Assembly (NCBI GenBank): GCA_029266455.1
Contig: JAQSWV010000047.1
Coordinates: 1-60,315, forward strand
Direction of reading: 5' to 3'
DNA length: 60,315 nt
From: Nocardioidaceae bacterium
GTDB lineage: Bacteria; Actinomycetota; Actinomycetes; Propionibacteriales; Nocardioidaceae
The translations under genes and the position numbers were made by a program. Under the pieces are notes generated by a model that worked only from the letters and a program-made list of their open reading frames with translations, ran no database searches and was not told where the DNA came from. Of the stretch, positions 1 to 60,315 are shown piece after piece (position 1 is the stretch's first letter; each line of letters starts with the position of its first letter).

Positions 1-80
1 CGCACGGCTGTGATCACCTCGCGACGATCCTCCGGCAGCCCGGCGAGGTACTCCTGCACGGTCGCAGCAGTGCTCTGCAT
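1..80 (-). CDS. DUF1801 (YdhG-like) protein, N-terminal fragment cut by window edge
   Basis: On the minus strand an ATG at 80 opens a frame that runs off the left edge. Its 26 codons contain TVQEYLAGLPEDRREV, which matches the usual opening of DUF1801 proteins (an alpha helix with EYLA.LPE.RR). These are small cytoplasmic proteins of unsettled function, usually 110-150 residues. Only the N-terminus is visible, and there is no clear ribosome-binding site before the ATG, so the start is approximate. Confidence 0.6.
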   Translation of the reverse strand, partial: MQSTAATVQEYLAGLPEDRREVITAV

Positions 81-688
81 GGGTCCATCGTGGACCCACA
101 GCATCTGGTCCGTACAGGCTCGAACCCGGGGCAGGGCCAGGGCCATGGGATACGCGTGGCCGGGACGAACCGGATTCCACCTCGTGCTCATCACCCGGTC
201 TGGCCCGTCTAGCGATGTGCAGCGTCACGCTGTTGATGCCGCTGCAGTGTTCAGGAGTCGTCTCGCTCGCCGTCATCGGTGCGGTCCTGTCTCCGACAGC
301 GCCGCCGGCGGTGGCCGAGATCGAAACGTTCACGGACCAAGCCAATGAGTCACGCAAGAGTCTCGCAACCATGGCCGGGAATATGTGACTCGATGGAGGG
401 CTGGGGGACCACCCCGCGCTGCGTCCTGCAGCACTGACCCGCGTGCCAGGGTGAGATCCCGCCAGGGTAAACGGTCAACACTGGCCGACGCCCATTGAGA
501 GAGTGTGTCTACCCGCAGCGGATAGGAACCTTCGATCGCTCCACGCCGCGACAATGATGAGTGCCCGTCTCGCCCGTCTGCGCAGGGTCTCCGTGAGTCT
601 CGCGGGTCTTCACAAGTGGGCCCACTCGATGGATGCTGAGACGGCTGCTTGGCATATCAGCCGAGAGGTATGTGATCGGGGGAGGTTG
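81..688. other. Intergenic region between the DUF1801 fragment and the secreted protein
   Basis: This stretch of about 600 bases has no convincing gene. Open frames exist on both strands, but they are arginine-rich, lack family signatures and look like GC-rich noise. The only item worth naming is a short signal-peptide-like frame at 215-388, listed separately at low confidence. A good ribosome-binding site (GGAGG at 681-685) sits at the right end and serves the gene starting at 689. Confidence 0.5.
215..388 (+). CDS. Possible 57-aa secreted peptide or N-terminal relic of a secreted protein
   Basis: An ATG at 215 opens a 57-residue frame ending in TGA at 386-388. Residues about 8-33 are hydrophobic, ending in an Ala/Pro-rich stretch (LSPTAPPAVAE) that resembles a signal peptide cleavage region. 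The remainder is a short polar tail (TFTDQANESRKSLATMAGNM). I do not recognise it. There is no ribosome-binding site before the ATG, so it may be the 5' stump of a decayed secreted-protein gene or chance. Confidence 0.2.
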   Translation: MCSVTLLMPLQCSGVVSLAVIGAVLSPTAPPAVAEIETFTDQANESRKSLATMAGNM

Positions 689-2269
689 ATGCGGGCAACC
701 GGCTTCATTGGCACTGTGGTGCTGGTACTGGTGATGGGCTTCGGAGTGGGGCCGGAGTTGCCGGGTTCTACGGACACGGCGTCGACTGACGTACGGCCCG
801 CTGAAAGGCCTATCGACACCAATCGGGCGTCCGCATACGGTGCGGCAGCCGTCCCCGGGCATACGTCGGTGGCGGCGGAACGAGGTCGTCAAGGCACCTC
901 GCAGTGGCGGTTGCGCAAGCCGGCCATCAAGGGTCAGATCGAGGGCTACGCCCATCGTGTCAGTGTCCCGTCGGGTGAACGGGTCAAGCTGAAGATCTCG
1001 ACGGGGGCGGCCAGATTCCGTGTGGTGGCCTTCCGGTTCGGTGCTTACCGTGGGGGCTTGGCCCGGCGAGTCTGGCGCTCACGCATGATTGACGGTGAGC
1101 GGCAGCGAGATCCGGTGTTCTCTCCTCGACGAACTCGCACTGTGGTGGCGCCCTGGCACTCTTCGCTGTCGGTCAGCACCCGCGGCTGGTCACCTGGGGT
1201 CTACGTATTCAAGCTCGTTGCATCGACGGGGTGGCAGGCCCACGTGCCTCTAGTCGTCCGCTCGCGCAGCACCAAAGGCAAGGTCGCGCTGATGGCTCCA
1301 GTTGCCACCTGGCAGGCATACAACGATTGGGGCGGCTACAGCCTTTATCACGGACCCACCGGTGATCGGCGGAGCTGGGCTGTCAGCCAAAACCGGCCAT
1401 ACCCGGCCCCCGGAGCCAAGCAGATGCTGTTCGGTGCGATGCCGGTCGTCGTGCACGCCGAACAGCTCGGGATCCCGCTGGCGTACCTGACGAATATGGA
1501 CTTGGCCACCGATGGACAAGCGCTACGTGGAGCGCGGGGTCTGGTGTCGATGGGTCACGACGAGTACTGGTCGCTAGACATGCGCCAACGGGTGCTGTCC
1601 GCCCGACGGCACGGGACCAACCTGGCATTCCTCGGCGCCAACACCATGTACTGGCGGATCCGAACCCCCACGGTCGGCCAAGGGCCGCGCCGGGATGTCG
1701 TAGGCTACCGCAGCGATGCCCAGCTCGACCCGCTCTACGACAAGGGGTCGGCGCGCACCACTGCTCGCTATCGCGATCCGCCCAAGCCCAAACCGGAGAA
1801 CTCACTCATCGGGATGCGATACGAATGCTTCCCCGTGGAGGCTCCCTACCGAGTGGTGTCTCCAGGATGGTGGGGCTTTCGAGGCACTGGAGTGCGTCGC
1901 GGCGACCGGTATCCAGGCCTGGTGGGCATCGAAGCCGACCGGGTCTATCCGGTGCCGCGCACCCCGCGACCGCTGCAGATCCTCTCACATGTGACCTACG
2001 ACTGTGGCGGAGTGAGCACCTCAGCCCAGTCGATCTACTACACCACACGCTCCGGCGCAGGTGTGTTCACCGCAGGTACCTTGCGCTGGACCTGCGCCCT
2101 CCGAGACCGCTGCGGCTCGGTGACACCCCCGGCGACAGGCCTGACGAGAGGCGTCACCACGAACCTGCTGAAGGCCTTCGCTCGCGGACCGGTAGGGCGT
2201 CGCCATCCAGCACACGACAATGTCGCCCGCTTCCACCTGCCGAAACAAAATCAGGTGCCAGCAAGTTGA
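689..2269 (+). CDS. Secreted protein with N,N-dimethylformamidase beta-subunit-like C-terminal domain
   Basis: A protein of 526 residues starting at ATG 689, chosen because GGAGG lies at 681-685 and a signal peptide follows at once (MRATGF then a hydrophobic run to about residue 22). The frame is open upstream to 503, but those residues look non-coding. From about residue 190 the sequence has the pattern of the dimethylformamidase large-subunit family: TWQAYNDWGGYSLY, then GLVSMGHDEYWS and FLGANTMYWRIR. In that family this is a class-I-amidotransferase-like fold. No metal-site assignment is attempted. Export makes a true formamidase role doubtful. It may act on cell-surface or extracellular material. 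The gene stands alone, with a minus-strand gene converging on its end. Confidence 0.75.
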   Translation: MRATGFIGTVVLVLVMGFGVGPELPGSTDTASTDVRPAERPIDTNRASAYGAAAVPGHTSVAAERGRQGTSQWRLRKPAIKGQIEGYAHRVSVPSGERVKLKISTGAARFRVVAFRFGAYRGGLARRVWRSRMIDGERQRDPVFSPRRTRTVVAPWHSSLSVSTRGWSPGVYVFKLVASTGWQAHVPLVVRSRSTKGKVALMAPVATWQAYNDWGGYSLYHGPTGDRRSWAVSQNRPYPAPGAKQMLFGAMPVVVHAEQLGIPLAYLTNMDLATDGQALRGARGLVSMGHDEYWSLDMRQRVLSARRHGTNLAFLGANTMYWRIRTPTVGQGPRRDVVGYRSDAQLDPLYDKGSARTTARYRDPPKPKPENSLIGMRYECFPVEAPYRVVSPGWWGFRGTGVRRGDRYPGLVGIEADRVYPVPRTPRPLQILSHVTYDCGGVSTSAQSIYYTTRSGAGVFTAGTLRWTCALRDRCGSVTPPATGLTRGVTTNLLKAFARGPVGRRHPAHDNVARFHLPKQNQVPAS

Positions 2270-2314
2270 TGACCTGGCCGAGGCATACCTGGCGTGCCGG
2301 ACCCGCCCTCGTCG

Positions 2315-3634
2315 TCAGCGCCGCTCGAGATGGTGCTCGACGATGTAGGTGCCCACCATGCGGCCAAGCGCCTTGCCTTGCTCGGTTGCGAAACGGAAGT
2401 GAATGCCGGCTCTCACGCGCGAATCGGCGTTCTCGTTCGCCGCCTGCGTGAAGGTGGTGAACGAGCGGACGGGGTTCGCCGGCAGTGCGGTCAGCGATCC
2501 CATCGAGAACGGCACACGATCGGTCTTGAAGCACCGCTTGAGGACCTCCGCCGCTCCGGCGCCGAGAGCGCTGTGGGTCGAGGGGTAGTCCTGGACGGGT
2601 GGCGTCTCGAGATAGCTCTTCCAGGTAGCGTCCTTGACCGTGCCGCGGTTGCCGTCGGTATCGCCGGCTCGGATCGCGGTGTAGGGCCGCCAGGTGTCCC
2701 AATGGAACCTGGTATCCCAGCCCGCGACGTAGCTGTCGTAGAGGGACATGTTGACGAGTGCGAACATCCGGGCGGCGCGCCAGAGCTTCAGTTCTTCGCT
2801 GGTCGTGGTGACGCGCGCAATGCGGGCCCAGCCGATCTCAGAGCCCTCGTACCACCAGTTAGCGTAGTTGCTCTGATCCCTGGTGCGGGTCGTGCTGTTG
2901 ATAGCTCCGACCGACTTCACCTCGTTGTACGCTCTCGCGTAGGCGCGGCTCGTCAGCGCCGGGGGCGCAGACAAGCGGAACTGCTCGGGAGAATTGAGTC
3001 CGAACGGCGTCGCGTACCGGAAGTCCTCCGCAAACGTGAAGTCGTACGGGGGGACGAACTGGTAGTCACCCGGCTGTGTTCCCGGCGTGTAGTTGGGGCT
3101 CAAGAGGTCGACGTCGGTGCCGTCGTTCTGACGGAGCGCGACAATGGCCGCCGCCGCCTTCGCTCCCAGGGTCAGGGCCTTTGTCTTGTCGCTGCCGTCG
3201 GGCACCCTCGCGAGCCAGGTCGCAAGCTCGGCGTCCAGCGTCGTTCGCTGGGCGGGATAGACCGCCACGAGCACGTCATGCGCTGCCTTCGCCGCGGCCG
3301 CGATCGGGTTGGCGCCCTTCGAGCGGCCGAAGTAGGCGTACTGGTCGAACCTGGGGTCGATCGCGTTGAGCGCATCGTGCATCGCGATGTGCATCATCGC
3401 CTGGTGCCGCGTGCCCATGAACGAGACGTAGCCGTCGTCAGTCATCGCCGCTTCGAACACAATCCGGCTCCAGGCAACGACGACGCTGCCATTCCTCACG
3501 GTGGAGACCGTCGGGGAGACGTCCTCCCCGATCTCCTCGTTCATCGCATTCGCATTGCCGGGAAGAGGATTCACCAGCAGGAGTACCAGTACCCAACCGA
3601 CGAGCAAGCCGAGTCGTCGTCCCGTTGTGCGCAT
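2315..3634 (-). CDS. Secreted vanadium-dependent haloperoxidase / PAP2-type protein
   Basis: A protein of 439 residues from ATG 3634, preceded by a GGGGGA ribosome-binding sequence. The N-terminus is a signal peptide (RRLGLLVGWVLVLLLVNPLPGNANA). The mature part has vanadium-haloperoxidase features: an early helix with HIAMHDALNAI, WDTWRPYTAIR, then DYPSTHSALGAGAAEVL containing the P-S-x-H acid/base motif, and a C-terminal GIHFRFA segment with a second His. In characterised members Lys/Arg/Ser/His bind vanadate and the enzymes oxidise halides or hydrolyse phosphate esters. The canonical Lys a few residues before the W-R-P motif is not evident (sequence FHWDTWRP), so halide oxidation versus phosphatase activity is open. 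The gene is monocistronic as far as can be seen. Confidence 0.75.
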   Translation of the reverse strand: MRTTGRRLGLLVGWVLVLLLVNPLPGNANAMNEEIGEDVSPTVSTVRNGSVVVAWSRIVFEAAMTDDGYVSFMGTRHQAMMHIAMHDALNAIDPRFDQYAYFGRSKGANPIAAAAKAAHDVLVAVYPAQRTTLDAELATWLARVPDGSDKTKALTLGAKAAAAIVALRQNDGTDVDLLSPNYTPGTQPGDYQFVPPYDFTFAEDFRYATPFGLNSPEQFRLSAPPALTSRAYARAYNEVKSVGAINSTTRTRDQSNYANWWYEGSEIGWARIARVTTTSEELKLWRAARMFALVNMSLYDSYVAGWDTRFHWDTWRPYTAIRAGDTDGNRGTVKDATWKSYLETPPVQDYPSTHSALGAGAAEVLKRCFKTDRVPFSMGSLTALPANPVRSFTTFTQAANENADSRVRAGIHFRFATEQGKALGRMVGTYIVEHHLERR

Positions 3635-4008
3635 GGTGTTCCCCCATCCAGCTTGGCGAGCCGCGTTGCCCACGTTTTTGACCATCCTCGGGGGTGTGCT
3701 GTCGGCACAAGTGCTTCACACGAACACTTTGTGTCACCATTGAAGTCGGCGGTGCCTCTAGCCTTTATAGGACATAGGGGAGTGAAACCCCACAAGAGCC
3801 GCAAACCAGTGGATGCAAGTTATCCCTGCCGAAACCACCCCGTGACAGGCCACGGTGAGCGACACAAAGCCCGATCCGCCATTATCAGGTCCTCGCCGAA
3901 GGATCGGAGCCGCTGCGGGTGACGGCGAACGTTTCAGGGTCGCCACTCAAGCCGCTGGGTTCAGGCACTAGCGGGTAGTACCGCTCGTTCCCCGCGACGG
4001 GGGCCTGT
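3635..4008. other. Intergenic region upstream of the haloperoxidase gene
   Basis: These 374 bases separate two minus-strand genes and should hold the promoter of the haloperoxidase gene. The stretch around 3710-3780 is AT-richer than its surroundings, and TATAAA appears on the minus strand near 3764-3769. I could not pair it with a convincing -35 element. No coding potential or strong hairpin was recognised. Confidence 0.4.
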
Positions 4009-4488
4009 TCAGGTCTGCTCGGCAACAGCCTTGATCCGTTCCAGGGTGACGTGCATGCCTTCTCTCAGGTCGTCGTCGCGATCTGAGCCTCCAACCCACT
4101 TCTGGGTGAGCCAGGCCATTGCCGCCGGCAGCCGGCGTTCAGCGTCGTACGACTCCGTCAACCGCGTGCCGGTGGGCAGCGGCTCCATGACGTACCGCCA
4201 GGTGTACGAACCGATACCAGGCCCGCTGCGATTGAACGCGAACTCACGCCCGGGCTGGGCAACCGTGACCACCGGCAAGGTGAACCACGAAGGACCCCGA
4301 CGGCCCTTGTTCCTTGCTATGAACCTGGCGCCGACTACCGGGCCGGACGCGCCGCGGATCCAGGTGCAGCGGCGGCACTCTGGGCTCCACTCGCCCATAC
4401 GCGTGATGTCGGAAACAAGCTCGTAGACGCGCCCGGGCGGTGCGGCGATCTCGATCGACGCTGAGTCGTGGGGAAGACGTTCGACCAT
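4009..4488 (-). CDS. SRPBCC (START/Bet v1-like) family protein
   Basis: A protein of 159 residues from ATG 4488, chosen over an upstream in-frame start at 4575 because AAAGGGAA lies 8-9 bases before it. The domain begins almost at once: SIEIAAPPGRVYELVSDITRMGEWSPECRRCTW is the beta1-alpha1-alpha2 opening of SRPBCC proteins, and the C-terminal helix ends LERIKAVAEQ. Such proteins form a hydrophobic pocket for lipids or aromatic compounds. The ligand cannot be read from sequence. A second, distinct SRPBCC gene lies at 5900-6346, and the pair flanks a TetR/monooxygenase-like gene pair. Confidence 0.75.
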   Translation of the reverse strand: MVERLPHDSASIEIAAPPGRVYELVSDITRMGEWSPECRRCTWIRGASGPVVGARFIARNKGRRGPSWFTLPVVTVAQPGREFAFNRSGPGIGSYTWRYVMEPLPTGTRLTESYDAERRLPAAMAWLTQKWVGGSDRDDDLREGMHVTLERIKAVAEQT

Positions 4489-4796
4489 GACGAGTTCCCT
4501 TTCGTCGGTGCAGAAGGTTCCGGGAGCCTGTCTCGACAGTGGCACCGTGAACTTCAGGCGAGCGGACTTTCTCACGACAGCAGTATCAGCCGCCAGTGTC
4601 GATTCTGAGTGTGTCTGCAGTACCCCGTCTGGCGGGCGACCATGGCCACACGCTTGACGCGGACGCTCGACCCAGCTCTTGCCACCGTCCGACCTGTCGG
4701 CGGTTCGGCTCTCGGGCTGGCCGGCCTCAACCGGAGTGTGGGTCGGCCGTTCACCCCGGAGTCACACATGCTTCCCCGCAGCAGAATCCGCTGCGG
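4489..4796. other. Intergenic region between the SRPBCC and TetR genes
   Basis: The 308 bases contain the ribosome-binding site of the SRPBCC gene at the left end and the 3' side of the TetR gene at the right end. Short open frames on both strands lack any family pattern. I see no hairpin strong enough to call a terminator. Confidence 0.4.
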
Positions 4797-5444
4797 TCAT
4801 GGATCGGCCGTCGCCTCACGGATGACGGTCTGCAGGATCATCCGTGCCAGCCACGCCTCGTAGTGTTTCGCTGACCACTTGTAGTCGCCCATGAGCATGT
4901 CGGCGACCTGAGGGCTGTAGAGCACGTAGAGGGTGGCGGCGGCCTCTTCTGGGTCCGGGTGTTGTCCGCCGGGTCCGGCGAGGATCTCTGTTGAGGCGAT
5001 CATCTCTTGCCGTCGGGCGGCCTTGACGGTCTCCATCATGGCGGCCAGCTCGGGATCGGAAGCGGCCGCCTCGGTCGCGACCCGCGCCAATGGCGCCACG
5101 CGCTCGGTGATCGACCGGGCCAAGGCGGCGTCGAGTTCTGCGCGTCGACGGGCGTCGGGCTCGTCGGCGACCATCCGTGACTCGGCCCGATCGGTGATAG
5201 GAGTCGGTTCGTCGTCGCCGGTGATGGTGCTTTCGATCAGCTGGCGCAGTAGTTCGCGCTTGTTGCCGAACACGGCGTACACCGTCGGGACGGCGACACC
5301 GGCGCGCTCGGCGATTGTCTGGATCGTGGTGGCGGCGTATCCGGTGGCGACAAAGCGCTCGTGTGCCGCATCGAGGATCGACCGGCGGGTCTGCCGGGCC
5401 TGGGCGTCGCGGGTGGGGGACGAGTACGACCTCTTGACAGGCAC
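4797..5444 (-). CDS. TetR/AcrR family transcriptional regulator
   Basis: A protein of 215 residues with a GTG start at 5444. The N-terminal DNA-binding domain is clear: ARQTRRSILDAAHERFVATGY, then TTIQTIAERAGVAVPTVYAVFGNKREL (residues about 17-65), the TetR helix-turn-helix pattern. The C-terminal 150 residues are the variable ligand-binding part, so no inducer can be named. It is divergent from the small gene at 5500, with 55 bases between the two starts, and the intergenic space contains an inverted repeat at 5471-5481. By the usual logic of this family it should repress itself and the divergent gene. That is inference. Confidence 0.9.
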   Translation of the reverse strand: MPVKRSYSSPTRDAQARQTRRSILDAAHERFVATGYAATTIQTIAERAGVAVPTVYAVFGNKRELLRQLIESTITGDDEPTPITDRAESRMVADEPDARRRAELDAALARSITERVAPLARVATEAAASDPELAAMMETVKAARRQEMIASTEILAGPGGQHPDPEEAAATLYVLYSPQVADMLMGDYKWSAKHYEAWLARMILQTVIREATADP

Positions 5445-5470
5445 CCCGGTAGAGTATCAGTCTAACCAAT

Positions 5471-5481
5471 ATAGTAACTAT
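5471..5481. promoter_or_regulatory. Inverted repeat, putative TetR operator
   Basis: ATAGT-A-ACTAT is a perfect 5-bp inverted repeat around one base, in an AT-rich island between the divergent TetR gene and the gene at 5500. One further pair outside the repeat also matches. The position, 19-29 bases before the downstream ATG, would let a bound regulator block transcription. No footprint data are implied. Confidence 0.5.
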
Positions 5482-5499
5482 CTAGTGGAAAGGCGAGCC

Positions 5500-5775
5500 A
5501 TGGCCTACGCAACGCTGATGGAGTTCGACGTCGACCTCGACACGCACGTCAAGATCGGTGAGGCCGTCGGTGATGCACCGGTAGCGGGGCTCATCCTGCA
5601 CGCGGGCGGCCCGAGCGAGCGTGGTGTCCACAGCCTCGACGTGTGGGAGAGCAAGGAGGACTCCGAGCACTTCTTCGCCGAGCGCATGGCACCAGCGTTG
5701 CAGCAGCTGGGCATCCAGGGCGGGTCACCTCTCAGCTACCAGGAGTTCGACTTGCCGCACCTGGTGCGGGGATAA
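5500..5775 (+). CDS. Small monooxygenase-like (ABM/GYD-type) protein
   Basis: A protein of 91 residues, ATG 5500, preceded by GGAAAGG at 5487-5493. It opens with MAYATLMEFDVDLDTHVKIGEAVGDAPVAG and continues with an IxHAGGP...VWESKEDSEHFFAERMAPALQQLG pattern. This looks like a dimeric alpha/beta-barrel (ferredoxin-like) protein similar to antibiotic-biosynthesis monooxygenase or GYD-domain families. No catalytic residues can be named with confidence. The gene is divergent from the TetR regulator and probably under its control through the intergenic inverted repeat. Confidence 0.6.
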   Translation: MAYATLMEFDVDLDTHVKIGEAVGDAPVAGLILHAGGPSERGVHSLDVWESKEDSEHFFAERMAPALQQLGIQGGSPLSYQEFDLPHLVRG

Positions 5776-5899
5776 CCGCAAGAGTGGTGCCGGGGCATCG
5801 GCCAGTGCCGGGGCAGCGGTCAACGCCTACCTCGACCGCTACTGAGATCGGACTGCTCTCTAGACGCGGTGGTCAGATCCCCGCGAGTACGCTCGAACG

Positions 5900-6346
5900 G
5901 TGGCCGTGGACGTGGAGACCTCCATCGAGATCGACGCTGACCGTCATCGGGTTGCGGCCTTCGCGTCCGACCCCGCGAACGCGCCGCGCTGGTATGCCAA
6001 CATCAGTTCCGTCGACTGGGAGACACCACCGCCGGCAACCGTCGGGTCACGCATCACCTTCGTCGCACATTTCCTCGGACGGCGCATCGCCTACACCTAC
6101 GAGGTGCGCGAAATGGTGGACGCCGAGCGATTCGTGATGAGCACCGCCGCAGGCCCGTTCCCGATGCAGACGACCTACACCTGGGCCGACACCCCGGCCG
6201 GTAGAACGCGGATGACCCTGCGCAACCAGGGCGAGCCATCAGGCTTCGGCCAGCTCGCGGCCCCGGTGATGGCCGAAGCCATGCGTCGCACCAACCGCAA
6301 GGATCTCCAGGCGCTCAAGAGCCTCCTGGAGAACACCACCACTTGA
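5900..6346 (+). CDS. SRPBCC family protein (second copy type)
   Basis: A protein of 148 residues with a GTG start at 5900. The N-terminus (VETSIEIDADRHRVAAFASDPANAPRWYANISSVDW) is the SRPBCC opening, and the C-terminal amphipathic helix (RTNRKDLQALKSLLEN) closes the lipid-binding cavity typical of the fold. It is only distantly similar to the protein at 4009-4488, so this is not a recent duplication. There is no clear ribosome-binding site, and the start could be a few codons off. The ligand is unknown. Confidence 0.75.
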   Translation: MAVDVETSIEIDADRHRVAAFASDPANAPRWYANISSVDWETPPPATVGSRITFVAHFLGRRIAYTYEVREMVDAERFVMSTAAGPFPMQTTYTWADTPAGRTRMTLRNQGEPSGFGQLAAPVMAEAMRRTNRKDLQALKSLLENTTT

Positions 6347-6534
6347 CCTCCGAGCCCGACCACGGCGGAAGCAATAGCCTGAGTCCCCACCGAACCCGGG
6401 GCGGGTTCAGTTCACAATCTCGTCCACCCCGGCGGGCGTCGAGTTCTGTCGGGTGGTTCAGTGTCCACGTCTCGTCGCAGCGACGTTGATGTCGTCCTTC
6501 AGGGGGAGTGCTGCACGACCCGAGAGGAGCGCGC

Positions 6535-7944
6535 ATGGCCACCGAGCCACCCGACGCAGAGGAATCGGTCGGCGCCCCGTCGCAGCAGGTGTCTCAGGTG
6601 GCTGCGCACAGCTGGCGCGCAACCGATCGTTTCGTCCCACGGACCGTGCTCCAGCCCTTGCAGCGGCTCATGGCGGTCGAGACGAGCAGTGCGGTCGTCA
6701 TCCTCCTGGCAACTCTCGCCGCGCTGATCGCCGCCAACTCTCCTCTCGCGCACGCGTACGCCGAGTTCTGGGAGACTCCGCTCAAGCTCGACCTCGGCGG
6801 TGTGCACCTGCTCGAGCTCTCGCTGCATGAGGTGGTCAACGACGCCCTGATGACGCTGTTCTTCCTGCTCGTCTCCTTGGAGATCAAGCGGGAGATGGTC
6901 TTCGGTGAGCTCCGTGACCCGCGTGCGGCGGCGCTGCCCATCGTTGCCGCGGTGGGCGGCATGGTGGTGCCCGCCCTCATCTACGTCGCCTTCAACGCGG
7001 GTGGCCCCAACCTGCAGGGCTGGGGAATTCCGATGGCCACTGACATCGCCTTCGCGGTCGCTGTGATGACGTCCTTGGGCAGCCGGGTCCCGCTCGGTGC
7101 CCGACTGTTTCTCCTCACCCTCGCCATCGTCGACGACCTAGGAGCGATCCTGGTGATCGCCGTCTTCTATAGCGGTGGCATCGCTTTCGGGTGGCTCGGC
7201 GTCGCTGCGGCCGCCGTCGTCTCGGCGCTGGTTCTGACGAGGGTCAAGGTTCGGTCGCAGTGGGTCTACATCGTGCTCGGGGTGGCCGGGTGGTACGCCC
7301 TTCATGAGTCAGGCGTCCATGCCACCCTCATCGGGGTCGCCTTCGGCCTCATCACGCCCGCGTACGCGTTGCTGCCACCCGACCAGTTCCCGGCAGTGGC
7401 CACCCGCCTCGTCGACGAGGTCGTGCACCGCAACGAGGACGGGCTCGTGACGGCGGACGAGCACGGCGCCAACGACCACACGCTGCGCGAGCTCAAGCGA
7501 CTGTCGCGGGAGACCCAGTCACCGCTGCACCGCAACGAGGTGGCTCTGGCGCCGTACGTCGCGTTCGGCATCGTGCCGCTGTTCGCCTTCGCGAACGCCG
7601 GCCTCCCCTATCCCGACGTCCCGGTCTCCGAGTGGATATCAGACCCTGTCGTCCTCGGCGTCGCCGTCGGCCTGGTGCTCGGGAAGACCCTGGGCATCTT
7701 CGGCGCGGCATGGCTGACCGTCCGGGCGGGGTGGGCCCGCTACCCGACGGGGATGGGCCAAAGCCACCTGCTCGGGGTGTCCATGACGGCGGGCATCGGC
7801 TTCACCGTCGCCATCTTCGTAGCCAACCTGGCCTTCGCCGACGAGCAGGTGGTCGACCTGGCCAAGCTCGGGATCATTCTGGGCAGCTTCATAGCGGCCG
7901 TGACCGGTTACCTGCTGCTCCGCTTCAGCGGCAATGAGGATTGA
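6535..7944 (+). CDS. nhaA: Na+/H+ antiporter NhaA
   Basis: A protein of 469 residues from ATG 6535 with GAGAGGA at 6522-6528. A GTG start at 6508 is possible but has its purine run directly abutting. After a 45-residue polar N-terminus come about 12 membrane segments. NhaA signatures are present: LEIKREMVFGEL, PMATDIAFAVAVM, and TLAIVDDLGAILVIAVFYS, whose paired Asp residues correspond to the proton/sodium-binding DD of E. coli NhaA, followed by HESGVHATLIGV. It exchanges internal Na+ for external H+ at the cytoplasmic membrane. It is somewhat longer than the E. coli protein because of the N-terminal extension and a hydrophilic loop near residues 290-340. It is a stand-alone gene, and a different antiporter (NhaC type) lies at 51.7-53.2 kb. 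Confidence 0.92.
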   Translation: MATEPPDAEESVGAPSQQVSQVAAHSWRATDRFVPRTVLQPLQRLMAVETSSAVVILLATLAALIAANSPLAHAYAEFWETPLKLDLGGVHLLELSLHEVVNDALMTLFFLLVSLEIKREMVFGELRDPRAAALPIVAAVGGMVVPALIYVAFNAGGPNLQGWGIPMATDIAFAVAVMTSLGSRVPLGARLFLLTLAIVDDLGAILVIAVFYSGGIAFGWLGVAAAAVVSALVLTRVKVRSQWVYIVLGVAGWYALHESGVHATLIGVAFGLITPAYALLPPDQFPAVATRLVDEVVHRNEDGLVTADEHGANDHTLRELKRLSRETQSPLHRNEVALAPYVAFGIVPLFAFANAGLPYPDVPVSEWISDPVVLGVAVGLVLGKTLGIFGAAWLTVRAGWARYPTGMGQSHLLGVSMTAGIGFTVAIFVANLAFADEQVVDLAKLGIILGSFIAAVTGYLLLRFSGNED

Positions 7945-7985
7945 TCGCCGGGACGCTGTACTGCGAGCCAGGATGCGCTTGGCCG

Positions 7986-8005
7986 GTGGTGTGGTGTGGT
8001 GTGGT
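7986..8005. repeat. GTGGT x4 microsatellite upstream of aceE
   Basis: Four perfect tandem copies of the 5-mer GTGGT lie 51-70 bases before the aceE start. Repeats of this unit length can slip during replication and change promoter spacing. No function is evident here. Confidence 0.6.
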
Positions 8006-8055
8006 TGTCAGCACGGTCAGCGATGAAGTCGCCGCTCGAACAAAGGACCCTAGCG

Positions 8056-10742
8056 ATGACCAGCGAGCCAACCTTTCCCGCCGTCCACAGTGCAGGTGAC
8101 CTCGAGGAGCTGGACGAGTGGTCGGAGTCTTTCGACCAGCTCCTCGCTGCCGGGGGCCGCGCCCGTGCAGGTGCGGTGCTGCGCAGGCTGGGACAGCAGG
8201 CGGCCGATGTCGGGCTGGACGGCTACGAGACGGTCACCACCGACTATGTCAACACCATTGCGGCGTCGCAGGAGCCGGAGTTCCCCGGCGACGAGGACAT
8301 CGAACGCAGCTATCGGCGGCTGCTGCGCTGGAACGCATCAGCGTGGGTGGGCACATCTCGACGTACGCCGGCGCGGCCACCTTGTACGAGGTAGGGCTGA
8401 ATCACTTCTTCCGTGGACCCGACCACCCGGGCGGTGGGGACCAGGTGTTCTTCCAGGGCCATGCCTCTCCCGGCATGTATGCCCGCGCGTTCCTCGAGGG
8501 CCGGGTCACTGAAGCAGATCTCGACGGGTTCCGGCAGGAGAAGTCCAAGGCCCCCACTGCTCTGCCCTCCTACCCGCACCCTCGGCTGCTCCCCGACTTC
8601 TGGCAGTTCCCGACGGTGTCTATGGGCATCGGGCCGATGAACGCGATCTACCAGGCGCAGTTCAACCGCTACCTGCACGGCCGTGGCATCGCCGACACCA
8701 CGGACCAGCGGGTGTGGGCGTTCCTCGGGGACGGCGAGATGGACGAGCCGGAGTCCCGAGGTCTGCTGCAGCTGGCCGCGAACGACAAGCTGGACAACCT
8801 CATCTTCGTGGTCAACTGCAACCTGCAGCGGCTCGACGGTCCGGTACGCGGCAACGGCAAGATCGTCCAGGAGCTCGAGGGGTTCTTCCGAGGTGCTGGG
8901 TGGAACGTCATCAAGGTGCTGTGGGGCCGTGAGTGGGACCCGTTGCTGGCCGCTGACAGCGGCGGTGAGCTGGTCCGGATCATGAACGACACCCCTGACG
9001 GCGACTTCCAGACCTACAAGGGTGAGTCGGGTGCCTACATTCGCGAGAACTTCTTCGGCAAGAGCGCTGCCACCCAGAGGCTGGTCGCCGGACTCAGCGA
9101 CAACCAGATCTGGGGGTTGAAACGAGGTGGACACGACTACCACAAGGTCTACGCCGCCTACCACGCCGCCAGCCGCGGCAATGGCAAGCCCACGGTGATC
9201 CTGGCCAAGACGGTGAAGGGGTACGGCCTCGGGGCGAACTTCGAGGCCCGTAATGCCACCCACCAGATGAAGAAACTCACCGCAGCCGACCTCAAAGTGT
9301 TCCGCGATCTCCTGCAGATTCCGGTCACCGACAAACAGATCGACGCCGACTCCTACGGCGTTCCCTATTACACCCCTGGTCCCGACTCGCCGGAGATCTC
9401 CTATCTGCAGGAGCGGCGTCGCGAACTCGGCGGCTACGTCCCCGAACGCCGAGACAAGCCGCGGCCGTTGACCCTTCCCGACGCAAAGGTGTTCGACGGA
9501 GCGCGCAAGGGGTCCCGCAAACAGCAGGCCGCGACCACCATGGCGTTCGTTCGGCTTCTGCGGGACCTGATGCGCGACAAAGGAGTCGGCCCTCGAATTG
9601 TGCCGATCGTGCCTGACGAGGCCCGCACGTTCGGAATGGACTCGTTCTTCCCCACCGCCAAGATCTACAACCCCAACGGCCAGCAGTACACCGCCGTCGA
9701 CCGGGCCCTGATGCTCGCCTACAAGGAGTCCGAACAGGGCCAGATGCTGCACACCGGCATCAACGAAGCCGGGTCGATGGCCGCCTTCACCGCCGCCGGC
9801 ACCTCCTATGCCACGCATGGCGAACCGATGATCCCGGTGTACGTCTTCTACTCCATGTTCGGCTTCCAGCGCACCGGCGATCAGATGTGGGCGGCGATGG
9901 ACCAGATGGCTCGGGGGTTCATCATCGGTGCCACCGCCGGTCGCACCACCCTGACCGGTGAGGGGCTGCAGCACGCCGACGGGCACTCGCCCATCCTCGC
10001 GGCCACCAACCCGGCGGTGAAGGTCTACGACCCTGCCTATGGCTACGAGATCGCGCACATAGTCTCCGCCGGACTGCAGCAAATGTACGGACCCGACTCA
10101 TCCGACCCGAACGTCATGTACTACCTCACCGTTTACAACGAACCCATGCTGCAGCCTCAGGAGCCCGACGGCGTCGATGTCGACGGCATCGTGCGCGGGA
10201 TCCACCAGGTGTCCCGGGCCGAAGGGGAGCGCCCGCGCGTCCAGCTGCTCGGCTCCGGTGTGTCCGTTCCCTGGGTGCTCGAAGCCGCGCGGCTGCTGGA
10301 CCAGGAATGGGGAGTGGCGGCGGACGTCTGGTCGGTGACGTCGTGGACGGAGCTCCGCCGCGACGGTCTAGCCGCGGAAGAGCACAGCTTCCTCCACGCC
10401 GAAGAGGAGCGGCGGATCCCCTACGTCACCGAGAAGCTGGCCCGAGCGCCCGGTCCGGTAGTGGCCACCGCCGACTACGCCTCCGAGGTGCCCGACCAGA
10501 TCCGCCAGTTCCTGCCCCGCCCGTTCGCCACCCTCGGCGCCGACGGTCACGGCTTCTCCGACACCCGGGCGGCAGCTCGACGCTGGTTCCACATCGATGT
10601 CCAGTCGGTCGTGGTCCGAGCACTGCAGCTGCTCGCCGAGGACGGACAACTGGACGCCTCCGCGGCACAGACCGCGGCGCAGCGCTACCAGCTGCTCGAC
10701 GTTGCCGCAGGCAGCACTGGCACCGCCGGCGGCGACGCCTGA
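8056..10742 (+). pseudogene. aceE: Pyruvate dehydrogenase E1 component (homodimeric AceE type), frameshifted by an internal deletion
   Basis: Two frames together encode an AceE-type E1 enzyme, which decarboxylates pyruvate with thiamine diphosphate in the pyruvate dehydrogenase complex. The first runs from ATG 8056 to about 8330 ([17 protein letters not shown]). The second runs from about 8330 to the stop at 10742 ([25 protein letters not shown] onward). Both match the family closely, including [10 protein letters not shown]...[14 protein letters not shown] of the cofactor site. At the junction the residues normally between RWNA and GGH, about 11 of them, are missing. By eye about 34 bases are gone, which also shifts the frame by one. 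Translation from 8056 would stop at 8394, about 110 residues in. The remainder is intact, so this is either very recent inactivation or an assembly/sequencing error. The GTGGT repeat upstream is intact. Confidence 0.85.
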
Positions 10743-10889
10743 CATGGCGCGGGCCTACCACCGGGCACGCGCGGGTGGCAGCTCCGGTGGGCTGACTGCC
10801 GCGGGGTCGGGGTCGCGAGGCCGCGTCTGACCACCGTGCCGCCCGACCCCTTGCTCGGTATGTTCACTGCAACCGAGGTGGCGTCAGTC

Positions 10890-10903
10890 CCTGTCTCGAC
10901 AGG
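10890..10903. promoter_or_regulatory. 14-bp inverted repeat upstream of the malic enzyme gene
   Basis: CCTGTC-TC-GACAGG is a perfect 6-bp inverted repeat around two bases, ending 39 bases before the malic enzyme start. Its size and symmetry fit a dimeric repressor site. It lacks a T-tract and is too short to be a good terminator. No regulator is identifiable. Confidence 0.3.
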
Positions 10904-10942
10904 CTAGGCGCGTCTCGTTCACAGCAGACGGAAGGGAAGGTC

Positions 10943-12346
10943 ATGGCTGCTCCGAGCCCCGGCTACTCCATCACCGCTCGCGTCGACGTGCTCGCCTCGT
11001 CGGCTGCCACAGGCGACCTCGTGGCGGCGGTGGCCGAGGCTGGGGGAGTGGTGACCGCGCTGGACGTCGCCGAGTCTCGCGCCGACCGACTGATTGTCGA
11101 CATCAGTTTCGATGCCTCGGACGCTGATCACGCCGATCGGATCACGGCGAATATGGGCGACGTGGCCGGCACCCGGGTGGGCAAGGTCAGCGACCGCACG
11201 TTTCTGTTGCACCTGGGCGGCAAGCTGGAGGTGGTCTCCAAGGTTCCGCTCAGGCACCGGGATGACTTGTCCCGCGCCTACACGCCAGGCGTTGCCCGGG
11301 TCTGCATGGCGATCGCGGAGAATCCCGCCGAGGCGCGGCATCTGACGATCAAGCGCAACACAGTAGCGGTGGTCACCGATGGGTCCGCGGTTCTGGGGCT
11401 CGGGAACATCGGACCCGCAGCCGCGCTGCCGGTGATGGAGGGTAAGGCCGCACTGTTCAAGCAGTTCGCCGGTGTCGACGCCTGGCCCGTCTGCCTGGAT
11501 ACCCAGGACACCGAGCAGATCGTCGAGATCGTCAAGGCCATCGCACCCGCCTACGGCGGGATCAACCTGGAGGACATCGCTGCGCCTCGGTGTTTCGAGG
11601 TCGAGGCGCGGCTACGCGCCGAGCTGGACATCCCGGTCTTCCACGACGACCAGCACGGCACTGCAATCGTGGTGCTGGCCGCCCTGACCAACGCACTGAA
11701 GGTGGTGGACAAGGGCCTCGAGGACGTCCGCATCGTGGTGAGCGGCGTAGGGGCCGCGGGCCACGCGATCATCGCGCTGCTCCTCGCCCAGGGGGCGAAC
11801 CACATCGTGGCCTGTGGGCGAGACGGAGCCCTTCACCGCGGGTTGGAAGAATTGCCGCCGACCCGCCAGTGGATCGCCGACCACACGAACCCGGAGGAAT
11901 TCAGCGGGTCGGTGCAGGAGGCCCTTGCCGGCGCCGACGTCTTCATCGGGGTGTCCGCTCCACACCTGCTGACCGGCGATGACGTTGCCACGATGGCGGA
12001 GCAGGCGATCGTGTTCGCACTGGCCAATCCCGACCCCGAGGTGGACCCGATCGCAGCAGGCAAGCACGCTGCCGTGGTCGCTACGGGACGGTCAGATGTT
12101 CCCAACCAGATCAACAACGTGCTCGCATTCCCCGGCTTCTTCCGCGGGATGCTGGACGCAGGCACGAGCGAGATCACCGCAGCGGTCATGCTCGCGGCAG
12201 CCAACGCCATCGCTGACGCGGTCGCACCGAACGAGCTCAACGCGAGCTTCATCGTCCCTTCGGTCTTCGACCCTGCCGTGGCCCCGAATGTGGCAGACGC
12301 CGTCCAAGCGGCCGCTTTGGACGACGTTAGCCACAATGTTGACTGA
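10943..12346 (+). CDS. NAD-dependent malic enzyme with N-terminal ACT-like domain
   Basis: A protein of 467 residues, ATG 10943 with GAAGGGAAGG just upstream. Residues about 5-85 form a small ACT-like regulatory domain ([28 protein letters not shown]). The malic enzyme core follows: [57 protein letters not shown] with the metal-binding DD, and a Rossmann NAD-binding region ([13 protein letters not shown]). It oxidatively decarboxylates malate to pyruvate in the cytosol. It follows the pyruvate dehydrogenase gene on the same strand, so both act on the pyruvate node. The gap of 200 bases suggests separate transcription. NAD rather than NADP use is inferred from the short two-domain architecture. 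Confidence 0.9.
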
Positions 12347-12434
12347 CGCTTGTCCGCGTGTCTGCGAAATCGTTGTGGGAGCCGGGCCGCCTTACGAGCG
12401 CCGTGGGGACACCCGCAGGTGACGGGAGCAGACA

Positions 12435-13619
12435 CTAGCTGCTCAGAAAGATTCCGGTACGTGGCTTGGGCTGCACGTAGGTCGTCTTGGGGCTCATGAC
12501 TTCGTGACGCTCGGCCACCGAGATCAACTCTTCGATGTCGGGGGCGTGAAGGGCGAACACTATGCCCTGTTCGGCGTCGCACTCGCGCATAGTGGCGCCG
12601 AGGTCTCGCAGGTCGGGGACGAACTCCAGTCGCGGACTGTCGCAGTCAATGCCCAGCAGCGGTAACAGCACCTCCTCGTGCAGCATCGTGACATCGAGGC
12701 CGGCGACCCCTGGGAGTCGTCGTGGCTCCCGTGGATGCAGCACGCACCAGCGGCCGTCGGCGTACATTCCGATCGTGCCCGGGCCGACGCCCAGGTCGCG
12801 AGCAGGAGCGATGTCGAAGCGCGTGCCGAGCCCATCCAGCAGCGCCGGCAGCGCGACTGGGCCGCGGACCCGGCGGTGGAAGGCGTGGAGCGCAATGTGG
12901 TCCTGCGGGTAGAGCGCGCAGAGCACCGCCCCGGACTCCGGCTGGCCGTCGCGCTCCCAACAGGTGGTGGCGGCCGCCAGGCGATGATGACCGTCGGCGA
13001 CGTACAGCCGGTGGTTGCTCAGCTGACGAGCCAGCGCGGCTGCCTCCGAGGGCCCGGCCCGCCACACTGACTGCGTCACACCACTGGAGTCGGTGAAGTC
13101 AAGAAGCGCCGGCTGTGCGACGATCCGGGCGGTCAGCTCGGCCACCAAGGAGTCGACTGGGTGGAAAAGGGTCACGAGCTCGGACCGCTTCGACACCTGT
13201 CCGTAGTGGCGGACAAGGCCGGCCACGCGCTCGGACTGCACGGCTTCATGGCCGAGTACGCGCCCGTCATTACAGCCTGCGACGGCGACGCTCGCGATCA
13301 CTCCCGTGTGCTCGCGGCCTCGGTCGCTCATCCGGTAGACGAACACTGCCGGCTCGGGTACGGGGAGGTATGCGCCCGACTCCAGCAGCCGTTGCAATGC
13401 CCTGGCCTGCACCGACTCGGTGGCGCCCTCGCCGGGGGGTTCTATCAGCGCCAGGGGGTCGCTGGTCACGTGCAGGTAGCTGTCGGGGTTGTTCGCCAGG
13501 ATCTTGCGGCGTTCGGTCTCGGTGAGAACGTCGTGCAGCGGACTCACCACACGGGCGGCCCACTGAGGTGTCACCATGTGGGCGCTCACACTGCGGACCA
13601 GCAGGTGCCCCTGACTCAT
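12435..13619 (-). CDS. DUF1015 family protein, third gene of the serA-serC operon
   Basis: A protein of 394 residues. It carries the family hallmarks: a start resembling PQWAARVVSPLHDVL, an AVFVYRM strand, and the motif LYVADGHHRLAAA near residue 210. The start overlaps the serC stop by four bases (13616-13619), so translation is probably coupled. DUF1015 genes often accompany serine biosynthesis genes, but to my knowledge the biochemical function is not established. The DGHHR motif resembles the active-site loop of ParB-like serine kinases, which suggests a role on serine or phosphoserine. That is an inference from one motif. A GAGCAG/CTGCTC hairpin overlaps the stop (12426-12444) and faces the convergent malic enzyme gene. 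Confidence 0.85.
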   Translation of the reverse strand: MSQGHLLVRSVSAHMVTPQWAARVVSPLHDVLTETERRKILANNPDSYLHVTSDPLALIEPPGEGATESVQARALQRLLESGAYLPVPEPAVFVYRMSDRGREHTGVIASVAVAGCNDGRVLGHEAVQSERVAGLVRHYGQVSKRSELVTLFHPVDSLVAELTARIVAQPALLDFTDSSGVTQSVWRAGPSEAAALARQLSNHRLYVADGHHRLAAATTCWERDGQPESGAVLCALYPQDHIALHAFHRRVRGPVALPALLDGLGTRFDIAPARDLGVGPGTIGMYADGRWCVLHPREPRRLPGVAGLDVTMLHEEVLLPLLGIDCDSPRLEFVPDLRDLGATMRECDAEQGIVFALHAPDIEELISVAERHEVMSPKTTYVQPKPRTGIFLSS

Positions 13620-14698
13620 CCTGCGCTCCCGGCGAAGTCGCGCATGAACGAAGCGAGCTCCTCGACCCCTTCGTCCGGCATCGCGTTGTAGATGCTCGCC
13701 CGCATGCCACCGACACTGCGGTGACCTTTCAGATTGACCAGACCGCTCTGGCGGGCCTCGGCGAGAAAGCGGCCGTCGAGATCTGGTGACGCGAGCCGGA
13801 AGACGAGGTTGGTACGGGATCGGGCCTGCGGCTGAGCCGGGCCGGTGTAGAAGCCGCTGCTGCTGTCGATCACGTCATAGATGCGATTCGATCGTCGGGT
13901 CGCCCGCTCGGCCATCCCGGACAGCCCGCCGCGGTCCTGAATCCAGCGCAGCATCTTCTCCATGACGTAGATCGAGAACATCGGCGGCGTGTTGAGCAGA
14001 CTCCCCGCGGCGGCGTGGCCGGCGTAGCCGAGGTACGACGGCAGCCCGGCAACACAGTCCTCCAAGGCGCTGCGCCGAATGACTACGACGGCGAGACCTG
14101 CGGGTCCGAGGTTCTTCTGCACGCCGCCGTAGACCAGGTCTACACGCTCCCAATCGATGGGTTGGGTGAGGAAGTCCGAGGAGATGTCCACGACCAACGG
14201 CACGCCCAGATCAGGCAATGACCGAAGCTGGATCCCTTCGATGGTCTCGTTCGACGTCACATGCACGTAGCGGGTGCCGGGCCGCACCTCTATCTCGTCG
14301 GGCTGGGGCATCCGGCTGAACCGATGGTCGGTGCCGTCCCAGGCGAGGTACGCCGAGCAGACGCGCTCGGCATCGGCGTGCGCCGCCTTTCCCCATGCCC
14401 CGGAGCGGACATGTCCGACGCTCGATCCGGCGGGAACCAGGTTCATCGGCACCATGGCGAACTGCAGGAGCGCACCGCCCTGCAGGAACAGCACCTCGAA
14501 CTCGTCGGGGACCTCGAGCGTCCGGCGCAAGCGGTCGAGCGCGGCGCTGTGCACAGCATCGTAGTCGGAGCTGCGGTGGCTCATCTCGATCAAGGACATG
14601 CCACTGCCTTGATAGTCCAGGAGCTCGTCCTGTACCTCGGCGAGCACCTCGACCGGCAGCGTGCACGGCCCGGCGCAGAAGTTCCGAACGCGGTTCAC
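13616..14698 (-). CDS. serC: Phosphoserine aminotransferase
   Basis: A protein of 360 residues that starts RVRNFCAGPCTLPVEVLAEVQDELLDYQGSGMSLIEMSHRS, the classic SerC opening. The PLP lysine sits in LVYGGVQKNLGPAG (about residue 195), and the C-terminus has GHRSVGGMRASIYNAMPDEGVEEL. It transfers the amino group of glutamate to 3-phosphohydroxypyruvate, the second step of serine synthesis. The start codon overlaps the serA stop, and the stop overlaps the next start (both 4-base overlaps). The three genes are therefore one tightly coupled operon. No serB-like phosphatase is in the window. Confidence 0.95.
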   Translation of the reverse strand: MNRVRNFCAGPCTLPVEVLAEVQDELLDYQGSGMSLIEMSHRSSDYDAVHSAALDRLRRTLEVPDEFEVLFLQGGALLQFAMVPMNLVPAGSSVGHVRSGAWGKAAHADAERVCSAYLAWDGTDHRFSRMPQPDEIEVRPGTRYVHVTSNETIEGIQLRSLPDLGVPLVVDISSDFLTQPIDWERVDLVYGGVQKNLGPAGLAVVVIRRSALEDCVAGLPSYLGYAGHAAAGSLLNTPPMFSIYVMEKMLRWIQDRGGLSGMAERATRRSNRIYDVIDSSSGFYTGPAQPQARSRTNLVFRLASPDLDGRFLAEARQSGLVNLKGHRSVGGMRASIYNAMPDEGVEELASFMRDFAGSAG

Positions 14699-15705
14699 TG
14701 GGCCGCCCCGCTTTCTACCACCTGGTGGCGGGGCTGCCGGTCGGGCTTGTTCACGACGTTGAGCAGCTCACCGCCGTCGAAAGCGTTGATGACCTCCTCC
14801 ACACCGTCGACGACGGCCTCCTGGGCCTGCTGGGTCGACGCGCCGACGTGGTGGGTGCCGACGACGCGTGGGTGAGCCGCCAGCGGCGAGTGCCAGTCGG
14901 CGGAGCCGGAGTCGGGCTCGTCGGGGAAGACGTCGAGTCCGGCGGACAGCGTGCCCGCGTCCAGCCGGACCATGAGGGCCTGGACGTCGACCACACCGGC
15001 GCGTGAGGTGTTCAGCAGGATTCCGGGCTGCAGCGCGTCGAGGACATCGTCACCGACCATGTCGCGTGTCTCCGCGTTCATCGGCACGTGCAGGGAGAGT
15101 ACGTCCACACTCGAGGCCAGCGTCACCAGATCGGGAACGAGCTCGATCCCGAGCTCGTCGATCCGCCGGGAGATTTCTGGAGAGCGCGAGCCCTTGGCCT
15201 GCGCCATCAGCCGCATACCGAACCCGGCCGCCCGCTCCGCGACCGCCAGGCCGATGCTGCCAAGCCCCACGATGCCAAGCGACCGCCCGTAGAGGCCGCG
15301 CCCGACGGCACCGAACCGCTGCTTGTTCCAGCGTCCCGCGCGCAACTCGCTGGTGCTGTCCGGAATCGCCCGGTCGACCGCCAGCAGCAGGCCCATGGTG
15401 AGCTCGGCCACTGCTACGGAGTTCCGCCCCGGAACGTTCGCCACCAGCACGCCGGTTCGAGTCGCCTCGTCGCAGTCGATCGTGTTCGTGCCCGCGCCTG
15501 CCCGCACCACCAGCCGCAGCGAGTCGGCCGCCGCCAAGACACTCGCCGTCACCCGGGTGCTGCGGACCACCACGACGTCCATCCCTGCCACGGCCCCCGG
15601 CAAGGAAGCCTCGGTGAGGTCGGCGTCGACCACACACTCATGGCCGCGGCTCTTCATCGCCTCCACGAAACGGTCCGGCAGACGGTCAGCGACAAGAATG
15701 CGCAT
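14695..15705 (-). CDS. serA: D-3-phosphoglycerate dehydrogenase, short form
   Basis: A protein of 336 residues from ATG 15705, chosen because GGAGGAA precedes it and the protein begins MRILVADRLPDRF. The frame is open to 15933, but that part is not protein-like. D-2-hydroxyacid dehydrogenase signatures are clear: VVRAGAGTNTID, GRSLGIVGLGSIG (NAD-binding), LHVPMNAETRDMV, ILLNTSRAGVVD, and HHVGASTQQAQEAV with the catalytic His. It lacks the intervening and ACT domains of the long actinobacterial SerA, so serine feedback through an ACT domain is not expected. Linkage to serC supports the assignment over other hydroxyacid dehydrogenases. First gene of the operon. Confidence 0.9.
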   Translation of the reverse strand: MRILVADRLPDRFVEAMKSRGHECVVDADLTEASLPGAVAGMDVVVVRSTRVTASVLAAADSLRLVVRAGAGTNTIDCDEATRTGVLVANVPGRNSVAVAELTMGLLLAVDRAIPDSTSELRAGRWNKQRFGAVGRGLYGRSLGIVGLGSIGLAVAERAAGFGMRLMAQAKGSRSPEISRRIDELGIELVPDLVTLASSVDVLSLHVPMNAETRDMVGDDVLDALQPGILLNTSRAGVVDVQALMVRLDAGTLSAGLDVFPDEPDSGSADWHSPLAAHPRVVGTHHVGASTQQAQEAVVDGVEEVINAFDGGELLNVVNKPDRQPRHQVVESGAAQ

Positions 15706-16057
15706 CCAGGTTCCTCCAGCCGCGCGGCAACGAGTCAACAATTCGCCGGCGTGCGGACAATAGCCGCGCAGCAGTTCCGACGATGGTGCTGGAGCCGAGC
15801 GTGACACAGACCCCCACTGTTGCGCCATAGGAAATGGGTTGCGCCTGTTGGAACCACCGGCTGCCGGAGCTGGTGGCTGACCACCACGCTGCGACTCCTC
15901 CAGACGCACCACCGCGCCTCCCTGCGAGGTCAAGCGTCCGGCGAGCGTCTTCGCCCGCGTCGGTCTGGGAGACTCGGGGGACCTGGGTGCGCACCGGGCG
16001 AGCGGCTCTGAGCCGCACTGGCTGGCGGGTGGAGGGGCGTGGAGGCGGGAGAGAGAT
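15706..16057. other. Divergent intergenic region between serA and the hydrolase gene
   Basis: About 350 bases between divergent starts, expected to hold both promoters. I see an imperfect hairpin near 15853-15875 (CCACC..GCT / AGC..GGTGG) on the serA side. A purine-rich leader (GGAGGCGGGAGAGA) precedes the hydrolase GTG. No known riboswitch fold or open frame with family similarity was recognised. Confidence 0.4.
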
Positions 16058-16825
16058 GTGCACGGTATTCGTGTCGTGATGCTGCCCGGAGCGGTGGTGC
16101 CGGCGGGCCTTGCCTACGGCGCTCTGGTGGAGGAGCTGGGTGCTGACGTCCACGCGGTCACGAAGGACCTGGAGGTGTACCGGGATGACGTCCCACCCCG
16201 GGACTACTCGCTGGACCACGAGGTGGAGGGCGTGAGGGCCGAGGCGGACGGTCGCGGTTGGAAGCGTTTCCACCTGGTGGGCTACTCGGCGGGCGGATCC
16301 GCGGCGCTGGCGTTCGCGGCCCACCATCCGGCACGAGTGCTGAGCCTGTCGGTGCTCGAGCCAGCATGGGCGGGCGGCTGGGGCTGGAGCGCCGCCCACA
16401 GGCAGCTGTGGGCCAGCTACGGCGCGCTGGAGAACCTGCCACCAGCGGAGTCCATGCGGGCGTTCATGCGACTGCAGGTGCGCCAGGATGTTGCTCTGCC
16501 CCCAGCACCCAGTGGCTCCGAACCGCCGTGGATGGCCCGGCGACCCGCCGGGATTCAGGCTCTGCTGCACAGCTTCACGAGCTACCACCTCGACCGTGCC
16601 GCTCTGTCGGCGTTCGCGTCACCGGTCTACTTCGCACTGGGGGGTCGCAGCAACCCCGACCAGTTCGCCGAGGAAGCCGACCGGCTGAGCCGTGTCTTCG
16701 CTGACTTCACTCTCGAGGTGTTCGTCGACCGGCACCACTTCGACCCGCCCCACCGGGTGGAGCCAGCGCGCCTCGCCAGGTCGCTCCGCGCGACGTGGGC
16801 GCGAGGTGAGCAACCGGCGCCCTGA
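16058..16825 (+). CDS. Alpha/beta hydrolase
   Basis: A protein of 255 residues, GTG 16058 preceded by GGAGGCGGGAGAGA. The fold is evident from VVMLPGAVVPAGLAYGALVEEL, the nucleophile elbow HLVGYSAGGSAALAFAAHHP (Ser near residue 74), a lid region with LEPAWAGGWGW, and a late FALGGRS strand. DRHHFDPPHR near the C-terminus supplies the probable catalytic His. Substrate unknown. The gene stands alone and is followed by decayed gene fragments. Confidence 0.8.
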   Translation: MHGIRVVMLPGAVVPAGLAYGALVEELGADVHAVTKDLEVYRDDVPPRDYSLDHEVEGVRAEADGRGWKRFHLVGYSAGGSAALAFAAHHPARVLSLSVLEPAWAGGWGWSAAHRQLWASYGALENLPPAESMRAFMRLQVRQDVALPPAPSGSEPPWMARRPAGIQALLHSFTSYHLDRAALSAFASPVYFALGGRSNPDQFAEEADRLSRVFADFTLEVFVDRHHFDPPHRVEPARLARSLRATWARGEQPAP

Positions 16826-16946
16826 CGAGCCGCCCGGCCATGCTCGCGACATCGCCGCCGGGGCCCGCACATCGTTGCTGTCAGGCCGCTTCGGACCAGG
16901 CCATCAGGCGGGTCAGGCTTCGCCTGCGTTTGGCCGAGGTGGGATC

Positions 16947-17400
16947 ATGGACACATGTCGACGCGGGACGGGAGTGGCTGAGCTCCTCGAACGAGAGCCG
17001 GCCCTGGGCGCTCGATGAAGCGCTGGCGGCCGCGGCACGAGGTCGTGGCTCCATCGCCCTCATCGGCGGCGAGCCTGGGATCGGCAAGACAGCTCTGGTC
17101 ACCGCGTTCGCCCACGGTGCCGCTGCCCGGTGTCGTGTGCTGCTGGGAATCTGCGACGACCTGGCGACTCCCCGTCCTCTAGGCGCTTTCCGGGAGCTGG
17201 CCGAGACCTTCAACGGACCGCTGGCGGAGTGGCTGCGGCGGGGACGGGTGCCGGATGCGTTCCCGACCCTGCTGCAGGAGGAGCTGCGTGCGGGCCCGGA
17301 CCCGACGCTGCTGATCATCGAGGACGTCCACTGGGCCGGTCAGGCGACTATCGAGGCGGTGACGGTCGTCGGTCGGGGCGAGCCTCCTGTGCTGCTCGGC
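16947..17400 (+). pseudogene. 5' relic of a LuxR-family AAA ATPase regulator gene
   Basis: From ATG 16947 the sequence reads VAELLEREPALG in one frame. After a frame change near 17010-17020 it continues in another as LDEALAAAARGRGSIALIGGEPGIGKTALV, with the Walker A motif. Then come CDDLATPRPLGAFRELAE and TLLIIEDVHWAG (Walker B). This is the N-terminal ATPase opening of large LuxR regulators, which are normally about 900 residues. Everything after about residue 150, including the DNA-binding domain, is gone. An early frameshift plus truncation makes it non-functional. It runs directly into an OsmC fragment. Confidence 0.75.
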
Positions 17401-17447
17401 GCCAACCGAGGGCCGAACGCCTCGCCGGGCAGCGACCCGGCACCTCG

Positions 17448-17591
17448 ATCCGCGCCCGCGGTCACGTATCGAGTCCCAACGCGACGCGCGAGCAGCTCGA
17501 GGAGCTGTGTCAGTACGTGCAGGACACGTCTCCCGTGCTCGACTCACTGGTTCATCCGGTGCCCGTCGAGACGACGCTCGACCTCGTCTGA
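17448..17591 (+). pseudogene. 3' relic of an OsmC-family gene
   Basis: The last 47 codons before the stop at 17591 read IRARGHVSSPNATREQ, then LEELCQYVQDTSPVLDSL and VHPVPVETTLDLV. That matches the C-terminal helix with the second redox Cys and the closing strand of OsmC/Ohr-like peroxiredoxins. No N-terminal half exists: the upstream sequence is the truncated ATPase relic in another frame. The two relics were probably joined by a deletion. Confidence 0.6.
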
Positions 17592-17619
17592 CCAGAACCG
17601 ACACCCGAAGGAGATGATC

Positions 17620-18402
17620 ATGGCCACCGAAGCCACCGCACCGATCGACCAGGACGAGCTGCTGAGCAAGGTCAAGGAGATGTACCGGGCTGTCGCGGAG
17701 ACACCCGAGCGGCAGTTCCACTTCGAGACCGGCAGGGCGCTCGCCGAGCGGCTGGGATACCTGTCGGAGGATCTCGACGCCATCCCCGCAGAGGCGATCG
17801 AGTCCTTCGCCGGCGTGGGGTACTTCTTCGACCTCGCGGGGCTGCAGAGCGGGGAGTCGGTGCTCGATCTCGGCTCGGGGTCGGGCATGGACGCTTTCGT
17901 CGCCGCCCTGCGGGTAGGGGACTCCGGGCGCGTGGTCGGTATCGACATGACCGAGGAGCAGCTTCACAAGGCGAACCGGTTGCGTGACCAGCACGGGCTG
18001 ACCCAGACCAGCTTTCGATTCGGACACATCGAGCAGCTCGACCTCGACGACGGTTCGTTCGACGCGGTGATCTCCAACGGCGTCATCAACCTCGCCCCCG
18101 ACAAGCAGCAGGTCTTCCGTGAGGCAGCGCGCGTCCTTCGACCTGGCGGCAGGCTCGCTATGGCTGACATCGTCACCGAGGTCCCACTCACCGAGGCGAT
18201 CGTGTCCGACGTCGACCTGTGGGCATCGTGCATCGGAGGAGCACCGGAGCAACAGGCCTACCAGGACGCCATGGCGAGCGCGGGCCTGAACGTTCAGCTG
18301 ATGAAGGCCAACCGTTACGAGTTCCTGTCCGAGCAGGCCCGGGGGGCCAGCGAACGCTACGGCGTCAAGAGTGTGTCGGTCCTCGCCGTCAAGGGCCCGT
18401 GA
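17620..18402 (+). CDS. SAM-dependent methyltransferase, ArsM/UbiE-like
   Basis: A protein of 260 residues from ATG 17620, with GAAGGAG 6 bases before it. The class I methyltransferase motifs are complete: ESVLDLGSGSGMDAFVAALRVG (SAM-binding, near residue 85), GIDMTEEQLHKA, FDAVISNGVINLAPDKQQVFREAARVLRPGGRLAMADIV, and WASCIGGAPEQQAYQDAM. The GVINL...WASCIGGA pattern is typical of the arsenite-methyltransferase-like group. However, the protein has only one cysteine, whereas true ArsM enzymes use three or four to bind arsenite. Arsenic methylation is therefore unlikely, and the substrate is open. It is intact among gene relics and is the frame the upstream relic reads into. Confidence 0.8.
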   Translation: MATEATAPIDQDELLSKVKEMYRAVAETPERQFHFETGRALAERLGYLSEDLDAIPAEAIESFAGVGYFFDLAGLQSGESVLDLGSGSGMDAFVAALRVGDSGRVVGIDMTEEQLHKANRLRDQHGLTQTSFRFGHIEQLDLDDGSFDAVISNGVINLAPDKQQVFREAARVLRPGGRLAMADIVTEVPLTEAIVSDVDLWASCIGGAPEQQAYQDAMASAGLNVQLMKANRYEFLSEQARGASERYGVKSVSVLAVKGP

Positions 18403-18410
18403 CCTGCCCG

Positions 18411-18720
18411 ATGAGCGTACTGCCGGCGGAGCACGCCTTCGCCCACACCAACGACCTGATCGACGACTGGATACCCTCCCTCGATGGGGGGAGGGCCGGC
18501 TGCGGGCCGCCGACTACCCGACGAACGGCCGAGGATCCGACCTGATCTGCTTCTTCGACTGCTTCCACGACCTCGGTGACCCGCTCGGCGCGGCACAGCA
18601 CACCCGCGACGCACTGGCCGGCGAGCGCACGCTGCGAGAGGCCATGATGGCTGCAGGCTTCCAGGGTTGCGCCGGGCAGCCGAGACGCCGTTCAACCTCG
18701 TGCTGGAGGCACTGCCATGA
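18411..18720 (+). pseudogene. Heavily deleted SAM-dependent methyltransferase relic
   Basis: Three short pieces in different frames match one methyltransferase family. These are LPAEHA and DLIDDWIPSLDG near the start, SDLICFFDCFHDLGDPLGAAQHTRDAL in the middle, and LREAMMAAGFQG with RAAETPFNLVLEALP at the end. The pieces are in the right order but the segments between them, including the SAM-binding glycine loop, are missing. About 310 bases remain of a gene that is normally about 1,050. The stop overlaps the next gene's start (ATGA). Confidence 0.65.
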
Positions 18721-19082
18721 GATCAGCCCCGGACGCCGCCGCCACAGTCGAGGCCTTCAATGACGCGTTCAATGCTCGGGACCTGGTCACGCTGAGGGAG
18801 CTCCTCACCGACGACTGCGTCTTCGAGGACACCTCTCCTCCTGACGGCCTCAGGTTCGAAGGGCGTGACGCGGTTCTCGGCGCCTTCCGAGCGGTCTTCG
18901 CGGCGAGCCCCGACGCGCGGTTCGCCAGTGAGGGCACGTACGTCGGGGGCGACACCGTCACGGTGCTGTGGCGCTACGACTGGGGTCCCAGCGGCAGTCG
19001 CGACCAGCACGTTCGAGGGATTGACCTGTTCACGGTCCGTGACGGGCTCATCGCTGCCAAGCGCTCGTACGTCAAGGGCTGA
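18717..19082 (+). CDS. SnoaL-like / NTF2-fold protein
   Basis: A protein of 121 residues starting at ATG 18717, overlapping the end of the methyltransferase relic. AATVEAFNDAFNARDLVTLRELLTDDCVFEDTSPP is the standard helix-helix-strand opening of the NTF2-like/SnoaL family. The C-terminus (RGIDLFTVRDGLIAAKRSYVKG) is its closing strand pair. Members include isomerases, cyclases and stand-alone proteins of unknown role. No catalytic residue can be named. Its translation may once have depended on the now decayed upstream gene. Confidence 0.8.
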   Translation: MRSAPDAAATVEAFNDAFNARDLVTLRELLTDDCVFEDTSPPDGLRFEGRDAVLGAFRAVFAASPDARFASEGTYVGGDTVTVLWRYDWGPSGSRDQHVRGIDLFTVRDGLIAAKRSYVKG

Positions 19083-19220
19083 GCCGGCGAGGTGACCTGC
19101 TACGCCGATCGCCGGGTGATGGCGCGCCTTCGAAGGTCAGGAACTCGGAGTCGGTGCTGGTAGGCCGCCTCCAGCGGATGTCTCGACGATCGTGCTCGCG
19201 GAAGGCTCCACGTAGTCGCG

Positions 19221-19234
19221 ACCACCCCGGTGGT
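19221..19234. promoter_or_regulatory. 14-bp inverted repeat before the sensor kinase gene
   Basis: ACCACC-CC-GGTGGT is a perfect 6-bp inverted repeat around two bases, 47 bases before the kinase start. It could be a dimeric regulator site, but GC-rich palindromes of this size also occur by chance in such DNA. Confidence 0.25.
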
Positions 19235-19281
19235 TGTCCTGCGGGTAGGTTCTGGTGTACGCCTCGAGTGGAGGTGGACCC

Positions 19282-21522
19282 GTGAGCGATCGCGGAGTGA
19301 TTCTCGTTGTCTCCGACGACACCGAAGCCGTTGGTGAGCTGCTAAGGATCCTCGACGCGGACGGGTACACGGTGGTGGCGGCAGAGGGCGGCGTTGTGCA
19401 GACGTCGTCGGCTCTGGCCGACGCTCCCGACCTCATCGTCGTGGACACCGAACTCGGCCACGCCGATCCGTTCGGTCTCGTCGACGACCTTCACCAAGCC
19501 GGGTTGGCCCACGACCTGCCCGTCATCTTCATGGCCCCCGAGGTGGACGTCGAGCGGCGAGTGCGCAGCCTCGAATCCGGCGACGACCTCATCTCGACGC
19601 CGCTCGACGCCCGCGAGGTGCTCGCCCGCATCGAACGGCAGGTGACGGTGTCGAAGGTGCGGATGGCGCTGCGCGAGTCCGAGGCAAAGTTCCGCTCGGT
19701 CATGGAATCGGCGATCGACGCGATTGTCTCCGCGGACGACCAGGGCGTTATCCGCAGTTGGAACAGCGCCGCGACCTCGCTCTTCGGGCACACCGAGAGG
19801 GAGGCGGTGGGCCGTCGTCTGGAGGTGATCATCCCCGAGCGCTTCCGCGACATGCACCGCACCGGCATCGAACGCGTGAGCAACGGAGGGCCGACTCACG
19901 TGATCGGGTCGACCGTGGAGGTCGCGGCCCTGCGAGCCGACGGCAACGAGTTCCCCGTCGAGCTGTCGCTGGCGACCTGGTTCCTCGACGAGGACCGGTA
20001 CTACACAGGAATCATCCGTGACATCAGTGAGCGCAAGCAGGCCGAGCAGAAGTTCCGGTCCGTCACCGAGTCGGCGATCGACGCGATCATCTCCGCCGAC
20101 CACACCGGCCGGATCGTGTCGTGGAACTCGGCCGCGACGCGCATCCTCGGCCACACCGAGGAGAACGCCTTGGGCCAGCGGCTCGAGCTCATCATTCCGG
20201 AGCGCTACCGAGACCTGCACCGCACCGGAATCGAACGGTTCACCAAGACCGGCGAGGCCCACGTCATCGGCACGACGGTCGAGCTGTCGGCGCTCACGAA
20301 GGCCGGGGTCGAGATCCCGATTGAGCTGTCGCTGTCGACGTGGACCGTGCACGAGGATCGCTACTTCACCGGCATCATCCGCGACATCGGCGAGCGTAAG
20401 GCCGCCGAGGAGGCCCTGCGACGGAGCGAACAGGAGCTGCGCGAGAAGGGTGAGGAGCTGAGCAGCAAGAACGCAGCTCTCGAAGACACCCTGAAGCAGA
20501 TCAGCCAGATGCAGGACCAGCTGATCCTTCAGGAGAAGATGGCTTCACTCGGCAAGCTGAGCGCGGGGATGGCGCACGAGCTGAACAACCCCGCGTCTGC
20601 TGCCCAGCGCGGTGCCTCCCAGGCGTTTGTGACGTTCGGCAAGCTGCAGGAGGCGCAGCTGCAGTTGGGGCGTCTCGGGCTCGATGGGGAGCAGCTCGAC
20701 CGGCTGCGTGAGCTGGACGGGCTCGCCGAGCAACGCGCGCGAGAGGCGGTCGACCTGGACCCCGTGATCCGCAGCGACCGCGAGGCCGACTTCGAGGACT
20801 GGCTCGACGCGCACGACGTGCGGTCGCCCGGCGAGCTCGCTCCTGCGCTGGTGAACCTTGGCTACACCCGTGATGGACTTGATGAGCTGGCCGCGGCGTT
20901 CGACGAGGAGGAGTTCGGCGTCGTGGTCGAGTGGCTCGCGCTCAAGTTCCTCATCTACGCCCTGCTCTCTGAGGTGGCGGTGGGCACGACCCGCATCGTC
21001 GAGCTGGTCAAAGCGCTGAAGACGTACACGTACATGGATCAAGCTCCCGTGCAGGATGTGGATCTGCGCCTCGGCATCGACAACACGCTCATCGTGCTGC
21101 ACAACAAGCTCAAGCGCGATGTCACCGTCGTGCGCGACTACGCTGAAGACCTGCCGACCATCCAGGCGTACGCGAGCGAGCTCAACCAGGTGTGGACCAA
21201 CCTCATCGACAACGCCATCGACGCGATGCGCGGTCACGGGACACTGACGATCCGCGCCCGGCGACTGGGGAGCGCGGTCGAGGTGGAGGTGGAGGACGAC
21301 GGGCCGGGCATCCCGCCCGAGCACGCCTCGAAGCTGTTCGACCCGTTCTTCACGACCAAGCCGCCCGGTGAGGGAACCGGGCTCGGCCTCGCCATCTCGC
21401 GGAACATCGTGGTCAAGAAGCACCGCGGCGAGTTCATCTTCGAATCGAGCCCGGGCCGGACGCGCTTCACCGTGCGGCTGCCCATGGACTTCGCGCCGTC
21501 CGACGAGCCGCGGGAGGTGTGA
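19282..21522 (+). CDS. Sensor histidine kinase with REC-PAS-PAS input
   Basis: A protein of 746 residues from GTG 19282 with GGAGGTGG before it. Domains in order: a receiver-like domain (1-120) with the DD pair at 12-13 and Asp55, but Thr106 where the conserved Lys should be; two closely similar PAS domains (about 133-250 and 255-375), each ending in TGIIRDI.ERK; a coiled coil (about 380-425); the phospho-acceptor His432 in GMAHELNNPASAAQ; then a long insertion of about 170 residues before the ATPase domain. The ATPase domain has NQVWTNLIDNAIDAM, DDGPGIP, FDPFFTTK and GTGLGLAIS. No membrane segment, so a cytoplasmic sensor. The stop is three bases before the next gene, a response regulator fused to a flavoprotein, which is its likely partner. 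The PAS ligand is unknown. Confidence 0.9.
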   Translation: MSDRGVILVVSDDTEAVGELLRILDADGYTVVAAEGGVVQTSSALADAPDLIVVDTELGHADPFGLVDDLHQAGLAHDLPVIFMAPEVDVERRVRSLESGDDLISTPLDAREVLARIERQVTVSKVRMALRESEAKFRSVMESAIDAIVSADDQGVIRSWNSAATSLFGHTEREAVGRRLEVIIPERFRDMHRTGIERVSNGGPTHVIGSTVEVAALRADGNEFPVELSLATWFLDEDRYYTGIIRDISERKQAEQKFRSVTESAIDAIISADHTGRIVSWNSAATRILGHTEENALGQRLELIIPERYRDLHRTGIERFTKTGEAHVIGTTVELSALTKAGVEIPIELSLSTWTVHEDRYFTGIIRDIGERKAAEEALRRSEQELREKGEELSSKNAALEDTLKQISQMQDQLILQEKMASLGKLSAGMAHELNNPASAAQRGASQAFVTFGKLQEAQLQLGRLGLDGEQLDRLRELDGLAEQRAREAVDLDPVIRSDREADFEDWLDAHDVRSPGELAPALVNLGYTRDGLDELAAAFDEEEFGVVVEWLALKFLIYALLSEVAVGTTRIVELVKALKTYTYMDQAPVQDVDLRLGIDNTLIVLHNKLKRDVTVVRDYAEDLPTIQAYASELNQVWTNLIDNAIDAMRGHGTLTIRARRLGSAVEVEVEDDGPGIPPEHASKLFDPFFTTKPPGEGTGLGLAISRNIVVKKHRGEFIFESSPGRTRFTVRLPMDFAPSDEPREV

Positions 21523-21525
21523 GTC

Positions 21526-23190
21526 GTGGCTGGCAAGCCCGTCATCATCACCGTTGACGACGAACCGCACGTGCTGAACGCGATCGCGCGCGACCTGCAG
21601 GCGAAGTACCGGGACGACTACCGCATCGTGCAGGCCGGGTCTGGGCAGGAGGCGCTCGACGCAGTCGGCAAGTTCACGCGGCGCGGCACGCCCGTGGCGC
21701 TCTTCGTGGTCGACCAGCGCATGCCAGGCATGACCGGCATCGAGTTCCTCGCGGAGGCGTTGAAGCTCTGCCCCAACTCCAAGCGGGTGCTGCTCACCGC
21801 CTACGCCGACACCGATGCGGCCATCACGAGCATCAACACGATCGACCTCGACTACTACCTGCTGAAGCCGTGGGACCCTCCCGAGGAACGTCTCTATCCC
21901 GTGCTTGACGACCTCCTCGACGACTGGCGGGCGAACAATCCACCGGCGTCCGTGGGCATCCGGGTGGCCGGCACGCTGTGGTCGCCTACTACGCATGCCG
22001 TCAAGGACTTCCTCGCGCGCAGTCAGATCCCGTACCAGTGGCTGGATATCGAGAAGGACACAAGCGCCCTCGCCCTCGTCGAGACGACCGCCGACGGCAA
22101 TCGTCGTCTCCCGGTGGTGTTCTTACCGGACGGCGACGTGCTGACATGCCCTGACCTGCATGAGCTGGCCGTACGGATCGGCCTGCGCGCACCGCCCCAG
22201 GCGCCGTTCTACGACCTCCTCGTGATCGGCGCCGGGCCGGCAGGGCTCGCAGCGGCCGTGTATGGCGCCTCCGAAGGACTGCGCACCGCCGTCGTCGAAC
22301 GCGAGGTGCCCGGCGGGCAGGCCGGGACGAGCTCGCGCATCGAGAACTACCTCGGGTTCCCGCACGGCATCAGCGGCGCCGACCTCGCCCGACGCGCAGT
22401 GACGCAGGCCAAGCGGCTCGGGGCGGAGATCCTCGGTCCGCAGGAGGTGACGCAGATCCGGGTGGAGGACTCGTACAAGATCGTCACACTCGACGACGGC
22501 AGCGAGTTGCGTTCGCGGGCGCTGGTGCTGGCGACAGGCGTCGAGGCCCGTACGCTCGGCATCCCCGGCGAAGAGCGGCTGCTCGGGGCCTCGGTCTACT
22601 ACGGTGCGGCCGTGTCAGAGGCGGTCAGCTACAGCGACTGCCGCGTCGTGGTGGTGGGCGGCGCGAATTCAGCCGGTCAAGGCGCGATGTTCCTGTCGCG
22701 CTATGCCGCCGAGGTCACGATCCTCGTGCGCGGCGCTTCGCTCTCCAGGAGCATGTCGCGGTACCTGATCGACCAGATCGAGCAGACGCCGAACATCACC
22801 GTGCGACCGCACGCACAGGTGACCCGGCTGACGGGCGAGGAACGGCTGACATCGATCACCGTCCGCGATGTGGTGTCCGGCGCGGAGGAGACGCTACCGG
22901 CCGACGCGATGTTCGTGTTCATCGGCGCGGTGCCCGGCTCGAGCGTGGTCCGAGAGCTGATCGAACTCGACGACCACGGGTTCATCCTGACCGGTCAGGA
23001 TCTCATCCGCGATGGCCGCCGGCCGCGCGGATGGAAGCCGCGTCGGGACCCGTTCATTCAGGAGACGAGTGTGCCCGGCATCTTCGCGGCGGGGGACGTG
23101 CGCCGCGACGTGATGCGCCGCGTCGCATCCGCCGTGGGTCAGGGCGCCATCTCGGTGAGTCTTGTGCACCAGTACCTCGACACGGTGTAA
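21526..23190 (+). CDS. Response regulator fused to glutaredoxin-like and thioredoxin-reductase-like domains
   Basis: A protein of 554 residues, GTG 21526, GGGAGG at 21512-21517. Residues 1-125 are a complete receiver domain (D11-D12, phospho-acceptor D63 in VVDQRMPGM, Thr91, K114). Residues about 145-220 form a thioredoxin/glutaredoxin-like fold with WSPTTH where CxxC would be. Residues 228-554 are a thioredoxin-reductase-type FAD/NAD(P) module: GAGPAGLAAAVYGASEG, PGGQAGTSSRIENYLGFP, VVGGANSAGQGA, and GIFAAGDVR. The redox CxxC of thioredoxin reductase is replaced by YYGAAVSEA (358-366). So an intact phosphorylation switch controls a flavoprotein that lacks both usual disulfides. Its electron acceptor is unclear. 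It is translationally coupled to the upstream kinase. Confidence 0.92.
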   Translation: MAGKPVIITVDDEPHVLNAIARDLQAKYRDDYRIVQAGSGQEALDAVGKFTRRGTPVALFVVDQRMPGMTGIEFLAEALKLCPNSKRVLLTAYADTDAAITSINTIDLDYYLLKPWDPPEERLYPVLDDLLDDWRANNPPASVGIRVAGTLWSPTTHAVKDFLARSQIPYQWLDIEKDTSALALVETTADGNRRLPVVFLPDGDVLTCPDLHELAVRIGLRAPPQAPFYDLLVIGAGPAGLAAAVYGASEGLRTAVVEREVPGGQAGTSSRIENYLGFPHGISGADLARRAVTQAKRLGAEILGPQEVTQIRVEDSYKIVTLDDGSELRSRALVLATGVEARTLGIPGEERLLGASVYYGAAVSEAVSYSDCRVVVVGGANSAGQGAMFLSRYAAEVTILVRGASLSRSMSRYLIDQIEQTPNITVRPHAQVTRLTGEERLTSITVRDVVSGAEETLPADAMFVFIGAVPGSSVVRELIELDDHGFILTGQDLIRDGRRPRGWKPRRDPFIQETSVPGIFAAGDVRRDVMRRVASAVGQGAISVSLVHQYLDTV

Positions 23191-23332
23191 GCGCGAACCG
23201 GGGGCACGGCGAACGCCGGACTGGCAGACGCCGGGAACGTGGCGGCGAAGTATCGCGCCCTCTCTCGCGGCGCGGCGCGCACGATGTCGCTGCCAGGGGA
23301 CACCCTTTGTCCTCCTATGGCACATTGGCTGG

Positions 23333-26239
23333 GTGGTCTCGCCGCCTCCCGACTCCCTGAGGGCCCGCGCGGTGGTGGGCAGGGAGGAAGAGTTGGCCGC
23401 GCTGCTCGGCCTGCTCGACCGGCCGGTCGGCGACGGTGCTGTCGTCGTCTTGATGGGACAGGCAGGTTCGGGGAAGACGCGGCTGAAGTCGGAGTTCGAG
23501 CAGCACGCGCGCGCGTGCGGATCCTTGGTCTTGTCTGGTCGGGGCGACGCTAGCCCAGGGCAGCGTCCCTATCGTGCGCTGCTCGAGGCCGTCCTCGGCT
23601 GGTTGCGCCACGAGGCCCCGGCGTTTCCGGCGCTACGGCAGGAGCTTCAGCGGACGGTCGAGATCATGAAGTCAGGCGCCGGCAGCGCCGCCCACGAATC
23701 CTTCGCTGTTGCCGAGCAACTCATCGCAGGCCTGAGTCTTGCAACGCGGGATCGATCCGTCGTACTCGCCCTCGATGATGTGCAGGATGCTGACCCGGAG
23801 ACCCGCGCCACGGTGCGGTACCTCGCCGACCACCCCGCTGCGCATGGTGCCGTGGTGTTGCTCGCCACCCGACCGACCGCAGCGGACACTGACGGCATCG
23901 GCGACCTGCTGGACAAGCGTGTCGCGCGTGCCATTGAGCTCCGCCCGCTGAACCGGGTCGAGGTGGAGAAGTTGGTGCTGGAGTGCCTGGGGCAAGATGC
24001 AGCTCCGCGAGAACTCGTCCGCTTCGTCGGTGACCGCGCGTCAGGGAACCCTTACGCGGTGGAGGAACTGCTGGCAGGTCTGGTTCGTTCCGGCGCGCTG
24101 GTTCCCGGCGCAGGCGGCTGGACACTGGTGGCGCCACGGCTCACCACCGTGGCGCCAGCCACGGCAGCGGCCAGCATCGCCGAACGCATCGAAGGTCTGG
24201 CACCCGACACACAGCGTCTTCTTGATGCTGCTGCTCTCCTTGGCCATTCGTTCGACTGGACGCTCCTTTCGGCGGTGCTGGGGCTTGATGAGGCGAAGAT
24301 TGCCGCCGCGCTTCGTGAGAGCACGTACGCGGGTCTGCTCTCGGTCGGTGACACCGGTGAGACCCAGTTCCGGCACGCCCTGACCCGAGACGAGATTCTT
24401 CGCCGGATGCTGCCTCCGGTGAAGAGGATGCTCGCTCGGCGGAGCCTCGAGGAGTTGCTCGTCCGGTATCCCGATCTGGCCGGTGAGCCAGGTGAAGCAG
24501 GTCTGATGTTGGCCGAGCTCGCTGGGGACGTGGAACGCTGGAGGCAGTTGCTTCTGGCCACGGGCCTGGCTGCCAGGGACCAGGGTGGGCTGGCCACGGC
24601 GACAACTCGTCTGCGCAAAGCGGCCGAGCTCGGTCCTGACGAGCCTGACGAGTTGGCCCTTGACGCCCTGACCCACCTCGCGAATGTGCTGGCCCAAGCC
24701 GGGGAGGCACGCCCGGCCCAGGAGGCAAGCGCCAGGGTTCTGGCGTCGCCATCGGCGGGGCCCCACCGCCGTCACGAGGTCCACCTCATTCTGGCTCGCA
24801 GTGCCCTCACTGCTGAGCGTCTGGGGGAGGCCCGCCAGTACCTGGAAGCCGCTGGTCAAGAGCTCGGAGGGCGCCAGGATGCTGGTGAGCCCGCGCTGCC
24901 CCGGCAGACGGTGCTTCTCGCGCACGTCCAGCTCGCGGCGGGCGACTACGAATCAGCAACCGAGCTGGCCTCAGTCGTCGTGAGGGACGCTCAGGAAACA
25001 CCGTCCGAAACAGTATGCGAGGCCCATGAGATCCTGGGTCGAGCTGCGCGCGGCTTCGACATCGATGCAGCGGAACGGCACTTCCTCGCAGAGCTCAAGG
25101 AAGCAGAGAAGGGCAAGCTGTCGATCTGGCGCGCTCGGGCGCTGCACGAGCTGGGCACGATCGATCTGCTGGACAATATGCGTCTTGAGCGGCTTCAACT
25201 CGCCAGGCGGGCTGCCGTCGAGACGGGCGTGCCGTCCACGCTTGCTGCCGCGGACTTTCACCTTGCTGAAGCGCTGGTGTCGAGAGACGAGACACTCGCC
25301 GGCCGTTCTGCTGCTGGACGCGCGGCGGCGCTGGCGCGGCGCATCGGCTCACCGCTCTTACCCTGGGCCACTCTCACGATCGCCCGCTCCTATGCCCATG
25401 AGCGAGACGACTTGGCGATGGAGCAAGCTATTCACGAGGCACTGTCCTTGGGCCAGGCCGACCTTGCGATTCATGCAGGTGTGGCGGGGCGGGTTCGTGC
25501 GATGCGCGCGGCGCATGGTGCCGACCGGCTCGGTACGTTGAGGCATCTGGACGAAGCCGCTCGCATGCTTGAGTCGCTGCCGGGCCACCACTTCACGCAT
25601 TGGGGGCTCTGGGTCCTCCTCGTCACTGCCATCGAGCCAGCCCGCCACGTCTCAGCGCTCGAGCAAGCGAGCACCGCCGCAGGAGCAGATACCCGCTTCA
25701 ACAAGGCGCTCATCGTCGCCGCTCAGGCCGTTGCCCGTGGTGCCGAAGGTGACAAGGAGTCTGCTCGGCAACTGTGGCAGCGAGCCGAAGATGCCCTAGC
25801 CGGCTACGAGGCTCATGACTGGCTCCTGCATCTCACGCGCTGGGCCGCTCGTGACGTCGCATGGCGCGACGGCTGGGGAGAACCGATCCGTTGGGCTCAG
25901 GACACTGTGCGGTGGTGCTCGGAGCGTGGTCACGAGCCACTTGCGACAGACGGCCGCCGCTTCCTCAAGCATGCCGGTGCGCCGGTGCCCCGGCGAGGGC
26001 GCGGTGAGACCCAAGTGCCTCCTCCTCTGCGTGAGCTCGGAGTCACCAGTCGGGAGGCCGACGTCCTCACCCTGGTGGCGTTGCGTCTGACCAATGCGGA
26101 GATTGCCGCACGGCTCGTGCTCTCGCCGCGAACAGTCGAGAAGCACGTCGCGAGCCTGCTCACCAAGACCGGCTGCCCGAACCGCCGCGCCTTGGCCGCG
26201 CTGATGGACGACGGCGCCCTTTCCGGCGAGGTCTCGTAG
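23333..26239 (+). CDS. Large LuxR-family transcriptional regulator with AAA ATPase domain
   Basis: A protein of about 968 residues; a GTG at 23333 was chosen because the conserved part (VVGREEELAALLGLLDRP) starts 14 residues later. No good ribosome-binding site is visible, so the mRNA may be leaderless or the start misplaced. The ATPase has Walker A GQAGSGKT (42-49) and Walker B VVLALDDVQDAD. A long helical-repeat (TPR-like) middle follows. The C-terminus is a LuxR helix-turn-helix: TSREADVLTLVALRLTNAEIAARLVLSPRTVEKHVASLLTKTG. Regulators of this build sense small molecules in the ATPase/TPR part. The ligand is unknown. It follows the kinase and flavoprotein genes on the same strand and precedes the ODP and DUF3237 genes. 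Confidence 0.88.
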   Translation: MVSPPPDSLRARAVVGREEELAALLGLLDRPVGDGAVVVLMGQAGSGKTRLKSEFEQHARACGSLVLSGRGDASPGQRPYRALLEAVLGWLRHEAPAFPALRQELQRTVEIMKSGAGSAAHESFAVAEQLIAGLSLATRDRSVVLALDDVQDADPETRATVRYLADHPAAHGAVVLLATRPTAADTDGIGDLLDKRVARAIELRPLNRVEVEKLVLECLGQDAAPRELVRFVGDRASGNPYAVEELLAGLVRSGALVPGAGGWTLVAPRLTTVAPATAAASIAERIEGLAPDTQRLLDAAALLGHSFDWTLLSAVLGLDEAKIAAALRESTYAGLLSVGDTGETQFRHALTRDEILRRMLPPVKRMLARRSLEELLVRYPDLAGEPGEAGLMLAELAGDVERWRQLLLATGLAARDQGGLATATTRLRKAAELGPDEPDELALDALTHLANVLAQAGEARPAQEASARVLASPSAGPHRRHEVHLILARSALTAERLGEARQYLEAAGQELGGRQDAGEPALPRQTVLLAHVQLAAGDYESATELASVVVRDAQETPSETVCEAHEILGRAARGFDIDAAERHFLAELKEAEKGKLSIWRARALHELGTIDLLDNMRLERLQLARRAAVETGVPSTLAAADFHLAEALVSRDETLAGRSAAGRAAALARRIGSPLLPWATLTIARSYAHERDDLAMEQAIHEALSLGQADLAIHAGVAGRVRAMRAAHGADRLGTLRHLDEAARMLESLPGHHFTHWGLWVLLVTAIEPARHVSALEQASTAAGADTRFNKALIVAAQAVARGAEGDKESARQLWQRAEDALAGYEAHDWLLHLTRWAARDVAWRDGWGEPIRWAQDTVRWCSERGHEPLATDGRRFLKHAGAPVPRRGRGETQVPPPLRELGVTSREADVLTLVALRLTNAEIAARLVLSPRTVEKHVASLLTKTGCPNRRALAALMDDGALSGEVS

Positions 26240-26246
26240 CACGCGT

Positions 26247-26269
26247 TAACTACGGACCTGATCCGGTTA
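26247..26269 (+). terminator. Stem-loop after the LuxR regulator gene
   Basis: TAAC and GTTA enclose CGGA and TCCG around a five-base loop, with a two-base bulge on the left arm, giving about eight paired bases. It starts 8 bases after the stop codon. There is no T-run, which is common for actinobacterial terminators. It could also be an operator for the next gene. Confidence 0.35.
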
Positions 26270-26358
26270 GCTGGGTGCCCGACACGGTCGCGGCCGACTC
26301 CACTGGAGGCCGAGGCTGTTGGTGTCCAAGAAGCCGACGCCAGTGTTCGGAGCCTTTC

Positions 26359-27189
26359 ATGCACGATCCCTTCGTCGGGCAGCCGTATCAGGCCGCCCGC
26401 GACGTCCACGTCATTCCCACGTACTGGCCGGTGCCGGGCATGGGCACCATCGCCATGAATGCATTTCTCCTTGATGCAGCCGAGCCCGTGCTCGTCGACA
26501 CCGGAGTCGGAGTGCTCTCCGACGACTTCCTCGACGCGCTGGGCAGTCTCCTAGACCCCGCCCGATTGCGGTGGATCTGGCTCACTCACGAGGACCGCGA
26601 TCACACCGGGTCGCTGGGTCAGCTGATCGAGCTGGCGCCCCGCGCAGAGGTGGTGGCAACGTTCCTCACGTTCGGCCGGTCGGCGCCGGAGGCGCCGATA
26701 CCCATGGACCGGCAGCGCATGCTGCGCCCCGGTGACGTGCTCAACGTTGGTGACCGCAACCTGCGCGCGCTTCGCCCGCCGCTGTTCGACAGCCCCGGGA
26801 CCCTGGGCTTCCTCGACGACAGCTCGGGCACCCTTCTCAGCTCGGACTGCTTCGGCGCTCCCTTGGACTTCCAGTCGGCCGTGTCGGGCGATGCCGATGC
26901 TGTCGATCCGGACCAACTCCACCATGCGCAGGTTGCCTGGGCCACCGCGGACAGCCCCTGGGTGACCTTGACAGCCGAGGACCGGCTACGGGGCGAGATC
27001 GAGGCAATCCGCGACCTGCAGCCGTCGGGAATCTTGTCCTCCCACTTGCCCGTGGTGAGGAAACGGGTCGGCCCAAGCCTCGACTCACTGCTGGCGGCAC
27101 GGACGGCTGATCCGCAGCCAGCGCCCACCCAGGCCGAGCTGGAGGCGCTGCTCGCCGAGTTCGCCCCCGCTGAGCCCGCACGCGATTGA
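26359..27189 (+). CDS. ODP/flavodiiron-type metallo-beta-lactamase-fold protein
   Basis: A protein of 276 residues, ATG 26359 with a GGAG six bases earlier. The fold is metallo-beta-lactamase-like: NAFLLDAAEPVLVDTGVG, then LTHEDRDHTGSLGQLI. The metal ligand spacing matches the di-iron site of flavodiiron proteins: H77-x-D79-x-D81-H82, D163 in SSDCFGAP 81 residues later, and H229. D79 replaces the usual Glu, and D144 falls where flavodiiron proteins often have a His. No flavodoxin domain follows, so it resembles stand-alone ODP oxygen-binding di-iron domains. Its place after a redox kinase/flavoprotein pair suggests an oxygen- or redox-related job; that part is inference. Confidence 0.75.
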   Translation: MHDPFVGQPYQAARDVHVIPTYWPVPGMGTIAMNAFLLDAAEPVLVDTGVGVLSDDFLDALGSLLDPARLRWIWLTHEDRDHTGSLGQLIELAPRAEVVATFLTFGRSAPEAPIPMDRQRMLRPGDVLNVGDRNLRALRPPLFDSPGTLGFLDDSSGTLLSSDCFGAPLDFQSAVSGDADAVDPDQLHHAQVAWATADSPWVTLTAEDRLRGEIEAIRDLQPSGILSSHLPVVRKRVGPSLDSLLAARTADPQPAPTQAELEALLAEFAPAEPARD

Positions 27190-27210
27190 TTCGCACAAGG
27201 GCCCCGAACA

Positions 27211-27242
27211 GGCGGCCCGCACAGCCGCCCGGAAGGTCCGGG
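27211..27242 (+). promoter_or_regulatory. Two overlapping hairpins in the leader of the DUF3237 gene
   Basis: GGCGGC (27211-27216) pairs with GCCGCC (27224-27229), and CCCGGA (27228-27233) pairs with TCCGGG (27237-27242). The two stems share bases 27228-27229, so they cannot form fully at once. They lie between the ODP stop and the DUF3237 ribosome-binding site. They may end the upstream transcript or control the next gene. Confidence 0.3.
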
Positions 27243-27282
27243 CATCACCAACCAACACCTGGCACGGAAGGAAAGCACTGTC

Positions 27283-27807
27283 ATGAGCATCTTCACCGAG
27301 CAGGCCACCGCGGATGTCACGACAACCACCGAAGCAACCCCGTCGGCCGCGTTCCGCGAGCTGTACCGCCTCGACGGCGGTTTCACTGACATCAAGCCCA
27401 TCGGCGTGGTCGCCGACGGCTTCCGGATGAACGGCCACTTCGGCGGCAGCATCGTCAGCGGCGAGCTCGCCGGTGCGACCTTGGAGGGAGTGGACTACTT
27501 CCGCATCCGCAACGACGGGGTGGGCGTGGTGACCGCCCATGAGCTGGTAACCCTCCACGGCAAGACGGTTGCCGTCGAGGTTCACGGACTCGTGATCGCG
27601 GCTGATCCGGCGAACGCGCCGCAGCCTGCAGACATCGTCAAGCCGGGATTCAGCTGGCCGACCGCGCCGTACACCATCCAAGCCTCGGCCGAGTTCATCA
27701 CGACCGTTCCGGAGTGGGAGCATCTGAACCGGCTGGTGGTCGCCCACACCGGCAGCGTGGACTTCGTCGCCGGAGAGCTCAAGGTCACGGCATACCGGCT
27801 CGACTGA
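27283..27807 (+). CDS. DUF3237 family protein
   Basis: A protein of 174 residues, ATG 27283 with GGAAGGAAAG upstream. After a polar N-terminus of about 25 residues, the pattern IGVVADGFRMNGHFGGSIVSGELAGATLEGVDYFRIRNDGVGVVTAHELVTLHGKTVAVEVHGL matches DUF3237, a small beta-barrel family. No catalytic role is established for it. It is 93 bases downstream of the ODP gene and may be cotranscribed. The N-terminal extension (TATADVTTTTEATPSAA-like, Thr-rich) is low complexity. Confidence 0.7.
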   Translation: MSIFTEQATADVTTTTEATPSAAFRELYRLDGGFTDIKPIGVVADGFRMNGHFGGSIVSGELAGATLEGVDYFRIRNDGVGVVTAHELVTLHGKTVAVEVHGLVIAADPANAPQPADIVKPGFSWPTAPYTIQASAEFITTVPEWEHLNRLVVAHTGSVDFVAGELKVTAYRLD

Positions 27808-27847
27808 GCACAGCAACATAGCGACCCCCGCTATCCTGAGCGGCCTG

Positions 27848-28270
27848 ATGACGCACCCTGCGAGTTCGCTGACGTCGATCGTGCACGTGGCGCTCACGGT
27901 CACCGACCTTGGGCGCAGCGTCGACTGGTACACGCAGGTCCTTGGTCTGGACCGCGTCACCGTGGTCCCGCATGCCGGCGGCGAGGGCGTCATCCTGGCA
28001 ACTCCTGACCGGCGAGTGTGGTGGGCGCTGCATCGCCACGATCAGCAGTCCGGACTCCCCTTCTCGGTGCGCCAGACCGGACTCGACCACGTGGCACTGC
28101 TGGTCGATTCCGACGCAGATCTCGACAGATGGCAGCAGCACCTGGACCAAGCCACGGTTCATCACGAGGCGATTCAGCCACTGCCGGACTTCGGAATGCG
28201 TGCGCTGGTCTTCTATGACCCTGACGGCATTCCCGTCGAGCTGCTCGCCTACGTGGAAGCGGATCGCTGA
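27848..28270 (+). CDS. VOC (glyoxalase/bleomycin-resistance/dioxygenase fold) protein
   Basis: A protein of 140 residues, ATG 27848. SIVHVALTVTDLGRSVDWYTQVLGLDRV and TGLDHVALLVDSDADLDRW are the two beta-alpha-beta-beta-beta repeats of the VOC fold, with metal-ligand candidates His14, His79 and Glu near YDPDGIPVELLAY. This fits a metal-dependent lyase, isomerase or dioxygenase; substrate unknown. The ribosome-binding site is poor. It lies 40 bases after the DUF3237 gene and converges on the HAL-family gene with only four bases between stops. Confidence 0.8.
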   Translation: MTHPASSLTSIVHVALTVTDLGRSVDWYTQVLGLDRVTVVPHAGGEGVILATPDRRVWWALHRHDQQSGLPFSVRQTGLDHVALLVDSDADLDRWQQHLDQATVHHEAIQPLPDFGMRALVFYDPDGIPVELLAYVEADR

Positions 28271-28274
28271 CCGG

Positions 28275-29699
28275 TCAGAAGCCTTGCTCCACCAGCAGGG
28301 CGGCCGCAGCCAGGTCCTCGGTCAGGGGCCGGTCGGACCTGTCATCGCTGAGGACCGCGGCACACCGCACGAACACGTCCCGAAGGGGGCCCGTCGGGAG
28401 CCGCCCTCCGCCCATGCGGATCGCACGCATTGCCGCGAGCAGCTCGCAGCCGAGCACCACCGGCGCGAGCGCGACCATCTGCTCGCACGCCCACGCAGCT
28501 TGGGTGGAGAAGCTGGCGTGCTCCTCCAGTCCCAGGGACACCGAGGCGTGGCCGGTCGAGACCGGCGAAGCGACGATGCGTGCCCTTGCGAGAGCGTCCT
28601 GGGCGAGGTACTCCAGGATCATCACGCCGGAGCTCCCCGGCGGACCGGAGGCCAGGAACGGGGGCAGCCCGGTGAGCGAGGGGTTGATCAGCGCCGACAG
28701 CCGGGCCGCCGACAGCGCCATCACCGGGTACGTCGCCTGCCGCAGCGCGTCCAACGTCGCGGACAACCGGGCGGTGACGAAGCCTCCGTGGTGCAGCGGT
28801 GTGCCGTCGTCCGGCACCAGGGGGTTCTCCGTTGAGTCGTCAACCTCGACCAGAACCGCCTGTCGTGTAGTCGCCAGGGCGTCGACGAACGGCGCGTGGA
28901 CTTGGGGCACGGTGCGCAGGCCGAAAGGGTCCTGCAACCGTGCTGGCTCCCATTCGGCGGCCGCGAGCAGTGCCATGACCCGCCGTGCGACCTCCTGCTG
29001 GGCGGCGTCGGGGCGGCCAGCGTGCACCCGTGGGTCGTACGGCTGCAGAGACGCCCGCAACGCTGTCGCCGACAGCGCCACCACCTTCTCGGCCGCATCG
29101 GACAGCATCACCAGACGCTGGTGTACCAGCGCCGCCGTGGCCAGCGTCAGCGCGTTGCTGGACATGAAGGGCAGCGCGTCGCCGTCGTCGACCGGTGCGG
29201 GGGCCACCTCCCCCTCACGCCAGGGACGCTCCCCGACCAGGGTCAGCCCGAGTTGGGCGAGAGGCACGAGATCGCCGGTACCGATGGAGCCACAGCGGTG
29301 GAGGTCCGGAACGGCGCCCGTTGCCACAGCAGCCCCCAGGGCCGACGCCAGACCAGTGCTCACGCCGGAACGCCCCGAGGTGATCTGGTGCAGGCGGATT
29401 GCCATCCCCGCTCGGGCTGTGGCGTCGTCGTACGTGACGCCGTAGCCCGTGGCGTGACTGCGCCACAGCCGCTGCGTGTACGAGCTTCCGTCGCCTGTGC
29501 TCAGCGCCGTGGGCACATGTCGCAGGGCGCCGACACCGGTGGTCAGCCCGTAGACAGCGCCGGAGCGACCTGCCAGGCGCAGATGGTGCTGGGCGAGACT
29601 GATGCGCTCCACCGCCGCGTCGGTGAGCTCGACGGGCGCGGGGCCGCCGCGCAGGGACCAGGCGACGAGGTGCTCCAGTGACATCCGGGCCAACGACAC
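28275..29699 (-). CDS. HAL/PAL-superfamily aromatic amino acid lyase-like protein with altered MIO triad
   Basis: A protein of 474 residues from GTG 29699 (GGAGG eight bases upstream; ATG 29684 is an alternative). It has the histidine/phenylalanine ammonia-lyase frame: VYGLTTGVGALRH with the catalytic Tyr, FMSSNALTLATAAL, RTVPQVHAPFVDAL, DDSTENPLV and GLEEHASF. In known members Ala-Ser-Gly cyclises to the electrophilic MIO cofactor within GSVGASGDL. Here the sequence is GSIGTGDLVPLA, one residue shorter, with Gly-Thr-Gly (140-142) at the triad. Whether an MIO-like group forms is unknown, so calling it an ammonia-lyase would be premature. It stands between a VOC gene and a carbohydrate module. 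Confidence 0.8.
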   Translation of the reverse strand: MSLARMSLEHLVAWSLRGGPAPVELTDAAVERISLAQHHLRLAGRSGAVYGLTTGVGALRHVPTALSTGDGSSYTQRLWRSHATGYGVTYDDATARAGMAIRLHQITSGRSGVSTGLASALGAAVATGAVPDLHRCGSIGTGDLVPLAQLGLTLVGERPWREGEVAPAPVDDGDALPFMSSNALTLATAALVHQRLVMLSDAAEKVVALSATALRASLQPYDPRVHAGRPDAAQQEVARRVMALLAAAEWEPARLQDPFGLRTVPQVHAPFVDALATTRQAVLVEVDDSTENPLVPDDGTPLHHGGFVTARLSATLDALRQATYPVMALSAARLSALINPSLTGLPPFLASGPPGSSGVMILEYLAQDALARARIVASPVSTGHASVSLGLEEHASFSTQAAWACEQMVALAPVVLGCELLAAMRAIRMGGGRLPTGPLRDVFVRCAAVLSDDRSDRPLTEDLAAAALLVEQGF

Positions 29700-29910
29700 C
29701 AGCACTACCTCCAGGGTCGTACTCAGGCTCAAGCATGCACCCGTGGATCACAGGTATGCGGAGCTCCACATCACCCTGCCCGAGTGGTCGAGATGTCGTC
29801 CGTACCACCCGCGGGTTGCGGGAGGCGACGCGGTCGGTCGACAGCTGCTGCCAGCGTGCACTTTCCGCTGCCAGCGGGCCTGGTGGCCAGCAGAGCCCGC
29901 ATTGCATCCA

Positions 29911-31107
29911 TCAACGGCCGATGACCCCGAGGACGTCGTCTGGTCCGTGACGGCGCAGCGGGCCGTGGCTCGAGGGCACTGCGACGGCGCGCTCCTCGGC
30001 GCTGGACCGGAGTGCGGCGTCGAACACGAGGTGGCTGGCCAGGGCCTCCTGCGGTGTGACGCAGCCGAACCCGTCGCCGAGCGCGCCAGCCCGTTCGCTG
30101 AGGTAGGACGCCCACATCTGCAGCAGTGCGTCGGCGAACCCGAACTCGAAGATCGCCCCGGTGACGGTCGGGGCGCTGGACTGGCTGCCGACCTGGACCT
30201 CCTGCCAGACCTGCTCGCCGTCGACCACCGCCATGACGCGCAGCACCTGTGGGTTGCGGGTGGAGAACTCGACTCCGCCGGACATGCCCATCACGCGCAG
30301 GGACCAGGTGTTCATCTCGCCGGGGGCGATCCGCTTGGTCGCCAGCGCCAGCGGAAACTCCCCGGTGTCGTCCACGGCCCGGCAGGCGAGCATGGCGTTG
30401 TCGATCGTGTCGCAGGCCGTCATCCCGCCGCGCCCGTCGGGGCGAACCGGGACAAGGTCCTGCAGCTGTGCGAACACGGTCATGGGCTGCCACCCCAGGC
30501 GCAGCGGCACGTGCAACACGTGCATGCCGAGGTCACCCATCACGCCGATCTGACCGCAGGTCGCGGTCTGCCGCTTCCAGTTGGCCGGCTTGGCGACGTC
30601 GAGGTCACTGGAGTGCAGGAAGCAGAACTGGGCGTCCACGAGCCTGCCGAGAGCTCCGGAGGCGATCATGCGGATGGCCCGCTGGGCGCCGGGGAAGAAG
30701 GGCATCTCGCTGGAGCAGCGGACGAACACGTCGCTCGAACCGACGCGGTGCGCGATGGCGCCCGCCGCCTGCGGGTCGATACCGAAGGGCTTCTCGCCGA
30801 GGAAGTCCTTGCCAGCCTCGACGGCATCGAGGTAGAGGCGCTGGTGCAGATGGTGGGGGACCGCGAGGTAGAGCACGTCCACGTCGTCGCGCTCCAGCAG
30901 CACCCGATAGTCGTCGGTGAGCGTGCGCACCGTCGGGACCCGCCGGAACCAATCGCGTGCCGCCTCGACGACGTCGCAGACAGCGGTCAGCTCTGGCACG
31001 ACCGGGGAGTCGGTCAGCGTGGCCCAGCGGCCCACCACCCCGGCGAGCTCCTTGCCCATGAGGCCGGCCCCGACGACGCCGATGCGGACCGGCTGTGGCG
31101 TGCTCAC
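29911..31107 (-). CDS. Gfo/Idh/MocA family oxidoreductase
   Basis: A protein of 398 residues. The N-terminal Rossmann fold (RIGVVGAGLMGKELAGVVG) and the EKPFG motif (near residue 110) with its catalytic Lys mark the family, which oxidises or reduces sugars, inositols and their derivatives with NAD(P). The C-terminal domain contains GQIGVMGDLGMHVLHVPLRLGW, matching the D/H active-site helix. The start overlaps the aldolase stop by four bases (31104-31107), so the two are translated together. With the divergent FGGY kinase it forms a small carbohydrate-catabolism module whose substrate cannot be read from sequence. Confidence 0.88.
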   Translation of the reverse strand: MSTPQPVRIGVVGAGLMGKELAGVVGRWATLTDSPVVPELTAVCDVVEAARDWFRRVPTVRTLTDDYRVLLERDDVDVLYLAVPHHLHQRLYLDAVEAGKDFLGEKPFGIDPQAAGAIAHRVGSSDVFVRCSSEMPFFPGAQRAIRMIASGALGRLVDAQFCFLHSSDLDVAKPANWKRQTATCGQIGVMGDLGMHVLHVPLRLGWQPMTVFAQLQDLVPVRPDGRGGMTACDTIDNAMLACRAVDDTGEFPLALATKRIAPGEMNTWSLRVMGMSGGVEFSTRNPQVLRVMAVVDGEQVWQEVQVGSQSSAPTVTGAIFEFGFADALLQMWASYLSERAGALGDGFGCVTPQEALASHLVFDAALRSSAEERAVAVPSSHGPLRRHGPDDVLGVIGR

Positions 31108-31943
31108 GACGCTGGACGGACGTGGGTGAGTGCCTCGTCGACCGTCACCTGGTCGTGCAGCACCGCCATGAGCGCGCGGGTGATGCCGGCGGGGTCGTGA
31201 TGCTGGATGATGTTGCGGCCGTAGACGATGCCGGTGGCTCCCTGCTCCAGCACGTCGCTCGTGCGTTGCAGGAGCTGACGGTCGGGCACCCTTCCGCCGC
31301 CGCGCACCAGCACGGGGACGAGGCCGGCGACCTCGATCACCCGGTGGTAGTCGTGCGGGTCATCGGTGTGGTCCGCCTTGATGAGGTCCGCGCCGAGCTC
31401 GACGGCCTGACGCACCAGCGCCGTGATGCGCTCCGCGTCTCCGTCGACCTGGTAGGCGCCGCCGTCGTTGTCCGCCTTCATCACCAGGGGTTCCACCATG
31501 AGCGGCATGCCGAGCGGCTCACACGTGCGCTGGAGCCGGACCACGTTCTCCAGGCACTGGCGACGAAGATCCGGCTGGCCCGGAATGTCGAAGACGTTCA
31601 CCACCAGGCAGACCGCATCCAGTCGCACGGCGGTCTCGGCTGCCGCCTCTATGGCCAGGCTGAACAGCGATGACGGCAGCTCGGGCCCGTACACGTTCGC
31701 GACGTCGGAGCGCAGAACCAGCGCGGGCTTGTCCTTGCCGGGACGGCTCTGCAGATGGCGCGCCTGTCCCACGGTCAGCTGAACGGCGTCGGGTGCCGCG
31801 TCACAGAGCACGTCCACCGTCCGGGCCATGTCGGTGATCCCCGCGAGAAACGCGGGCTCACCGAAGAAGCCGTGGTCCACCGCCACGTCGAGGCACCGTC
31901 CCGACGCGCCGTTGAACAACCGGTTGATGCGGTAGACAGACAT
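31104..31943 (-). CDS. DhnA-type class I aldolase (DeoC/LacD/FbaB family)
   Basis: A protein of 279 residues from ATG 31943 (GAGGTG just upstream; an ATG at 31964 is also in frame). The (beta/alpha)8 barrel signatures include CLDVAVDHGFFGEP near the N-terminus, MPLMVEPLVMK in the middle, LGADLIKADHTDD with the probable Schiff-base Lys, and VLVRGGGRVPDRQLL phosphate-binding glycines. Family members cleave or form ketose phosphates, thioesters or deoxy-sugar phosphates. A partner kinase and dehydrogenase are adjacent, so a phosphorylated sugar or sugar acid is the likely substrate. It is divergent from the kinase gene. Confidence 0.85.
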   Translation of the reverse strand: MSVYRINRLFNGASGRCLDVAVDHGFFGEPAFLAGITDMARTVDVLCDAAPDAVQLTVGQARHLQSRPGKDKPALVLRSDVANVYGPELPSSLFSLAIEAAAETAVRLDAVCLVVNVFDIPGQPDLRRQCLENVVRLQRTCEPLGMPLMVEPLVMKADNDGGAYQVDGDAERITALVRQAVELGADLIKADHTDDPHDYHRVIEVAGLVPVLVRGGGRVPDRQLLQRTSDVLEQGATGIVYGRNIIQHHDPAGITRALMAVLHDQVTVDEALTHVRPAS

Positions 31944-32065
31944 GCACACCTCATGGCGGCTCATCGTGCACGAGCGGAGTCGTCACCGTAAGGAGCGATG
32001 TAAACGGTGTCAACGAGAGCCGGCCGCCTCACGTCGGCCCAGCGGATCGACACAGGAGGCACCGA
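31944..32065. promoter_or_regulatory. Divergent promoter region with a LacI-like half-site
   Basis: The 122 bases between the aldolase and kinase starts should hold two promoters. TGTAAACG at 31999-32006 equals one half of the common LacI-family operator, but the matching CGTTTACA half is absent (GTGTCAAC follows). No regulator gene is adjacent. The kinase ribosome-binding site (GGAGG) lies at the right end. Confidence 0.3.
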
Positions 32066-33376
32066 GTGAGCGTCGTACTGGGCGTCGACATCGGTACCAG
32101 CTCGGTCAAAGTCGCGGTCACGGAAGACGGCGCACCGTCACTACCCGCCGCACAGTCCGCGATCCCCTGGACGACCACAACCACCGGGGCCGAGATCGAC
32201 CCGGAGCATCTCGTCGACGTCGTGCTCGGTGCCATGAGACGAGCCTGTGACGCACGGCCGGGGATGCGCGTCGACGCGGTCGGTATCGCGTCGTTCGCCG
32301 AGAGCGTGGTGCTGCTGGACCACGACGGTGTGCCCCTGACCCCGCTGGTGGCCTGGTACGACACGCGCGGGGATGCCGAGGCGGCACAGCTCGCCAGCAC
32401 GTTCGGGCCCGACAGCTTCAGCTCGCTCACCGGGCTGCCGGTGTCGCCGCTGTGCAGCGCGGTCAAGGTCCGCACGGCGGCGGTGGCTGGCGTGGACCTG
32501 TCGACGGTCGCCTCCGTCCTCAGCGTGACGGACTGGATTGCCTTCCGGCTCGGCGGCACCCGGGCCTTCGACCTCAGTCTGGCCGCGCGCACTGGGTGGC
32601 TGGACCTGTCGGGACGCGCATGGGCGCCGCCGCTGGTGGGCTGGACTGGTCTTCCGGCGAGCTCGATGCCGGAGATCATGGAGCCCGGCGCCGCTCGCGG
32701 TCAGGTCAGCACCGACGTTCCGGGCGCACCGGCGAGACTCGCCGGAGCGCTCGTCGTCTCCGCCGGCATGGACCACCTGGTCGCAGCCGTCGGCGCACTT
32801 GCCGCTGGTTCCGGGGACGTGTGGGACTCGTGCGGCACGGCGGAGGCCTTCGTCCGCAGCACCCCGCCACTGGACGTGTCGAAGGTGCTGTCCACCGTGC
32901 AGCACGGCCAGACCGTCGGCTGGCATGCCGAGCCGCGTCATCAGGTGGTGCTCGGCGCCCAGCGCAGCGGCTTCGCCTTCCAGCGCGTGCTGGGCCTGCT
33001 CGGCGTCACCACCGCTGAGGGCCTTCGGCGTTTCGAAGACGGCCCTCCTCCGCCTCCGGACCCCAGTGCCAAGCTCGAGTTTCGTGATCTCTATGACGCC
33101 GCGTACGCCGTCGTCGGTCTGACGTCCCGTACTGGTCCGCAGGACGTGTGGGCCGCCCTGCTACGACAGGTCGCGGCGGACGGGGCCGCGCTACTCGCGC
33201 GGTCCGACGCCGTCGCGGGGTCACACAAGCGGGTCGTCATGGGCGGTGGCTGGGCCGCGAGCCGGTGGTTCCGCGACGCGAAGCGAAAGCACCATGAGCG
33301 CCTCACTGCCACTGACCTCGCCCAACCCGGCGCCGAGGGCGCGGCCGCGTTGGCCCGACGCGCGCTGGAGAAGTGA
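32066..33376 (+). CDS. FGGY family carbohydrate kinase
   Basis: A protein of 436 residues from GTG 32066, GGAGG upstream. The ATPase-fold signatures are present: VLGVDIGTSSVKVAV at the start, ASFAESVVLLDHDGVPLTPLVAWYDTRG, SAGMDHLVAAVGAL carrying the catalytic-base Asp and ADP-binding helix, and MGGGWAASRW near the end. FGGY kinases phosphorylate sugars, polyols or sugar acids with ATP. At 436 residues it is shorter than the usual 480-520, but no motif is missing. It is divergent from the aldolase/dehydrogenase pair. The next frame continues directly after its stop codon as a GNAT protein. Confidence 0.88.
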   Translation: MSVVLGVDIGTSSVKVAVTEDGAPSLPAAQSAIPWTTTTTGAEIDPEHLVDVVLGAMRRACDARPGMRVDAVGIASFAESVVLLDHDGVPLTPLVAWYDTRGDAEAAQLASTFGPDSFSSLTGLPVSPLCSAVKVRTAAVAGVDLSTVASVLSVTDWIAFRLGGTRAFDLSLAARTGWLDLSGRAWAPPLVGWTGLPASSMPEIMEPGAARGQVSTDVPGAPARLAGALVVSAGMDHLVAAVGALAAGSGDVWDSCGTAEAFVRSTPPLDVSKVLSTVQHGQTVGWHAEPRHQVVLGAQRSGFAFQRVLGLLGVTTAEGLRRFEDGPPPPPDPSAKLEFRDLYDAAYAVVGLTSRTGPQDVWAALLRQVAADGAALLARSDAVAGSHKRVVMGGGWAASRWFRDAKRKHHERLTATDLAQPGAEGAAALARRALEK

Positions 33377-33898
33377 CGAGCTAGCCTCTACCTTCGCCGC
33401 TTCCGGGAGTCCGACGTCGAAGCCTTTGCCAGGTACAGGTCGGACCCAGGGGTAGCGCGGTACCAGGGGTGGAATGCGCCGTACCCGATGGAGCAGGCGA
33501 GGGAGTTTGTGACCACCATGGCGACGGCCCAGGCCGATGTGCCCGGAGACTGGCTACAGATCGCGGTCGCTCGAACCGAGGACGGTTCGCTGATCGGTGA
33601 CTGTGCTTTTGCGCCACAGGCGCACGAGGCTCGGACCGTGGAGATCGGGTTCACGATCGCTCCCGAGCACCAGGGACGCGGCTACGCGCGCGCGGCTGTC
33701 TCATTGCTCCTGCGGTACCTGTTCGGTCAGCTCGGCAAGCACCGGGTGGTGGCCTCTTGCGATACCCGCAACGCGCCCTCTGCCAGGGTGCTTGAGGCTG
33801 TGGGGATGCGTAGGGAGGGGCACCTGGTGGAGAGCACGTGGTCGAAGGGTGAATGGTCCGACGACCTCCTCTTCGCGATCCTCAGCCGCGAGTGGTGA
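33377..33898 (+). CDS. GNAT family N-acetyltransferase with no visible start codon
   Basis: GNAT similarity begins with LYLRRFRESDVEAFARYRSDPGVARYQGW, starting four codons after the kinase stop and in the kinase frame. It continues through VEIGFTIAPEHQGRGYARAAVSLLLRYLF (acetyl-CoA binding, Q/RxxGxG/A) to ILSREW. The family usually opens with a short M..RL.LRRF strand. Here no ATG, GTG or TTG precedes the homology after the kinase TGA. The first ATG is at 33488, which would delete the first strand and helix of the fold. The gene may be 5'-truncated, read through from the kinase, or start at a rare codon. Substrate unknown. Confidence 0.65.
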   Translation, partial: RASLYLRRFRESDVEAFARYRSDPGVARYQGWNAPYPMEQAREFVTTMATAQADVPGDWLQIAVARTEDGSLIGDCAFAPQAHEARTVEIGFTIAPEHQGRGYARAAVSLLLRYLFGQLGKHRVVASCDTRNAPSARVLEAVGMRREGHLVESTWSKGEWSDDLLFAILSREW

Positions 33899-33958
33899 GC
33901 TGAGTGCGAGCACTACGTCGACGAAGCAGCAGCCCCCGGCTTGCGGTTCTCTGGTCTG

Positions 33959-34834
33959 CTACTTGACCTCTGCCCGGACCACGAGGGCGAGGCCGACGGA
34001 CAGGGGGATGAGCAGCCAGATCACCGTGGTGACGCCCAGGTGGGCCCACTGCTGCGCGCTGAGGGCACCGTCGAACAGGACGCTTTGCGAGAAGTCGAAG
34101 TCGACCCAGGGCTGGAGGTCGCGGAACCATTCCTGCGAGGCAGCCAGCAGCAGGGACAGCCCGGGCAGCAGGAACGAGTAGAGGAAGTAGGCCACGAGTG
34201 CGCCGGGGGTGTTGCGGACGACCACGCCGAGCATGAAGCCGACCGCCATGCCGAGCACGTTGGCCAGCGCGATGTGCAGCATGTCGCTCAGCGTGACGTC
34301 CCAGACAGGTTCGACCCCGGCGATCGCCGTGCCGAGGAGGTTGCCGAGGGCACCGATGCCGAAGGCGAGGGGAATGGAGACGACTGCGATGGTGACGCAC
34401 GAGACCGCTTTGGCTGCAACTACCCGGCCACGGTGGGGCACCAGGGTGAACGTGGTGAGGCCGCTGCGCTGGGTCCACTCGCTGGTCACCGAAAGGATCG
34501 CGACAATGGGGAGTATCACGGTCATCGGGATACCGATCGCGGCCGCGAACGAGTCGTAGGTCATGTCGTCGTGACGCGCGAAGAGGATCACTGCCGTCGT
34601 GGCGAGCACAGCCAGGATGGCGATGCTCGCCATCAGCCAGAACCCCGACCGGGTGTCGAACATCTTGCGCAGCTCGGTACCGGTGATCCGGCTCAGCGGG
34701 ATCCCGCGGTGCCCGGTCGGATGGTGCCCTGTCGGAGTTCGTCCACTCAGGGTCTGTCCGGCCGGAGTGCGTCCGCTCAGGCGCCCATCTTCGGCTCCCG
34801 TCCGGGTTTCAGGGGGGGTGTCGAGGCTGGTCAT
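33959..34834 (-). CDS. ABC-2 type transporter permease
   Basis: A protein of 291 residues with about six membrane segments, from LMASIAILAVLATTAVIL near residue 68 to VTTVIWLLIPLSVGLALVV at the end. SRITGTELRKMFDTRSGFW just before the first segment is a standard ABC-2 permease opening. The N-terminal 45 residues contain degenerate repeats of the type SGRTP.G that look like a low-complexity insertion. The start overlaps the ATPase stop (34831-34834). It forms an exporter with the ATPase. Cargo unknown. Confidence 0.85.
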   Translation of the reverse strand: MTSLDTPPETRTGAEDGRLSGRTPAGQTLSGRTPTGHHPTGHRGIPLSRITGTELRKMFDTRSGFWLMASIAILAVLATTAVILFARHDDMTYDSFAAAIGIPMTVILPIVAILSVTSEWTQRSGLTTFTLVPHRGRVVAAKAVSCVTIAVVSIPLAFGIGALGNLLGTAIAGVEPVWDVTLSDMLHIALANVLGMAVGFMLGVVVRNTPGALVAYFLYSFLLPGLSLLLAASQEWFRDLQPWVDFDFSQSVLFDGALSAQQWAHLGVTTVIWLLIPLSVGLALVVRAEVK

Positions 34835-35754
34835 GTGAGCGCTCCTTCGGGCTGGGCATGACTGGTGGTCTCGCGTCGGGAGCCGGCGGTGAGCTCGAGG
34901 AACATCTCCTCCAGGCCACCTCCGTCAGCGGGGCGCAGCTCCGTGACCGGTACGCCGGCCGCGAAGGCGATCTCGCCGACCTGCGAGGTGTCGGCTTGGG
35001 CCAGGAGACCGTCGTCGCCGACGGGTGAGAAGGAGACTCCGGACTCGACGAGGGCCTGGGCGAGGACCTCGCACCTGGTTGACCGGACGACGGATCCGGC
35101 GGACCGGAGCAGGTCACTCTTGGCGCCCTGGGCCACGATCCGGCCGTTACCGATCACCACGAGGTCGTCGGCGATCACCTCGATCTCGTGCAGTAGGTGG
35201 GAGGAGAGCAGCACAGTCCCGCCGCGGTCGGCGTAGTCGCGGAGCAGCCCACGCATCCACCGGATGCCGCCCGGGTCCAGACCGTTGGCTGGCTCGTCGA
35301 GGATGAGCACCTCGGGGTCGCCGATCAGTGCGGTCGCGATCCCAAGACGTTGCCGCATTCCGAGCGAGTAGTCCCGGACCCGCCGGGAGGCCTCCTCCGG
35401 AGTGAGCGAGACCAGGTCCAGCATCTCCTCGACCCGACGCCGGGGGAGACCCATGAACCGCTGGGCGATGGTCAGGATCTCCCGGCCGGTGCGGCCGGCG
35501 TGCTGGGCGGAGGCATCGAGGAGGACGCCGACCTCCAGGCCGGGGTTGGGCAGGTCCAGATAGCGGTGTCCGGCGACGGTGGCGGTTCCCGACGTGGCTC
35601 GGGTGAGTCCGACGATGATCCGCATGGTGGTCGACTTGCCGGCGCCGTTGGGACCGAGGAATCCCGTGACGCGTCCTGGCTGTGCGGTGAAGGTGACGTC
35701 GTCGACGGCGGTGAAGGGGCCGTAGGTCCGGGTGACCGACTGGACGGTGATCAT
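34831..35754 (-). CDS. ABC transporter ATP-binding protein
   Basis: A protein of 307 residues with all motifs of an ABC-2 exporter ATPase: Walker A GPNGAGKST (near residue 40), signature YSLGMRQRLGIA, Walker B VLILDEPANGLD, and the H-loop LLSSHLLHE. The C-terminal 90 residues are the extra domain usual for drug- or lipid-export ATPases. Overlaps of four bases link it to the DUF4386 gene upstream (35751-35754) and the permease downstream. It energises the permease at the membrane. Confidence 0.93.
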   Translation of the reverse strand: MITVQSVTRTYGPFTAVDDVTFTAQPGRVTGFLGPNGAGKSTTMRIIVGLTRATSGTATVAGHRYLDLPNPGLEVGVLLDASAQHAGRTGREILTIAQRFMGLPRRRVEEMLDLVSLTPEEASRRVRDYSLGMRQRLGIATALIGDPEVLILDEPANGLDPGGIRWMRGLLRDYADRGGTVLLSSHLLHEIEVIADDLVVIGNGRIVAQGAKSDLLRSAGSVVRSTRCEVLAQALVESGVSFSPVGDDGLLAQADTSQVGEIAFAAGVPVTELRPADGGGLEEMFLELTAGSRRETTSHAQPEGALT

Positions 35755-36500
35755 CGTGCGTCCACCAGCCCAGCGGTGCTGGGTGAGGGCTTGAATCCCT
35801 TGACGATCAGGTACACCCCGAAGCCGAGCTCCCAGAAGAACTCAGGGATGGCTGAGAGCACCTGCCAGGTCCCGTCGAGCTCGATCAATCCCAGCATCGC
35901 GGCCGAGCCGGACAGAATGAGCAGCGGTCCTCCGATGAGGCCGAGCACCGCCAGCCGGCGGGGAACCAGGCCGGTCCGGTACATGATGTAGCCGAGGATG
36001 CAGCCGTTCCCGACACCGACGACGAAGTTCGGGCCGAGGGCGAAGGTCCACTCCTGGAGCGAGACGAATGCGTCGCCAACAACCGTCAGACCGGCTGCGG
36101 CGCCGTCGCTGCCGGCGTAGTCCTGCCGCAAGGTCACCATCACGAGGACGCTCAGGATGCCGACGCCGATGAAGACGGACTCCATGATGCGCGCGGCCAC
36201 GTAGCTGATCGCGAGGTTGGGGTACCGCCGCTTGATGACCGTGTACATGGCCGTGGCCGTACCGATGTTGGCGATGATCAGCATGGCTTCTGACAGCGCG
36301 CCCCACAGCACCCGGGTGTCCTGTCCGGGGCTGGTGATGTAGTCGCCCTCGAACAGCGGCGGGTACAAGGCGATCTTGGAGGCGATGGACGTGACGTAGG
36401 TGATGATGAACAGCCAGCCGACGATCAGGGCGGTTCTCCGCAGCGGGTCCATTGGCGCGCGCTCGAATCCATTGGCCGGGGTGCGTTGCACGGTGGTCAT
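35751..36500 (-). CDS. DUF4386 family membrane protein
   Basis: A protein of 249 residues with about six membrane segments. RRTALIVGWLFIITYVTSIASKI at the N-terminus, EAMLIIANIGTATAMYTVIKRRYPNLAISYVAARIMES, and LGPNFVVGVGNGCILGYIMYRTGLVPRRLAVLGLIGGPLL are typical of DUF4386. No function is established for the family. It overlaps the ABC ATPase gene and follows the small protein gene at 36512, so all four genes form one operon. It may assist or be assisted by the ABC exporter, but that is guesswork. Confidence 0.85.
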   Translation of the reverse strand: MTTVQRTPANGFERAPMDPLRRTALIVGWLFIITYVTSIASKIALYPPLFEGDYITSPGQDTRVLWGALSEAMLIIANIGTATAMYTVIKRRYPNLAISYVAARIMESVFIGVGILSVLVMVTLRQDYAGSDGAAAGLTVVGDAFVSLQEWTFALGPNFVVGVGNGCILGYIMYRTGLVPRRLAVLGLIGGPLLILSGSAAMLGLIELDGTWQVLSAIPEFFWELGFGVYLIVKGFKPSPSTAGLVDAR

Positions 36501-36511
36501 GTCGGTCTCCT

Positions 36512-36796
36512 TCAGTCGGTTGCTCGGTGCGTTGGGTGGTTGGGGGTGGCCCAGGTGGGGTCGACCTGGACGACCGAGACCAGGGGCAGCCCGGTGTCAC
36601 GGACCTTGTGCAGCAGGCCGTGCAGCGCGGCCTGGTCGAGGACGGGGCCCGAGATGAGGGTGGTGCCGTCGCTGTCACAGGTGAGGGTCAGCCCGTCGAA
36701 CCAGGCCTGCCATCGGCTGGCGAGGTGTCCCCTGAGCCGGATGGTGTAGTGCACCGCCTCGTGGGACCTGTCCGGCGATGGGTGTGTGTCGCTCAT
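36512..36796 (-). CDS. Small conserved protein, paralogue A (unknown function)
   Basis: A protein of 94 residues. The core YTIRLRGHLASRWQAWF, then LTCDSDGTTLISG and LDQAALHGLLHKVRDTG followed by LPLVSVVQVDP, matches a second gene in this window (42154-42411) at about 35 of 64 aligned positions by eye. The shared pattern G-H-L...W..WF...LT...DGTT...G.V.DQAALHGLL.KVRD.G..LVSV suggests a small alpha/beta domain. I recall similar unnamed proteins next to DUF4386 genes in other actinomycetes, but none with a known function. It is the first gene of the DUF4386/ABC operon and has an operator-like repeat array upstream. Confidence 0.8.
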   Translation of the reverse strand: MSDTHPSPDRSHEAVHYTIRLRGHLASRWQAWFDGLTLTCDSDGTTLISGPVLDQAALHGLLHKVRDTGLPLVSVVQVDPTWATPNHPTHRATD

Positions 36797-36817
36797 AGGC
36801 GGAAGCTAGGAGCGGAT

Positions 36818-36860
36818 GTGATGAGCGGGGATCATCACACGTGATGATTCAGGTGATGAG
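36818..36860. promoter_or_regulatory. Operator-like array of GTGATGA repeats
   Basis: GTGATGA occurs at 36818, 36841 and 36853 on the plus strand and once inverted at 36831-36838. The inverted copy and the copy at 36841 form a perfect 8-bp palindrome, ATCATCAC-AC-GTGATGAT. The cluster is 22-64 bases before the start of the small protein gene, exactly where a regulator of the DUF4386/ABC operon would bind. The neighbouring gene encodes a MalT-like regulator, and repeats resemble the GGATGA core of MalT boxes. Confidence 0.55.
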
Positions 36861-36918
36861 CTTGCGCTGGCCGGGCTGGCCTGCGGGCTGCGCCGGCTCA
36901 GCGGGTCGCCGTCGAGTC

Positions 36919-39678
36919 CTACTCGTCGGGTGTGACGACTGGTCCGGGTCGGCGGTCGGGTGTGCGTGCTATGAGGTCGAGCTCTTCGGCTCGGCGGACG
37001 GCCGCCCGGCGGTTGTTCACCCCGAGCTTCGCGTAGATGTGGCTGGTGTGGGTCCGCACGGTGCTCAGGGACACGACCAGCTCGCGGGCGATGTCCGGTC
37101 CGCCCAACTCGCTCCGCAGCAGACGGAGAACATCGAGCTCCCGCTCGCTCAGCGGCTCGACCAGCCCCTGCCTCGCCGGCGCCGGCCCCCTGGCTGCGCC
37201 GAGGGCAGTCAGCAGGCGACGGGCATAGCCGGTGTTGGACCCGCGTTCTGCAGCCGCTTCGAGCAGAGCCGCCATCGGCGGGCCCTCGTCGACGAACATG
37301 CGCACGTAGCCCTCCGGTCGGGCCAGCGTCAGGGCGCGTTCCAGCGACGTCGAAGCAGCCACGGAGTCGCCGCGGATACGAGCCGCGAGCGCCAGCAGCA
37401 CCAGGATCTCGATGACGCTGCCGTTCCGGCGGCCGGCCTCGGCGGCGTGCAGGAGACGCCGGAGCAGCTCGGTCGCCTCCTCGAGGGTGTGCTCGGGGCG
37501 CTCTGCCTCGTGACCGGCCAGGTGGGCCCGGGCGAGGGTGACATGCTCGTACTCACGCAGATAGCTGAGCTGGTCGCGTACCGACAGGCCTCGGTCGCGG
37601 GCCCACGCGAGGGCGTCGTCGACCCGTCCCTGCCGGAGCCAGGTGCGCGCTCGAAGCGCCGGGACCGGGCGCACGTCGGGCGAGAAGTCCGCGACGTAGA
37701 CGCGCTCCGCGTCGTCCAGCAGGTCCAGAGCGCCTCCCAGGTCTCCTTCAGCTTCCCTGAGTCGGGCCTTCGCGACCCGGAAGCGGTACCGGTTCTGCGG
37801 CAGCCCGTTGTGCTCGCCCAGCTCCTCGCACCGAGTCAGGAGCTGCCTGGCGGCATCGAGGTCGTTGCGTTCGCGGTGGAGCGCACTCATCCCGACGTAC
37901 ATGTCCGTCGTGCCGCGCAGCACAGGGCCCTCGTGCTCGCGGGCGAGCTCAAGGGCTCGTTCGAAGGTGCGCACCGCGTCGCGGAGCCGGCCCTGGGTGA
38001 TCCGGAGGTCCGCGAGGGTGATCGAGCAGCCGAGGACGTCGGAGAGGTGTCCCGCTCGGAGCATGCACGCCACGCAGTCGGTGTAGGCCGCATGGGCCGC
38101 CTCGAGATCTCCACCCGCCCACGACGCGAGCCCGAGCAGCGCGGTGGCTGCCCCCTGTCCGACGTCGTCGCCGTCCGGTAGCAGCGTGAGCGCGTGTCGG
38201 GCGTGGGTGACCGTGCTGGCGGGATCGCCTCGGGCCATCGCCAGTCCCGCACGATGGACGGCGATTCCCGCCGGCAGTCGGTCGAGCTCGTCGTAAGCGA
38301 CGACCTTACGGGTGGGCGGCTCGTCGACCCGGTGGCTCTGAGCCGCGCCGTCGAGCCAGCGCTCCGCGTCCCGCAGGTGCCGCTCGACTCCCTCGACCTC
38401 TCCGGTCGACAGCAGGGCGGCGGCGTAGCCGTTGCTGAGCACGGGCCGATCCCTCAGGACCTCCTCGGGCAGCAGCTCGAGCCAGCCACGCAGAGTGGTC
38501 TCCTGTCGGTCCCGCAGGAGGGCCGGCAACGTCAGCTCCACCAAGTCCGCCGCTGTGTCGAAGTGCTCACCCGCCACCGCATGCCGGATCGCCTCGGACC
38601 GTTCGCCGTGGTCGCCGTACCACTCGCTCGCCCGCCGATGCAGTTCCCGGACGAGGTCGGGTGACTCGTCGGACAGCCGGGCCCTCAGCACGTCGGCGAA
38701 GAGGTGGTGGTAGCGATACCACTCGCGTCTGTCGTCGAGCGGGACAAGGAACAGGTTGCCCCGGTCGAGAGTCTCGAGCATGGCCCGGCCGCGACCTTGC
38801 GCGGTGACGGCATCGCACAGCGGGCCGTTGAGCCGGCTCAGCAGGGAGGTGTGCAGCAGGAAGTCCCGGACCCGTCCCGACTGGCGCTGAAGGACCTCCT
38901 CGGCCAGGTAATCGACGATGTAGCGGTCGTCGCCGGCGAAGCCGGCGATGAAACCGGCAGCGTCGTCGCGTCCCTGCATCGAGAGTGCGGCGAGCTGGAG
39001 CGCAGCGATCCACCCTTCGGTGCGTTCCTCCAGCGCTGCTACGTCGTGCGCCGTCAGCTGCAGGCCCATCTCCCCGTTGAGGTAGGCGGCTGCCTCCTGG
39101 GCCGTGAATCGCAGCTCGGCAGCGCGGACCTCGACCAGCTCCCCACGCGCGCGCAGCCGCGCCAGTGGTACCGCCGGGTCAGCGCGGCTCGCGATCACCA
39201 CATGCAGGCGCGGGGGCATGTGGTCGAGCAGGTACGCCATCGAGTCATGGACGTCGCGGGACTCGATGAGGTGGTAGTCGTCGAGCACCAGCACGACGTC
39301 GGTCTCGAGCGCGCTGAGGTCGTTGAGCAGCGTCGTGAGCAGGAGGTGGATCGGCGGCGGTTGTGACGAGGCCAGCAGTGCGAGCTCGTTCTCGCCGATA
39401 TCGGGCACCACAGTCCGCAGCGCGGCGATCACATAGGTCCAGAAGGTCTCGGGACCGTTGTCGCCTTCGTCGAGCGACAGCCACGCGACCGGCCGACCCG
39501 CTCCCTGAGCCAGCCAGGCCGCAAGCAGGGTCGTCTTGCCGAAGCCGGCCGGTGCGGAGACGAGCATCAGCTTCGCGGCGGCGCCCCGCTCCAGGCGCCG
39601 ACTGAGCCGCGGACGCGGCACCACGCCGCCTCGTGGCACCGGCAGGAAGAGCTTGGTGTCGAGCAGCGGAGCTGGCAT
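36919..39678 (-). CDS. MalT-like LuxR-family transcriptional regulator
   Basis: A protein of 919 residues from ATG 39678 with GGGAG upstream; the frame is open to 39822 but the extra residues are not protein-like. The N-terminus (LLDTKLFLPVPRGGVVPRPRLSRRLERG) is the MalT/AlkS opening. Walker A APAGFGKTTLL and Walker B VVLVLDDYHLI follow, then an SRADPAVPLARLRARGEL sensor motif and a long TPR region. The C-terminal DNA-binding domain reads LSERELDVLRLLRSELGGPDIARELVVSLSTVRTHTSHIYAKLGVNNR. Such proteins are ATP- and ligand-dependent activators. Candidate targets are the adjacent operon with its GTGATGA array and the divergent MFS gene. Ligand unknown. Confidence 0.9.
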   Translation of the reverse strand: MPAPLLDTKLFLPVPRGGVVPRPRLSRRLERGAAAKLMLVSAPAGFGKTTLLAAWLAQGAGRPVAWLSLDEGDNGPETFWTYVIAALRTVVPDIGENELALLASSQPPPIHLLLTTLLNDLSALETDVVLVLDDYHLIESRDVHDSMAYLLDHMPPRLHVVIASRADPAVPLARLRARGELVEVRAAELRFTAQEAAAYLNGEMGLQLTAHDVAALEERTEGWIAALQLAALSMQGRDDAAGFIAGFAGDDRYIVDYLAEEVLQRQSGRVRDFLLHTSLLSRLNGPLCDAVTAQGRGRAMLETLDRGNLFLVPLDDRREWYRYHHLFADVLRARLSDESPDLVRELHRRASEWYGDHGERSEAIRHAVAGEHFDTAADLVELTLPALLRDRQETTLRGWLELLPEEVLRDRPVLSNGYAAALLSTGEVEGVERHLRDAERWLDGAAQSHRVDEPPTRKVVAYDELDRLPAGIAVHRAGLAMARGDPASTVTHARHALTLLPDGDDVGQGAATALLGLASWAGGDLEAAHAAYTDCVACMLRAGHLSDVLGCSITLADLRITQGRLRDAVRTFERALELAREHEGPVLRGTTDMYVGMSALHRERNDLDAARQLLTRCEELGEHNGLPQNRYRFRVAKARLREAEGDLGGALDLLDDAERVYVADFSPDVRPVPALRARTWLRQGRVDDALAWARDRGLSVRDQLSYLREYEHVTLARAHLAGHEAERPEHTLEEATELLRRLLHAAEAGRRNGSVIEILVLLALAARIRGDSVAASTSLERALTLARPEGYVRMFVDEGPPMAALLEAAAERGSNTGYARRLLTALGAARGPAPARQGLVEPLSERELDVLRLLRSELGGPDIARELVVSLSTVRTHTSHIYAKLGVNNRRAAVRRAEELDLIARTPDRRPGPVVTPDE

Positions 39679-39851
39679 CACCGTCTCCCGTTGCGACGCG
39701 CCATGTAGAGGGAGCATGCTGGTTGCCCCGTCCCTGCGCCGCCTGCTGCAGACTAGACCCCGCCGCAGCCGTCCTGACGTCGAACCACCGGTTCGGCCGG
39801 CTCCCCGTCGTCGCGGGGCCATGCAAGGCGTATCGCATCGAGGAGGGCGCA

Positions 39852-41138
39852 GTGCCCGACGTCGCTGGTCCCATGGGCGTCATCCCCGCCGCCGGTGCTA
39901 CGCCCGACCCGGCCGGACCGGACCGCGTTGGCTGGGGCTTCATCGCGCTTTACGCCGGTGCCTATATGGGCGCAATCCTGCTCTTTCTCGCCCCCTTGCT
40001 GGTCTCGCTGTCGTTGAAGGTCAATGCGCTCGTCGGGATCGACCGGGCACCCAACAGCCTTTCGCTGGTGGCCGGGACGGGTGCACTGCTCGCCATCTTC
40101 GCCAACCCCTTCTTCGGCAAGATGAGCGACCGCACCACCTCACGCCTGGGCATGCGACGGCCCTGGATGGTCGTCGGCCTGCTCGGTGGGTCCCTCGGAG
40201 TCCTCGTCGTTGCCGTGGCACCGAGCATTCCCATCGTCCTTGTCGGCTGGTGCATCGCCCAGCTGTTCTTCAACGCCCTGCTCGCCGCTTTGGTGGCCGT
40301 GCTGCCCGACCAGGTCCCGGTCGCCCAACGCGGCCTGGTCTCGGGTGTCTTGGGCATCTGCCTGCCCATCGCGTCGGTGTGCGGCACCTTCGTCGTGCAG
40401 CTGTTCACCGGCGACGAGCTCGCCATGTTCCTGGTCCCGTGCGCGATCGGGGGACTCTTCATCCTGCTGTTCGCAGCCACGCTGGAGGACCGGCGGCTCG
40501 CCAGGGAGGACCGGCCGGTCTGGTCGGTGCACGAGCTCGCGAGCGCGTTCTATGTCAACCCGTGGAGGAACCCCGACTTCGGGTGGGCGTTCGCCAGCCG
40601 CTTCATGTTCGTCCTCGCCTTCACCTTCCTCACCACCTACCAGGTCTACTACCTGTTGGAGCGGGTCGGCAGCGCCGAGGACGAGGTGCCGCGGCAGCTC
40701 TTCGTCGGCACCCTCGCCATGTCGACCGCCATCGTCGTCGCATCCCTGCTCGGCGGGTGGCTCTCCGACCGGACGGGTCGTCGCAAGGTCTTCGTCAGCG
40801 CCGCGTCGTTCGTGTTCGGCGTCTCGATGTGCCTGATCGCCGTCGCGGACACCCTCGACGGCTTCGTGACCGGGATGGCCATCGGCGGACTCGGCTTCGG
40901 GCTCTACACAGCCGTCGACCTCGCCCTCGTCGCCGACGTGCTGCCCGACCATGCCGACAACGCCAAGGACCTCGGCGTGATGAACATCGCCGGCGCTCTG
41001 CCGTCCTCGATCGCACCGGCCGTCGCTCCTGCCATCCTCGCCGTGAGCAGCGGCAGCTACGCCGTGCTCTACGCCGTCGCCGGCATGTTCGCCTTCATCG
41101 GGGCCGGCGTCATCCTGCGTGTCACACGGGTCCGGTGA
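39852..41138 (+). CDS. MFS transporter
   Basis: A protein of 428 residues, GTG 39852 with AGGAGGG just upstream; the frame is open from 39633, but membrane segments begin only after 39852. It has about 12 membrane segments with the inter-segment motifs GKMSDRTTSRLGMRRPWM and GWLSDRTGRRKVF and a broad hydrophilic centre (EDRRLAREDRPVW). The type resembles sugar or glycoside:cation symporters and related MFS carriers. Cargo cannot be assigned. It is divergent from the MalT-like regulator with 173 bases between starts, which makes control by that regulator plausible. Confidence 0.85.
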   Translation: MPDVAGPMGVIPAAGATPDPAGPDRVGWGFIALYAGAYMGAILLFLAPLLVSLSLKVNALVGIDRAPNSLSLVAGTGALLAIFANPFFGKMSDRTTSRLGMRRPWMVVGLLGGSLGVLVVAVAPSIPIVLVGWCIAQLFFNALLAALVAVLPDQVPVAQRGLVSGVLGICLPIASVCGTFVVQLFTGDELAMFLVPCAIGGLFILLFAATLEDRRLAREDRPVWSVHELASAFYVNPWRNPDFGWAFASRFMFVLAFTFLTTYQVYYLLERVGSAEDEVPRQLFVGTLAMSTAIVVASLLGGWLSDRTGRRKVFVSAASFVFGVSMCLIAVADTLDGFVTGMAIGGLGFGLYTAVDLALVADVLPDHADNAKDLGVMNIAGALPSSIAPAVAPAILAVSSGSYAVLYAVAGMFAFIGAGVILRVTRVR

Positions 41139-41287
41139 GCCCGTCCGCTCCGGGCGCCGGTACGTTGCTGAACTTCGCCCGTGCTGCCCCGCTGCTTCTA
41201 TGATCCGCACCAAGCTGGACGCCAGGACGAGGACTGCCGCCGTGCGTCGCGCTTGCGAACGAGGGCTGCTCCAGCCCACATCCCGGT

Positions 41288-41328
41288 GTCACCACGTCAG
41301 TCACCACATGTGGGGACGCCGGGTCACC
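41288..41328. promoter_or_regulatory. GTCACC direct repeats upstream of a membrane protein gene
   Basis: GTCACCAC occurs at 41288-41295 and 41300-41307, twelve bases apart, and GTCACC again at 41323. The second copy runs into the palindrome CCACATGTGG (41304-41313). The cluster lies 69-109 bases before the start at 41397. Spacing near one helical turn suggests cooperative binding of a regulator on one face of the DNA. Confidence 0.35.
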
Positions 41329-41396
41329 CGGTCGGCTCCTAGGTTCCGGTCATCCCCGCGAGATCCGTCACGGACTGACTCGAAAAGGAATCGGAC

Positions 41397-42086
41397 ATGA
41401 CCATCACTCCCGCCACGCTCTTCCGGTCGGCCGGAGTCGCCGCCGTTGCCGCCGGGGTGATCTTCATCGGCGTCCAGATCGGCCACCCACACTCAGACGC
41501 CACCGCCGCCACCACGACCGAGTGGGTTGTGCGCAACTCTGCGAAGGTGCTGATGGCCGCCTTCGCCCTGGTGGGGATCACCGGCATGTACCTGCGCCAG
41601 GTGAGGCAGACCGGTCTGCTCGGCGTTGTGGGGTACCTCCTCTTCGGCGCCGGGTACCTCACCATCATCAGCACTGCCTTCGTCTCTGCGTACGTTCTCC
41701 CCTCCATCGCTGAGTCCGACCCCGGCTATGTCAACGACGTCCTCGCCGCGGCCACCAACGGAAGTGTCACCGGGGACATCGGCCTGCTGCAGGTGGCGCT
41801 CAATGTCTCCGGGATCGCTTTCCTGGGTGGCGGTCTGATCTTCGGCATCGCGCTGTTCCGGGCCCGCGTCCTCGCCCGCTGGGCGGCCGCACTCCTCGCC
41901 CTTGGCAGCCTGCTGACCGTCACGCTCGCCGTTCTGCCCGACGCGTTCTACCGGTTCCTGGCTTTCCCCAACGCCATCGCCATGATCGGCCTCGGGTGCT
42001 CGCTGTGGCTCGCCGCGCGTTCCGAGACCGCGACGCTGCCGACCACTGACGACGCTCCGACCCTCACCACAGCGGGCACCGGATGA
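41397..42086 (+). CDS. Integral membrane protein of unknown function
   Basis: A protein of 229 residues, ATG 41397 with AAAGGAA upstream. About six membrane segments: residues 10-30, 50-66, 75-100, 130-155, 160-180 and 188-208. It has a polar periplasmic or cytoplasmic loop around residue 110 (SDPGYVNDVLAAATNG) and a Thr-rich C-terminal tail. It looks like a distant DUF4386-type protein but lacks enough pattern for me to assign it. It precedes the second copy of the small conserved protein, mirroring the DUF4386/small-protein pairing at 35.7-36.8 kb. Confidence 0.75.
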   Translation: MTITPATLFRSAGVAAVAAGVIFIGVQIGHPHSDATAATTTEWVVRNSAKVLMAAFALVGITGMYLRQVRQTGLLGVVGYLLFGAGYLTIISTAFVSAYVLPSIAESDPGYVNDVLAAATNGSVTGDIGLLQVALNVSGIAFLGGGLIFGIALFRARVLARWAAALLALGSLLTVTLAVLPDAFYRFLAFPNAIAMIGLGCSLWLAARSETATLPTTDDAPTLTTAGTG

Positions 42087-42153
42087 CCCCGCCCGCCGGC
42101 GCGGTAGACACAGTGCGCCTTGCTCGCCCACCCGCTGCGCTGGCGGGTGCACG

Positions 42154-42411
42154 ATGAACCGACAGCGGGAACCCTCCGGGTGCGCCCGCTACGAGCTCCG
42201 GATCGTAGGCCACCTCGACGAGCACTGGTCGACCTGGTTCGGCGACATGGACCTGACCCGCGAAGACGACGGCACGACCACCCTGCGCGGCTCAGTCACC
42301 GACCAAGCTGCGTTGCACGGCTTACTCGCCAAGGTGCGCGATATCGGCGCCACTCTCGTCTCGGTCACGAGCACGGACTCGGCCGGCCACGCGGGCGGCA
42401 ACTCGGGGTAG
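42154..42411 (+). CDS. Small conserved protein, paralogue B (unknown function)
   Basis: A protein of 85 residues, ATG 42154, without a strong ribosome-binding site. YELRIVGHLDEHWSTWF, LTREDDGTTTLRG and TDQAALHGLLAKVRD, IGATLVSV align without gaps to paralogue A at 36512-36796. The tail (SAGHAGGNSG) is short and glycine-rich. The only cysteine, near residue 10, is not shared. As with paralogue A, it sits beside a multi-pass membrane protein gene. Function unknown. Confidence 0.75.
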   Translation: MNRQREPSGCARYELRIVGHLDEHWSTWFGDMDLTREDDGTTTLRGSVTDQAALHGLLAKVRDIGATLVSVTSTDSAGHAGGNSG

Positions 42412-42466
42412 ACCGCGCTGCCCCGTGACCGTCGGCCTACGTCGTGTGCGACGCGGGCCCAGAGTC

Positions 42467-42486
42467 CTCGGGACTTTGATCACCAG
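42467..42486 (+). promoter_or_regulatory. DosR-box-like sequence
   Basis: CTCGGGACTTTGATCACCAG agrees with the mycobacterial DosR consensus TTSGGGACTWWAGTCCCSAA at 15 of 20 positions, with a perfect GGGACTTT core. It ends 51 bases before the start of a membrane protein gene (42538), the usual distance for a DosR activator site. No dosR or dosS gene is in the window. I found no second site as good. Confidence 0.45.
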
Positions 42487-42537
42487 CCCGCGGCCACCCG
42501 CCCGGGACTGCCACCACTCGAACAATCGGAGGAACCC

Positions 42538-42982
42538 ATGTCTCATCCCATTCCCGCAACGATCTATCGCGTCGGTGCAGCCGCGGGCTGTGGAAGCGCG
42601 GTCATCCTGCTCATCAACGCCGCCAAGCGTGCGGAGGTCATCTCGACGTCCCCCCTCACCCAGCTCATTGCTCCGCTCGCCCAGATCCTGGCTGGGCGTC
42701 GCCCTGACAGCGGCATCCGTCTCGTTCCTGTTGGGCACTCTCGCCTATGTCACCGCGATGCTCCGAACTGGTGAGGTTCCTACCGCACCGCTGTTCCTGT
42801 ACGCGGTCGGAGCCATACCGGTCGCGCTGCGAGCTTTCGTGCCCGAGGCGGCGTTGGACCTTGGACTCGTCACCATGGCTGCGGGAATCGGTTGGCTCGC
42901 GATCTGGCTCTTCCACCGGTCCAGCCACATCCACACCGGCCAAGACAGCGTGATGTCGGACCACTTGTCCCTTACCCGGTGA
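42538..42982 (+). pseudogene. Small membrane protein gene with a frameshift
   Basis: From ATG 42538 the frame encodes TIYRVGAAAGCGSAVILLINAAKRAE and PLTQLIAPLAQILA, then loses sense. The following frame gives LGVALTAASVSFLLGTLAYVTAML, LFLYAVGAIPVALRAFVP and LGLVTMAAGIGWLAIWLFHRSS. Together they make a continuous four- to five-segment membrane protein of about 145 residues. The break is near 42690 (gatcctggctgggc) and corresponds to one extra base or two missing bases. Upstream is the DosR-like box. It may be a true pseudogene or a sequencing error. The family is not recognised. Confidence 0.65.
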
Positions 42983-43205
42983 ATGTCCCTCGAAGTCTCA
43001 AGAACCGGGAGTCATTGCATGCCTCGCTCGTCGATCATCCGAACCGGGTGATCCCTCGGTTGACGTGGTGCCCGACCATGCCTGCTATGGGTCGCCTCAT
43101 CCGCGGGAGGGACATCTCACATCGCATGGAGTCGGAGCGCGAATGTTCGCGCGCGTGCTGCCCGACGAGCGGAGTCGTTACTTCCTGCCGTGGGAAGGGT
43201 GAGCC

Positions 43206-43586
43206 ATGTTTGCGGTCGCCATGATGGCGCTGCTCGCAACTTCCCACGTCATACAAGGCATGCTGGTGCTGTTGGACGAGAACTACTTTCACGTGCATCC
43301 GTCCGGGTTGGCCATTTCCGTCGACTTCGCAGCCTGGGGCTGGGCGCACCTGATCCTCAGCCTGATGCTCTGGGGCGTCGGCATGGGGCTGCTCGCCGGA
43401 CGCCGGTGGGCGCGGATCCTGAGCGTCGTGTTGGCCGGAATCAGTGCGTGGGTCAACATGCTGTTCCTCCCAGCGTTCCCGACCTGGTCTGTGCTGACGA
43501 TCCTGCTCGACGTCCTGGTGATCTGGGCGCTCACCGTGAACGGCCCGCAGATGACATCGGACGAGGTGTTGCGGGGTAGGACGTGA
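43206..43586 (+). CDS. DUF7144-type four-segment membrane protein
   Basis: A protein of 126 residues, ATG 43206 with GGGAAGGGTGAG upstream. Four membrane segments and the pattern VIQGMLVLLDENYFHVHPSGLAISVDFAAWGWAHLILSLMLWGVGMGLLAGRRWARILSVVLAGISAWVNMLFLPAFPTWSVL match a small actinobacterial membrane family that I know as DUF7144. Function unknown. A strong hairpin follows at 43619-43650. Confidence 0.75.
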   Translation: MFAVAMMALLATSHVIQGMLVLLDENYFHVHPSGLAISVDFAAWGWAHLILSLMLWGVGMGLLAGRRWARILSVVLAGISAWVNMLFLPAFPTWSVLTILLDVLVIWALTVNGPQMTSDEVLRGRT

Positions 43587-43909
43587 TGACAGGCCGGCTG
43601 GGTCAACGGTTCGCTAAGGGCAGGCCCTGCGCGGCAGGGACGGGCCTGCCGCCGGGCTACCGGCCTGGGCAGGGCCGAGCGCTGCCAGCGGATCATGGCC
43701 GAGGACGTGCTCGTCTCGGAGCAGCGCCACCGAACCGTCCACCATGGGGAGTGCGCGACTGCTGCCGCCTCACCCGTTCTGGGGGAGGCGTCCCGACGAC
43801 CTTCCGCCGTAGCCTAGACCCGCGCGCAGTTCATAGGCGCCTAGTTGACGCCGCAGCACCGAAGCGCGATGGCCGCTGCGGATGTGGAGACGACACCCGA
43901 GGAGCTCCC
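43587..43909. other. Intergenic region upstream of the DUF6325 gene
   Basis: These 323 bases hold the hairpin at 43619-43650 and, at the right end, the GGAG ribosome-binding site of the gene starting at 43910. An open frame runs through the region into that gene, but its residues are arginine/proline-rich and lack any family pattern, so I do not extend the gene. A second smaller hairpin (GCCGGGCTACCGGC) follows the first. Confidence 0.4.
43619..43650 (+). terminator. Strong stem-loop, probable terminator
   Basis: GGCAGGCCC (43619-43627) pairs perfectly with GGGCCTGCC (43642-43650) across a 14-base loop, 32 bases after the DUF7144 stop. There is no T-tract, but GC-rich stems without one often terminate transcription in actinomycetes. 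Confidence 0.5.
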
Positions 43910-44383
43910 ATGGCACACGATGGTGACGAGTTGGGCCCGATCGACTACCTGGTGGTTGAGTTTCCTGGCAGCCGGATGACCGGGAAGGGTCTGCCGATGC
44001 TGGTCGAGCTCGTCGAGAAGGGGATCATCCGGATCCTCGATCTGGTTTTCGTCAAGAAGGACCTTGACGGCACCGTCAGAGGGATGGAGATCGCCGACCT
44101 GGATGGCGACGGCGAACTTGATCTTTCCGTATTCAAGGGAGCTGCCTCCGGGCTGCTCGGCGACGACGACATCGCCGAGGCCGGTGGCGTGCTGGAACCG
44201 GGCAGTTCCGCGGGGATCCTCATCTTCGAGAACGCGTGGGCGGCGCCGTTCGCTTCCGAGCTCCGGCGGGGTGGCGGCCAGCTGGTCGCCCATGGACGGA
44301 TTCCCGTTCAAGCGCTGCTGGCCGCTGTTGACGCTGCGGAGGCAGGGTCCGATCCCATGCCAACAGCCCGCCTCAACGGCTGA
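43910..44383 (+). CDS. DUF6325 family protein
   Basis: A protein of 157 residues from ATG 43910 (GGAG upstream). GPIDYLVVEFPGSRMTGKGLPMLVELVEKGIIRILDLVFVKKDLDGTVRGMEIADLDGDGELDLSVF is the DUF6325/DUF1269-related pattern. Then come GLLGDDDIAEAGGVLEPGSSAGILIFENAWAAPFASELRRGGGQLVAHGRIP and a short helical end. Function is not established; the fold looks like a soluble alpha/beta domain. It is followed 33 bases later by a SHOCT-domain gene, a pairing I have seen repeatedly in actinomycetes, and is likely cotranscribed with it. Confidence 0.8.
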   Translation: MAHDGDELGPIDYLVVEFPGSRMTGKGLPMLVELVEKGIIRILDLVFVKKDLDGTVRGMEIADLDGDGELDLSVFKGAASGLLGDDDIAEAGGVLEPGSSAGILIFENAWAAPFASELRRGGGQLVAHGRIPVQALLAAVDAAEAGSDPMPTARLNG

Positions 44384-44416
44384 CCAACCCAACAGCCTGA
44401 CGAAGGGACCGATACC

Positions 44417-44698
44417 ATGCCTGGACTCCTGCGCGGAGTGGCCCGCGTGGCCGTGGCTTCAGGGACGGCAACTGCTGTCTCCAACCGCGTCTCACGACGC
44501 CAAGCCGGCCGCTGGGCCGAGCAGAACCAGCAGGCCTCCCAGCAGCAGCCCGTCGAGGCTGCCCCACAGCCGTCGGCGCAGGGTGGGGACATGCAGGGCA
44601 AGCTGGACCAGCTCAAGGATCTCGCGCAGCTGAAGGAGCAGGGCGTACTCACCGAGGCGGAGTTCGCCGCGCAGAAGCAGCAGATCCTCGGGTCCTGA
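44417..44698 (+). CDS. SHOCT domain protein
   Basis: A protein of 93 residues, ATG 44417 with GAAGGGA upstream. The N-terminus is basic with a weak hydrophobic stretch (GVARVAVASGTATAVSNRVSRRQAGRW), then a Gln-rich linker. The SHOCT motif is at the end: DQLKDLAQLKEQGVLTEAEFAAQKQQIL. SHOCT is a short oligomerisation domain. The protein probably works with the DUF6325 protein encoded just before it. Confidence 0.85.
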   Translation: MPGLLRGVARVAVASGTATAVSNRVSRRQAGRWAEQNQQASQQQPVEAAPQPSAQGGDMQGKLDQLKDLAQLKEQGVLTEAEFAAQKQQILGS

Positions 44699-44766
44699 GC
44701 CGCCACTTGACCTGGCCGATTTCCGGCGACATCCAGTGCCCGACCTGGACGCGCCAGATCGCCGAC

Positions 44767-45027
44767 CTAGACGAGCGCGTCCGAGTCAGGATCCTCCGCG
44801 GATTCCGGTTCGAGCGGCCACTTGAGCTGGAACTCGATCTCTTCCTCGTCGTGGCCGCGCTCATGCTCGATGGAGAACTGGGCGCGCGCAGGAACCCGGA
44901 TCCGTTCTCCCGCGACCTGGATCCGGAACGGCCTGTCCTGTTCCAAGGCGTCCGCGAGGCGCCGAAGCTTGGCCACGACCTCATGGGTCGAGTACATCCG
45001 TTCCACATCTCGCTCTTCGTGCGCCAT
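44767..45027 (-). CDS. Amphi-Trp domain protein
   Basis: A protein of 86 residues from ATG 45027, chosen because GGAAGGGA lies about nine bases upstream; in-frame upstream residues to 45186 look non-coding. YSTHEVVAKLRRLADALEQDRPFRIQVAGERIRVPARAQFSIEHERGHDEEEIEFQLKW is the complete amphi-Trp domain, ending in the conserved Lys-Trp. The tail is acidic. The domain is small and of unknown function. It converges on the SHOCT gene at 44417. Confidence 0.85.
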   Translation of the reverse strand: MAHEERDVERMYSTHEVVAKLRRLADALEQDRPFRIQVAGERIRVPARAQFSIEHERGHDEEEIEFQLKWPLEPESAEDPDSDALV

Positions 45028-45076
45028 CTGACGCGTCCCTTCCTCGCTGCGTTCAGTTCCATCCGCCATGCGTATG

Positions 45077-45637
45077 TCAGTTGACGCCCACCTGCTGGCA
45101 ACTCTCGGAGCCGGCGAGAGCGTCCTGCAGCTCTGCTGCCCCGTCGAGGCCTTCGATGCCCTCGAGCGTCGTCCGGATGTCCGCACTCATCGTGGACAGT
45201 GCCCCAGTGATGGTCGACGTATCCGCCAGAAGCTCGCTGGCTGTGTCGGCATCTGTGTCCATCGCATCGCTCAGGACATCTGCCTCCGCCTCCAAGTCGT
45301 CGGCCAGGGTCTCGAGCAGCGCTTGAGCGTCCTCGCCGGCCTCGGTATCAGGCGGGCCAAGGTCGGAAACCTCCGTGACGAGGGTGCTGGTTGCGTCCAC
45401 CACATCACCAACCGCGTCCCTGGCCTCATTCACACTCAGGTCCCTGGGATCGCGCAGCGTCGAGCCAGCTTGCGTCACGGCGCTATCCCAGGAGGAGACC
45501 GACGAGCACACGTCGTCCGCCCACGCTTCGGCGCTGGTCTCTTCGCCGCCCTCATCGTCGCTCGAGCCGCAAGCCGCAGCGGATACCGCTACCGCCGCTA
45601 CCACCGCCACAAGGACGGACACCCCAGTCCGCTCCAC
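45077..45637 (-). CDS. Acidic lipoprotein of unknown function
   Basis: A protein of about 186 residues; the GTG at 45637 was chosen because it opens a clean lipoprotein signal: VSVLVAVVAAVAVSAAACGSS, with lipobox Cys23. The rest is acidic and helical, with many Asp/Glu/Ser/Thr residues, a single pair of later cysteines (DDVCSSV and SESCQQV), and heptad-like spacing consistent with a helical bundle. It would be lipid-anchored on the outer face of the membrane. No family recognised. It lies just upstream of the amphi-Trp gene on the same strand. Confidence 0.7.
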   Translation of the reverse strand: MERTGVSVLVAVVAAVAVSAAACGSSDDEGGEETSAEAWADDVCSSVSSWDSAVTQAGSTLRDPRDLSVNEARDAVGDVVDATSTLVTEVSDLGPPDTEAGEDAQALLETLADDLEAEADVLSDAMDTDADTASELLADTSTITGALSTMSADIRTTLEGIEGLDGAAELQDALAGSESCQQVGVN

Positions 45638-45905
45638 CTTGTCCCGCCACCTCTCGTCGTAGAGATCTCGACACCCGCCAAGTCCTCGCGGCCCGCGTAC
45701 CACGCCTCCCTGGGTCTGGTCGCCTTCACGACCTTCCTCATCCCCGTCCGAGTTCCGTCACCACGGGCAGGCTCGACCGGTGGAAGGCACCAGCGGCCGA
45801 CATCCCGACCCCGTTGATCGCCGTGTTCGCCGAGAGTGACCGGCTTGCCGCCCACGCCAAGGCAGCCCAGGGCCGACGTTACTGTGCTCAAGGTGACGAA
45901 TTGGC

Positions 45906-46286
45906 CTAGACGGCCAGGGCCCGGGACTTGAGCGTGGCGAACTCGTCGGCGGTGATCTCGCCGGCGTCTCGGAGCTGCTGGGCCTCGGCGATCTGCGCGG
46001 CTGGAGACGGCTGCCCCGCGACCTGCTGGATGTAGCGGTCCTGCTCGGCCTTGGCGACCTCCATGCGGCGCACGGAGCGTTCCGCCATGCCCTTGCCCCG
46101 CACGATCAGGTAAACCATGGCGCTGAGGAACGGAACAAAAATGAACGCGATAAACCAGAGCGCCTTCACGAAACCACTGGTGTCGCGGTCGCGGAAGAGA
46201 TCTCCGATGAGTGAGAACAACAGCATGAGGTAGGCGACGAGGGCGTACGACAAGATGATGAACCACACGATGTCCCAGAAGGACAT
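45906..46286 (-). CDS. PLDc_N-SHOCT membrane protein, copy 1
   Basis: A protein of 126 residues from ATG 46286 with GAGGAG upstream. Two membrane segments (residues 4-26 and 42-64) flank GDLFRDRDTSGFVKALW, the phospholipase-D N-terminal-like (PLDc_N) pattern. After a charged helix (GMAERSVRRMEVAKAEQDRYIQQVAG) comes a C-terminal SHOCT motif, IAEAQQLRDAGEITADEFATLKSRALA. It is about 81 percent identical by eye to copy 2 at 48456-48836. Differences lie almost only in the membrane segments, and the SHOCT half is nearly unchanged. Function unknown, probably an oligomeric membrane stress protein. Confidence 0.85.
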   Translation of the reverse strand: MSFWDIVWFIILSYALVAYLMLLFSLIGDLFRDRDTSGFVKALWFIAFIFVPFLSAMVYLIVRGKGMAERSVRRMEVAKAEQDRYIQQVAGQPSPAAQIAEAQQLRDAGEITADEFATLKSRALAV

Positions 46287-46309
46287 GGCCACTCCTCGGT
46301 GACGCCCGA

Positions 46310-46398
46310 ACACCGGCCCGGTGTCCGGGAAACTGCCCCACGCGCGCGGGTGTGCGCGGGGATCGAGATGTGCCCAGCCTGTCGCAGCGACGGCTGGG
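46310..46398 (-). promoter_or_regulatory. Structured leader of PLDc_N-SHOCT copy 1
   Basis: Two hairpins can form. The distal one pairs CCCAGCC (46373-46379) with GGCTGGG (46392-46398) and continues with GTCG/CGAC, giving an eleven-pair stem with one bulge, 87-112 bases before the start codon. The proximal one is ACACCGG-C-CCGGTGT (46310-46324), 24-38 bases before the start. Both are kept in copy 2, where the proximal stem has a different centre. Confidence 0.5.
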
Positions 46399-46557
46399 CG
46401 ACCTCACCCACCTGGGATGAGAAGCCGCGGTCAGCCGACCCGGCCACCCAGCAGCGTCACCTTCGCCGGATGAGGAGCCGTACAGGACCGGCGACATGAT
46501 CAACGCCTCGCCTCTCATCGTGAGGCGTTGTCGCCGGATCGTCCTGCGAGTCTGACG

Positions 46558-48411
46558 TCAGTCGTGGGCAAGCCCGCCGGAGTGGCGTAGAGGGTCTTGG
46601 CCCGTGCCGTGATCGAGTCGGTGGTCGAGGTTGAGGGCGGCGTTGATCAGGGACAGGTGAGTGAACGCTTGGGGGAAGTTGCCGAGCTGCTCGCCGGTCA
46701 GCCCGATCTCCTCGGCATAAAGCCCGAGGTGGTTGGCGTAGGTGAACATCTTCTCGAACGTCAGCCGTGCCTGTTCCAGTCGGCCGGAGCGAGCCAGGGC
46801 ATCCACGTACCAGAAGGTGCAGATGGAGAACGTGCCCTCTTCGCCGCGCAGCCCGTCAGGGGACGCGCTGGGGTTGTAGCGGTAGACCAGACTGTCGGAG
46901 ACCAGCTCATCTTCCATGGCCTCGAGCGTGGACAGCCACATGGGGTCTGCCGGGACTGCAAAGCCCGTCAGAGGGAGCATCAGCAACGCTGCATCCAGAA
47001 CGTCGGACTTGTCATGCTGGGTGAAAGCGCCGCGTTCAGTGTTCCAGCCGACGTCCATGATCCAGCCGTAGATGCGGTCACGTTCGGTGATCCAACGGGT
47101 CAGGTCGGCGGGTCTGCCATGCGCTCGCGCGAGACGCACCATGCGATCCAGCGCGACCCAGCACATGAGTCGGCCATACGTGAAGTTCTGCCGGCCGCCG
47201 CGGGTCTCCCAGATGCCCTCGTCGGGCTGGTCCCAGTGCTCGCTCAGCCAGTCCGCGATCTGGCTGAGCTTTGCCCAGCCCGCCTGCCCGACCTGGATCC
47301 CCTGCCGGTCGGCCAGCCATATCGCGTACAGCATCTCGCCGTAGATGTCGAGCTGCAACTGGCCTGAGGCGCCGTTGCCTATCCGCACCGGCGTGGACTG
47401 CAGGTAGCCCTCGAGGTGGTCCAGGCTCTCCTCGTCCAGGTCGGGGGAGCCGTCGATCCGGTACATGATGCGCAGTGGCGGTCCGGATCCCGGATCGGCC
47501 TGGGCTTCCACACGGTCGGCCAGCCAGCGCATGAAGTCGGCGGCCTCTTCGGTGAACCCCAGGCCGAGTAGTGCATGGACCGAGAAGGAGGCGTCGCGGA
47601 TCCACGTGTAGCGGTAGTCCCAGTTGCGCTCACCACCGACCTGCTCGGGGAGTCCGGCAGTCGGGGCCGCCACCAGGGCACCGGTGGGGGCGTACGTCAG
47701 GAGCTTCAGCGTCATGGCTGAGCGATGGACCATCTCCCGCCAACGGCCGCGATAGGTCGAGCCGGCCAGCCACTTCCGCCAGAACACCGCTGTCTCGTCG
47801 AACATCGCCAGGAGTTCAGCCGGCGAGAGATGACGGGGAGTGGTGTCGGCGGCCGCCTCCAGCACCACCCCGTCGACGTCCCCCGCCTCCAGGGTCATCG
47901 TGGCACGCACGTCGTCGCCGTCGCGCTCCAGTCCGGCCGGGCCGTGAAGAGTCAGCTGCAGCTCAGGCGTGCGGAAGACGGCGCCTTCCTCCGTGACCTC
48001 GAGGTCATGGCGCTGTCGGCCGTAGTCGAACCGCGGCGAGCACTCGAGCACGAACCGCATCTGTCCACGCACACAACGCACCGCCCGCACCAGCCGGTGG
48101 CGGTCGCTGGCGTTGCGGGGGTCTTGGATCGGCATGAAGTCGATCACTTCGCCGACGCCGTCCGGGGTCATGAACCGCGTGATCAGAATCGCGGTGTCCG
48201 GGAAGTACAGCTGCTTGACGACGCAGTCGTCGCTGTCGGCCGCGATCCGGAAGCGGCCGCCCTTGTCCCGGTCGAGCAGGGATGCGAACACGCTCGGGGA
48301 ATCGAAACGCGGACAGCAGAACCAGTCCACGGTCCCGTCGGTGCTGACCAACGCCGCGGTCTGCAGGTCTCCGATCAGCCCGTGCTCGGCAACCAACGGG
48401 TAACGGTCCAC
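46558..48411 (-). CDS. Glycoside hydrolase family 15 protein (glucoamylase/trehalase-like)
   Basis: A protein of 617 residues, GTG 48411 with GGAGGATGG upstream. The N-terminal beta-sandwich domain starts YPLVAEHGLIGDLQTAALVSTDGTVDWFCCPRFDSPSVFASLLD. The (alpha/alpha)6 catalytic domain has RNWDYRYTWIRDASFSVHAL (near residue 265), IYGEMLYAIWLADRQG, GIWETRGGRQNFTYGRLMCWVALDR and FSICTFWYVDALARSG. It ends with GLYAEEIG and FPQAFTHLSLINAAL. Glu residues in the last two regions are the expected catalytic pair. Cytoplasmic, no signal peptide. Mycobacterial homologues of this length are trehalases, so trehalose or maltose hydrolysis is plausible. It is flanked on both sides by the duplicated PLDc_N-SHOCT unit. 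Confidence 0.9.
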   Translation of the reverse strand: MDRYPLVAEHGLIGDLQTAALVSTDGTVDWFCCPRFDSPSVFASLLDRDKGGRFRIAADSDDCVVKQLYFPDTAILITRFMTPDGVGEVIDFMPIQDPRNASDRHRLVRAVRCVRGQMRFVLECSPRFDYGRQRHDLEVTEEGAVFRTPELQLTLHGPAGLERDGDDVRATMTLEAGDVDGVVLEAAADTTPRHLSPAELLAMFDETAVFWRKWLAGSTYRGRWREMVHRSAMTLKLLTYAPTGALVAAPTAGLPEQVGGERNWDYRYTWIRDASFSVHALLGLGFTEEAADFMRWLADRVEAQADPGSGPPLRIMYRIDGSPDLDEESLDHLEGYLQSTPVRIGNGASGQLQLDIYGEMLYAIWLADRQGIQVGQAGWAKLSQIADWLSEHWDQPDEGIWETRGGRQNFTYGRLMCWVALDRMVRLARAHGRPADLTRWITERDRIYGWIMDVGWNTERGAFTQHDKSDVLDAALLMLPLTGFAVPADPMWLSTLEAMEDELVSDSLVYRYNPSASPDGLRGEEGTFSICTFWYVDALARSGRLEQARLTFEKMFTYANHLGLYAEEIGLTGEQLGNFPQAFTHLSLINAALNLDHRLDHGTGQDPLRHSGGLAHD

Positions 48412-48455
48412 TGGCCATCCTCCACTAGACGTGCGCTCGGTGGCGACGGGCTGCG

Positions 48456-48836
48456 CTAGACGGCCAGGGCCCGGGACTTGAGCGTGGCGAACTCGTCGGC
48501 GGTGATCTCGCCGGCGTCTCGTAGCCGCTTGGCCTCGGCGATCTGCGCGGCTGGAGACGTCTGCCCCGCGACCTGCTGGATGTAGCGGTCCTGCTCAGCC
48601 TTGGCGGCATCCATGCGGCGCATGGAGCGTTCCGCCATGCCCTTGCCCCGCACTATCACGTACACCAGCGCAGTGACCAACGGGAAGAAGATCAACAAGA
48701 CGTACCAGACCGCCTTCATGAGCCCACTGGTGTCGCGGTCGCGGAAGAGATCGCCGATGATCGAGAACAGCATCATGAGGTAGGCAACGAATGCGTACGA
48801 CAACAGGATGAACCACACGACGTCCCAGAAGGACAT
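48456..48836 (-). CDS. PLDc_N-SHOCT membrane protein, copy 2
   Basis: A protein of 126 residues from ATG 48836, same length and layout as copy 1: two membrane segments around GDLFRDRDTSGLMKAVW, the basic helix GMAERSMRRMDAAKAEQDRYIQQVAG, and the SHOCT end AEAKRLRDAGEITADEFATLKSRALA. The gap to the GH15 start on the same strand is 44 bases, so copy 2 and the GH15 gene could share a transcript starting in the duplicated leader. Function unknown. Confidence 0.85.
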   Translation of the reverse strand: MSFWDVVWFILLSYAFVAYLMMLFSIIGDLFRDRDTSGLMKAVWYVLLIFFPLVTALVYVIVRGKGMAERSMRRMDAAKAEQDRYIQQVAGQTSPAAQIAEAKRLRDAGEITADEFATLKSRALAV

Positions 48837-48860
48837 GGCCACTCCTCAGTGACGCCCCGA

Positions 48861-48948
48861 ACACCGCCCGGTGTCCGGGAAACTGCCCCACGCGCGTGGG
48901 TGTGCGCGGGGATCGAGATGTGCCCAGCCTGTCGCAGCGACGGCTGGG
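48861..48948 (-). promoter_or_regulatory. Structured leader of PLDc_N-SHOCT copy 2
   Basis: The distal hairpin CCCAGCC (48923-48929) with GGCTGGG (48942-48948) and inner GTCG/CGAC is identical to that of copy 1. The proximal palindrome reads ACACCG-CC-CGGTGT (48861-48874): the centre has changed but the symmetry is kept. Preservation in both copies hints at a function in RNA or protein binding. Confidence 0.5.
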
Positions 48949-49100
48949 CGACCTCACCCAGCTGGGATGAGAAGCCGCGGTCAGCCGACCCGGCCACCCA
49001 GCAGCGTCACCTTCGCCGGATGAGGAGTCGTCCAGGACCCGGCGACATGATCAAGGCAGCGGCCCGATGCCGCGGACCGCGTCCTGGAGGGGTTGCCACC

Positions 49101-49475
49101 GTGCTCGTCAGGCTCATGCTACTCACCTGGTTCGTCGCGGCGGTGTCCCTTGGCATCACGGCGTGGATTCTTGACGACGTGACCATCGAGGGCGGCACCC
49201 TTGGGCTGCTATGGGTGGCCGCAATCTTCGGGTTGGTCAACGCCATCGCCGGCCCGGTGCTCCAGCTGCTCAGCCTACCGTTGACCCTCCTCACGTTCGG
49301 GCTCTTCGCCCTCGTGGTCAATGGCATCCTGCTCGCGATCACGGCGGGCTTGACCGACTACCTGGACGTCGGGGGTTTCGCCTGGACTGTTGTTGCCGCT
49401 GTGCTGATCTCCGCGATCACGGCCGCCCTGCAGCTGGTCCTCCTGCGCATTCTCGAGCCGGAACGGGTCACGTAG
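49101..49475 (+). CDS. Phage holin family (superfamily IV) membrane protein
   Basis: A protein of 124 residues from GTG 49101 with GGAGGGG upstream; the frame is open from 48849, but that part lies in the duplicated leader and is not coding. Four membrane segments are evident, with the family pattern LLWVAAIFGLVNAIAGPVLQLLSLPLTLLTFGLFALVVNGILLAITAGL, typical of the small YvlD/holin superfamily IV proteins. Despite the name, these are usually chromosomal membrane proteins with no link to phage. It converges on the DUF1269 gene. Confidence 0.85.
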   Translation: MLVRLMLLTWFVAAVSLGITAWILDDVTIEGGTLGLLWVAAIFGLVNAIAGPVLQLLSLPLTLLTFGLFALVVNGILLAITAGLTDYLDVGGFAWTVVAAVLISAITAALQLVLLRILEPERVT

Positions 49476-49539
49476 GACGCAAGGCCGAGGATTGCCGCCC
49501 GGCCGACTCGCTGGTCGCGGCGCAGAGTAGGAACGACGC

Positions 49540-50028
49540 TCAGGCACCCCCGAATGTCTCCAGGAGCACGGCGCGCTCGGGCTCGGTGAGGTTGGTGTGG
49601 ACCAGCTTCTGGTCGGACCCCCGGAACCGTTCTCCCAGCCGGTCGAGGTTGCCCTCGTCGGTGACCACGAACAGGGCCGAGGTGCCTTCGCCGACCTCGG
49701 TGCGGATGCGAGCCAGGTCGTCCTTGGTGATTCCGGTGCCCTCGGTCGATCTGGCCAGGGCTCCGAGCGCGGCGCCGGCGACGCCGCCGACCACCGGGAT
49801 CATGAAGAGCGCTCCGGCGAGAATGCCCCAGAGCGCGCCCCAGGCGGCGCCGCGTTTCGGGTCGTCGCGCGAGTGATGCAGCTCGGGCTTCGGCGCACCG
49901 GTCGGCCAGGTCAAGATGGCGTGATCCACGATCTTGACCAGGCCGTCGGACTGCGCATTCTCGAGCATCGAGGCAGCGTGCGCCGCCCCCTCCGGGTCCT
50001 CGAACTTCCACACCGTGAAGGTGGTCAT
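49540..50028 (-). CDS. DUF1269 family protein with glycine-zipper segment
   Basis: A protein of 162 residues; ATG 50028 was preferred to ATG 50031 because AGGAGG then lies four to five bases away. The N-terminal half is an alpha/beta domain (TTFTVWKFEDPEGAAHAASMLENAQSDGLVKIVDHAILTWPTG). The centre is a glycine-rich hydrophobic pair (GAAWGALWGILAGALFMIPVVGGVAGAALGAL), and the C-terminal part contains SALFVVTDEGNLDRLGERF. This is the DUF1269 layout, related to DUF6325 proteins such as the one at 43910. Probably membrane-associated. Function unknown. Confidence 0.85.
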   Translation of the reverse strand: MTTFTVWKFEDPEGAAHAASMLENAQSDGLVKIVDHAILTWPTGAPKPELHHSRDDPKRGAAWGALWGILAGALFMIPVVGGVAGAALGALARSTEGTGITKDDLARIRTEVGEGTSALFVVTDEGNLDRLGERFRGSDQKLVHTNLTEPERAVLLETFGGA

Positions 50029-50169
50029 CATTCCTCCTCGTCCTTGATGCGTGAGTCCTCGCCGACGCCACCAGATGTGACACGTCGGGTGTGACCGGCA
50101 GGACCTCCCTTGTGGACAGCCTGTACGGGCGCGTTGAGGGACGCCACCCCGAGGCGGGTGGGTGTTCCG

Positions 50170-51669
50170 TCAGCCGAGGAGCGCTCCCGCCACCAGCGCG
50201 AGAACACTGAGCACCACGAGCATCGCCAGCAGCGGCCACACCCATCTCAGGTAGGTGCCGTAGGGGACCCGAGCGATGGCGAGCCCACCCATGACGACGG
50301 CCGAGGTCGGGATGAAGAGGTTCATGATGCCGGAGGCGCTCTGGAAGGCCGTGACAACGAGCTCCGCCGGGACGCCGGCGAAGTCCGCCAGCGGACTCAT
50401 GATCGGCATGGCGACAGTGGCGAGGCCAGACGATGAAGGAATCAGGAACGACAACGGCAGGAACAGCACGAACATCACGACGGCGAAGCCGGCCTCGCCG
50501 ACGTCCCCGAGCGCTTGCTCAGCCCAGTTCAGGACGGTGTCGGTGATCTCGCCGTTGTTCATGACCACGGTGATGCCGCGCGCGATGCCGATGATGAGTG
50601 CCACACCGAGCAGGTCACGGGCACCGTTGACGAACGAGTCCGTCAGGTCGGTCTCGGACATCCGGCCGATGATGCCGATCACGATGCTGAACAAGATGAA
50701 TAGTGCAGTCATCTCGGGGAACCACCACCACAGCGTGGGAAGACCTATGTTCATGTCCTCCCACGGGATGACCCCGTACATCATCACCAGGAAGGCCGCC
50801 GCAAACACGAGGAGGATCGCCTTCTGACGCCCGGTCATCACCGCGTCCCCGCCGTCGCCCGCCTCGACGCTGAAATGCCGCGCGTTCTCCTCGTGCATCG
50901 CGGCCACCGCCGAGCGGGAAGGGTCGGCCTTGACCCGGTCGGCGTACCGCAAGACGAAGAAGATGCCCAGGGCAAGGGCGACCACGAGCATCACCAGGCG
51001 GAGGACCAGGCCGTCGCTGATCGACACTCCGGCGAACCCCGAGGCGATGCCGGTGGCGAAGGGGTTGATCGTCGAGCCGAATGTGCCGATCCCGCATCCC
51101 AGCAGGACCACTGCGGCGCCGGTGAGAGCGTCGTACCCTGCGGCGATCATCACCGCGATGACGAGCGTGTAGAAGGCCAGGCTCTCCTCCGCCATGCCGT
51201 ACGTGCTGCCGCCGAGCGCGAAGACGATCATCAGGATCGGGATCATCCACCGCTCCCGGCCCTGCAACCGGCTCACAAGGCGTCCGATCCCCGCCTGTAT
51301 CGCGCCCGTTTGCATGGTGACGCCGAGGAACCCACCGATCACGATGATGAACAGGGCGACGTCGATCGCACCGAACAGTGTCCCCGAGTTGTAGTAGTTG
51401 ATGTTCCCCTTGGCGTTCTCGACGCCATAGAGACCGTTGATCGGCGCGGTCAGCGAGTCGACCACGATTTTCGCCGGCTGTGACTCGACCGAGTGGTACG
51501 TGCCGGGGACCGGGCTCCCGTTCTTGTCCACGTCATACGACCCGGCGGGAACGATCCAGGTGGCGAGCGCCATCAGCACGATCAGCGCGAACAAGATCGT
51601 GTACGCCGAGGGGAGGTGGAACCCTCGTCGCGGCGCGACCGGAGCGGTCGTCGTCGTCGGATCAGACAT
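50170..51669 (-). CDS. YfcC-family (arginine/ornithine antiporter-like) transporter
   Basis: A protein of 499 residues, ATG 51669 with GGAGGAG upstream, overlapping the nhaC stop by eight bases. It has about 12-13 membrane segments and the family's hallmark regions: LATWIVPAGSYDVDKNGSPVPGTYHSV near the N-terminus, LIVGGFLGV-like and MQTGAIQAGIGRL, GGSTYGMAEESLAFY, LGCGIGTFGSTINPFATGIASG, and PLSFLIPSSSGLATVAMPIMSPLADF. Relatives carry C4-dicarboxylates or basic amino acids. Being last in an arginine deiminase operon, arginine/ornithine exchange is the natural guess, and that part is inference. Confidence 0.85.
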   Translation of the reverse strand: MSDPTTTTAPVAPRRGFHLPSAYTILFALIVLMALATWIVPAGSYDVDKNGSPVPGTYHSVESQPAKIVVDSLTAPINGLYGVENAKGNINYYNSGTLFGAIDVALFIIVIGGFLGVTMQTGAIQAGIGRLVSRLQGRERWMIPILMIVFALGGSTYGMAEESLAFYTLVIAVMIAAGYDALTGAAVVLLGCGIGTFGSTINPFATGIASGFAGVSISDGLVLRLVMLVVALALGIFFVLRYADRVKADPSRSAVAAMHEENARHFSVEAGDGGDAVMTGRQKAILLVFAAAFLVMMYGVIPWEDMNIGLPTLWWWFPEMTALFILFSIVIGIIGRMSETDLTDSFVNGARDLLGVALIIGIARGITVVMNNGEITDTVLNWAEQALGDVGEAGFAVVMFVLFLPLSFLIPSSSGLATVAMPIMSPLADFAGVPAELVVTAFQSASGIMNLFIPTSAVVMGGLAIARVPYGTYLRWVWPLLAMLVVLSVLALVAGALLG

Positions 51670-53188
51670 GGGTGTCTCCTCCGGGTGCGGTCGGCAACGT
51701 GGCGGCTTCAGCGTCGTCGTCCCAGGGCGTCTCAGCGTCGGGAACCTTGAAGCCGATGAAGCCGTACACGATGTCGAGCAGTGGGCTCAGCAGATTGAAG
51801 AAGCAGTACGGGAGGTAGGCGCCGGTCGAGACTCCGAGGACTCCGGACACGTAAGCCCCGCAGGTGTTCCACGGCACCAGGACGGAGGTGACCGTGCCGG
51901 AGTCCTCGACCGCGCGGGACAGCACCTGCGGCGCGAGGGCTCGACGGGCGAACTCCCCGCGGAACATCCGCGCCGGCAAGACGTCCGCCACGTACTGGTC
52001 GCCTGCGATCACGTTGAGGCCGAAACCGCTGGCGATGACGGATGCGATGAGCGAGCCGCGACGGCGGGCGCGGGAGACGATCGGCTCGAGCAGTCGCTGC
52101 AGGAACCCGGCGCGCTCCATGACCGCGGCGTACGACAGCGCGCCCAGGACCAGCCAGATCGTGGTGAGCATGCTGGCCATGCCACCACGCGAGAAGAGGT
52201 CGTCGATCTGGGGTACTCCCGAGTCGCTGACGAACCCGGTGGCCATGGCGGCGTACCCCGCCTTCACCGCGGTTGCAACGTTCCCGAGGCTCGGGTCGTC
52301 GACGAACGCCACCACCGCGTCCCACTGGAGGAGCGGGGCGAGCACGGCAGCGAGGACAGCGGAACCGAGGATCGACAGGAACGGTGGCATCCGCAGCACC
52401 GCCATTGCCACCAGCATCAACAGGGGCAGCAGGTTGAGCGCTGAGATGTCGAATGCCGACGCCAGCGCTTCGCGCGCCTTGTCGGTGCTGACCTCGGCGT
52501 CGGGGTCGGCGGCGAGCCCGAGGAAGAAGAACGCCACGAGACTGATGCCCAACGCCGGACCGGCCGTCCAGATCATGTTGCGCACGTGCTGCCCGACCGT
52601 GAGGCCCCCGCCCACGAGCTGCGGCACCAGGATGGTGGTCTCCGACAGGGGGGTCATCTTGTCACCGAAGTAGGCACCGCAGATGACCGCGCCGGCCGCG
52701 ATCGCCTCATCGAGGCCGAGGACGTTGCTCATGCCGACGAACGCCACTCCCAGGGTGCCGGCCGTCGTCCACGAGCTGCCGGTCACCATGCCCACGAGCG
52801 CGCACACGGCAGCAGCGGCGACGTAGAACCAGGTCGGGCTGACCAGCTGGATGCCGTAGTCGACCACGGTGGGGATGGTGCCCGCCATGTTCCAGGTGCC
52901 GATCAGCGCGCCAACGGCAAGCAGGATGAACACCGCACTCATCGCGGCCGTCACGCCTCCCACGGCCGCTTCCGCGACCGCGCCGACCGTGTAGCCGTTC
53001 TTGAAGGCGACCAGGCTGGCGAACGCAGCGCTCAGCAGCAGCGCCACCTGGAGCGGCCCGTCGGTGGCACTCACGCCGAACAGCACAATCGTCAACGCAA
53101 GCAGGAAGATCAGGACGACGATCGGGAGTAGGGCGTCGGCGAGGCTGGGAGCTCTCGGCCCTGTGACCTGGGTGCGCTCGCTCGCCAT
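51662..53188 (-). CDS. NhaC-family Na+/H+ antiporter
   Basis: A protein of 508 residues from ATG 53188, seven bases after the stop of the small membrane gene; a start at 53227 lacks support. Twelve or so membrane segments, with NhaC patterns VCALVGMVTGSSWTTAGTLGVAFVGMS, GAYFGDKMTPLSETTIL, GYAAMATGFVSDSGVPQIDDLFSRGGMASM, and NVIAGDQYVADVLPARMFR. NhaC proteins exchange Na+ for H+, and some relatives take malate or lactate. In this operon it may couple ion gradients to arginine fermentation. Substrate not certain. Confidence 0.88.
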   Translation of the reverse strand: MASERTQVTGPRAPSLADALLPIVVLIFLLALTIVLFGVSATDGPLQVALLLSAAFASLVAFKNGYTVGAVAEAAVGGVTAAMSAVFILLAVGALIGTWNMAGTIPTVVDYGIQLVSPTWFYVAAAAVCALVGMVTGSSWTTAGTLGVAFVGMSNVLGLDEAIAAGAVICGAYFGDKMTPLSETTILVPQLVGGGLTVGQHVRNMIWTAGPALGISLVAFFFLGLAADPDAEVSTDKAREALASAFDISALNLLPLLMLVAMAVLRMPPFLSILGSAVLAAVLAPLLQWDAVVAFVDDPSLGNVATAVKAGYAAMATGFVSDSGVPQIDDLFSRGGMASMLTTIWLVLGALSYAAVMERAGFLQRLLEPIVSRARRRGSLIASVIASGFGLNVIAGDQYVADVLPARMFRGEFARRALAPQVLSRAVEDSGTVTSVLVPWNTCGAYVSGVLGVSTGAYLPYCFFNLLSPLLDIVYGFIGFKVPDAETPWDDDAEAATLPTAPGGDTHV

Positions 53189-53195
53189 GGTGTTC

Positions 53196-53339
53196 TCAGA
53201 GACCGACGACGGTCTCGACGCTCCCATGTGCGCCGACGTCGTCGCCGCGCTGGTGGTCCTCGCCGCGGGCCCAGATGAGCAGGCACGCCACGAGCACGAT
53301 CGCTGCCGCGGCCACGATCCAGCGCACCGGCGTGCTCAT
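53196..53339 (-). CDS. 47-aa single-span membrane peptide in the arginine deiminase operon
   Basis: ATG 53339 opens a 47-codon frame that starts 13 bases after the arcA stop and ends seven bases before the nhaC start. AAGGG lies ten bases upstream. The peptide is MSTPVRWIVAAAAIVLVACL, then a membrane span ending near residue 24, and a polar tail with ARGEDHQRGDD. Spacing, ribosome-binding site and clear membrane segment support a real gene. It may be a small partner of the NhaC or YfcC transporter. No homologue is recalled. Confidence 0.7.
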   Translation of the reverse strand: MSTPVRWIVAAAAIVLVACLLIWARGEDHQRGDDVGAHGSVETVVGL

Positions 53340-53352
53340 CGTCGAGTGCCCT

Positions 53353-54615
53353 TCACAGCGGGTCCCGTTGCAACGGGCAGGTCATGCAGTGTCCGCCGCC
53401 GCGACCCTTGCCCAGCTCGAAGCCCTCGATGGTGATCACCTCGATGCCGGCCTCGCGCATCTTCGCGATGGTGTAGGTGTTGCGCTCGTACGCGATGACG
53501 ACGCCCGGTTCGAGGGCGACCACGTTGTTGCCGTCGTCCCACTGCTCCCGCTCCTGCTGGTAGGCGTCGCCGCCGGTCTCGATGACCCGCAGCTTCGGCA
53601 CGTCCAGCGCGTCGGCGACCGTGGACAGGAACCCTTTCTCTTCGGTGACGTGGAACTCGGCGCCGTTCACGCCTGGCCGAAGGCTGATCGCGCGCACGTT
53701 GTCCATCACCCGTGGGTAGACCGTCACCGCATCGCGGTCGAGCATCGTGAACACCGTGTCGAGATGCATGTGAGCGCGGTCCTTGGTCATGACCACGGCG
53801 ACGACGCGTTCGGCCCCGCCCGAGGCGAACAGGGCCCTGGCCACCTGCTCGATCATGCGCGCCTGGGAGCGCTCACTCATACCGATGAGGACGGTCCCAT
53901 TACCGATCGGCTGCACGTCGCCGCCCTCCAGCGAGGCTCGCCCGAAGTCGACCGCGTTGAAGACGTCGTCATTGCCGAGCTCGGGATACCAGAACTCGAA
54001 GTCCGCCTCGGCGAACATGGGGTGGTAGCGGTAGATCGCGGCCACGTTGTAGGCCTCGAGCCGCCGGGCCGGCCAGTACATAGGATTGATGGTCACGCCG
54101 CCGTAGATCCAGCACGAAGAGTCGCGGGTGAACAGCGTGTTCGGCAGGGGTGGCAGCACGAAAAGGCTCACGTCGTCGACGGCGGCGGCGATGACCGACC
54201 GCGACCGGAGCCGTCCGAGGTCGAGGCCAGACTCAGCGACCGTGAGGCCGCCGATGAGGTGCCGGGCCAGCGTCTCCGAGGGCATGTCCAGCAGCAGGGA
54301 CCGCACCTCGTCGACAAGCGAGATCCCGACCGTGAACTCTGAGGCTGCCAGCTCGACCAGCCGGCGCCGGCCTTGGTCGCTCGCCGCGAGTGCCTCCCCG
54401 AGCAGGTCCACGAGCAGGAACACCTCGACGCCCCGGTCGCGCATCCTCTGCACGAACTGGTCGTGTTCGTACTGCGCCCGCTCCACCCACAGCACGTCAT
54501 CGAACAACAGGCTGTCGTGGGTCGTGGGGGTCAGCCGCTGCAGGCTGAGCTCGGGGCGGTGGACCATCACCTTGCGGAGCGTGCCCACCTCCGAGTGGAC
54601 GCCGAATGTCGTCAT
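53353..54615 (-). CDS. arcA: Arginine deiminase
   Basis: A protein of 420 residues, ATG 54615 with GGAG upstream. All catalytic regions are present: [26 protein letters not shown] at the N-terminus, [45 protein letters not shown] with the active-site His and Asp, and the nucleophile Cys in [12 protein letters not shown] near the end. It hydrolyses arginine to citrulline and ammonia in the cytosol, first step of the ATP-yielding arginine deiminase pathway. It lies between arcC and the small membrane gene on one transcript. Confidence 0.96.
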
Positions 54616-54642
54616 TTCTTCTCCGTTCCGGATTGCCGTCGG

Positions 54643-55460
54643 CTATGAGGCCACAACCTGGGTGCCGCCCTCGCCGGCGATGATCTGCTGGATCTGCGTG
54701 AGCGCGCCGATCGCGGCCCGTCCTCCGGTGGCCTCCACGAAGCGGCAGGCCGCCTCGACCTTCGGTCCCATGGAGCCGGCCGGGAACTCCTGCTGTCGCA
54801 GCTCGTGAGTCGTCACTCGACCCAATGCGCGCTGCTGTGGCGTCCCCCAGTCCGCGTAGACCGCCTCCACGTCAGTCGCCATCACGTACACGTCGGCGGC
54901 GGTCTCGCGGGCGAGCAGCTCGCTGGCGAGGTCCTTGTCGATGACCGCTTCGACGCCGATCAAGGTCTCCCTCGCAGCCGACGGCTGGAACATCGTCGGC
55001 ACGCCGCCACCTCCGGCGCAGATGAGCACGACGCCGTGCTCGAGGAGCCAGCGGATCGGACGGATCTCGAAGATGTGCTGAGGTTCGGGCGAGGGCACCA
55101 CCCGTCGCCAGCTGTCACCGTCCGGCTTGAACACCCACCCCTTGTCCGCAATCAGCGCGTCCGCCTGGGACCGGGTGTAGACCGGCCCAGCTCCTGCTCG
55201 AGGACGTAGCCGATCATCCCCTCGGTCTGCGCCCCGAGGATGTCGAGCGGGTAGGGGTCGACGTCGGTGTACGCCGCCGCCTGCAGGGCGAGCAGACCCA
55301 CCTGGGGGCCATTGCCGTGCGACAGGACGAGCTCGTGCTCGTTCGCGACGGCCGCAAGGGCCGGAGCCGCAGACCGTACATTGATCCGCTGGTTCTGGGC
55401 GGTCATCGGCTCTCCCCGCTTCAGCAGGGCATTACCGCCCAGCGCCACCACTACGCGCAT
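54643..55460 (-). pseudogene. arcC: Carbamate kinase gene with an internal deletion and frameshift
   Basis: ATG 55460 (GGAGAG upstream) starts [16 protein letters not shown] and continues through [15 protein letters not shown] to [20 protein letters not shown], all carbamate kinase. The frame then ends after a few unrelated codons at 55152. In another frame the gene resumes with [21 protein letters not shown], then ICAGGGGVPTMF, AVIDKDLASELLA and GSMGPKVEAACRF up to 54643. The segment normally between these parts, about 35-40 residues carrying part of the carbamoyl-phosphate site, is missing. Carbamate kinase makes ATP from carbamoyl phosphate, the pathway's only energy yield. With this break the pathway would give none, unless the gap is an assembly error or another kinase exists. 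Confidence 0.85.
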
Positions 55461-55479
55461 CTGGCTCTCCTGACCCGCG

Positions 55480-56481
55480 TCAGTCGCCGAGAGTGGCGAC
55501 CATGACGGCCTTGATCGTGTGCAAGCGGTTCTCGGCCTGGTCGAAGACGATCGAGTGCTCGGACTCGAAGACGTCGTCGGTCACCTCGAGACCGTCCATT
55601 CCGTACTCCTCGAAGATCTGCTCACCCACCTTCGTCTCGCGATTGTGGAACGCGGGCAGGCAGTGCATGAATTTGACCGTCGGGTTGCCCGTTCGCGCCA
55701 CCACGTCCTTGTTCACCTGGTAGGGCGTGAGCAGCTTGATCCGCTCGCCCCACGCGCTCTTCTCCTCGCCCATCGAGACCCAGACGTCGGTGTAGAGGAA
55801 GTCGACCCCGGACACGCCCTCGTCGACGTTCTCCGTAAGGGTCAGCCGGGCACCTGTCTCCTCAGCGATCCCGCGACAGGTCTTGACCAGGTCGTCGTGG
55901 GGCCACAGACCACGGGGGGCGCACAAGCGCACATCCATGCCGTACTTGCAGCCGCCGACCATCAACGAGTTACCCATGTTGTTGCGTGCGTCGCCGAGGT
56001 AGCAGAACGCGATGTCCCGCAAGTGCTTCTCGCAGTGCTCGGTCATGGTGAGGACGTCAGCGAGGATTTGCGTAGGGTGGAACTCGTCGGTGAGCCCGTT
56101 CCAGACCGGCACTCCGGCATACCTCGCCAGCGTCTCAACCGTCTCCTGGGAGAAGCCGCGGTACTCGATGCCGTCGAACGTACGGCCCAGCACCCGCGCG
56201 GTGTCCTTCATCGATTCCTTGTGCCCGATCTGGGAGCCGCTCGGTTCCAGGTACGTGACGTGCGCGCCCTGATCCTTCGCCGCCACCTCGAAGGCGGTCC
56301 GGGTCCGCGTCGAGGTCTTCTCGAAGATCAGCGCGACGTCCTTGCCACCGAGGCGAGCCTGCTCGTAACCGGCATACTTGGCGGCCTTCAGATCGGCGGA
56401 CAGCCTCAGCAGGAACCTCAGCTCCTCGGGGGTGAAGTCGAGCTCCTTGAGAAAGCTGCGGTGGCGGAGGTTGAAGGCCAT
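55480..56481 (-). CDS. arcB: Ornithine carbamoyltransferase, catabolic context
   Basis: A protein of 333 residues from ATG 56481 with AAGGAG upstream; the open frame continues past it into the ATPase gene but is not coding there. Signature motifs: [16 protein letters not shown] (carbamoyl phosphate), [41 protein letters not shown] and [10 protein letters not shown] (ornithine/catalytic Cys). It interconverts citrulline plus phosphate with ornithine plus carbamoyl phosphate. Position between the ATPase and arcC supports the catabolic role. 17 bases separate it from the ATPase stop. Confidence 0.95.
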
Positions 56482-56498
56482 GGGGCGCTCCTTTGTGG

Positions 56499-59267
56499 TC
56501 AGGTGGCGGGAAGGGCGGGCAGAAGCTGGTGCGGCAACGCCGTCGGCTCCGCCGGCGCCCGGTGCCGGAGGATGACCTTGATGAGCTCCTCCACGACAAT
56601 GATGGACGCGGCGATGCCCCCACAGATGCACCACTGCGCGAAGCTCAGTGCAGTCGTTCCGACGATCCGCTGGAGGAAGTCGAGCGAGGTGACGAGCACG
56701 ATCGCCAGCAGCGCCAGGCCGTACCGCCGCAGCTGCATGCTGCCCGGCACGGCGGCCCGGTCGAAGATCGTGTTCAGCTGGTCGCGGCAGAGGAGTGCTC
56801 CGGCGACGTGGAACAGCGACAGCGTGGTCAGGAGCATCGTCGCCGCGACGACGGCGTCGTCCTGGTCCTGGCCGATCTGGTAGGCGATCAGGGACCCGAC
56901 GGTCATCACCGCCCCCTGGGCCAACAGCCGGAACCAGTTCCTGCTGGAGAGCACCGGCGCGCCCACGGGACGCGGCGGGCGTGCCATGAGCCCTCGTGCG
57001 GGCTGGTCGAAGCCGAGCGCGATCGCGAGCGGGATGTCCACGACCATGTTCAGCCACAGGATCTGCAGGGGGTTCAGGGGTGCACCGTCAGCTATGCCGA
57101 TGATTCCGGCGCCGATGAAGATCGCAATGTAGGCGACAAGGGTCGACATCTGGAAGCGCAGGTACTTCAGCAGGTTGTCGTAGAGTGTCCGGCCGTAGGA
57201 GACGGCGCCCACGATCGTCGCGAAGTTGTCATCGGTAAGGATCATCACCGCGGCCTCCTTGGAGACCTCGGTGCCAGTGATGCCCATGGCGACGCCGATG
57301 TCGGCGGACTTCAGGGCCGGGGCGTCGTTCACGCCGTCGCCCGTCATCGCCACCACGTTCCCCATCTCCTTGAGCAGGCGGACGAGGCGGACCTTGTCCT
57401 CGGGCGCCACCCGCGCGATGACCCCGATTTCGTCGAGCTCGCTCCGGAGCTGTTCGTCGCTCATCGCTGCGAATGCGGTGCCGGTCACCGCCCGCCCCTC
57501 GATGCCCAGCTCGCCCGCTATCGCCGCGGCGGTCGTAGCGTGGTCGCCGGTGATCATGCGGACCCGGATCCCGGCATCGTGGCACTCGGCGATCGCGACC
57601 TTGGCCTCGGGACGCGGAGGGTCCACGATGCCCACCATCGCCAGCAGGGTGAGCTCCTGCACCTGGTCGATGAGGTCGCCTCCCGACGTCAGCACGCTCG
57701 AGTCGAGGTCGCGCTGCGCCACCACCATGACCCGCTCGCCGGCGTTGGCGATCTGGTCGTTGGCCGTCAACGCCAGGTGACGGTTCTCGTCGGTGATACG
57801 GACCAGGGTGCCGTCGGGGCGGCGGAACGTCGTCGCCCGCCCGATGAGCACGTCCGGGGCGCCCTTGACGTAGCAGCGCACGACTGGCCTGCCGTCTTCT
57901 GCAGTCATCTCGTGGAAGGTCGCCATGAACTTGTAGTCGGAGTCGAACGGAACCTCGGCGACCCTCGGCAGCGCCCTGCGGGTCTCCTCGATGTTGAGGC
58001 CGCCCTTCGCGCCGAGCACGATGAGCGCACCCTCGGTGGGGTCACCGATCAGGTTCTCGCCATCGAGGACGGCGTCGGCGCACAGCACCATCGGCAGCAG
58101 GTACGGGTCGAGGTCGTAGCGCTGGCCACCCACGTGGCTGATCTCACCCACCGTGCTGTATCCCTCGCCGGACACGGTGTACCGGTTCTGACCCGGGATG
58201 ACGATCTCGCGTGCGGTCATCTTGTTCAGGGTCAGGGTGCCGGTCTTGTCCGAGCAGATCGCAGACGTCGAGCCCAGGGTCTCCACGGCGGGGAGGCGCT
58301 TGACGATGGCGTTGCGGCGAGCGATCTCGCGGGTACCCATGGAGAGCAGCGCGGTCACCACGGCCGGGAGGCCGGTCGGAATGGCGGCTACCGCCAGGGC
58401 GACACCGGTGACGAACAGCGTGTCGAACGACTCGCCCCTCACCAGGCCGAGCACCACGACGATGAGGAGCGCCACGGCGGCGATGGCCGCGATGATCTTC
58501 GACAGTGCGTCCAGCTGCTTCTGCAGAGGCGTCTTGTTGGTCTCGGTGTTGGCGAGCATGTCGGCGATGTGGCCGATCTCGGTGTCCATTCCGGTGGCGG
58601 TCACGATCAGCTCGCCGCGGCCCCGGGTGACGGAGGTGTTCATGTAGGCCATGCAGGTCCGGTCACCGAGCGGAACGTCCTCGCCCGGGACGGCCGCGGT
58701 CGACTTGCCGACGGGAAGGCTCTCGCCGGTGAGCGCCGCCTCCTCGATCTCCAGGGTTGCGGCCAGGCTGACCCGCCCGTCGGCGGGGACCCGGTTGCCG
58801 GCCTCGACGAGCACGATGTCACCGGGAACGAGCTGCTCGGCGTTGATCTCGACCGCCTGCCCATCCCGCCGCACTCGCGCGATCGTCTTCATCATCTGGG
58901 AGAGGGCCTTGACGCTCTCTTCGGCTTTGGCCTCCTGACGCAGTCCGATCACGGCGTTGAAGACCGTGAGTCCGGCAAGCACGACGGTGGTGCCGGTGTC
59001 TCCGGTGACGATCTGGTTGACGAGTGCGGCAGCCAGCAGGATGACCTGCATGAAGTCTTCGTACTGTCGCAGGAAGGCGCGCCAGCCGGGCTCCTTCTTG
59101 CCACCGGCCAGGCGGTTCGGACCGTGCGACGCCAGCCGGGACTGAACCTCGTCCGCCGAGAGACCGCGATCGGGATCGACCCCTGAATCGCGCGCCACCT
59201 GTTCGACCTCGTCGGCGAACGGTTGTGCGCTCCCCTCCGCGGCCTGCGTCAGGTCCCGACCGGCCAT
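56499..59267 (-). CDS. P2-type cation-transporting ATPase
   Basis: A protein of 922 residues from ATG 59267 (GGAGG upstream). It has the cation ATPase N-domain ([18 protein letters not shown]), the actuator TGES in [13 protein letters not shown], phosphorylation site [15 protein letters not shown], nucleotide site YVKGAPDVL, hinge [13 protein letters not shown], and ten membrane segments. Transmembrane helix 4 reads [11 protein letters not shown]: calcium and sodium/potassium pumps have Glu where this protein has Thr, so the transported ion is uncertain. It is the first gene of the arginine deiminase operon, ending 17 bases before arcB. Mycobacterial CtpF, a hypoxia-induced pump, has the same general build. 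Similar use here is inference. Confidence 0.9.
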
Positions 59268-59562
59268 CGATACCTCCACGGATTCCGTCAGTCAAGAGTC
59301 TGATGGTGAACGTGTGCAGGGTGGTTGCGCCTCACCCGCCGTGAGGGGGGCCGTACGCCTGCTCTGGGTCATCCACAAGGGGTGAGGCGAGGCGCCCGCG
59401 CGACGTGTGAGCGTTTGCGGTCTCAGATCGGTTGCTCACCCGACGATGACCGGAGGCGGGTAGTCCAGCCCCACCCTTCTTCGGGTGCTTGCCAGGTGCC
59501 CGGCCAGTAACGACTTGATCCCCGGCACGCAAGCACGGTGCCGGGCGGCAAGGTGGTGGACG
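59268..59562. promoter_or_regulatory. Divergent promoter region of the ATPase/arc operon and MFS gene
   Basis: These 295 bases separate the ATPase start from the MFS start and must carry the operon promoter. I see a CACCC/GGGTG hairpin near 59470-59485 and the inverted repeat at 59521-59545. No ArgR-like AT-rich box, DosR box or FNR/CRP-like palindrome (TTGAT-N4-ATCAA) was recognised. Confidence 0.4.
59521..59545. promoter_or_regulatory. Perfect 8-bp inverted repeat upstream of the MFS gene
   Basis: CCCGGCAC (59521-59528) and GTGCCGGG (59538-59545) are separated by nine bases and end 17 bases before the MFS start. As RNA it would be a stable stem just ahead of the ribosome-binding site. As DNA it could bind a dimeric repressor. 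No regulator gene is adjacent within the window. Confidence 0.45.
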
Positions 59563-60315
59563 GTGACCGACCAGCAGGACTCGGCAGCCGTGGAGGCGTC
59601 CTCAGGGGACAAGAGACTCGCGATCCTGCTCGCGATGGCCATGTTCGTACTGGTCGTTGACACGTCTTTGATGAACGTCTCGATCAGTGCCGTGGTCCGG
59701 GACCTCGACACCACGGTCAGTGGCGTGCAGTCCGCGATCGCACTCGAGGCTCTGGTGTCGGCCGCCTTCATCCTGATCGGGAGCAAGGTGGGCGATCTGA
59801 TCGGGCGCAAGCGCGCCTACGTCCTCGGCCTCCTCGCGTACGCCGCCGGAGCGCTGGCCATGACCCTGGCCCAGAGTCTGACGGCAGTCATCGTCGTCTG
59901 GGCGATCATCGGCGGCCTCGGCGCCTCGCTGCTGCTGCCCGCGATGCAGTCGCTGGTGCACGGGAACTTCGACGGCGCGGCCCAGCGCAAGGCCTACGCC
60001 TTGGTCGGAGCGGCTGCCGCGATCGCCGCCGCCGTCGGCCCACTGCTCGGCGGTTTCATCACGACGTATCTTTCCTGGCGGGTCGCCTTCGGTATGGAGG
60101 TGGTGGTCATCGCGGTCGTACTGTGCGGGATCCGGCTGGTTCACGACGCGCCGTACACCGGGCCGCGGTCGGTCGACCCGATCGGTGCCGTGCTCTCGGT
60201 CCTGGCGATGGGGGGTCTGGTCCTTGGCATCCTGGTCTGGCAGGAGGGCGGCGAGTTCGTCCTCCTGATCATCGCCGTCGGCGGGGTCGCCCTGGGATCG
60301 CTGACCCGGTGGCTG
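59563..60315 (+). CDS. MFS transporter, DHA2 (14-segment drug:H+ antiporter) type, cut by window edge
   Basis: GTG 59563 (AAGGTGGTGG upstream) opens a frame that is uninterrupted to the window end, 251 codons. KRLAILLAMAMFVLVVDTSLMNVSISAVVRDL is the first membrane segment with the DHA2-type VVDTSLMNV motif. GSKVGDLIGRKRAYVLG is the loop 2-3 motif A, and GAAAAIAAAVGPLLGGFI is the motif C of drug antiporters. At least seven segments are present. It is probably an exporter for a hydrophobic compound. The C-terminal half lies outside the window. Confidence 0.88.
   Translation, partial: MTDQQDSAAVEASSGDKRLAILLAMAMFVLVVDTSLMNVSISAVVRDLDTTVSGVQSAIALEALVSAAFILIGSKVGDLIGRKRAYVLGLLAYAAGALAMTLAQSLTAVIVVWAIIGGLGASLLLPAMQSLVHGNFDGAAQRKAYALVGAAAAIAAAVGPLLGGFITTYLSWRVAFGMEVVVIAVVLCGIRLVHDAPYTGPRSVDPIGAVLSVLAMGGLVLGILVWQEGGEFVLLIIAVGGVALGSLTRWL

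Follow-up and report, generated by a model that had tools for sequence, protein, structure and literature searches.

A block-wise divergent pair of PLDc_N-SHOCT genes around a GH15 glycosidase gene in a Nocardioidaceae genome

The duplicated stretch and its products

The window (the whole stretch of DNA that was analyzed, 60,315 nucleotides of contig JAQSWV010000047.1 from a Nocardioidaceae bacterium) holds a duplicated small gene whose non-coding leader appeared better conserved than its coding sequence, and the question raised by this locus is what kept the one alike while the other diverged. The copies are direct and on the same strand (45906-46506 and 48456-49057, start-to-start 2550), and the GH15 glycosidase gene that they enclose lies outside the duplicated sequence. 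Same-orientation copies of 600 bases around this gene had been described in the original prediction and were borne out: DNA identity between them was 92% (E 2.4e-246), and the stretch matched at two places only across the assembly (3.43 Mb, 128 contigs). Similarity starts exactly at the stop codon and stops at ~49057; each copy comprises a minus-strand gene for a 126-residue protein and ~220 bases upstream. The coding parts were 89% identical in DNA and 81% in protein, and the leaders were 96.0% identical (6 substitutions and 3 single-base gaps); the figures given earlier (about 96% for the leader, about 81% for the protein) therefore hold. The copies differ at ~50 positions in all, and both reading frames are intact. 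Read from the sequence, an ATG preceded by a GAGGAG site is common to both copies (46286 and 48836) and is likely the true start of both proteins; because this shared ATG sits behind that site, a longer 135-aa reading of copy 1 from a GTG is probably not real. Coordinates are collected in Table 1.

Table 1. Features of the duplicated locus, in positions of the window
Feature	Position	Strand	Basis
Copy 1 CDS, PLDc_N-SHOCT membrane protein, 126 aa	45906..46286	-	Pfam above cut-off; start by GAGGAG site
Copy 1 divergent island, residues 15-62 (= codons 17-64 from upstream GTG)	46101..46244	-	Silent divergence
Copy 1 leader, between GH15 gene and copy 1	46287..46506	-	96% identical to leader 2
GH15 glycosidase, 617 aa, trehalase-like N-terminal domain	46558..48411	-	PF00723 E 1.6e-73, PF19291 E 5.7e-21
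Copy 2 CDS, PLDc_N-SHOCT membrane protein, 126 aa	48456..48836	-	Pfam; nearer orthologues than copy 1
Copy 2 island counterpart	48651..48794	-	aa comparisons with copy 1 and orthologues
Copy 2 leader, between copy 2 and divergent holin_4_2-type gene	48837..49057	-	96% identical to leader 1
Phage_holin_4_2 family membrane protein, divergently read, not duplicated	49101..49475	+	PF04020 E 2.1e-24

In both products the hydrophobic two-helix domain PLDc_N (PF13396) scored above its cut-off of 23.3 bits (27.6 and 27.9), as did a C-terminal SHOCT domain (PF09851; 27.4 and 29.2 bits, cut-off 27). These were the sole domains found in the 126 aa, and the phospholipase D catalytic domain is absent. A structural model of copy 2 (mean pLDDT 84; pTM 0.42, a low value at which the helix layout alone is usable) placed helices at residues 3-32 and 38-90, followed by short SHOCT helices at 95-107 and 113-125. 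The products are most likely small, non-catalytic membrane proteins with two helices and, on the cytoplasmic side, a helical tail that terminates in SHOCT. Given the SHOCT literature (PMC3581485, PMC11237479), a role in membrane or envelope upkeep is plausible on family knowledge. In a comparative study, SHOCT-like domains are suggested to tether activities at the membrane, with a possible link to envelope stress systems (PMC11237479), and oligomerisation was unsupported in an initial test (PMC3581485).

The enclosed GH15 gene carries a TREH_N domain. Its loss through recombination between the repeats, as the original prediction proposed, is possible in principle; no strain with such a deletion was found, and the sole congener examined lacks the whole PLDc_N-SHOCT family. 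In the gap that separates leader 1 from the GH15 stop codon (46507-46557) there is an inverted repeat, AACGCCTC...GAGGCGTT, with no T run; this repeat may mark where the GH15 transcript ends.

Distribution of the differences

Divergence between the copies was concentrated in one block of the gene, codons 17-64, which runs from the last part of helix 1 through the loop into the first part of helix 2 and is referred to here as the island. Counted in 30-base steps, differences clustered at 46116-46175 and 46206-46265, with few elsewhere. Silent changes numbered 14 over 33.8 sites in the island and 2.5 over 58 in the remaining codons (Fisher p 3e-5, from small and rounded counts), and replacement changes 17 over 110 and 8.5 over 182 sites, respectively. 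This corresponds to dS ~0.60 and dN 0.17 inside the island, and to dS 0.04 and dN 0.05 outside it. Third-position differences were also clustered in a permutation scan with a 48-codon window (p 0.002), in which the width of the block alone was fixed, its borders having been picked after the data were seen. Uniform synonymous divergence, the outcome named beforehand as speaking against the original prediction, was accordingly not found. Near-identical tracts instead alternate with tracts of older silent divergence, as in a gene-converted pair.

The leaders were then no exception within the repeat. Their substitutions (6 of 219 sites, 2.7%) were compared with those at coding sites outside the island (11 differences in ~240, or 4-5%), and the two rates did not differ significantly (Fisher p 0.33). 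The contrast lies between the island and all else, and the claim that non-coding sequence is more conserved than coding sequence falls away, because the impression arose from averaging the divergent island into the coding figure. As the leader is about as diverged as the remaining coding sites, a constraint on it is not needed; nor can leader constraint, or selection on the protein alone, explain the island, because its silent sites have diverged too. Positive selection is likewise unneeded, since dN/dS within the island was ~0.29.

Orthologues and the origin of the island

For comparison, 98 orthologous proteins were gathered, some of them from named actinobacteria and the others from genomes of the family; matches in common with named records (Nocardioides, Aeromicrobium, Mumia) put the window in or near the Nocardioidaceae. 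Across the island, aa identity between the copies was 67%, while copy 2 shared 77% with Nocardioides ungokensis and the best foreign identity of copy 1 was 69-70%, to a gene from another genus. Third-position identity in the island was 0.69 between the copies, equal to that between copy 2 and a gene of genus g7 (L059, 0.69). In the C-terminal part the relation was reversed: the copies were 90-91% aa-identical, and the best foreign match reached 63%. Over 4,753 pairs of orthologues, the island was on average the better conserved portion (64% vs 53% for the C-terminal part), and none showed a reversed contrast as large as that of the window pair; in the 15 pairs with C-terminal identity of at least 88%, the islands were all at least 91.7% identical. 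The C-terminal tract tree joined the copies with support of 96. The island tree placed them apart, on 48 columns with little resolution, and an AU test left their sister grouping unrejected (p 0.78). Duplication, block-wise silent and replacement divergence and the conflict with orthologue distances are direct observations, and the last is the pattern that recombination between, or into, the duplicates would leave.

We consider it probable that the genes are an old duplicate pair, in which gene conversion made the leader, the gene start and the 3' part alike and passed over the island. Old duplicates, each with its own leader, would have stood on both sides of the GH15 gene, and homologous recombination between the direct repeats would, fairly recently, have copied sequence across. 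Conversion would have covered two tracts, one made up of the leader and the first codons and the other of the gene's 3' half; a central stretch of ~144 bases would have escaped and retained the older divergence. Gene conversion had been offered in the original prediction as an explanation of the leader; it stands as the mechanism, and not as something specific to the leader, since the coding sequence outside the island diverges equally little. Homogenised flanks, as opposed to a replaced island, are our inference, and so is the direction of copying; both genes would be expressed from equivalent leaders. An old pair leads one to expect relatives with two copies around GH15, and the absence of any among 342 family genomes counts against old age.

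The main rival, which we regard as appreciably less probable, is a recent duplication after which copy 1 took up a new central block by recombination with a foreign homologue. It would account for flanks and leader that are uniformly young (3-5% divergence), and the absence of the pair from other genomes of the family is what a recent duplication predicts. The island was closer to the orthologues in copy 2 than in copy 1 in 83 of 98 comparisons, so that copy 1 either changed faster or derives from a more distant source, and third-position GC in the island was somewhat lower in copy 1 (0.79 vs 0.88). Against such an import, no close donor was recovered, with aa identities to the copy 1 island peaking at 66-70% among 342 family and 392 order genomes, and a mid-gene swap of ~144 bases with so distant a partner requires short identical ends. 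Plasmid relatives were considered as donors and all fell under 60%; no third PLDc_N-SHOCT gene that might have donated the block is present in the assembly.

A functional split is also conceivable, although we rate it as unlikely: the leader and cytoplasmic tail would evolve in concert while selection protected a helix segment with a copy-specific partner or lipid, which would make the genes a co-regulated pair with divided roles around GH15. Still more doubtful is a simple recent duplication in which the helices of copy 1 changed fast under relaxed or diversifying selection, perhaps for a new partner. The replacements are in keeping with it, being mostly conservative hydrophobic swaps inside the helices with the inter-helix loop GDLFRDRDTSG identical in both copies, but silent divergence in the island is at the between-genera level and dN/dS is low; this account is largely refuted, because protein selection alone would not raise dS.

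Special constraint on the leader, or selection keeping the two leaders alike, was one reading in the original prediction and is now very improbable. Besides the 96% identity, predicted folding can be cited for it: leader 2 (-126.4 kcal/mol, z -4.2) was more stable than shuffled sequences, and leader 1 less markedly so (z about -2.6). The coding sites outside the island are nevertheless as alike as the leader, and the leader had no recognisable counterpart in the relatives searched; in a DNA search of 58 of them the coding stretch was matched and otherwise only short scattered matches were returned. Structure in the upstream regions of 76 orthologues exceeded that in control stretches only slightly (mean z -0.75 vs -0.37), so a structured upstream region is at best a weak family trait. 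Neither the gathering nor the relaxed thresholds of Rfam brought up a family, chance-level matches apart, and the leader was therefore not recognised as a known structured RNA or riboswitch. Beyond the two leaders no further full copy was found in the genome, and sigma-70 promoters and terminators did not exceed chance. A strong hairpin, GCCCAGCCTGTCGCAGCGACGGCTGGGC, is invariant across both leaders (46372-46399 and 48922-48949). Finally, an assembly artefact, with one copy a mis-joined or collapsed variant, might be suspected of a draft in 128 contigs but is scarcely credible for copies in different unique contexts 2.5 kb apart, with intact frames and ~50 differing positions.

Neighbourhood and known systems

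A search of 342 family genomes turned up no second case of a PLDc_N-SHOCT pair flanking GH15. In one family genome (G240) two homologues are separated by 11 kb, and in one genome (L095) a distant SHOCT homologue is followed by GH15. A SHOCT homologue and GH15 occur within ~4-7 kb of each other in three other genomes; mostly the two are unlinked. In a further genome (G318; L098, 6480-8838), homologues of the window's GH15 and DUF1269 proteins (61% each) are encoded directly adjacent, in the orientation of the window and with nothing between them. Since no SHOCT gene intervenes there, the paired arrangement is lineage-specific.

The region 43206-50031 is a cluster of genes for small proteins of unknown function, of membrane or stress type (DUF7144, DUF6325, SHOCT, Amphi-Trp, PLDc_N-SHOCT, holin_4_2 and DUF1269). 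Some of the neighbours in the window are also found close to orthologues in several genera, most often the DUF6325 gene and a gene for a 93-aa SHOCT protein; in Nocardia, Rhodococcus, Kribbella, Agromyces and Blastococcus these two lie no more than 6 kb from PLDc_N-SHOCT genes. The DUF1269 gene adjoins a DcuC-type carrier gene (50170-51669), and an 84% identical homologue of the carrier stands beside a DUF1269 homologue in two other genomes (G164 and G250); carrier and DUF1269 are a conserved pair.

The GH15 protein agrees in domain order and length with NCBIfam TreH1 and with GH15 trehalase-like glycosidases (PF00723/PF19291), but scored 404 bits against the TreH1 model, below its cut-off of 820, so that its substrate is not settled by this likeness.

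The PLDc_N-SHOCT family is already known and widespread in actinobacteria; 80 small members, of at most 173 aa and with no catalytic domain, were described with the SHOCT domain (PMC3581485). The window proteins share with these the same two domains, the small size and the absence of a catalytic PLD domain. The protein itself is unremarkable, and what is unusual is that it is encoded by a block-wise divergent pair placed around GH15. The pair might aid study of this widespread, uncharacterised family of membrane proteins, of which current understanding is unchanged.

The process proposed is an ordinary evolutionary one in a known family. Duplicated genes of actinobacteria are known to undergo gene conversion, as documented for the PPE genes of Mycobacterium tuberculosis (PMC12046097), and the locus offers a small, clear case in which patchy conversion can mimic greater conservation of non-coding than of coding sequence with no regulatory constraint. 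As in the PE/PPE genes (PMC12046097), homologous copies would have swapped tracts to give mosaic identity; here the gene family is another, and the process is read from one genome and from orthologue distances rather than from a comparison of strains.
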